25,636 bases of DNA, from positions 1 to 25,636 of the IMG/VR virus record IMGVR_UViG_3300044960_000350; one strand, written 5' to 3'. The notes beneath the pieces were generated by a model. It was not told where the DNA came from. It did not search any database and saw only the letters and a list, made by a program, of their open reading frames with translations. This DNA is from a virus. The stretch's first letter is position 1. Every line of letters begins with the position of its first letter. Made by a program: the position numbers and the translations under genes. Below, piece after piece: positions 1 to 25,636 of this stretch.

Positions 1-399
1 ACCGTCAGGATCGAGCTGCATCACGAAGTGCGTACAGGTGAAAGCTCGGCGGTTTCCCTTGCCGAGACTTTGTATGGGCGATCCGAAAATTTGCAGAGCG
101 CGGAGGACGCCAATCTTCAGCGCGCCGACGACGTCATATGGTTTACCGACTTGTGAGAGGCACACGCGCAACCCGTCGCTAACGTCAGGCAAGATGATGA
201 ACTCGGCCACGAGACGTTGCTTGAGTTCCCCGAACCACTTCGAGCGAGGTTCGAGCGTGACGCCCGCCTCATACGCGTGAAGCAGTGGACCACCATCGCC
301 GCCAAGTCCGATCGCCACATGGCTGATCGAACTGAGCGAGCCTGCGCGAATTACGAGGCCGTACGGATCATCGCCCGTCGTGAATACGAGCCGCGTCAT
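1..399 (-). CDS. Permuted papain-fold (NlpC/P60-like) cysteine peptidase, partial
   Basis: This frame starts at ATG 399 and stays open to the left edge, giving 133 residues without a stop, so the C-terminus lies outside the window. I translated it by hand. The order of motifs fits circularly permuted NlpC/P60 or YiiX-like peptidases: a His in SISHVAIGL (H27), then GKPYDVVGAL near 85-94, then a Cys in AFTCTHFVMQLD (C122). Members of this superfamily cleave peptide, peptidoglycan or lipid amide/ester bonds. The start overlaps the stop of the upstream membrane-protein gene by ATGA, which implies translational coupling. In this context it could act in lysis, entry or virion maturation; that is inference. 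Fold assignment is fairly good, substrate unknown. Confidence 0.7.
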   Translation of the reverse strand, partial: MTRLVFTTGDDPYGLVIRAGSLSSISHVAIGLGGDGGPLLHAYEAGVTLEPRSKWFGELKQRLVAEFIILPDVSDGLRVCLSQVGKPYDVVGALKIGVLRALQIFGSPIQSLGKGNRRAFTCTHFVMQLDPDG

Positions 400-821
400 G
401 ATTTTGGCTTCGCAAAGCCCTGCGCGGCAGCTATCGCCAACGTCACGGGCGGAACCAACGTACCGGCTACGAACCAGCCGATCGCCGAGGCGACGCGGCC
501 TGTTCGGCGATAACCGTGGAAAGCGCTGACGGTTCCCGACACGAGCCCCAAGATGACGAGCGCGGTACGTCTACGAGTCCGTCGTCGAAGATGATCTAGC
601 GCATCGAGATCGCGTAGCGCTTCGACGAGCTTGTGTTCGTCGGCGCCCGCAGCAAGAAGACCTGCGACGAATTTTCCCCTCGTCGGGCGATCGAATTGAC
701 TCAAGATCACAGCGACGTCGGCTCGCGACATCGCTGCAATCTTCGCGGCTAGCGCGCTGACCTCGACGGCTTCAGCCAATGGCTGTCGGCGGCCGGGTCG
801 ATGGAGCAGTGACTTCGCCAT
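396..821 (-). CDS. Small two-helix membrane protein
   Basis: A 141-residue protein. The ATG at 821 is preferred because GGAG lies 6 nt upstream; a longer frame to 839 lacks such a site. The N-terminal 80 residues are alpha-helical in character and charged, ending in an arginine cluster (RRRTRRR, about 79-85). Two hydrophobic segments follow at about 86-102 and 111-134, then a short basic tail. The arginine cluster suggests an N-in orientation. It sits 2 nt after the transglutaminase-like gene and is ATGA-coupled to the permuted papain peptidase, so the three are probably one functional unit (virion membrane or lysis). No family is recognised; a holin-like role is possible but not shown by the sequence. 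Confidence 0.7.
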   Translation of the reverse strand: MAKSLLHRPGRRQPLAEAVEVSALAAKIAAMSRADVAVILSQFDRPTRGKFVAGLLAAGADEHKLVEALRDLDALDHLRRRTRRRTALVILGLVSGTVSAFHGYRRTGRVASAIGWFVAGTLVPPVTLAIAAAQGFAKPKS

Positions 822-823
822 GT

Positions 824-1300
824 TCATCTCCGAACGCAATTTGCAACTTGTTCCGCGAGCCGGTCGTAAAGTCTGCTTGCCGCCTCCGTCACGAGTAATC
901 GCTCGGCACCTGGACCGATTTTATGCAAGACTTCGGGGTAGTAGCCGATCGTTTCGTAGTCAGCAAAGTCGTCGATGTCGCTGACCATTGCTATCACAGG
1001 TATGCCGCGCATCTGACTCGGGTTTGTCTCGATACCGAGGCCGAGCATCGGTATCTCGACCCATACGTGACCGACGATCTCGCCCGTGAAAGCGCGTCCA
1101 CGGCCAACAACAATGATTGCTTCGTAGCCGAGGCGTTCGACGGCACGCGCCGCAACGTGCGCGATCTCGGGACAACCCTTGAAGTGCTGCGGAACGGGGC
1201 ACGTGCGAATCACTTTGCTGAGGCAGCGTCCAAGGCGTTTTCGAAGCTTGTCGGCAATATCCGAACTGCTCGAAGTGCTACGTGGACGCCGCTTGGCCAT
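824..1300 (-). CDS. Putative transglutaminase-like cysteine protein
   Basis: A 158-residue protein with a basic, Ser-rich N-terminus. Residues 40-95 match the usual order of the transglutaminase-like fold: a Cys in FKGCPEIAHVAARAV (C43) at the start of a helix, a strand EAIIVVGR, a His in GHVWVEI (H78) and a polar residue in GIETNPSQ (E91/N93). This resembles Cys-His-Asp/Asn sites of transglutaminase-like peptidases, but the match is by eye and remote. It is the first gene of the minus-strand unit that continues into the two-helix membrane protein and the papain-fold peptidase. Start ATG 1300 has no strong ribosome site. An inactive or structural family member cannot be excluded. Confidence 0.6.
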   Translation of the reverse strand: MAKRRPRSTSSSSDIADKLRKRLGRCLSKVIRTCPVPQHFKGCPEIAHVAARAVERLGYEAIIVVGRGRAFTGEIVGHVWVEIPMLGLGIETNPSQMRGIPVIAMVSDIDDFADYETIGYYPEVLHKIGPGAERLLVTEAASRLYDRLAEQVANCVRR

Positions 1301-1361
1301 ATCTCAAATCTATCACCGCATCGAGATTTCAAAACCGTGAGGCGTACACTACAACTCCACT

Positions 1362-1664
1362 ATGGCCGAGATCGAGCGCCCGAGCGCTGACGTATTGATT
1401 TTGCATCTATCACCCTATCATAGCCTCGATCTGGTACGCATTCCGAGCGCGCGCAAGTACCGCATCGTCTTCGCTGCACGCTGGGGCGTGCAGCAACGCG
1501 CGTTCGTGGAAGTCAGCTACGAACAGGCGCGTGAAGTGGCGATGTTTTTAGGTGCCAGCGATGAAACGATCGCCGCGATCGGCGATCCTTCGCCACCTTT
1601 GTCGAACGAAGAGCCACTCTCCTTACCGCCCATTCCACCGCGAACGACGACTCGGGGGATCTAA
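1362..1664 (+). CDS. Hypothetical protein, 100 aa, upstream of glycosyltransferase
   Basis: A 100-residue protein of unknown family. Residues 1-70 look folded, with alternating strands (DVLILHLS, YRIVFAARW, AFVEVSY) and a helix (EQAREVAMFLGA). The last 30 residues are proline-rich and probably disordered. Its TAA overlaps the ATG of the glycosyltransferase by one base (TAATG), with a GGGGGA ribosome site inside this gene, so the two are translated together. It lies on the plus strand between two minus-strand structural blocks, which suggests a two-gene insertion. No function is proposed. Confidence 0.65.
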   Translation: MAEIERPSADVLILHLSPYHSLDLVRIPSARKYRIVFAARWGVQQRAFVEVSYEQAREVAMFLGASDETIAAIGDPSPPLSNEEPLSLPPIPPRTTTRGI

Positions 1665-2455
1665 TGGCATTGCCGTGTGCCGTCGGACTACTTGCGACAC
1701 GAAACCGCCCCGCGTTTGCACATCGTGCTGCGCACATGTTCTTTGCGCAGTGTTACGAAGGTCCTCGGAGACTGTACGTTTACGACGACGGCGAGTCGCC
1801 ATTCGAGCTTTGTGAAACGCTACGCGCGTATGACGTAACGGTAGTACGCCACGAAGCGATTTCTCTAGGAGAGAAGCGCAATCGGATGTTGAAGTATGCG
1901 ACGGCGCGCGATCCGGACGGCATCTTCTTCATGTGGGATGACGACGATTTCCACGGCCCGTTTCGGCTCGCACGGCAGATTGGAGCATTGCTGGAAACTC
2001 CAACCGCAGACGGCTGCCTATTCTGTCCCTATTTTTCGTACAACACCCGTACGGGTCAGCTCTTCCGGGCGCGTCAGGTCGAAATCAACGGTCTGAAGTT
2101 GCGCGTAGGCGCTGACGGGACACTCGCGCTTCGCAGACGTCTTTGGGAGCGTTTGCCGCTCGATGCGCGCCCAGAGCTAGCGGGCATCAACGAAGGATGG
2201 CGCTGGCTCGCAGAGCCGCACGATCGCGTGATCGCCGTCGATGCGCAGCTCGATTACGTCGTCGTCAGGCACGGCGGAAATGTGACGTGGCATGCACTTC
2301 CTGAAGAACCGGCCGACAGCCGTTTTTGGGAACGTATTACAGACGAGCGTGCGGCAGTCGTCGCGAAAATTCTCGCGGGGGCAGCCGCTACGGATTGTAG
2401 GTCATGGCCTGTCCAGGCCCAACCTCCGAGTGCGGATCCCAGAACAGTACGTTGA
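1664..2455 (+). CDS. GT2-like glycosyltransferase
   Basis: A 263-residue GT-A fold glycosyltransferase candidate. The N-terminus has the family 2 pattern: strand VGLLATRNRPAFAH, the nucleotide-sugar motif VYDDGES (about 39-45), ISLGEKRNRML (about 66-76) and the metal-binding DxD region MWDDDDF (90-96). A later EGWRW may hold the acceptor-activating acid. Such enzymes move a sugar from an NDP-sugar to an acceptor; in phages the acceptor can be DNA bases, capsid proteins or host surface sugars, and the sequence does not say which. The start is coupled to the preceding 100-aa gene. The last 22 codons overlap the 3' end of the convergent minus-strand gene by 68 bp, and this C-terminal part is less protein-like than the rest. 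Confidence 0.8.
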   Translation: MALPCAVGLLATRNRPAFAHRAAHMFFAQCYEGPRRLYVYDDGESPFELCETLRAYDVTVVRHEAISLGEKRNRMLKYATARDPDGIFFMWDDDDFHGPFRLARQIGALLETPTADGCLFCPYFSYNTRTGQLFRARQVEINGLKLRVGADGTLALRRRLWERLPLDARPELAGINEGWRWLAEPHDRVIAVDAQLDYVVVRHGGNVTWHALPEEPADSRFWERITDERAAVVAKILAGAAATDCRSWPVQAQPPSADPRTVR

Positions 2456-2753
2456 TTTCGGCGGCGAATGCCGTGGGATTGCTGAATAGCACGTGAACCG
2501 TTCCAGTCGTCGCGTTGAAAGTCGGTTCTCCGTGTGTGATGTTCGTCCACGCAGCTGTCGGGACGAGCGGAACGACTTGAACGCGTGATGGACTACCGAA
2601 TCCAGGTTCGCTCGGAGACATACCTGCGAAGCTTTTGTTGACTTGCGTGATGCCTGTGTCGACGTCGAGCGTCCCGGGCGGCCCGCCGTTGGTGCCAGCT
2701 GGAATTGTCACGCGCATTCGATTCCAGAGAAGATTCCCAGCTTTCCTCGACAT
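2388..2753 (-). CDS. Beta-rich virion-associated protein, paralog B
   Basis: A 121-residue protein clearly paralogous to the product of 3230-3616. Shared elements in order are MSxKAGxLLWNR, xTIPAG, DTGxxQVNKxF, MSxxEP, a strand ending VVP, WxNITHGEP, ATGTVxVxF and NVLFWDPHS near the C-terminus. The composition (beta strands, Gly, Pro, Thr, no helix, no signal) suits a small beta-sandwich structural protein such as a capsid decoration or spike component; that is inference. Paralog B is longer around residues 20-30 (GGPPGTLDV) and shorter near 50. The start is 9 nt after the stop of the membrane protein gene, with no clear ribosome site. Confidence 0.8.
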   Translation of the reverse strand: MSRKAGNLLWNRMRVTIPAGTNGGPPGTLDVDTGITQVNKSFAGMSPSEPGFGSPSRVQVVPLVPTAAWTNITHGEPTFNATTGTVHVLFSNPTAFAAEINVLFWDPHSEVGPGQAMTYNP

Positions 2754-2762
2754 GGCACAACG

Positions 2763-3221
2763 CTAGCGCAAAACGAAATTACGATCAACGTCAGGCGTAT
2801 ACCGGCGACGGCGTGTCCATCGCCCGAGACCGAAACCGATTCCCCCGAGCGCGAGAACAGCGGCGGCACCGATTGCCCACGGCGCCCACGGATACTTCGA
2901 GTACCAGATCGCAGCGTCGAGCAGCGGCACGACACGATGAAGTCCGACGCCGGGGACGCTCGGCACACTAGGCGCACTCGGCGCACTCGGCGCTTTCTTT
3001 GCGGCAATCGTACGCAGCGTCTCGATACGACGAACTACTTGCGGCAGCGCCGGATCCTCGACAACTTTGACAATCGTCGGCAGGTACGCCGCACCTTTCG
3101 TCAGGATCGCGCTAATTTGACTGGCGTAAGCCGGCGCCTTCTGGAAAATTGCAAGCAGATCTTCCGCCGATCCATTGAACTCGGATCCACGCCGGAAAGG
3201 TGCGGCTGACAGCGTTAGCAT
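2763..3221 (-). CDS. Single-helix membrane protein with Pro-Ser linker
   Basis: A 152-residue protein between the two beta-rich paralogs. Residues 15-75 are helical. Residues 77-90 form a PSAPSAPSVPSVP linker encoded by 9-bp repeats. A hydrophobic segment at about 114-134 (WAIGAAAVLALGGIGFGLG) is followed by a TRRRR cytoplasmic-type anchor and a short polar tail. The likely topology is a soluble N-terminal domain tethered to a membrane through a flexible linker. Start ATG 3221 lies 8 nt after the upstream gene; no ribosome site is obvious, so reinitiation is likely. No family is recognised. Its position suggests a virion membrane or vertex component. Confidence 0.7.
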   Translation of the reverse strand: MLTLSAAPFRRGSEFNGSAEDLLAIFQKAPAYASQISAILTKGAAYLPTIVKVVEDPALPQVVRRIETLRTIAAKKAPSAPSAPSVPSVPGVGLHRVVPLLDAAIWYSKYPWAPWAIGAAAVLALGGIGFGLGRWTRRRRYTPDVDRNFVLR

Positions 3222-3229
3222 CGAGGAAA

Positions 3230-3616
3230 CTACGCTGGTTGATGATACGTATTTGCCTGACCGGGACCGGGGATGCTGTGCGGATCCCAGAATAGAACGT
3301 TGACCGTCGTGGACGCACCCGAATTATTGAAGGTCACCTTGACGGTTCCTGTTGCGGGATCGACGAACGGTTCGCCGTGCGTGATGTTGGCCCAGGTGGA
3401 GATCGGTGACATCGGGACGACCATGATTCGCGAGGCCGGCAACGTTCCATCTGCCGGTCCCGGCGGGGCGACGCTGACACCGAGCGGCGGTTCGTCAAGC
3501 GACATGTTGTTGAATGCCTTGTTCACTTGCCGCAAGCCCGTGTCGATCGTAGTCAGGCCCGCCGGTAGTGTGATTCGCTGACGGTTCCAGAGGAGTGCGC
3601 CTGCTTTCGTGCTCAT
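3230..3616 (-). CDS. Beta-rich virion-associated protein, paralog A
   Basis: A 128-residue protein paralogous to the product of 2388-2753 along its whole length. It begins MSTKAGALLWNRQRITLPAG and ends with VNVLFWDPHSIPGPGQANTY. An AGGAG ribosome site lies about 10 nt upstream of ATG 3616. It has a Gly/Pro-rich insertion around residues 45-62 (GVSVAPPGPADGTLP) absent from paralog B. No transmembrane segment or signal peptide is visible. A small structural beta protein is the simplest reading. The duplication flanking a membrane protein gene argues that the two copies act in the same particle, perhaps at different symmetry positions. Confidence 0.82.
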   Translation of the reverse strand: MSTKAGALLWNRQRITLPAGLTTIDTGLRQVNKAFNNMSLDEPPLGVSVAPPGPADGTLPASRIMVVPMSPISTWANITHGEPFVDPATGTVKVTFNNSGASTTVNVLFWDPHSIPGPGQANTYHQPA

Positions 3617-3643
3617 GTCGAGATTGCTCCTTTTGGCGGGACG

Positions 3644-4090
3644 TTACCATTCTTCCCATGCCGGTTTCTTGGGTCTTCCACCAGCTTTGTAGTAGAGCCA
3701 GATCGCTAAGCCACTGACGGCCGCGCCCGTCAGCAGCGATCCACCCAGGATCAGTGCGCCCGCTACGAGCGGATGTCGTTGTCTGAGCCAATCGGTGACG
3801 TCTCCGAGTTGTTGACGGGGCGGAATCACGTGCTGTCCGCCATCGACAACGACGAAATCTTGTTTCGACTCGCTGTAATCGCAGACGGGACCACGCGCAG
3901 GATAACGTCGTCGGTACATGACCGGCGTCCCTCCGGGTCCATATACGGGCGTCGCGACGCGCGTCGGGCCGACAATGGCAGCGTGTGGCGCTAGCGGAGA
4001 ACCTGCGGGCGGAAACGCGACAGTAGGCTCTGCACCAAGACTTGCCAGCTGGTCGGAAGTGAGACCTTCGATCGTCATGACGTGCGGCAT
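3644..4090 (-). CDS. Single-helix membrane protein
   Basis: A 148-residue protein. ATG 4090 is chosen because AGGA lies 6-7 nt upstream and it leaves a 16-nt gap after the preceding gene; the longer frame to 4135 would overlap that gene. Residues 5-20 form a short helix-like module (TIEGLTSDQLASLGA). Residues 22-65 are Pro/Gly-rich, and one transmembrane helix occupies about 108-132, followed by a basic-aromatic C-terminus (KAGGRPKKPAWEEW). It is the second bitopic membrane protein of this cassette. No family is recognised. A virion membrane or lysis-related role is plausible only from context. Confidence 0.72.
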   Translation of the reverse strand: MPHVMTIEGLTSDQLASLGAEPTVAFPPAGSPLAPHAAIVGPTRVATPVYGPGGTPVMYRRRYPARGPVCDYSESKQDFVVVDGGQHVIPPRQQLGDVTDWLRQRHPLVAGALILGGSLLTGAAVSGLAIWLYYKAGGRPKKPAWEEW

Positions 4091-4106
4091 GTTCGATCCT
4101 ACGGTA

Positions 4107-4457
4107 TCACAGTCGACGCTTCGTAGAGGCTGCATTTAACACAGGCGCTCTGCAAAAACAGCGGTCGGCGAGTTGCTGACCGAGTCTTCGAATCTTCTCG
4201 AAACGCGGCTGCAGTTCCCGTCGAGTCCAGCGAATCCAAGATTCATCTTGGCCCGCCGAATTCGCGTGGGCGTTGGCGCTTCCCCATCGAAGATTGGCAT
4301 TCGCGTAGGCGCGCATCGCATTGCCGCAATCATTTCGGATGATGGCGCCCTCGCCGATAGATAGTGTGCGGTCGATATCGATCAATGTGGCTTCCGCATA
4401 CGCGCGATGCGCGTAGTCGGGAAACCCCAGGTTGCGTGAACGCTGCCGTCTAGCCAT
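4107..4457 (-). CDS. Hypothetical protein, 116 aa
   Basis: A 116-residue, largely helical, basic protein. ATG 4457 is favoured by an AAGG about 9 nt upstream. The central part is rich in Ala, Asn and aromatic residues (AMRAYANANLRWGSANAHANSAG, near residues 47-69, here quoted as fragments AMRAYANANLRW and GSANAHANSAG). The start lies inside the 3' end of the preceding 66-aa gene (76-nt overlap in another frame), which is long for this compact genome and slightly lowers confidence in that neighbour. No family is recognised; a virion cassette protein by position. Confidence 0.6.
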   Translation of the reverse strand: MARRQRSRNLGFPDYAHRAYAEATLIDIDRTLSIGEGAIIRNDCGNAMRAYANANLRWGSANAHANSAGQDESWIRWTRRELQPRFEKIRRLGQQLADRCFCRAPVLNAASTKRRL

Positions 4458-4582
4458 TTCAACGCGCCTTCCGGGGGCGTAATGGCATCCAGCGTACGCA
4501 GCGCGGCACGTACCCCTGACGCTTGCAACGCGGCGGCCCACCGTGGCCGAACCGCGATTTGATGCACTTGAATTTCACGCAT
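4382..4582 (-). CDS. Hypothetical small protein, 66 aa
   Basis: A 66-residue frame beginning MREIQVHQIAVRPRW. It contains a helix (WAAALQASGVRAALRTLDAI) and a short C-terminal part (LKWLDGSVHATWGFP). A GTG at 4612 could extend it by 10 residues. A weak GAGA lies upstream of ATG 4582. It sits between the stop of the 100-aa gene (4639) and the 116-aa gene and fills an otherwise empty interval, which supports it. The 76-nt overlap with the downstream gene argues against it. The function is unknown. Confidence 0.5.
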   Translation of the reverse strand: MREIQVHQIAVRPRWAAALQASGVRAALRTLDAITPPEGALKWLDGSVHATWGFPTTRIARMRKPH

Positions 4583-4638
4583 CGCTTGTATCTCGCCATC
4601 GGCTGTCTCCACTCAGCGAAGCTTCGGAGCGTTTCGCG

Positions 4639-4941
4639 TTAGATTTCCCAGCGACACCGTGCCCGGCGCGCCAGACGCCGCGCCTTGGTTTGCACGTTCC
4701 GATATCCGTACTGTCCAGCGCGCGTCAAGGCGACGCGCAGTGCCCGGCAATCGATCACGCAAGGACCGTGCTTCGGCATGATGGGAAACTTCGACTTTCC
4801 GGGATCGATCGGATCCGGCAAAAGGAAAGCCTTCGCGCCGCAACGTGCATAGAGTTTTCGACGCTCTTCACGTGTCTTCGGCGCCACCTTTCGCCAGCCT
4901 CGTGGAGTCGGCGCTGTCTTGTGTGCAACACGTCGTGCCAT
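4639..4941 (-). CDS. Basic 100-aa protein of virion cassette
   Basis: A 100-residue, strongly basic protein. The start at 4941 is set by GGAGG five bases upstream. After a Lys/Arg-rich N-terminus comes TREERRKLYARCGAKAFLLP, then a compact region with FPIMPKHGPCVIDCRALRVA and LTRAGQYGYRNV. It ends with a basic tail (KARRLARRARCRW). The layout of a Pro-containing FPI segment followed by a helix with conserved Ala, Arg and Gln resembles small phage proteins seen near capsid genes, but I cannot name the family with certainty. Three cysteines (in ARCGAK, GPCVID, DCRAL) could bind metal. A hairpin sits directly upstream of the ribosome site. Confidence 0.78.
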   Translation of the reverse strand: MARRVAHKTAPTPRGWRKVAPKTREERRKLYARCGAKAFLLPDPIDPGKSKFPIMPKHGPCVIDCRALRVALTRAGQYGYRNVQTKARRLARRARCRWEI

Positions 4942-4957
4942 GGATCCTCCATAAAGC

Positions 4958-4987
4958 AAAAGCGGTGACACTCAGATCACCGCTTTT
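4958..4987 (-). terminator. Terminator-like hairpin in leader of 100-aa gene
   Basis: A perfect 11-bp stem (AAAAGCGGTGA / TCACCGCTTTT) with an 8-nt loop. The A-run on one side and T-run on the other make it look like an intrinsic terminator in either direction. For minus-strand transcription it lies 25 nt after the stop of the Arg-rich gene and only about 10 nt before the GGAGG of the 100-aa gene. It could partly end Arg-rich transcripts, attenuate the downstream genes or act as an RNA processing site. Confidence 0.75.
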
Positions 4988-5012
4988 ACGCCGTCGTTTG
5001 CGTTGCCGTTGT

Positions 5013-5237
5013 CTAGAGCGCGCGGCGACGGCGACGACGCCGACGACCGCCGCCGCCCATCAAGGGAGCGTAGGCAGCGCACCGCCGACCCGCGGCCGTC
5101 CGCTTGTAGCGAACGCAGACGCGGCGAGCACGACGCCGACGCCGACGCCGCGCACCGAGTTCACCGAAATCCTCTCCGAAATCTTCCAAGCCAGGCATTC
5201 GACGACGGCGACGGCGGCGACCAAAGTCCGAAAACAT
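5013..5237 (-). CDS. Arginine-rich small protein
   Basis: A 74-residue protein with 28 arginines, arranged as three runs of 7, 7 and 8 Arg. An acidic segment (GLEDFGEDFGELG) separates the first two runs, and a segment around residues 37-60 (ARRVCVRYKRTAAGRRC, then AAYAPLMGGGG) separates the last two. The start at 5237 has a near-perfect ribosome site (AAAGGAGGACAG before ATG), so translation is very likely. Such composition is typical of nucleic-acid condensing proteins, for example protamines or adenovirus core peptides; packaging or neutralising viral DNA is an inference. The acidic-basic layout could also drive self-association. The DNA is built of CGC/CGT-type codons and prone to slippage. 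Confidence 0.8.
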   Translation of the reverse strand: MFSDFGRRRRRRRMPGLEDFGEDFGELGARRRRRRRARRVCVRYKRTAAGRRCAAYAPLMGGGGRRRRRRRRAL

Positions 5238-5384
5238 TCTGTCCTCCTTTGAGCTGATCTCGGGGCGACTTGCCCCTGTAACACCCAAAAAATCCCATGC
5301 GAGAATCGCATTCGTCAAGATCGACACGCGTTGTCACATTTACGGTCGAAACCAACTAAGTTTGTAGTACATTCTTAGTCGAAA
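5238..5384. promoter_or_regulatory. Divergent intergenic control region
   Basis: This 147-bp stretch separates the minus-strand virion cassette from the plus-strand HNH gene, so promoters for both directions are expected here. Visible elements are the palindrome ATGCGAgaaTCGCAT at 5297-5311 (operator-like) and the short hairpin GGGGCgacttGCCCC at 5262-5276 in the leader of the Arg-rich gene. A TTGACG on the minus strand lies just upstream of the palindrome, but no convincing -10 box accompanies it. Promoter positions are therefore unassigned. Confidence 0.5.
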
Positions 5385-6110
5385 ATGCCTGCCCTTAAGC
5401 CAGGCGAGGACCCGCGCCGCGTACTTCGCCGACACCGCGAACGTGGACCCGCGCACTTGTTCACGTTCGACGAGCTAGCTGAAGCGGCGATAGAATCGCC
5501 AGCGACGACGCGCTCGCGTCTGCGGACGACCACGGACGCACGTACAGCCGCGCTCTACATCACTGAAGCGCTCGCCAAACGATCGATTCAGCTGACCGAT
5601 GTGGAAGCCGTACAGGCGTTAGCGGGTGCCGCCACGCCCGAAGAATGGCAGAAGCGCTGGCCTCGTTTCGATCTGTACCGTTGCGGGTTTCCAAGCTGCC
5701 CGGCGATCATCTTAGTGCCCGGTCTTTGCGAGGCGCACGGCACGCGACCATTCGCGAAAGTCGTTGGCGATCATTTCATGATTTGGACGGGCCGTGAATA
5801 CACGGAGATGTGCCGCGTCGTTTTCGGAGTTGTCGACGCCGGTGCCGTAGAGCATGTCGATCGCAATTCGTGGAACTGCCATCCAGACAATTTGATCGCG
5901 CCTACAGATGTTCGCGGCCGATCGAGTCGTCGCCATCGTTGGTCGTACGGCTATCGCGAGTTGGCCAACTTGTTCGATGTGTCGGAAGACGGGGTGCGCC
6001 AGGCCGTATCACGTGGACTGTTCGACCCAGCGTCGCTGAGCAGCTTGGTGAACTTTTGGCGACGGCGACACGGCGATCTGGGATCGAGCTGCCAGCGCCG
6101 ACCACGGTAG
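5385..6110 (+). CDS. Zinc-binding HNH-like protein with C-terminal HTH
   Basis: A 241-residue protein. The N-terminal part has a possible HTH (FTFDELAEAAIESPATTRSRL split around 27-47). A Cys/His site follows: C100, C105, C115 and H118 (CGFPSC and LCEAHG). Next comes a segment like HNH_3 endonucleases: RVVFG at 144-148 and VEHVDRNSWNCHPDNLIA at 155-172, with H157, N161 and N169 as likely catalytic or structural residues. The C-terminus carries a typical HTH (YRELANLFDVSEDGVRQAVS, 190-209). HNH proteins of phages are often free-standing homing endonucleases or packaging nickases; with the HTH domain, site-specific DNA cutting or regulation is likely. The usual HNH acidic/His residue pattern is not fully complete, so catalysis is uncertain. 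Confidence 0.75.
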   Translation: MPALKPGEDPRRVLRRHRERGPAHLFTFDELAEAAIESPATTRSRLRTTTDARTAALYITEALAKRSIQLTDVEAVQALAGAATPEEWQKRWPRFDLYRCGFPSCPAIILVPGLCEAHGTRPFAKVVGDHFMIWTGREYTEMCRVVFGVVDAGAVEHVDRNSWNCHPDNLIAPTDVRGRSSRRHRWSYGYRELANLFDVSEDGVRQAVSRGLFDPASLSSLVNFWRRRHGDLGSSCQRRPR

Positions 6111-6161
6111 CTCAGTGCTTTTAGCGTAGCGCCCGCAGACCCGACCGAATAAGATGACTGA

Positions 6162-6908
6162 GTGCTCGAAGCGGCCAAATATCCCGCCACGGTCAACGCC
6201 GCGGGCGTTGATGAAGCAACCTTCGACAGCGCTGTCAGGGCTCTGCGTGCCTACTTCAAACGCTACGCAGACGTGGATGAAACGCCGTTCGTAGCTGCGC
6301 GCTACGAGTTCGTTTTGCGTCGAGTCAGGCCATCTTGGGGTGAAACCATTTACGAATGGCAAATCGTCCCGCTCGGCGGCGAAATCGAAGTGGATCCGTA
6401 TGACGGTACACCCAAAGCGAAGCGCTACCCCACGCCGCGAAAAAGAATGCTCGACGCTGTTCCCGATGACCCACGTCTAGCGTACCGCGGTATGTCGTGG
6501 GAAGAATGGCAGTTCATTCGCAGACACGGCTACGTCGAATCTACTGGTTCGCACAATCTCGACCAACCAGGCTTGACCTTCTGCGGAGACGCAGCTACCG
6601 CCGAGTCTTATGCTTCCAGCTTCGCACCATTGGCTTATAAGCCTGCGTGGCGGCGGCCGGGTGTCGTGATCGCATTTCCCCGTGCATTGGCTCTCCACCA
6701 CGAAGACCTTCCTGACAAGATTCCACCTAGCGAGTGCGCTTTCCGTGGTCGCCTACCTGCCGATGAGATTGTCGCTGTTTGGTATCTGATTCCTACCCGG
6801 ATTCGTTTTGGCTCTCTCGAAGTCATTGACACGCATGGACGCGAAGTCCGTGAGGGATCGAGGTCGAATCCTTCTGTGAGCTACGTCGTACTGGAAGCTG
6901 AGTCTTGA
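6162..6908 (+). CDS. ADP-ribosyltransferase-like protein
   Basis: A 248-residue protein starting at GTG 6162, since the nearby ATG is out of frame. Residues 105-205 resemble ADP-ribosyltransferase folds: LAYRGMS (R109), EEWQFIRRHGYVEST (S127/T128), GLTFCGDAATAESYAS (137-152, the usual strand with A..YA helix), GVVIAFPR (167-174) and DEIVAVW (201-207, E202). This is close to an R-S-E arrangement, which in known ARTs binds NAD+ and transfers ADP-ribose to a protein or nucleic acid. The N-terminal 100 residues match nothing I recognise. Phage ARTs such as T4 Alt/Mod modify host transcription; a comparable host-takeover role is inference. The ART call is by motif order only. Confidence 0.6.
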   Translation: MLEAAKYPATVNAAGVDEATFDSAVRALRAYFKRYADVDETPFVAARYEFVLRRVRPSWGETIYEWQIVPLGGEIEVDPYDGTPKAKRYPTPRKRMLDAVPDDPRLAYRGMSWEEWQFIRRHGYVESTGSHNLDQPGLTFCGDAATAESYASSFAPLAYKPAWRRPGVVIAFPRALALHHEDLPDKIPPSECAFRGRLPADEIVAVWYLIPTRIRFGSLEVIDTHGREVREGSRSNPSVSYVVLEAES

Positions 6909-6919
6909 TAGGACTGCCG

Positions 6920-7114
6920 CTACTTCTTCGAGAGCTTACGCGGAACGTAGTCGGATGGACGCTTGCGAATAGCCTTTGCTAGCCGCCTGTCGGCTACGGC
7001 ATCGACAGGCAAAATCTTTTGAACGGCGCACGCAAAGGCGAGCGATTCATTCAGCTCGGCTGCGACCGCATGCGTAGCATGTGTGTTTGGCAGTTCCTTC
7101 ATCAGTTCCCTCAT
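6920..7114 (-). CDS. Hypothetical small basic protein
   Basis: A 64-residue frame from ATG 7114; a GTG at 7156 would give 78 residues. It contains helices around ATHAVAAELNESLAFACAVQ and a basic C-terminus (KAIRKRPSDYVPRKLSKK). It converges with the ART-like gene (11-nt gap) and diverges from the 7258 gene, with the GTTGAC repeat region between. A gene beside its own operator-like repeats could be a regulator, but no DNA-binding motif is clear. A GGGAAG touches the ATG, which is too close for a good ribosome site. Confidence 0.5.
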   Translation of the reverse strand: MRELMKELPNTHATHAVAAELNESLAFACAVQKILPVDAVADRRLAKAIRKRPSDYVPRKLSKK

Positions 7115-7143
7115 CTTCCCGAGCGTAGCGAAGTTTCGCGTTA

Positions 7144-7181
7144 GTTGACACGGCACGGTTTACAGTTGACATAGTACGGTT
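7144..7181. repeat. Two direct repeats GTTGACAYRGYACGGTT
   Basis: Two 17-bp copies at 7144-7160 and 7165-7181, 21 bp apart (two helical turns), matching except at three transition positions. Each begins with TTGACA, so they may double as -35 elements, but they look more like a repressor or activator site. They lie between divergent genes. Confidence 0.7.
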
Positions 7182-7190
7182 GCGCAGATA

Positions 7191-7235
7191 CTCTCAACAA
7201 GTCAACTCTCAACAAGTCAACTCTCAACAAGTCAA
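7191..7235. repeat. Three perfect 15-bp tandem repeats
   Basis: Three exact copies of CTCTCAACAAGTCAA, at 7191-7205, 7206-7220 and 7221-7235, just upstream of the ATG at 7258. They contain GTCAAC, the reverse complement of the GTTGAC core in the neighbouring 17-bp repeats. In an extended frame from TTG 7180 they would encode SQQVN repeats. A role as leader DNA or protein-binding iterons is as likely as coding. Confidence 0.75.
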
Positions 7236-7257
7236 GCGCGTCGTTCGGAACTGTGGT

Positions 7258-7602
7258 ATGAAACCTGTCGCGATCTCTGATGTCGAGCTGGCATTTCCAG
7301 CGCATGTCGTCGGAAAGCTCTTGCCGGAGTGGGACTCGATTCCAGTCGAATTCCGCGAGAGGCGGTCACCTTGGTGCCGTATCGTCGACGCCATCTTCGC
7401 GGGTGAAGGCTCCGACGTGGCCATTTCGGTGCGTAAGGGCATCGATCCTACGCTCGCCGGTCGGCACCTTCGCGCTTGTATGGCTTCGTTTGAGCCCAAA
7501 CACGAACACAAGATCGCAGGCGTTGCGTATCTGCTCAGTCTCTGGTTCGAATTCGCCGAGGAAAGTGGCGACGGCCCTTCAACGCACTATTCGGCCTCAT
7601 AG
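7258..7602 (+). CDS. Hypothetical protein, 114 aa
   Basis: A 114-residue protein from ATG 7258, with GGAA 7 nt upstream. A TTG at 7180 would add 26 residues made mostly of SQQVN repeats, less likely to be real protein. The sequence shows a mixed helix/strand fold: ISDVELAFPAHVVGKLLPEW, then RSPWCRIVDAIFAGEGSDVA and HKIAGVAYLLSLWFEFAEE. No family is recognised. Its last 16 bp overlap the end of the convergent minus-strand replication operon. The upstream repeat cluster suggests separate regulation. Confidence 0.6.
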   Translation: MKPVAISDVELAFPAHVVGKLLPEWDSIPVEFRERRSPWCRIVDAIFAGEGSDVAISVRKGIDPTLAGRHLRACMASFEPKHEHKIAGVAYLLSLWFEFAEESGDGPSTHYSAS

Positions 7603-7967
7603 AACTCCGAGACCGCGGCCTCGATCTCGTTCCAAGCTTGATCAAGCTTCTTCTTGCTGGTGTAGATTTTGATGTCGACGAAGCCTTGGGCGTCTTCGGT
7701 AAGAATCACACCCTTGGCTTTCATGAGTTCACGGACATCATTCGCGTCGAGCTTCGCCCATTCTTCGGGAAAGTTCTTCTTCAGCTCAGCGAGATTGAAC
7801 GGTCCTTCAAAGATTGCATACCATCGACCGTACTCTGTCGTATCTCCTGTCTCATCGTCCGCAAAACCTGCATTGGCCATCGCATAGAACAGCGCACCGA
7901 GTGCGCCTGAAGTTTCAAACTTGCCAGGCATCTCGGAATTGTGGCGCGGCACGACCAGCAGCGTCAA
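7587..7967 (-). CDS. Hypothetical protein, 126 aa, last gene of replication operon
   Basis: A 126-residue acidic protein. A TTG start at 7967 is supported by GGAG 8 nt upstream; ATG 7931 (114 residues) has no ribosome site. Its parts include a helix (GALGALFYAMANAGF), the segment WYAIFEGPFNLAELKKNFPEEWAKLD, a helix DVRELMKAKGV and a strand FVDIKIYTSK, ending in an acidic helix (LDQAWNEIEAAVSEFYEAE). The layout suggests a small soluble alpha/beta domain. No family is recognised. It is the most distal gene of the minus-strand block that begins at 20510. Confidence 0.65.
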   Translation of the reverse strand: MTLLVVPRHNSEMPGKFETSGALGALFYAMANAGFADDETGDTTEYGRWYAIFEGPFNLAELKKNFPEEWAKLDANDVRELMKAKGVILTEDAQGFVDIKIYTSKKKLDQAWNEIEAAVSEFYEAE

Positions 7968-7992
7968 GACGTAGACTCCGCTGACGCAAGAG

Positions 7993-8370
7993 TCAACTGA
8001 CGAGCCATTCGACGTTCGTCGCTTGGAATTCTTCGTGGTCGTCGACGACAGTCGGCCAATCGACGTAACCTTTCACTCGCAGCGTTCCTTCACGGTCTAA
8101 GTCAACACCGGCTTCTTTCAGCCACGCTTCGCTACCGATATTCCGAATCCATTCCTCGACGGCGCAAGCGTCGCATAGCCGCCGGCTTTCCACAGACCCG
8201 CAACCGTTGCAGGAAGCATCTGAAGTCGATCCTACATCGATTCGAAATGGCCACGACCACCCCAATCCGGTGCCGCGTGGCGTGACATCAGCAAGCGTTA
8301 CCGCCCACGGCCAACCGTCATCGTCTTGTTCGATGACTGTAAACGTCAGAGTCAATTCAGCACTCTTCAT
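7993..8370 (-). CDS. Zinc-ribbon-containing hypothetical protein
   Basis: A 125-residue protein. The N-terminus forms strands (AELTLTFTVIEQDDDGWPWA, WSWPFRIDVG). Four cysteines in SCNGCGS and LCDACAVEEW (residues about 54-72) make a CxxC...CxxC zinc ribbon. The C-terminal part is mixed (WLKEAGVDLDREGTLRVKGY). Its start overlaps the end of the Dam methylase gene by 14 nt, so it is probably translated by coupling. No family is known; zinc-dependent nucleic-acid or protein binding is possible. Confidence 0.65.
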   Translation of the reverse strand: MKSAELTLTFTVIEQDDDGWPWAVTLADVTPRGTGLGWSWPFRIDVGSTSDASCNGCGSVESRRLCDACAVEEWIRNIGSEAWLKEAGVDLDREGTLRVKGYVDWPTVVDDHEEFQATNVEWLVS

Positions 8371-9247
8371 GACTGTCTGAGAAGTGCAAATCTGATGCGG
8401 CTAGAAGCGCAGGATCTGATGTGATCAGAACAGAATTCCGCGCGCCGCGGCGTGTCCCCTTAGCTCCCACGACGTGGCGTTCCGTCATCGCGACAACGTG
8501 TGCCCAACTGTAGATTTCTCGAATGAATTCGTGATCGCTGTTAGATGCGATAACGGTTGCGCCACGTGCGGCGGCAGCGGCCAGCGCGCGCGCTAGCTCA
8601 TCGTGCGCGTCATCGTCGAAGCTCGCCGCATTGTAATCGCTGAAGGTGTCGAAATACGGCGGATCGGCGTAAATGACGTCACCTGACCGCGCTTGCTGAA
8701 TGGTTGCGCGAAAATCGGCGAGATTGATTTCGGCATTCGTGAAAGTTTGTGCGACCGCGCGAAGCTCGGCGGCCCCGGGAAGACTTGCATTTGCACGTTC
8801 GCCACCGTAAGGGACATTGAATTGACCCTTACTGTTTTCGCGGTAGAGCCCATTGAAGCCGAACTTGTTGAGGTAGATGAAACGCGCCGCCGAAAACACA
8901 GAACTCGTCGGTTTGGCCGATCGAACAGCGAGATAACTCGCTTTGTCGGTACCTTTGTCGGCGAGTGTCTTGAGTGCCCATGCGACAGCTTCAGGACTTT
9001 TTCGAATCGTCCGATATGTCGAGATGAGCGGCTCACAGATATCGGCGAGGACCATGCACGGCAAGCCGAGACCGAGCGCGACAGCGCCGCCGCCCAAGAA
9101 TGGCTCGAAATAGCGCCCTTGCGTCGCGACAAGTCGTCGACGAATGGCGGGAACGATCGTCGGAACAAGCCACCGCTTCCCGCCAGCCCATTTGATGAAG
9201 GGCGTACAGACGATATCCGCGTCCGTTATCGTCGTCGTCATGTGCAT
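8357..9247 (-). CDS. dam: Dam-type DNA adenine methyltransferase
   Basis: A 296-residue D12-class N6-adenine methyltransferase, typical in length. Conserved motifs in order are PFIKWAGGKRWLVP (16-29), the AdoMet site YFEPFLGGGAVALGLG (47-61), RFIYLNKFGFNGLYRENSKG (122-141), FNVPYG (143-148) and catalytic DPPYFDTF (195-202). It transfers a methyl group to adenine, most likely in GATC as for related Dam enzymes; specificity is inferred. ATG 9247 is chosen (GAG about 8 nt upstream); ATG 9241 is possible, and an earlier frame to 9328 would overlap the neighbouring gene. No restriction enzyme is adjacent, so it is an orphan methylase that could protect phage DNA or mark the origin. GATC is abundant in the window, consistent with self-methylation rather than avoidance. 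Confidence 0.93.
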   Translation of the reverse strand: MHMTTTITDADIVCTPFIKWAGGKRWLVPTIVPAIRRRLVATQGRYFEPFLGGGAVALGLGLPCMVLADICEPLISTYRTIRKSPEAVAWALKTLADKGTDKASYLAVRSAKPTSSVFSAARFIYLNKFGFNGLYRENSKGQFNVPYGGERANASLPGAAELRAVAQTFTNAEINLADFRATIQQARSGDVIYADPPYFDTFSDYNAASFDDDAHDELARALAAAAARGATVIASNSDHEFIREIYSWAHVVAMTERHVVGAKGTRRGARNSVLITSDPALLAASDLHFSDSHEEC

Positions 9248-9261
9248 GTCAATGCTCAAAG

Positions 9262-9435
9262 TCAAATCCGTGCGAGAAGATGCCCGAGAAGACCTGCGAG
9301 GACGACGGCAAGCGCCATCTGTTCCCACGAGAGGCGCGGCGCACGACCTCCAGAAGCGGCACCCCGACGGATGAGATCGAGCCAGAGTTGACGTTGCGTC
9401 TCGGGCGCCAAATGTCTGTGGTCATGACTCGACAT
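9262..9435 (-). CDS. Small membrane-anchored protein, 57 aa
   Basis: A 57-residue protein starting at ATG 9435 within the end of the upstream gene (14-nt overlap). A soluble basic N-terminus (HLAPETQRQLWLDLIRRGAA) is followed by one C-terminal hydrophobic helix (WEQMALAVVLAGLLGHLLA). This tail-anchored layout fits a small membrane-binding phage protein. The frame could open further upstream to 9558 but would then overlap the 78-aa gene fully. It is located directly before dam. Confidence 0.55.
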   Translation of the reverse strand: MSSHDHRHLAPETQRQLWLDLIRRGAASGGRAPRLSWEQMALAVVLAGLLGHLLARI

Positions 9436-9658
9436 GAAGGCCATCCAAAACGTCGAGAAAATATCCGACCGCCTCGCGGATGTCATCAAAAAACTCTCCA
9501 CTTGTTGCGTCACCGACGCGAAATCGTGCATCGTCCTGGCGTTCGATCCGCAATCCATGCGCCGCTTCGATCGCGAATCCCGCAGGATGCGCGAGGACGA
9601 CAGCGAAAGCGGCCATTACATGTTCCTCACGAACACGTTTGAGAAGATCAGCGGACAC
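9422..9658 (-). CDS. Hypothetical protein, 78 aa
   Basis: A 78-residue protein. GTG 9658 is favoured (GGTAGG about 8 nt upstream); TTG 9664 is only one base from that site. A predicted alpha/beta fold: helix LLKRVREEHVMAAFAVVLA, strand GLRIERQDDARFRVG, and helix FDDIREAVGYFLDVLDGLHV. It has no recognised family. It is flanked within a few bases by small genes on both sides in the same operon. Confidence 0.65.
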   Translation of the reverse strand: MSADLLKRVREEHVMAAFAVVLAHPAGFAIEAAHGLRIERQDDARFRVGDATSGEFFDDIREAVGYFLDVLDGLHVES

Positions 9659-9666
9659 GACCAAAC

Positions 9667-9852
9667 CTACCGCTTAGCGAAACCGGATGATCGATCGGCC
9701 GCCACAGTTTGTTCTGCGTCGTATACGTGATTGTGCGGCCTGATCAGTTGGCCCGACGTATCACGTTCCTTACGGCAGCCGCAAGGCCAATACCAATAGC
9801 AGTCGGCGCCGTGCGTCGCGGATTCGGCGTTCGTCGTGCAGCATCCGTTCAT
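9667..9852 (-). CDS. Cysteine-rich small protein, 61 aa
   Basis: A 61-residue protein beginning MNGCCTTNAES with further cysteines in GADCYWYWPCGCRKERD, so a metal-binding mini-domain is possible. The ribosome site AGGTAGG lies 6-9 nt upstream of ATG 9852, which supports expression despite the short length. Two histidines in RPHNHVYDAE could complete a metal site. It ends 3 nt before the next gene's possible TTG. The function is unknown. Confidence 0.62.
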   Translation of the reverse strand: MNGCCTTNAESATHGADCYWYWPCGCRKERDTSGQLIRPHNHVYDAEQTVAADRSSGFAKR

Positions 9853-9897
9853 GATGCTACCTACCTTTGCACGCAGCCAACGGCAACGTTAGAGCGT

Positions 9898-10119
9898 TCA
9901 TTTCGCGGAACCGCTCAGCTCTTCCGCGAGCCGGAGTAGGTGTTCGCGCAACTTTCCTTGCGCGACGTTCGACGTATCGAGCGGACTCGACGTGATGTGG
10001 CACGTCGCTACCCAACCGGCAGCCGTCTGCGCGATCTCGATCTTCGATGTGAAATCCTTGGCCATCCCTGCAATTTGCACCGGCGGCGTGTATTCGTACT
10101 TGGTCGGTTGCATCGGCAT
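9898..10119 (-). CDS. Hypothetical protein, 73 aa
   Basis: A 73-residue protein. The start at 10119 is well supported by GAGGAGGATGAC before ATG. The central strand-rich part (KIEIAQTAAGWVATCHITSS) is followed by a helix (GKLREHLLRLAEELSG). No known family. It lies 10 nt after the DinG-like helicase gene and is translated from its own strong ribosome site, so it may be made in larger amounts than the helicase. Confidence 0.7.
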   Translation of the reverse strand: MPMQPTKYEYTPPVQIAGMAKDFTSKIEIAQTAAGWVATCHITSSPLDTSNVAQGKLREHLLRLAEELSGSAK

Positions 10120-10129
10120 GTCATCCTCC

Positions 10130-12118
10130 TCATCGAGCGGCTTTTTCAGCTAGAAACTTCCCGACGTCGGCCAGATCTTGCGAAAAGCCCTTGAAGGGCA
10201 AGCTCGCCAAGAACTGTCGACCGTAACGCTTGACCTTGATTCGTTGATCGAGCAACACGAACACGCCGTAGTCGTCGGCGCGTCGAATCAAACGACCGGC
10301 GCCTTGCGCGAGCGCGATGGCTGCTCGGGGCACGTAGAATTCCTCGTAGTAGGTATTCGGATGCTTGGTCTTCATCATGTCGACGAACGGATCGTCGAAG
10401 CTGTCGAAGGGCAACTTATCGATCACGAGGCACGAGAGTGACTCTCCGGCTACGTCGAGCCCAGTCCAAAAGCTGCGAGTCGCGAGCAGCACGCTATCGG
10501 TTTCTTGCCGAAACCGTTGCGCGAGTAGCTTGTTGGAGCCTTCACCTTGTACGAGCAAGGGGTAGCTGATCTTGTCTCGCAAGTAGTCTGCGACATAACG
10601 AAGACGCCGCCACGACGTGAAAAGTGCCAGCGTACGACCTTGCGAGTCATTGACGATCTGTACGAGCGCCTTCGCTATCGCAGCGTCGAACAGCGATTCG
10701 TTTTCTGACGAAGGGAGCGGGATGCCGAATGGGATGACGAACTTCGCCTGCTTTGCGTAGTCGAAAGGACTTGCCACGCGCGAAAGGCGCAGCTTGCTGG
10801 TCATTTCTGCGTTATCTAGGCCCAGTTCCCCGCGGATGAAATCGAATGAACCGCCTGCAGTCATGGTCGCGGAAATGCAGACGATGCTTTCATACTGCGA
10901 GAACACAGTCTGACGGAGTTGATCTCCGACGCGATACGGTGCCGCACACAACTTTACGGTCGCGCCCGTGACACGCGTCGCGTCTAACGGTTTGTCGATC
11001 CAGTATGCGGTCAGATCATCGCTTTGTTCGACGAACGCGACGAGGGCCGCTGCAACTTCCCGCGCGCGATCATGGATACGTTGGCGATTGGCGCATTCGC
11101 TGCACGATTCACCTTCGACGCAGCGGCCACAACCTCCTGCCACGATCGCTGCAACCTCGTCGAGAACTTCAACGAGGTCGTCGACATTCACGAAACCGGG
11201 ATCGGACAGTCGACCGCCACGCACGCCGAGCGCGTAGTCGGCAATTTTCTCGAACGTCGGCGCCGCAGTTTCGCGCAGCCTCCGCGCCAACTCACGTTCT
11301 CCGAAACGATCGCTCAGCGTCGAAGCCATCCGGCGCAAGGTGCCCTCGCTGATTTCTGTACCGAAGCACCGTCGCGCGATCGTCGCTGCTTCGTGCGCTT
11401 CGTCGAGAATGACCATGCCAAATTTCCGCCAGAAGGCGGCGTCACCGTGGAGGAGCTTGGCGAATAGGAGATCGTAGTTGGCGATCACGACGTGGGCTCC
11501 GTCAGCGTTTTCGAGGGCTTTCTCGGCGAAGCACGTCGAATAGTGCGCACAAGCGCGACGATCACAATCGTCGCCTGTGATCGAAACGAGTCGCCAGGTC
11601 TTGTCGCTGACGTGAGGCGCGTCGTTTCGGTCACCCGAACACGTCGGATCGCGCACCCATGTACGAATCGCATTGCCCTCTGACACGAGATCGTACGGCC
11701 AGGAGATTCCGCCGGAATCGTACATTGCCAGTTCGCGCCGACAAACGTAATTGGCGCGACCTTTGAGAACCGCAAACTTGAAATTCTTGAAAGGAGTACC
11801 TTGTAAGGCTTGCTGTAACGTCGGCAGATCTTTCTCGGCGAGTTGATCTTGCAATGCCTTGTTGGCTGTGACGATCAACGACGGGCGCCCCGTCATGATC
11901 GCGCGCGCGATGGCGGGAATGCCGTAGGCGAAACTTTTCCCGCATCCAGTCGGACCTTCAGCAAGCAAAATGCCCCCACGCGTTGCCGTTTCCCAGATAT
12001 CGCGCACGAGTTGGACTTGACCATCCCGTCGGCGATAGTTCGGAATCGTATGCGCGAGCGCGCCTGCGTCACCGAAAAACTCCTCGATCAACTTCCCGTA
12101 CGTGGTTGCGTGGTCCAT
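10130..12118 (-). CDS. DinG/XPD-like Fe-S DNA helicase
   Basis: A 662-residue superfamily 2 helicase of the XPD/DinG group, which unwinds DNA 5' to 3'. Motif I is GPTGCGKS (55-62) and the Walker B box is VILDEAHEAA with DEAH (239-242). Motif VI is QGAGRLIRR near residue 610, preceded by SFWTGLDVAGES and LVIDKLPF. Four cysteines in DinG-like order (C126 in RANYVC, C185, C190, C196 in DDCDRRACAHYSTC) mark the 4Fe-4S domain between motifs Ia and II. A second Cys cluster (CGRCVEGESCSEC) about residue 335-347 is extra. ATG 12118 has GAGGGA 4-5 nt upstream. It follows the polymerase gene by 20 nt and probably serves replication fork or R-loop processing. Confidence 0.93.
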   Translation of the reverse strand: MDHATTYGKLIEEFFGDAGALAHTIPNYRRRDGQVQLVRDIWETATRGGILLAEGPTGCGKSFAYGIPAIARAIMTGRPSLIVTANKALQDQLAEKDLPTLQQALQGTPFKNFKFAVLKGRANYVCRRELAMYDSGGISWPYDLVSEGNAIRTWVRDPTCSGDRNDAPHVSDKTWRLVSITGDDCDRRACAHYSTCFAEKALENADGAHVVIANYDLLFAKLLHGDAAFWRKFGMVILDEAHEAATIARRCFGTEISEGTLRRMASTLSDRFGERELARRLRETAAPTFEKIADYALGVRGGRLSDPGFVNVDDLVEVLDEVAAIVAGGCGRCVEGESCSECANRQRIHDRAREVAAALVAFVEQSDDLTAYWIDKPLDATRVTGATVKLCAAPYRVGDQLRQTVFSQYESIVCISATMTAGGSFDFIRGELGLDNAEMTSKLRLSRVASPFDYAKQAKFVIPFGIPLPSSENESLFDAAIAKALVQIVNDSQGRTLALFTSWRRLRYVADYLRDKISYPLLVQGEGSNKLLAQRFRQETDSVLLATRSFWTGLDVAGESLSCLVIDKLPFDSFDDPFVDMMKTKHPNTYYEEFYVPRAAIALAQGAGRLIRRADDYGVFVLLDQRIKVKRYGRQFLASLPFKGFSQDLADVGKFLAEKAAR

Positions 12119-12138
12119 AAATCCCTCTGCGTACTATT

Positions 12139-14730
12139 TCAGTTCACTTCGGCCCACGATTTTCCGGCCCGCGCATCGACCGGGAAATTGATCGTTATCC
12201 CTTCGTAAGTGACTTCACGTGTAAACGACTGAACGACCAAGCTCTTGACGAGATCCTGATCGTCTTCATCACATTCGAATACGACGGCGTCATGGATCTG
12301 CAAAATCGGGAACGCGTTCGGCGGAAGTCGCGGCATGATGTCCATGAGGCCGAGGTTGATGATATCTGCACCTGTCGACTGCACGGGAAAGTTCACGACT
12401 TCCGACAAATCGAATTGCCCGAGAGGGAAACAGCGACGGCGTTCCAAGATCGCACTTCGGACTTCACCTAGCTCGGCGGCCTGCCGCATCAATCGTTGGT
12501 GCCACGCGGTGACTGCAGGCATCTTCGTTTTCATCGTCGCGACCATCTTGCCGATCATCGTGATGGTCACGTTCGGGTAGTCGCGGACGACGGCTTTCCA
12601 CAACGTATCGACAGCGCCGCCGTAGAATGCGCCATACTCCGGCCGCTTGATCATGTCGCGGAGGACTTTGCGTTCGTCGACGGGACGCCGATCGAAGTCA
12701 GGCCAGACGATGCGCGCAAATTCGCTGTGGATGTCCTTATCGTTATGGAAGATGTCGAGCAGGAATGGATCGCCCGACAACAGCGCGATGATACGTGCTT
12801 CGAGCTGCTTGGCATCGAATGCCACGAGTGCGCGGCCGGGTGGCGCCACCACTTGGCTGCGTAGGTTCGGCCGACCTTTTTTCTTGTCGGCCTTGGGCCA
12901 ATTTTGGCTTCCTGGCGCTTCCGATCCCCAACGGCCTGTGATCTTGTGAACACTCCAACGCGGGTGGACGCGGTCGTTCTCGTCGGCGAAGCCGTAGACG
13001 ATCTTACCGTTGCCGTAGTCGCGATCGAACATCCGCTCGACGAACGTGTTGAGCAACTTCGCGTTCTCGCGATAGGTCAAGAGGGCGCGAACTTCTGGGT
13101 GATGTATGAAACTCTCCAGGACGTCTTTCTTCGTCGAGATGCGCCCCGAAGCGGTCTGCAATGAAAGTGGAACGCCGCGTGCCTTCAAGAACGCGACGAC
13201 GTGATCGCTCGCGTCGATCTTAAATTGAAACGGCTTGCGATCTATCTCGGTGAGGCGTCGATAGATACGTTCGTCGAGATCCAGCGGATCGTGCTTACGC
13301 ATGCGTCGCGCTTGCTCGAACGCGAGACGCCCTTTGAAACACTCGAAGATTACCGGATCGGCGATGTGTGCGTGCAGCTCATCACGTGCTTTATCGATCG
13401 TCGCGCGAAAGCCGCGTCGTAACTGCTCGTTGACTTCACGATCAATCGGAACTCCCTTGACGTGCATGAGCGCAGCGGCGAGCGCCATGGCACGGTCGAC
13501 TTTGTACGTCTTCTCGGCATTCGATTTTTTGACTACGATCTGAAGCGGCGATTCGATGCGCGCAGTCGCTAGCGCGTCACGTGCATTGTAGGGCAACAAT
13601 TCATCGAGCGTGCCTTGGCCATGCCGATATTCACTTTTCCACGGCGTCGTCGCGTAGAACTGCGTTGTCACGCGCTGGAGGTCATGCGCGAGTCCGGGAA
13701 ACGCGCTATGGTGCAGAAGCAACGTGTCGTGTAACGGTCCGTCAACCGCAAAGCCGTGACGATGCAGTACGGGAACGTCGTAAATCCCGTTATGGAACGT
13801 CTTCGTAATGGTCGGATCAGCCAATACGTCGGCGATCGACTGCTTGGCGCCGGGCGTCAATATCGACCATGCAACACTGATAGCCCGTTTGACGGTCGCG
13901 AGACCGATGGCGCTAAGTTTCGCGTGAGCAGCTTGAAGCGCCGAGTGCCGTTTCGGATCGTCGACGTATGTCTCGGTATCACAAGCCATGGCGCGTGAGG
14001 CGCGAATGTCGCGGACGATTTCTGTGACGAGCTGCTCGGCGCGTGCCGGATCCGTCGTCTCGTATTCGATATCGTCCGTGAACCTGATGTCTACGCCACG
14101 CGCAAGCAGGTTGACTTTCTGTAGATCGTAGACGAGCGCCCAAAAGCCTAGATCACTCGTGTGGGCGCCGCCGCCGCCGCTGCTCGTACCGCCTCGCAAG
14201 ATCGCCGCTGGATGCGTCGTCGGGATGACGGCGCGCAGTCCCGTACCGTCGAAGTCGACTTCGTAGAGTGCACCGGCCATTTGCGTGATCGAGAATTTCT
14301 CGCCTGCGAAGCCTTGCGCGGCGATGGCACCGAGAGCTGCGACAGGTCGTCTCGGGAACTCCGCCAGTTCGCGTCGCAGACGCGGCGCGCAGCAGCGCCG
14401 CGCTTCTTTCTTTTGCGCGTCAGTCGCGCTAGCTGGAGGCGGGCAAAGAGTCGCGTTCGTGACCCACAGAGACTCTCGCCGTACGCGAATGCGCGCGAGA
14501 GCCTCGTTTACCATTCGACCGGATGCTCCACAGAATGGTTGGCCTCGGACGACTTCGGTGTGACCTGGACCTTCGCCGACGATAATCCAAATCGGCCGCT
14601 CCGAACCTTCAGCAAAAACAGGCTGATTCGGACGCCCCATACGACTGAAGGGACACTCGGCGCAATTCGCGCCGAGAGCCGAACCGCGAACGACGAGTGG
14701 CGGTTCGTAGGATTCTTCGGCTTCGGTCAT
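12139..14730 (-). CDS. Uracil-DNA glycosylase (family 4-like) fused to family A DNA polymerase
   Basis: An 863-residue protein starting at ATG 14730, which overlaps the preceding stop as ATGA; a longer frame to 14898 covers the neighbouring gene. Residues 15-210 are family 4-like UDG: Fe-S cysteines C23, C26, C96 and C113 or C114, motif GEGPGHTE (52-59), GQPFCGASG (63-71) and HPAAILRG (173-180). Residues 245-395 are a DEDDy 3'-5' exonuclease: DTE 251-253, HNGIYD 313-318, YNARD 381-385. Residues 400-863 are PolA: motif A FDAKQLEARII (D639, gate E644), motif B with K695 and Y699, motif C QIHDAV (D814). Tyr at the O-helix position is as in T7 polymerase; motif C has Ala where Glu is usual. There is no 5' nuclease. 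It should be the replicative polymerase, perhaps uracil-sensing. Confidence 0.93.
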   Translation of the reverse strand: MTEAEESYEPPLVVRGSALGANCAECPFSRMGRPNQPVFAEGSERPIWIIVGEGPGHTEVVRGQPFCGASGRMVNEALARIRVRRESLWVTNATLCPPPASATDAQKKEARRCCAPRLRRELAEFPRRPVAALGAIAAQGFAGEKFSITQMAGALYEVDFDGTGLRAVIPTTHPAAILRGGTSSGGGGAHTSDLGFWALVYDLQKVNLLARGVDIRFTDDIEYETTDPARAEQLVTEIVRDIRASRAMACDTETYVDDPKRHSALQAAHAKLSAIGLATVKRAISVAWSILTPGAKQSIADVLADPTITKTFHNGIYDVPVLHRHGFAVDGPLHDTLLLHHSAFPGLAHDLQRVTTQFYATTPWKSEYRHGQGTLDELLPYNARDALATARIESPLQIVVKKSNAEKTYKVDRAMALAAALMHVKGVPIDREVNEQLRRGFRATIDKARDELHAHIADPVIFECFKGRLAFEQARRMRKHDPLDLDERIYRRLTEIDRKPFQFKIDASDHVVAFLKARGVPLSLQTASGRISTKKDVLESFIHHPEVRALLTYRENAKLLNTFVERMFDRDYGNGKIVYGFADENDRVHPRWSVHKITGRWGSEAPGSQNWPKADKKKGRPNLRSQVVAPPGRALVAFDAKQLEARIIALLSGDPFLLDIFHNDKDIHSEFARIVWPDFDRRPVDERKVLRDMIKRPEYGAFYGGAVDTLWKAVVRDYPNVTITMIGKMVATMKTKMPAVTAWHQRLMRQAAELGEVRSAILERRRCFPLGQFDLSEVVNFPVQSTGADIINLGLMDIMPRLPPNAFPILQIHDAVVFECDEDDQDLVKSLVVQSFTREVTYEGITINFPVDARAGKSWAEVN

Positions 14731-14927
14731 TCGCAATTTTGAAAAGCCAGAACGATAGCCAGACTCACCGCTAGAATGACGATGAGCGATATCGCCCAGA
14801 TCAACAAACTCTCCCCAAACGAGAACCGGCTGACGCGCGCGTGGTACGCCGAACAACGCAACTGCATACCGATGATCGGCGTGCCGCAGTCGACGCAAGT
14901 GGAAGTCTTCCTAGCTGGTAGCGTCAT
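14727..14927 (-). CDS. Zinc-ribbon membrane protein, 66 aa
   Basis: A 66-residue protein with an N-terminal zinc ribbon (CVDCGTPIIGMQLRC, ending with Ser-Ala-Tyr-His) and one C-terminal transmembrane helix (LLIWAISLIVILAVSLAIVL). The second ribbon half is CxxYH rather than CxxCH, so the fourth ligand may be His. Its TGA is overlapped by the ATG of the polymerase gene, so it leads polymerase translation. A membrane anchor next to the polymerase could recruit replication to the membrane, which is speculative. Confidence 0.75.
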   Translation of the reverse strand: MTLPARKTSTCVDCGTPIIGMQLRCSAYHARVSRFSFGESLLIWAISLIVILAVSLAIVLAFQNCE

Positions 14928-14929
14928 CG

Positions 14930-15160
14930 CTATTCTCGATTCTTATCTTCACAATGACCGTGAACGTAATCCCAAGCGAGAAGCTTGAGTTCACGCGCGT
15001 AGCCGAGAACGCTGTGACGACGCTTTTGACGCCACCAGCCGGGATGGTTCGGGTCTTCCTGGTTCCACATCATTCGTCGGATCTCTGCGAATGTCAGCCC
15101 GAGTCGAAACTCCGCGTACGTCGCACCGCACACGCAAGGGGGTGGAGTTCGTCGCGTCAT
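14930..15160 (-). CDS. Hypothetical protein, 76 aa
   Basis: A 76-residue basic protein with PPCVCGATYAEFRLGLTFAE at the N-terminus and RRHSVLGYARELKLLAWDYV followed by HGHC at the C-terminus. The CVC and terminal HxHC suggest a possible metal site. The tryptophan-rich centre (MMWNQEDPNHPGWWRQ) is striking. It is coupled to the previous gene by ATGA and ends 2 nt before the next start. Proteins of this look occur in phage genomes as small unknowns; no function is claimed. Confidence 0.7.
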   Translation of the reverse strand: MTRRTPPPCVCGATYAEFRLGLTFAEIRRMMWNQEDPNHPGWWRQKRRHSVLGYARELKLLAWDYVHGHCEDKNRE

Positions 15161-15354
15161 TGCGCATCAATTGGCCTCGAAAGCCGTGGATCGTTGATCC
15201 AGCGTGCAAATGATCCGCAACGTGCGCAATAGGCTCGTCCGTGTTCCCATAGATGCGGCTCCCACTCGTGTTGACAGTTCGCTGCAGGTGCTTCGAACTT
15301 GAGCCCGCGACCGGGAACGTTTAGCTCGACGGCTTCGATAATCATCTCGATCAT
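15157..15354 (-). CDS. Putative zinc-binding small protein, 65 aa
   Basis: A 65-residue protein with CQHEWEPHLWEHGRAYCARC in its C-terminal half, giving a Cys/His...CxxC zinc-finger-like module. The N-terminus is strand-rich (IIEAVELNVPGRGLKFE). Both ends overlap neighbours by ATGA (15351-15354 and 15157-15160), so it sits inside a tightly coupled operon. No family is assigned. Confidence 0.65.
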   Translation of the reverse strand: MIEMIIEAVELNVPGRGLKFEAPAANCQHEWEPHLWEHGRAYCARCGSFARWINDPRLSRPIDAQ

Positions 15355-15770
15355 GCGGCGCGCCTCGCTGCTACGACTCGGAACGCACTCGACACGATAC
15401 GCTGAAAATCAGTTGTCCGTGTCTCGTCGAAAGTCTCGTAGGTCAGGAGTCCTGGCAGCGGCGGTCGCGTCAAGTCGATCCTCGGTCGATCGAGTTGGCC
15501 GAACAGGTCCCACTCCAAGATCATACCGCGCGAAAACTCGCCGCCGACTGCGACAGCGCCGTCGCAACATCGTGCGCATACCAGCGCGTCGCGCAGGCCG
15601 CGTTCGCGCTCGATCATCACTTCCGCGTACGGGAGCCACGGGGCGGCAATGACAATGTCAGGGAGAAGATCGGTCAGTGCTCGGATCCAAAGTTTCGCCG
15701 ACAATACGTTCATGGAACGCGTTGCGCCGATCCCTGCGGGGTGCATCAGAAAGATGACAGGTAGATCCAT
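15351..15770 (-). CDS. Nucleoside 2-deoxyribosyltransferase-like protein (DUF4406-like), copy 1
   Basis: A 139-residue Rossmann-like protein. AAGGAG 6 nt before ATG 15770 fixes the start. Recognisable features are VIFLMHPAGIG (strand plus phosphate loop), AKLWIRALTDLLPDIVIAAPWLPYAEV, GLRDALVCARCCDGAVAVGG and SRGMILEWD, where the Glu corresponds to the position used as nucleophile in true deoxyribosyltransferases. These enzymes cleave or exchange N-glycosidic bonds of nucleosides; the DUF4406 branch is not biochemically defined as far as I know. A second, different copy lies at 24272-24667. It sits among small genes upstream of the polymerase, so a role in nucleotide salvage, pool control or NAD/nucleotide signals is possible. 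Confidence 0.75.
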   Translation of the reverse strand: MDLPVIFLMHPAGIGATRSMNVLSAKLWIRALTDLLPDIVIAAPWLPYAEVMIERERGLRDALVCARCCDGAVAVGGEFSRGMILEWDLFGQLDRPRIDLTRPPLPGLLTYETFDETRTTDFQRIVSSAFRVVAARRAA

Positions 15771-15791
15771 GCCGAACTCCTTGGTCGTTTG

Positions 15792-16079
15792 TTATCCGTG
15801 ATCGACTTCAATTCCTTGCAATGAAGCTTGACGAAACCGCATCGCTTCAGATGCGTTCCGTTCTTCCTCCATGCGACGCGCGCAATCGAGCGCTTCGATG
15901 ATTTGGGGATCGTCGAAGGAATTTTTCCCGAGCCGAATGCGCTCCATGACCCATGCAACGATTGCCACGGGTGCAGCCGGATCGCGTGCGAGTAGCACGA
16001 AGATCTGCTCGTGATCGGCGGCCTTGTTGAAGCAAGACTCGGGCAGTTCGATTTCGTCGCGTTTGCGCATGACCTCCAT
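15792..16079 (-). CDS. Hypothetical phage protein, 95 aa
   Basis: A 95-residue protein beginning MEVMRKRDEIELP. The core reads SCFNKAADHEQIFVLLARDP then APVAIVAWVMERIRLGKN, followed by a helix (PQIIEALDCARRMEEER). This pattern is familiar from small unknown phage proteins near replication genes, where it is quite conserved. The start is uncertain: TTG 16094 would add 5 residues, and a GGAGG lies too close to the next ATG (16070) to help. A 13-bp inverted repeat lies just upstream, between this gene and the SSB-like gene. Confidence 0.75.
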   Translation of the reverse strand: MEVMRKRDEIELPESCFNKAADHEQIFVLLARDPAAPVAIVAWVMERIRLGKNSFDDPQIIEALDCARRMEEERNASEAMRFRQASLQGIEVDHG

Positions 16080-16151
16080 CGTCACGTTACTCAATTATCG
16101 ACCCGTAGAGCAAATGCTTAAATGACCGCGACGTTGTCAAGTCACAACGGT

Positions 16152-16190
16152 CGATCGGCCAATGCAGCGAATCGCCACATTGGCCGATCG
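16152..16190. repeat. 13-bp perfect inverted repeat
   Basis: Arms CGATCGGCCAATG (16152-16164) and CATTGGCCGATCG (16178-16190) with a 13-nt loop, located in the only sizeable gap (about 110 bp) of the replication operon, just after the SSB-like stop. There is no U-run after it in the minus direction, so it is not a standard terminator. It may be an mRNA-stabilising hairpin or a protein-binding site; each arm contains GATC. Confidence 0.8.
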
Positions 16191-16203
16191 GCATCGATGC
16201 GAC

Positions 16204-16764
16204 TTAGCTGCGCGTGGCGGGTCGCCCATTGCCGGCGGGAGGTGCCGGCCGCCGGGGCGCGCTCTGCCCCTGTCCCGCTGGTGTAGATGCTGCAGAGGTT
16301 GCCGCGGGCGTGGCGGAGCCGTTGGCGCCTTCATAGAGACGTTCACCGATCCACTTCGTGACCCCGCGCTTGGTGGGCTGACCCGTCCTGGAGTCGATGT
16401 CGTCGATTTCGTCGGTGACGACGTCCGCCGTGAATCGCGCACCGATCATAGCTTCACGCATGAATCCGCCGGAAGCATCGAGTTGAATGGCCGCAGCCTC
16501 GACGATCGCTTTCATGCGCCGACGCGCGAACTCGTCATCGGAGATGACGTAGGAGCAAACCATCGTACGTCCCTTCATGGGACCTTCCGAGATCACCTGT
16601 GCAGTGACACGCAAGGTCCGGTTACCCTTGCGGCTCTGATCGAACTTCGCTTCCCGGATTTCGAAGTCGTACGTGCCCGGATCGATCCGACTGGAGCGGC
16701 CGTCGTGCGGCGTCAAGTTCGGATCGCTCATGTTCATGTTGATGTAATCGACGAATTCAGCCAT
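16204..16764 (-). CDS. Single-stranded DNA-binding-like protein (DUF669-like)
   Basis: A 186-residue protein. Residues 25-130 form an OB-like pattern: IDPGTYDFEIREAKFDQ, strand TLRVTAQVISEGPMKGRTM (the 'GPxxGR' seen in DUF669-type phage SSBs), then a helix FARRRMKAIVEAA and strand GARFTADVVTDEID. The C-terminal 40 residues are low-complexity Ala/Pro/Ser/Gly with a basic end instead of the acidic tip of bacterial SSB. It lies 40 nt downstream of the Sak4-like gene, a pairing common in phage recombination modules. Start ATG 16764 has a purine-rich ribosome site (AAGAGAGAG). Role: coat ssDNA during replication and annealing, inferred from fold and context. Confidence 0.75.
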   Translation of the reverse strand: MAEFVDYINMNMSDPNLTPHDGRSSRIDPGTYDFEIREAKFDQSRKGNRTLRVTAQVISEGPMKGRTMVCSYVISDDEFARRRMKAIVEAAAIQLDASGGFMREAMIGARFTADVVTDEIDDIDSRTGQPTKRGVTKWIGERLYEGANGSATPAATSAASTPAGQGQSAPRRPAPPAGNGRPATRS

Positions 16765-16804
16765 GTTGCTCTCTCTTTCTTTTTCGTTTGACGTTCACGA
16801 AACG

Positions 16805-17656
16805 CTACTTGGATGCGGCTCGTACTGATGCAGCAGGTTGCGACGGACGAGGTTTGTTCTTGGCCTCGCCATTGGATGCATCTACGTTCGGGGCAAAGCC
16901 CGGCGCGATCCCGAGGGCCTCTGCGAGTGTCCGATACGTACAGTCGGCGACGAACACCTCTTGATTGCCTTCGATGACTTGGATGTATCCGAGCGGGTCG
17001 GGCAGGCGCCCCTCATCGCGACCACCCGCCTGATAGTTTTGGAATTTCCGTGTACGAATCTCGAACTGCAGCGGCTGGTTCGGTTGCGGCTGAAAGCTGC
17101 GGTGATAGAACACGTAATCGCAACCCGCAGCGAACTTAGCAGCGTTCTGACCGGCCAACATGGGGCCACCGATCGGCGTGTCTTCGCCGGGAGGCTTCTC
17201 CAGTGCAAGCCAGACGACGTTGCAGCCGAGCAGGTGAATCTGTTCGCGCAGATTCTTCAAATGCTGCCCGAGCTTTTGATACAGCTGTCGGCCGTCGGCA
17301 CGGTTGCCGGCGGCGGCGTCGAGCGTATTGAAGAAAAGATCGGCGTAGAACGTGAGGGAGTCGACAACGATCGTGTGAATCTCACCGCGTTTGACGAGCG
17401 GCTCGGCGTCGTGAACCGCTTGCATCATGTCGGCCGCCCTCTCGATGGCCCACACGGTAGGCGCACGATCGATTTCGAATAGTACGCTGCGATCCATGTT
17501 CGACAGCGTCGTCCATCCCGATTCCGTTGCGTCAGCAAGGAACAGCGGACGGGGCCATGATCCGGCGAATCGCGTCTTTCCCGCACGGGACATGCCATAG
17601 GACAGCGCCGTGATGCGCGTGATCTTGCCGGGCTTACTGACGTCGATGACTTTCAT
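16805..17656 (-). CDS. Sak4-like RecA-fold recombination ATPase
   Basis: A 283-residue RecA-type ATPase. Walker A is GMSRAGKT (21-28), following the strand ITRITALSY, and Walker B is HTIVVDS (94-100). A Gln/Asn-rich switch region (RSFQPQPNQPLQFEIRTRKF) follows near 205-224. The C-terminal 40 residues are a Lys/Pro/Ala-rich tail. Phage Sak4 proteins promote single-strand annealing and usually need an SSB, which is encoded next door. The start overlaps the nuclease stop by ATGA (17653-17656). Another close possibility is a generic phage 'AAA/nucleotide-binding protein' annotation for the same family. Together with the Fe-S nuclease and SSB-like gene it forms a complete recombination module. Confidence 0.88.
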   Translation of the reverse strand: MKVIDVSKPGKITRITALSYGMSRAGKTRFAGSWPRPLFLADATESGWTTLSNMDRSVLFEIDRAPTVWAIERAADMMQAVHDAEPLVKRGEIHTIVVDSLTFYADLFFNTLDAAAGNRADGRQLYQKLGQHLKNLREQIHLLGCNVVWLALEKPPGEDTPIGGPMLAGQNAAKFAAGCDYVFYHRSFQPQPNQPLQFEIRTRKFQNYQAGGRDEGRLPDPLGYIQVIEGNQEVFVADCTYRTLAEALGIAPGFAPNVDASNGEAKNKPRPSQPAASVRAASK

Positions 17657-18717
17657 GCGTCGCTCCCTTCTTCTACGTTGTTTGCTTCGTCGCTCGGAGC
17701 GTGCGATGCGCCACTGCCGGTCGACTCTTCACTCGAAGCGGCGACGGCTGGCGCCGCTGGCGTCCATTCGCGTTTTCGGATCGGCACGAGCTTTTGATTC
17801 TCGGCGCAGTGATCGAAGAAACTGCAAAGGCCGTACTTCGTGGCGCAATTCGCACGGGCCTTTGGCCATACGCCCGTGGCAGCGTACATTTGCTGCAGCG
17901 CAGACCACATCTTGAGGTCCTCCATGTGCTGCTGTACGTGCCAGCGCTGTGCTGGCACGATCGTACGATGGAACTGTGGGATTTTCTGTTTCCCGACGAT
18001 GTTGACGATCGTGCCGCGCAGTTTGCCGTACTTTCGATCGAGCTTGGCGCGCTTCCAAATCATGATCTGACCCAAGATCTCGCCGTCGTTTCGCCAACCG
18101 TCGAGCACGTCGGCCGTGAAGCGTGCACAGGTCTTATGTTCGACGATGTACACGCCCGGCATGATGCCCGGCTGTGCCGCATGGACGCGCGCGATCAAGT
18201 CAAACCGACACGAATTGCCGTCTGCATCTTGCGCCCATAACTCGACTGCTAGCGGATCGAGATAGTCGTTCTGATGCCGATCCGCGTAGGCTTCGTACAG
18301 GCGAAACGCCTCGTTGATCGCGCCCGCGTCGACGTCATGCGCGATCAGCATGTCACGCGCGACGAACGGTGTGAGCTGCAGGTTCTCGTCTCGCATCCAC
18401 ATGTAGTGCAAGGCGAGGAACGTGTGAAAGGCGGATCCTACAGTGAGCGCCTTCGACGCGACGCTGCGTTGACCGTCCAGATACGTGAGTTTGTAGAGGT
18501 ACGGACAGCGTTGAAACGTCGAGTGGCTCGACCAACCACGACCGGACGCGCCGCCAAGTCGTTCCATCTTGAAGTGCGCGAAGATCTCCGTGATGACTTC
18601 ATCGAAGGGGCGCACGCCTGGATTCGGTTCGAGCACGACGCGATCACCGCCTGCGATTGGCGGCGGAACGATCATGTTGGGTTCCCGCGAGGTCTCGTCG
18701 TTGTCATCGTTGTTCAT
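17653..18717 (-). CDS. PD-(D/E)XK nuclease, Cas4/RecB-like with Fe-S cluster
   Basis: A 354-residue nuclease. WSSHSTFQRCPYLYKL (62-77) with C71 is the usual start of RecB/Cas4-like nucleases. Catalytic residues follow as H98 (GSAFHTF), D173 (CRFDLIARV), E193 and K195 (VEHKT) and Q217 (GQIMIWK). Three C-terminal cysteines C291, C298 and C304 (CATKYGLCSFFDHC) join C71 to hold a 4Fe-4S cluster, as in Cas4 and AddB. The last 40 residues are low complexity. The enzyme should process DNA ends or ssDNA to feed the Sak4-like annealase encoded immediately downstream. The start has GGTAAG upstream; the SNF2-like gene ends 29 nt before it. Confidence 0.9.
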   Translation of the reverse strand: MNNDDNDETSREPNMIVPPPIAGGDRVVLEPNPGVRPFDEVITEIFAHFKMERLGGASGRGWSSHSTFQRCPYLYKLTYLDGQRSVASKALTVGSAFHTFLALHYMWMRDENLQLTPFVARDMLIAHDVDAGAINEAFRLYEAYADRHQNDYLDPLAVELWAQDADGNSCRFDLIARVHAAQPGIMPGVYIVEHKTCARFTADVLDGWRNDGEILGQIMIWKRAKLDRKYGKLRGTIVNIVGKQKIPQFHRTIVPAQRWHVQQHMEDLKMWSALQQMYAATGVWPKARANCATKYGLCSFFDHCAENQKLVPIRKREWTPAAPAVAASSEESTGSGASHAPSDEANNVEEGSDA

Positions 18718-18746
18718 GTCTTACCGACATCGCGTCCGAACTTCGG

Positions 18747-20510
18747 CTACGACATCGCCTCCCAATCGTGGTTCCACAACGTGCCGTGATAGTCGTGTTC
18801 GTCCTCGTCTTCTGGATAATCTGCGAGCACAGCGGCAGCGATGGCATCGAGGTCTTCCACTGACAGCGCGCCGCCGCCGATGCCAGTGAAGCCGCTTGCG
18901 ATGACGTCGATGGCACTCTCGGCCGCGGGAACTCCCAAGCGAAACGCGAGTTCACACTTGTTCTGAAGCGCTTCTAGAATCTTACGCTCTACATCGTGAT
19001 CGATGATCACGTAAGTCGCTGCGATGGGTTGTAGACCGTTGAATGGCCGCATTTCGGCCTGCGCGACCACCGCAGGTGTGTAGTCCAGCTCTGCAAACAC
19101 TTCCTGGCGTGCCGCAGACAGATCGATACCGACTTGGCCGACGGAAAGCGTGATGCAAAGCGGCGAACAAGGATGCGCACGCCATTGGTTGAAAATCGCC
19201 TCGCGAAGATCTACAGGTGTGGCACCCGAGACGACGAAGCCCGGATAGCCATCGCGCGCGAGTGCCGCTTCGATTTTCACGGCAACGTCGCGATGCCAGG
19301 TCCAGATGATCACGCGCTCGCCGCCGTCGAGCACGCGCTTGGCAGCGTCGATCGCGCCTTCGATCTTCAAATTTGCGAGGAGCCGTCGAAACCGCGCGGT
19401 CGCGCCGATCTGCGTCGAGCGGCGTGCGTGATCGCGAACGCGCTCCGCTTCCTTTTCGACGGCGAACGCTTGCTGTTCGGTAATCGGAACTACTTCCGTA
19501 GTACGCGAAATCGTCGGCAGTTGCGTAGCAATTTCGTGCCACGAGCGCCGAATCATGACCTCGCACATGCGCAACCGAAATTCTTCTTCATGCGAAGCAC
19601 TATCTGCGACGAAGCCGTGCGGCCCCAGGCGTCCACCTGCGTAGCGCTTCGCGTATTCGTAGAACTTTCCCCACGCGCCCGGACACAGTGATGCGAGCGT
19701 CGTGTACAGTCCTGCCGGTTTGTTCCAGATGGGCGTGCCGGTCGCACCGATGACGCGATTCGCCTGTGCTGCGAGATACATCGCGGCGACACTCCGACGC
19801 GACTTTCTATTCGACAGTAGATGGATCTCGTCAAACACGAGCGTACCGATGCGGCGATTTCCAAAGTTTTTCCAACCAGCAAGAATGTCGTAGTGCATGA
19901 ATACGATCTGCGCGTTCACGAGCACTTCCGCGCGGAAGTATTCACCTTCCAAGAGGTCGTATCCCAAATCGCGCTGCCGCTTCCGCTCGCGTTTTGTTTT
20001 CGGATCGACGTACGCGACGTGCTTGCCGGCGAGGACAAGCGGGCGAACGTCTGGCCAGCGGCGGCGAAACCAGCCCAGCCAAACCTCGCGAGTAGCCAAT
20101 GGCGCGACAACAACCAACGGACCGTCCGCTAACTCATGAGAGGCCACGCAGGTTGCGGTCTTGCCGGTCCGCATTTGAAATGCGAGGAGCGTGCCGCGGC
20201 GATCTCGAATGAACTCGCGACCTTCGTGTTGGTAATCTCGAAGTTTCCATCCGTTCGTGGATGTCTGAGCGTCGAACTGGTCGCGATCGAACGGCAACCG
20301 ATTGTTCAATAACGTCTCGATTTCTGGATGACTTTTCGCGAGCAGTGGCAGGTGCGATCGGTGCGCAACAGGACCCCAGCGACCGTCGAGAATAACAGTA
20401 GGCGCCGCCGCAATTTCTGGCAGCCATTCCGACGGAATCACATACCAATCCTGACGAGTCGGATGCGCGGCCAAAGCCGGGCGCGCCGACTGCATTGCAG
20501 CAGCTCTCAC
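18747..20510 (-). CDS. SNF2-like superfamily 2 helicase/ATPase
   Basis: A 587-residue ATPase, first gene of the minus-strand replication operon. GTG 20510 is preceded by AGGGG 6 nt away. Motifs: Q-motif region LRDYQHEGREFI (90-101), Walker A FQMRTGKTA (111-119), LVVVAPLA (132-139), DEIH (227-230), ATGTP (256-260), IIWTWHRDVAVKIEAAL (401-417), VGQVGIDLSAA (457-467) and motif VI QAEMRPFNGLQ (484-494). SNF2 proteins translocate on double-stranded DNA. Two departures stand out: motif I lacks the usual Gly in DxGxGKT (MRTGKT), and motif VI has Asn491 where the family has a conserved Arg. A fork-remodelling or recombination role is inferred from the operon. Confidence 0.88.
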   Translation of the reverse strand: MRAAAMQSARPALAAHPTRQDWYVIPSEWLPEIAAAPTVILDGRWGPVAHRSHLPLLAKSHPEIETLLNNRLPFDRDQFDAQTSTNGWKLRDYQHEGREFIRDRRGTLLAFQMRTGKTATCVASHELADGPLVVVAPLATREVWLGWFRRRWPDVRPLVLAGKHVAYVDPKTKRERKRQRDLGYDLLEGEYFRAEVLVNAQIVFMHYDILAGWKNFGNRRIGTLVFDEIHLLSNRKSRRSVAAMYLAAQANRVIGATGTPIWNKPAGLYTTLASLCPGAWGKFYEYAKRYAGGRLGPHGFVADSASHEEEFRLRMCEVMIRRSWHEIATQLPTISRTTEVVPITEQQAFAVEKEAERVRDHARRSTQIGATARFRRLLANLKIEGAIDAAKRVLDGGERVIIWTWHRDVAVKIEAALARDGYPGFVVSGATPVDLREAIFNQWRAHPCSPLCITLSVGQVGIDLSAARQEVFAELDYTPAVVAQAEMRPFNGLQPIAATYVIIDHDVERKILEALQNKCELAFRLGVPAAESAIDVIASGFTGIGGGALSVEDLDAIAAAVLADYPEDEDEHDYHGTLWNHDWEAMS

Positions 20511-20531
20511 GTTGTGCCCCTAGTCGTTCGC

Positions 20532-20560
20532 ACGCTATGTGGCGCCGCGCCACCTGTCAA
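20532..20560 (-). promoter_or_regulatory. Candidate promoter with palindromic operator for replication operon
   Basis: On the minus strand a perfect TTGACA (20555-20560) is followed by a 17-bp spacer and TAGCGT (20532-20537, three of six matches to TATAAT). The spacer holds the 15-bp palindrome GTGGCGCcGCGCCAC (20539-20553). The first gene starts at 20510, about 22 bp downstream. A repressor bound between the two boxes would block transcription. The -10 box is weak, so phage-specific activation is possible. Confidence 0.5.
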
Positions 20561-20596
20561 GCGGATCGCGTACGGAGATCGGAACTTTTTTCGAGT

Positions 20597-20632
20597 GCGA
20601 TCATCAACGCGATCGTCAGCGCGATCGTCGAC
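20597..20632. repeat. Three tandem 12-bp iterons
   Basis: Units GCGATCATCAAC, GCGATCGTCAGC and GCGATCGTCGAC at 20597, 20609 and 20621, differing at three positions. Each contains GATC, the presumed Dam target. They are probable initiator-protein sites within the origin candidate. Confidence 0.75.
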
Positions 20633-20669
20633 GTCGGTACGATCGTTAACGTCAAACAATCGTCAGCGT

Positions 20670-20689
20670 CTGTGGAAAGCTGTGGACAG
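20670..20689. repeat. Tandem TGTGGA (DnaA-box-like) motifs
   Basis: CTGTGGAAAG followed directly by CTGTGGACAG. The core TGTGGA matches the reverse complement of the DnaA box TTATCCACA, but the last bases do not fit well. They could bind host DnaA weakly or a phage initiator. Confidence 0.5.
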
Positions 20690-20724
20690 ATCTCGCGATC
20701 TGCGCCGCCCTCCACGCGATTTCG

Positions 20725-20776
20725 TTTGGATGCGCTTGTGGAACGCGTCGTTTGGATGTGCTCGCGGAGCGCGTCG
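20725..20776. repeat. Two tandem 26-bp repeats
   Basis: Unit 1 (20725-20750) and unit 2 (20751-20776) are identical at 22 of 26 positions; all four differences are transitions (C/T, T/C, T/C, A/G at unit positions 9, 13, 15 and 19). Both start TTTGGATG and end CGCGTCG. The 26-bp period is not a multiple of three, so coding is unlikely; a protein-binding site is the better reading. Confidence 0.75.
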
Positions 20777-20846
20777 AGATCACGCTCGCGCAGGAACCAA
20801 CGCTTGACGTGATCGCTCGACTCGGATAACACGCTCGTGGATCCTC

Positions 20847-21053
20847 ATGCGTACAGTGAGTCGCGCGAGACGCATCAATGACATCCTAACGGCCGAGCAG
20901 ACGGCGTCGATGCTAGGTATTTCGATCGCGACGTTGTGGCGTTGGCGAAATCGACGACGGCTACGGTCACAGCGGCTATTCGGCCGCACCGTGTTCTTAC
21001 GTACTGACGTCGAAGCTGCAATGAAACGCCAACGACAGCTCGCGGCAGGGTAA
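20847..21053 (+). CDS. Excisionase/MerR-like HTH DNA-binding protein
   Basis: A 68-residue protein that is nearly all winged-HTH of the 'helix-turn-helix domain 17' or excisionase type: DILTAEQTASMLGISIATLW (helix-turn-helix), RWRNRRRLRSQRLFGRTVFL (basic wing) and RTDVEAAMKR (C-terminal helix). Such proteins bend DNA or regulate promoters. It is the first gene after the iteron-rich region and immediately before the AAA+ ATPase, so binding to the neighbouring repeats as an initiator accessory or regulator is a natural guess. A lysogeny role is not supported, since no integrase is seen here. Confidence 0.85.
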   Translation: MRTVSRARRINDILTAEQTASMLGISIATLWRWRNRRRLRSQRLFGRTVFLRTDVEAAMKRQRQLAAG

Positions 21054-21059
21054 GTCAAA

Positions 21060-22766
21060 GTGACGACAAACAACGTCATTCCGTTTCCAGGGACTGTGCC
21101 AGTCGCGCAAAGTGGAGGGGGCAACGGAACTGCGGCATCCGGCGGCGGCGGTTCGGGAAGTGGATCGGTCTCCGATCCACACATCTGGATGCGCCAACAA
21201 GTTTGGGCGATCCGCTACCACCGACGTTTCAATGAAGATCAGAAACGTCGGATCTTGCACAACTTCATCACGACGCAGGAGAACCGCAAGACCATTGGTG
21301 GAGCATTTCTTCGTACGTCGGATAGACGTGCGTACCTGCTCGATGGGCAGTGTTGCCGCCTCTACCGCATCGACGAACGCGACCCCGACTTCTGCGGCTA
21401 TTTGTTGAGCGTCTACGGCCTCAATTCTAGCGAACCGATCACGCGACACCTGATCACGTCCCTGAAAAACGGCACGATCGCGAACGGTCTGCCGCGGCAA
21501 GTTCGACGCTTCTCGTACTGGGATCGCGATACGCAAACGCTCTACATCTCGCGGTACGACGGAACCTGTTACGTGCTCGACGGCGACGAAGTCATCATTC
21601 GTCCCAACGGATACGGTCCAGCCGTGTTCCTCGACGACGATGGAGGATCGAACTGCGACAGAGATTGTCCAGCGACGATCGACTATCCGCCCGGGCCGAC
21701 CGTTGGATGTCACAACGAACTCTTTCGCTATCTCATCGATGATCTCAACTACGTACCGGCGTCGGCCGGCGGCATGTCACCTGAAATTCAAAAGACGTGT
21801 CTTGGAATCTGGATGTTCGCAATTGCATTTCCAGATCTCATGCCGACCAAACCGATCCTGCTCGTAGAAGGCGACCCCGGATCGGGGAAGACGACCGCAC
21901 TCCAACGCATCGCACGTGTTCTACACGGAAAGGACACGCCGCTCACGATCCCAGCACGAGAAGATCCAGACTTCGGCGTCAAGATCTTGCGTTCTCCGAT
22001 TGCTATCCTCGACGACGTCAACAAGCATATCGAGTGGCTGCAAGATACGCTCTGTACGTATGCAACCGGCGGCGCGTGGGCGCGTCGCAAACTGTTCACT
22101 GATGACAGCGAACACGTCATCAAGCCTCAGAGTTTTCTCGGCATCACGACCAACAATCCTACGACGTTTCGCCAAGGGCAGCTTGCGGACCGCTGCCTCA
22201 TCATTCGACTGGAACGCCGTGTCGGCGACTTTGGTGCGACCGATCAACTGGCCGAGTTCGTACGATCCAAACGTCCTACGTTGCAAGGTGAATGGCTGTA
22301 CTGGCTCAACGAAATCGTCCGCGAGCTGCGACAGCCGCAACCCGTCGTGACGTCGCCTTATCGCATGGCCGATTTTGCGCGGCTCGCGCATCTCATCGGA
22401 CGCGTCTTGGATCGCCCAAATGGACCTCCGGGCAATTGGTCACCGGAAGCGATCGATGAGATGCTCGGAGCGCTGCAAGCGGAACGTGACGCACTCATCG
22501 TCGAAGAGGGCGATCAACTCGTCGATCTGATCGATAAGTGGCTCGACATCGAATCCAACCAAGGCCGTGACGTTCGTATCGCGGACCTCCACCGAGAGTT
22601 GCACGCCATTGCGCGCGCGAACGGCAACGTCACGGCATTCTTCAAGACCGCGCGAGGTCTCGCTGCACGGCTACGCGAAACAGGTGGTGCGCTCGGAAAT
22701 CACTTCGAGGTTTCCCGAAAAACAGGTCCGGGAGGTGTCATGCTGTACACGTTCCGGCGAACATAG
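21060..22766 (+). CDS. AAA+ ATPase, putative D5/SF3-like replicative helicase
   Basis: A 568-residue protein from GTG 21060. Residues 18-38 are a Gly/Ser-rich linker. Residues 40-240 form an N-terminal domain that includes repeated strands (RAYLLDGQCCRLYRID, TLYISRYDGTCYVLDGD). The ATPase domain has Walker A GDPGSGKT (271-278), Walker B IAILDDV (314-320) and sensor-1 GITTNNPT (361-368). A possible arginine finger lies in DRCLIIRLERR (377-387), then a helical C-terminal domain. This layout resembles ring helicases of the D5/SF3 kind that partner with archaeo-eukaryotic primases, and a Prim-Pol gene lies two genes downstream. Its role is therefore probably loading or driving the fork at the adjacent origin. 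Exact family placement is inferred. Confidence 0.8.
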   Translation: MTTNNVIPFPGTVPVAQSGGGNGTAASGGGGSGSGSVSDPHIWMRQQVWAIRYHRRFNEDQKRRILHNFITTQENRKTIGGAFLRTSDRRAYLLDGQCCRLYRIDERDPDFCGYLLSVYGLNSSEPITRHLITSLKNGTIANGLPRQVRRFSYWDRDTQTLYISRYDGTCYVLDGDEVIIRPNGYGPAVFLDDDGGSNCDRDCPATIDYPPGPTVGCHNELFRYLIDDLNYVPASAGGMSPEIQKTCLGIWMFAIAFPDLMPTKPILLVEGDPGSGKTTALQRIARVLHGKDTPLTIPAREDPDFGVKILRSPIAILDDVNKHIEWLQDTLCTYATGGAWARRKLFTDDSEHVIKPQSFLGITTNNPTTFRQGQLADRCLIIRLERRVGDFGATDQLAEFVRSKRPTLQGEWLYWLNEIVRELRQPQPVVTSPYRMADFARLAHLIGRVLDRPNGPPGNWSPEAIDEMLGALQAERDALIVEEGDQLVDLIDKWLDIESNQGRDVRIADLHRELHAIARANGNVTAFFKTARGLAARLRETGGALGNHFEVSRKTGPGGVMLYTFRRT

Positions 22767-22779
22767 CTGACTAGCTGAC

Positions 22780-23079
22780 ATGGCACGCATGGAAGATACC
22801 ACCGTCGTCAACATGAAAACTTCGCCCTACGATGTCGCGATCGATCGTTCGTCGCCGTTCGGAAACCCTTTTCCGCTCAGAAACGAACGCGAGCGCGGCG
22901 CCGTCTTGCAGCGTTATCGCGAGTACTTTTACCGCCGCGTCGAGCGCGACGCAGAATTTCGCGAGCGTGTACGCGCGTTGCGCGGAAAGCGCTTGGGCTG
23001 CCACTGTGCGCCGAAACCTTGCCACGGCATGATTATCGTGGAGTGGCTGGAGGCGGACGCCAAGAAGCGGAAGCGGTGA
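22780..23079 (+). CDS. DUF4326-like protein
   Basis: A 99-residue protein with the DUF4326 signature: TTVVNMKTSPYDVAIDRSSP (5-25 region), FGNPFPLRNERERGAVLQRY, a helix YREYFYRRVERDAEF, and the C-terminal LRGKRLGCHCAPKPCHGMII. The Cys-His cluster (CHCAPKPCH) is typical and probably catalytic or metal-binding. The biochemical function of DUF4326 is not known to me; it is common in phage and mobile DNA. ATG 22780 or 22789 may be the start. It lies 13 nt after the AAA+ ATPase gene in the same operon. Confidence 0.88.
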   Translation: MARMEDTTVVNMKTSPYDVAIDRSSPFGNPFPLRNERERGAVLQRYREYFYRRVERDAEFRERVRALRGKRLGCHCAPKPCHGMIIVEWLEADAKKRKR

Positions 23080-23132
23080 AGCGGTGATCTCGTGCAACGT
23101 CGGCGATTGATGCCGACGCAGGAAGGTCTGCG

Positions 23133-24275
23133 ATGGTGACCGTACTCGCTCGATCGGTTGACAATCGAGAGATCGCGCAAACTGCGGTCGAATACGCGCG
23201 CCGCGGATGGCGCGTGATCCCGCTGCATTACGTGCGCGTACCGGGTGAACAACCCGAATGCAGTTGCTTTCGCCGTACTGCGTGCCACGGGGCCGGCAAG
23301 CATCCCCTGATCAAGAGCTGGCGTGTCGTCGCTAGCAACGATCCCGATTTGGTCTGTTGCTGGTGGCGCGCTAGACCCCTTGCCAATATCGGCATCGCGA
23401 TGGGCGGCCCGGCACGTCTGATTGCCATCGATATCGATGGAGAGGAAGGTCGAGCGAGCCTCGCGAAGATTGAGTCGGCATATGGCCCGTTGCCGCTGAC
23501 GCTTGCGCAGACGACTGGACGGCTGGATGGTGGCGAACACCGCTTGTTCACGCTGCCCGACAACTTCGACATCGATCGCATCAGGAATCGCGTGAAAATC
23601 GCACCCGGAATCGATGTTCGCGCTGAGGGCGGTTTGATCGTCGCTGCTCCAAGTCTGCATTCATCGGGCTCGCGCTATATGTGGCGCGATCCAGCTGCAC
23701 CGATTGCAGGCATGCCCAACTGGCTGATCGCGTTAGCGACGTCGCAGAAAGCTCGCCAGGTCATTTCGGAGAATGCGGCGCGCCCTACTGAAGAAGAGTT
23801 GCAGCGCGACGGCTATCCGCTAGCGAGACGTTATGCGCTCGCTCGCGAAAAACTCATTCACGCCGAACCGGCCATTCAAGGTCGCAACGGCTCTGGCGCT
23901 TGCTTGAGAGCGACGTGCTTGTTGATTCGCGGATATTGCCTTCCGCCTGAACACGCGTTCGAACTGCTCTGGCATGTCTACAATCTGATTTGCGTGCCAC
24001 CTTGGAGCGAATCGGAGTTGATGCACAAAATCGAAAGCGCCGAGTATGCCATTTCGGATGCGTCCTATCCGTGGCGCTTCATGATTCCTGCGGAAGATCC
24101 GTCCCCTCCTGGGCGCGTCGTCGACGCAATCAAGCGCGCAGCCGACCGAGAACTGAATGAAGCGGAACGTCTCGCATACGCGACGCCAGAAACCAATCCA
24201 ACACCTCTTGCGGGAATTGTCGAAGACAACCCCGCCCGCCGTCGTCCACACAAACGCAAAAAAGGTGCTGCATGA
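23133..24275 (+). CDS. Bifunctional DNA primase/polymerase (Prim-Pol)
   Basis: A 380-residue protein; AAGG lies 6-7 nt before ATG 23133. The N-terminal 200 residues match Prim-Pol (PF09250-like) enzymes: AVEYARRGWRVIPLH (18-32), a Cys-rich insertion (C43, C45, C51, H52), GKHPLIKSW, NIGIAMG (85-91), metal-binding AIDID (98-102), GGEHRLF (133-139, H136) and GIDVRAEGGLIVAAPS (159-174). Residues 230-320 are helical, as in PriCT-type primase tails, and the last 15 residues are highly basic (RRRPHKRKKGAA). It should make primers and perhaps extend them at the fork. It partners with the AAA+ ATPase encoded upstream. Its stop overlaps the next start by ATGA. Confidence 0.92.
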   Translation: MVTVLARSVDNREIAQTAVEYARRGWRVIPLHYVRVPGEQPECSCFRRTACHGAGKHPLIKSWRVVASNDPDLVCCWWRARPLANIGIAMGGPARLIAIDIDGEEGRASLAKIESAYGPLPLTLAQTTGRLDGGEHRLFTLPDNFDIDRIRNRVKIAPGIDVRAEGGLIVAAPSLHSSGSRYMWRDPAAPIAGMPNWLIALATSQKARQVISENAARPTEEELQRDGYPLARRYALAREKLIHAEPAIQGRNGSGACLRATCLLIRGYCLPPEHAFELLWHVYNLICVPPWSESELMHKIESAEYAISDASYPWRFMIPAEDPSPPGRVVDAIKRAADRELNEAERLAYATPETNPTPLAGIVEDNPARRRPHKRKKGAA

Positions 24276-24667
24276 AAGTCATCTACCTGGCTGCTCCACT
24301 AGGGGCAGCCACACGCGAAGGCATCGAAGCCAACAAGGCACGCGCACGACGCTGGATACGCTGGGTTTACGATCACTTCGACGATGTTGCGGTTGTCGCT
24401 GACTGGATCATCACCTGCGACGTCCTCGACGATTTCGATCCCGCACACCGTGCGCGCGGCCTGCGGATGAATGCAGCGATCATTCCACGTTGTGACGAGT
24501 TCTGGATGGTCGGCGGACGCATCTCGAACGGCATGCGCGGCGAACTGGAGATCGCCGTTGCGGCGCATCGATGGGTCCGCGATTTCACGGCATTAGGCGA
24601 AGAACCGCCGGTCGGCGTTCCGCCGGAATTCGCCGAAAACACTTGCAAGGACGGCGCTGACATGTAA
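24272..24667 (+). CDS. Nucleoside 2-deoxyribosyltransferase-like protein (DUF4406-like), copy 2
   Basis: A 131-residue protein ATGA-coupled to the primase gene. Motifs are MKVIYLAAPLGAATREGIEA (strand plus loop), ARRWIRWVYDHFDDVAVVADWI, HRARGLRMNAAIIPRCDEFW, MVGGRISNGMRGELEIA (with the Glu in the nucleophile region). The same motif order occurs in copy 1 (15351-15770), although overall identity is modest, so they are diverged paralogs or separate acquisitions. Substrate is unknown: free deoxynucleosides, NAD-like molecules or nucleotide signals are candidates. Placement within the replication operon suggests a link to DNA precursor supply. Confidence 0.78.
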   Translation: MKVIYLAAPLGAATREGIEANKARARRWIRWVYDHFDDVAVVADWIITCDVLDDFDPAHRARGLRMNAAIIPRCDEFWMVGGRISNGMRGELEIAVAAHRWVRDFTALGEEPPVGVPPEFAENTCKDGADM

Positions 24668-24712
24668 CTCTCGCTTTCGACCGCGCTCGCTTTTTGGCGC
24701 ACTCGACAGCTC

Positions 24713-25234
24713 ATGCGATGCAAGCACAAAGGTCTTCGAATCACGCGATGGGCGAGCGGCGCCGATGAGGCGTTCGACGTCAACATCTGCGCGCGCTGCC
24801 ATGCGTGGCTGCCCCTCGGCGAATCCGATGAGCGCGAAAACACGCAGGTCAGGATCGAGATCCGCGCCGCCGAGATCGCACAGGAAATTCACGAATACAC
24901 TGCATGGCGGCGCGACTCCACGCAGGACGAAAACGACGGTTTCGACTTGCGCGAAAGTCGAAACGTGGAGACTGACGGATATCAGACCGGCTATCTCGCG
25001 CGCTGCATCGTCGATCACGAACGCGATCACGAACGCGATCATGAACATGATCAAAAGAAGCAGAAGCTGACCGAAGCCGTTCGTAAGGAAGCGTTCGTGC
25101 AGGGTTGGGTACGCGGCTACGTACGCGGACGTGGCGGTGCTCGGGCTGAATTTACAGCGGCACGGATTCTCGCGCTGTTGCCGACAGCAGACGCGGACTA
25201 CATCGAATATCGAGAAGAGCGAAGCGTGCGATGA
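24713..25234 (+). CDS. Zinc-ribbon phage protein with DHER repeats
   Basis: A 173-residue protein. The N-terminus has a two-part zinc ribbon: MRCKHKGLRITRW and NICARCHAWLPLGESDE (Cys/His pairs C3/H5 and C26/C29), followed by VRIEIRAAEIAQEI. This start is familiar from small phage proteins. Residues about 100-116 are DHERDHERDHEHD, encoded by a 12-bp tandem repeat, and might bind metals or be a simple slippage expansion. The C-terminus is helical (KEAFVQGWVRGYVRGRGG). The stop is overlapped by the next start (ATGA). The function is unknown. Confidence 0.75.
   Translation: MRCKHKGLRITRWASGADEAFDVNICARCHAWLPLGESDERENTQVRIEIRAAEIAQEIHEYTAWRRDSTQDENDGFDLRESRNVETDGYQTGYLARCIVDHERDHERDHEHDQKKQKLTEAVRKEAFVQGWVRGYVRGRGGARAEFTAARILALLPTADADYIEYREERSVR
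25013..25048 (+). repeat. 12-bp tandem repeat inside zinc-ribbon gene
   Basis: GATCACGAACGC twice (25013-25024, 25025-25036), then GATCATGAACAT (25037-25048). It keeps the reading frame and encodes DHER units. It resembles the origin iteron GCGATCATCAAC in phase-shifted form (GCGATCACGAAC), probably because both are built on GATC. Confidence 0.7.
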
Positions 25235-25464
25235 CCGTCCGCCGCATGGACGCGGAGGACGCGGAGGAAATGATGTTTTCTTCACTAAAGGCGCAGATAG
25301 TATCCGTCGAACTCGGCGTGAACGATAAGGGCGTCCCCGAACTTCGCTTCGAGTTCGAAATCACGGAAGGTCCGCGCGCCGGACAAATTTTCCGGACAAA
25401 GGCGAAACTTGACGTGAATGAAGGTGATGTTCGTGAAGGTGATGTTCGTGAGCCGGCGCGATGA
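25231..25464 (+). CDS. Small OB-like protein, 77 aa
   Basis: A 77-residue acidic protein coupled by ATGA to the previous gene. Residues 15-62 (MFSSLKAQIVSVELGVNDKG, then PELRFEFEITEGPRAGQIFR) are strand-rich and end in a GPxxGQ motif like that of DUF669-type ssDNA-binding proteins, so a mini OB-fold is possible. The C-terminus carries a duplicated EGDVR from an exact 15-bp repeat (25420-25434, 25435-25449). The resemblance is short, and the protein may instead be an unrelated small beta protein. Confidence 0.6.
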   Translation: MTVRRMDAEDAEEMMFSSLKAQIVSVELGVNDKGVPELRFEFEITEGPRAGQIFRTKAKLDVNEGDVREGDVREPAR

Positions 25465-25560
25465 AGACGCGCCGCGCAACCGCGAGCGCGGATTCAGATT
25501 CGCCGGCAAGGAACTTCGCCTCGCCGTCGAGACCTAGACTAGACCCAGAGGCATCCCAAC

Positions 25561-25636
25561 ATGATCCACGTTGGATTCGTAGGTACACGCCGCGGCATGC
25601 GACCGGATCAGCGTAGTGCTGTCTACCTGCTGTTGC
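25561..25636 (+). CDS. SLOG-family protein, N-terminal fragment
   Basis: A frame from ATG 25561 that stays open to the right edge (25 codons). AGAGG lies about 8 nt upstream. It reads MIHVGFVGTRRGMRPDQRSA then VYLLL, matching the start of SLOG (LOG-like Rossmann) proteins, which typically read 'VGxTGTRxGMTxxQ'. SLOG domains bind or process nucleotides, nucleotide second messengers or related ligands. The remainder lies outside the window, so the subfamily (YspA-like, or fused to an effector) cannot be judged. A 51-codon frame at 25461-25616 overlaps it and is less convincing. Confidence 0.7.
   Translation, partial: MIHVGFVGTRRGMRPDQRSAVYLLL

Follow-up and report, generated by a model that had tools for sequence, protein, structure and literature searches.

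Uracil in DNA can be damage, a substitute base, or a by-product of deaminase-based defenses. In poxviruses, the uracil-DNA glycosylase (UDG) D4 is a subunit of the polymerase and contributes to encircling the template; when dU occupied template position -7, the D4 active site contained an abasic site, and template uracil stalls the polymerase (PMC11142717). Fusion of a UDG to a family A polymerase (PolA) is also a known arrangement. It is represented by phage SPO1, by COG1573, whose name (Phage SPO1 DNA polymerase-related protein) derives from the SPO1-type fusion, and by the solved polymerase of the Thermus phage phiLo, which is identical to PDB 9QHS over 1142 residues. Our literature search found neither a paper on 9QHS nor a paper describing UDG domains in PolA. 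For UdgX and family-4 UDGs, roles of the equivalents of the Glu, Asn, His, and Arg residues discussed below have been established by structure and mutation (PMC10359453).

The window analyzed here is a stretch of 25,636 nucleotides, the whole 25.6-kb IMG/VR record IMGVR_UViG_3300044960_000350, from a virus of bacteria or archaea. It encodes a UDG-exonuclease-PolA fusion, and what is new is that the UDG fusion spans a large clade of phage PolA. The interpretation we favor, with confidence evenly balanced, is that the window encodes a phage replication polymerase with a working UDG in cis that would scan the template for uracil and help hold DNA.

Anatomy of the fusion and its gene neighborhood

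The fusion gene occupies positions 12139..14730 on the minus strand, beginning with an ATG at 14730 and ending with a stop codon at 12139. The plus strand of this interval is riddled with stops, and upstream of the ATG the frame stays open as far as a TTG at 14898. Equally long relatives with the same reading are found in IMG/VR contigs at 77-81% identity to the fusion protein, and because they exist, the frame can be neither a chance product nor a frameshift artifact. A preliminary description of the sequence had proposed a single 863-residue chain joining a family-4 UDG to an exonuclease and PolA; translation, Pfam, and NCBIfam confirm this anatomy. The UDG domain (residues ~20-180; 14191..14673, minus strand) matches Pfam PF03167 over residues 41-180 (E 3.7e-19), passing the cut-off with 69.6 against 24.3. 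The family-4 model TIGR00758 matches with E 8.9e-24, and its 84.1 bits do not reach the full-length cut-off of 125.3; Arch_udg (77.3 bits, cut-off 250) is likewise not reached, both cut-offs being tuned to free-standing UDG enzymes. The exonuclease domain (residues 231-397; 13540..14040, minus strand) is identified by conservation and by Pfam DNA_pol_A_exo1 (PF01612; E 8.2e-7), and the polymerase domain (residues 502-861; 12148..13227, minus strand) by PF00476 (E 1.2e-45).

An AlphaFold model built on a 28-sequence alignment has a mean pLDDT of 86.6 and a pTM of 0.82, and most of the chain is confident. In structural superposition, residues 217-863 match Klenow, Bst, and Pol theta with Z about 31-32; the matches listed for the model in a PDB fold search are polymerases, and 9QHS is not among the matches listed. 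The best solved UDG match to the N-terminus is the Thermus thermophilus enzyme 1UI0 (E 2e-24), and this region is confident in the full-chain model, whereas a single-sequence model of the region alone reaches a pLDDT of 34.

The marks of family-4 UDGs are present in the fusion: four 4Fe-4S cysteines, GE[AG]PG with a downstream Glu, the Asn, and HPxxxLR. On the minus strand, the Fe-S ligands Cys23 and Cys26 form a CxxC motif (14653..14664), followed by motif A (14554..14577), in which GEGPG comprises residues 52-56 and the catalytic residues Glu53 and Glu59 align with 1UI0 and with E52 of UdgX. The uracil-contacting Asn92 (14455..14457) aligns with N91 of UdgX. Two further Fe-S ligands, Cys96 (14443..14445) and Cys114 (14389..14391, assigned by alignment), precede motif B (14194..14214), where HPAAIL spans residues 173-178 and HPAAILR residues 173-179, aligned with H178-R184 of UdgX. 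Thus, the Fe-S cysteines and both motifs named in the preliminary description were all found and align with 1UI0. Every residue checked (Cys23/26/96/114, Glu53, Glu59, Phe66, Asn92, His173, and Arg179) is canonical relative to 1UI0 and UdgX, and the uracil pocket is therefore intact by alignment.

The description of the chain as exonuclease-proficient is supported at the level of motifs, by the presence of the DEDDy residues D251/E253 (DxE), N314/D318 (NxxxD), and Y381/D385 (YxxxD). Catalytic residues are likewise present in polymerase motifs A, B, and C (D639, E644, K695, and D814). Two residues had been singled out as oddities, and both are as stated. Ala815, which follows the HD of motif C (12286..12288, minus strand), turns out to be the norm of the clade: among 131 distinct clade sequences, this position holds Ala in 51, Ser in 50, Gln in 11, and Glu in 5, so that Ala or Ser accounts for 101. 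Tyr699 of motif B (12634..12636, minus strand; E. coli position 762) is one of three common residues in the clade (Phe 76, Tyr 27, His 18). In phage PolA, Tyr at the equivalent position has been associated with higher nucleotide incorporation efficiency (PMC6302109). The window fusion could yield useful polymerase reagents.

The gene lies in a replication module, all of whose members listed here are on the minus strand. A DinG-like DNA helicase (10130..12118; Pfam, phrog_2488) is found on one side. On the other are a possible single-strand DNA binding protein (16204..16764; weak, phrog_378 E 3e-4), a Sak4-like recombinase (16805..17656; phrog_124 E 6e-19), a PD-(D/E)XK exonuclease (17653..18717; PF12705, phrog_1218), and an SNF2 helicase (18747..20510; PF00176, phrog_62). 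A primase gene lies farther from the fusion gene than these helicase and recombinase neighbors. The term replicative, applied to the polymerase in the preliminary description, takes its support from this context of exonuclease, Sak4, SNF2 helicase, DinG-like helicase, and primase. Exonuclease and Sak4 genes also occur together with the fusion in a Methanomicrobiales virus and in a Manatee Spring phage. The window additionally encodes a DUF7768/nucleoside deoxyribosyltransferase-like protein (24272-24667, plus strand; E 2.7e-15) and, near the polymerase, a weak second DUF7768-like copy (15351-15770, minus strand).

Distribution of the fusion and selection on its UDG domain

A first scan of viral sequences recovered 14 loci and a second, alignment-based scan recovered 70. 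Because the 70-locus scan used UDG motif A as a pattern, it was redone with exonuclease and polymerase sequence only. Among the resulting 79 loci, the UDG lies in the polymerase frame in 67, in a separate frame of the same locus in 6, and is absent from 6. The preliminary description also stated that some other phage polymerases have UDG-like N-termini, which is correct: SPO1 and phiLo have them, as do about a hundred of the loci analyzed. Named carriers include SPO1-like phages, Brevundimonas phage StAshley, Thermus phage phiLo, Microcystis phage Mel-JY34, and Rctr197k, together with the Methanomicrobiales virus and the Manatee Spring phages. With so many viral loci carrying the same design, the idea that the fusion is unique was rejected. 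So was a bacterial origin, since all 81 UDG frames inspected in loci from bacterial and archaeal genomes are unfused. Fusions of this type are already known and widespread, and those in our sample are viral.

Some viruses carry a two-gene form in which a UDG-exonuclease gene is followed by a polymerase gene, mostly without the Fe-S cysteines. These loci are L055, L058, L061-L067, L070, L071, L074-L076, and L085, as well as L022; the UDG-exonuclease frame is mostly ~310-410 amino acids long and the adjoining polymerase frame mostly ~440-565 amino acids. In over a dozen loci the UDG and exonuclease still share one chain but the polymerase has its own gene, which points to an alternative in which the UDG acts on the nascent strand and, with the 3'-5' exonuclease, removes newly incorporated dUMP as a uracil-proofreading unit. 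Against this, the UDG and exonuclease are neighbors in the sequence, and ordinary gene fission could account for a split behind the exonuclease; the Fe-S cysteines are gone from most split forms; and base excision would leave an abasic site that the exonuclease must still remove. We consider nascent-strand proofreading quite unlikely, although it gains something from the uracil-related gene content of the window clade. A search of 8 window-clade contigs (30-221 kb, possibly fragments) detected neither dUTPase (PF00692, PF08761) nor a thymidylate synthase of the classical type. This absence makes control of uracil by another route plausible; hosts supply dUTPase, which counts against such a reading.

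Phages with altered pockets showed a suggestive excess of dUTPase (5/28 versus 1/33) that did not reach significance (Fisher p 0.085), and an association of dUTPase with pocket loss was not significant by independent pairs either. Thymine-replacement chemistry was rejected for the window clade, in which no thymidylate synthase homologue was found and a divergent ThyX occurs in 6 of 13 records. The divergent ThyX lies in long frames (423-481 amino acids; L244, L245, and L246), and the 6 window-clade genomes that carry it are without dUTPase.

The UDG domain of the window fusion is under purifying selection. Among 10 close sequences, its pocket and Fe-S residues are invariant, and its dN/dS (0.157) is close to that of the exonuclease (0.147), the domain evolving slightly faster than the polymerase (0.119). 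In an alignment of 28 sequences with identities as low as ~21%, the columns without variation comprise the UDG pocket, the Fe-S ligands (Cys23, Cys26, and Cys114 among them), Asn92, and the catalytic residues of the exonuclease and polymerase, an invariance that is partly built in by the use of the motif A pattern to gather the sample.

Pocket changes among relatives and the role of the domain

In the scan based on exonuclease and polymerase sequence, pocket and cysteines are canonical in 32 of 74 relatives and altered in 42, so excision of uracil is not what the domain does throughout the clade. The canonical state requires 15 changes on a 129-row polymerase tree, of which at least seven are forced by supported branches. 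Persistence of the domain after its pocket has changed speaks for an additional role, either structural or in holding DNA. An alternative, which is possible though rather doubtful, is that the UDG serves chiefly to hold DNA or confer processivity, like poxvirus D4 in its catalysis-independent capacity, with a pocket that was inherited and is little used. The 42 altered relatives and the seven or more changes speak for it. So do the motif A and motif B prolines, which are kept in 69 and 71 of the 74 relatives and outlast Glu53 (46), Asn92 (48), and His173 (52); the persistence of the domain in SPO1 despite loss of the cysteines; and a weak gradient of similarity that extends to the highly processive T5-type polymerases. 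Against it, the window clade retains every pocket and Fe-S residue in 11 of 11 rows of the tree, a degree of conservation that would be superfluous in a pure scaffold. Within the window lineage, the pocket is under constraint.

Inteins tend to be retained where function constrains the sequence, and those within the UDG coincide exactly with active-site positions, which speaks for a working domain. They lie directly before Fe-S residue Cys96 in L011 (7875-11636), L012, L027, and L013 (6672-11840), and directly after the Phe66 equivalent in L039 (7326-11291); in the polymerase, they interrupt motif A in L014, L044, and L056 and motif B in L009. Upstream of the UDG and in the same open frame, L039 also has a match to a SLOG-type YAcAr domain. 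A lysine-rich insertion of ~110 residues is found in the UDG near window residues 141-148, observed directly in L013-L015 and inferred in L028 from its long UDG span.

The altered pockets fall into coherent types on the tree, for example Thr92/Asn173/Met66 and Lys53 without CxxC, which is unlike random decay. SPO1 DNA contains hydroxymethyluracil, and the SPO1 pocket is altered. These observations speak for a UDG that serves as a base reader tuned to the DNA chemistry of each phage, with uracil read as foreign or damaged in the window virus. Yet thymidylate synthase homologues, the sole modification marker tested, are absent from all 50 further contigs, and Brevundimonas phage StAshley, which has deazaguanine synthesis genes, possesses a canonical pocket. 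We regard such tuning as highly improbable. A broader version, which we also think unlikely, is a clade-wide read-ahead base sensor that has been retuned repeatedly and doubles as a clamp surviving in reduced form in T5-type polymerases; its pocket would serve for uracil in window-like lineages and for other or modified bases elsewhere. Whatever their cause, the repeated pocket changes provide a ready set for asking whether UDG domains read other bases.

We return to the favored interpretation, a polymerase with a working UDG in cis. The UDG domain would ride on DNA entering the polymerase and scan the template for uracil originating from cytosine deamination or dUTP incorporation. It would bind and excise template uracil, and synthesis would stop before the uracil is copied. 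The same UDG-DNA contact would also help to hold the polymerase on its template, and retention of the domain in related phages that have lost the pocket would follow from such a non-catalytic role. We infer, for the window fusion, the excision activity, the position of the UDG, the strand scanned, the stalling, and the contribution to processivity. A uracil-scanning role would fit the invariance of the pocket in the window lineage; a counterpoint is that the abasic sites resulting from an active, polymerase-borne UDG block the same polymerase. Exclusion of uracil-containing host DNA, which the preliminary description had also suggested, is without specific support. Deaminase defense as a selective pressure is not relied on here, since the study of AvcID (PMC10511110) saw no contribution of Ung or dUTPase to T5 protection.

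Comparison with known systems

The window UDG shares its Fe-S cysteines, GE[AG]PG, catalytic Glu, Asn, and HPxxxLR with T. thermophilus UDGa (1UI0), which differs in being a free-standing repair enzyme rather than part of a polymerase. UdgX belongs to the same superfamily and has the Glu, Asn, His, and Arg in common; however, it contains a Gln in motif A and a KRRIH loop, whereas the window protein has Gly54 and no such loop. Both phiLo (9QHS) and SPO1-type PolA resemble the window protein in that UDG, exonuclease, and PolA follow in this order on one chain in a virus. Each is distant in sequence: the phiLo protein (1175 amino acids) shares the canonical pocket and cysteines with the window protein, whereas SPO1 has lost the cysteines and has changed pocket residues. 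T5-type PolA has an N-terminus that is weakly similar to the second half of the UDG domain (hhalign probability 70%), but without pocket or cysteines. The similarity fades across L247, L248, L250, and L252 (T5; 1098-3665) from E 2e-8 to 0.04, the latter being the value for T5 itself, and homology of the T5-type N-terminus is at most tentative.

The closest functional parallel is the poxvirus E9-A20-D4 complex, in which a uracil-DNA glycosylase is likewise built into a viral replication polymerase and which is the model for the dual role proposed here. The poxvirus components are separate subunits joined via A20, with a family B polymerase and a UDG of another family, whereas those of the window protein are fused and the polymerase belongs to family A. 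We propose that the window protein would be a covalent version of the D4 arrangement that combines surveillance of template uracil with DNA holding. If its glycosylase is active on the polymerase, it would offer an accessible system for studying how a replisome handles uracil and would represent a naturally occurring equivalent, on a single chain, of the poxvirus holoenzyme.
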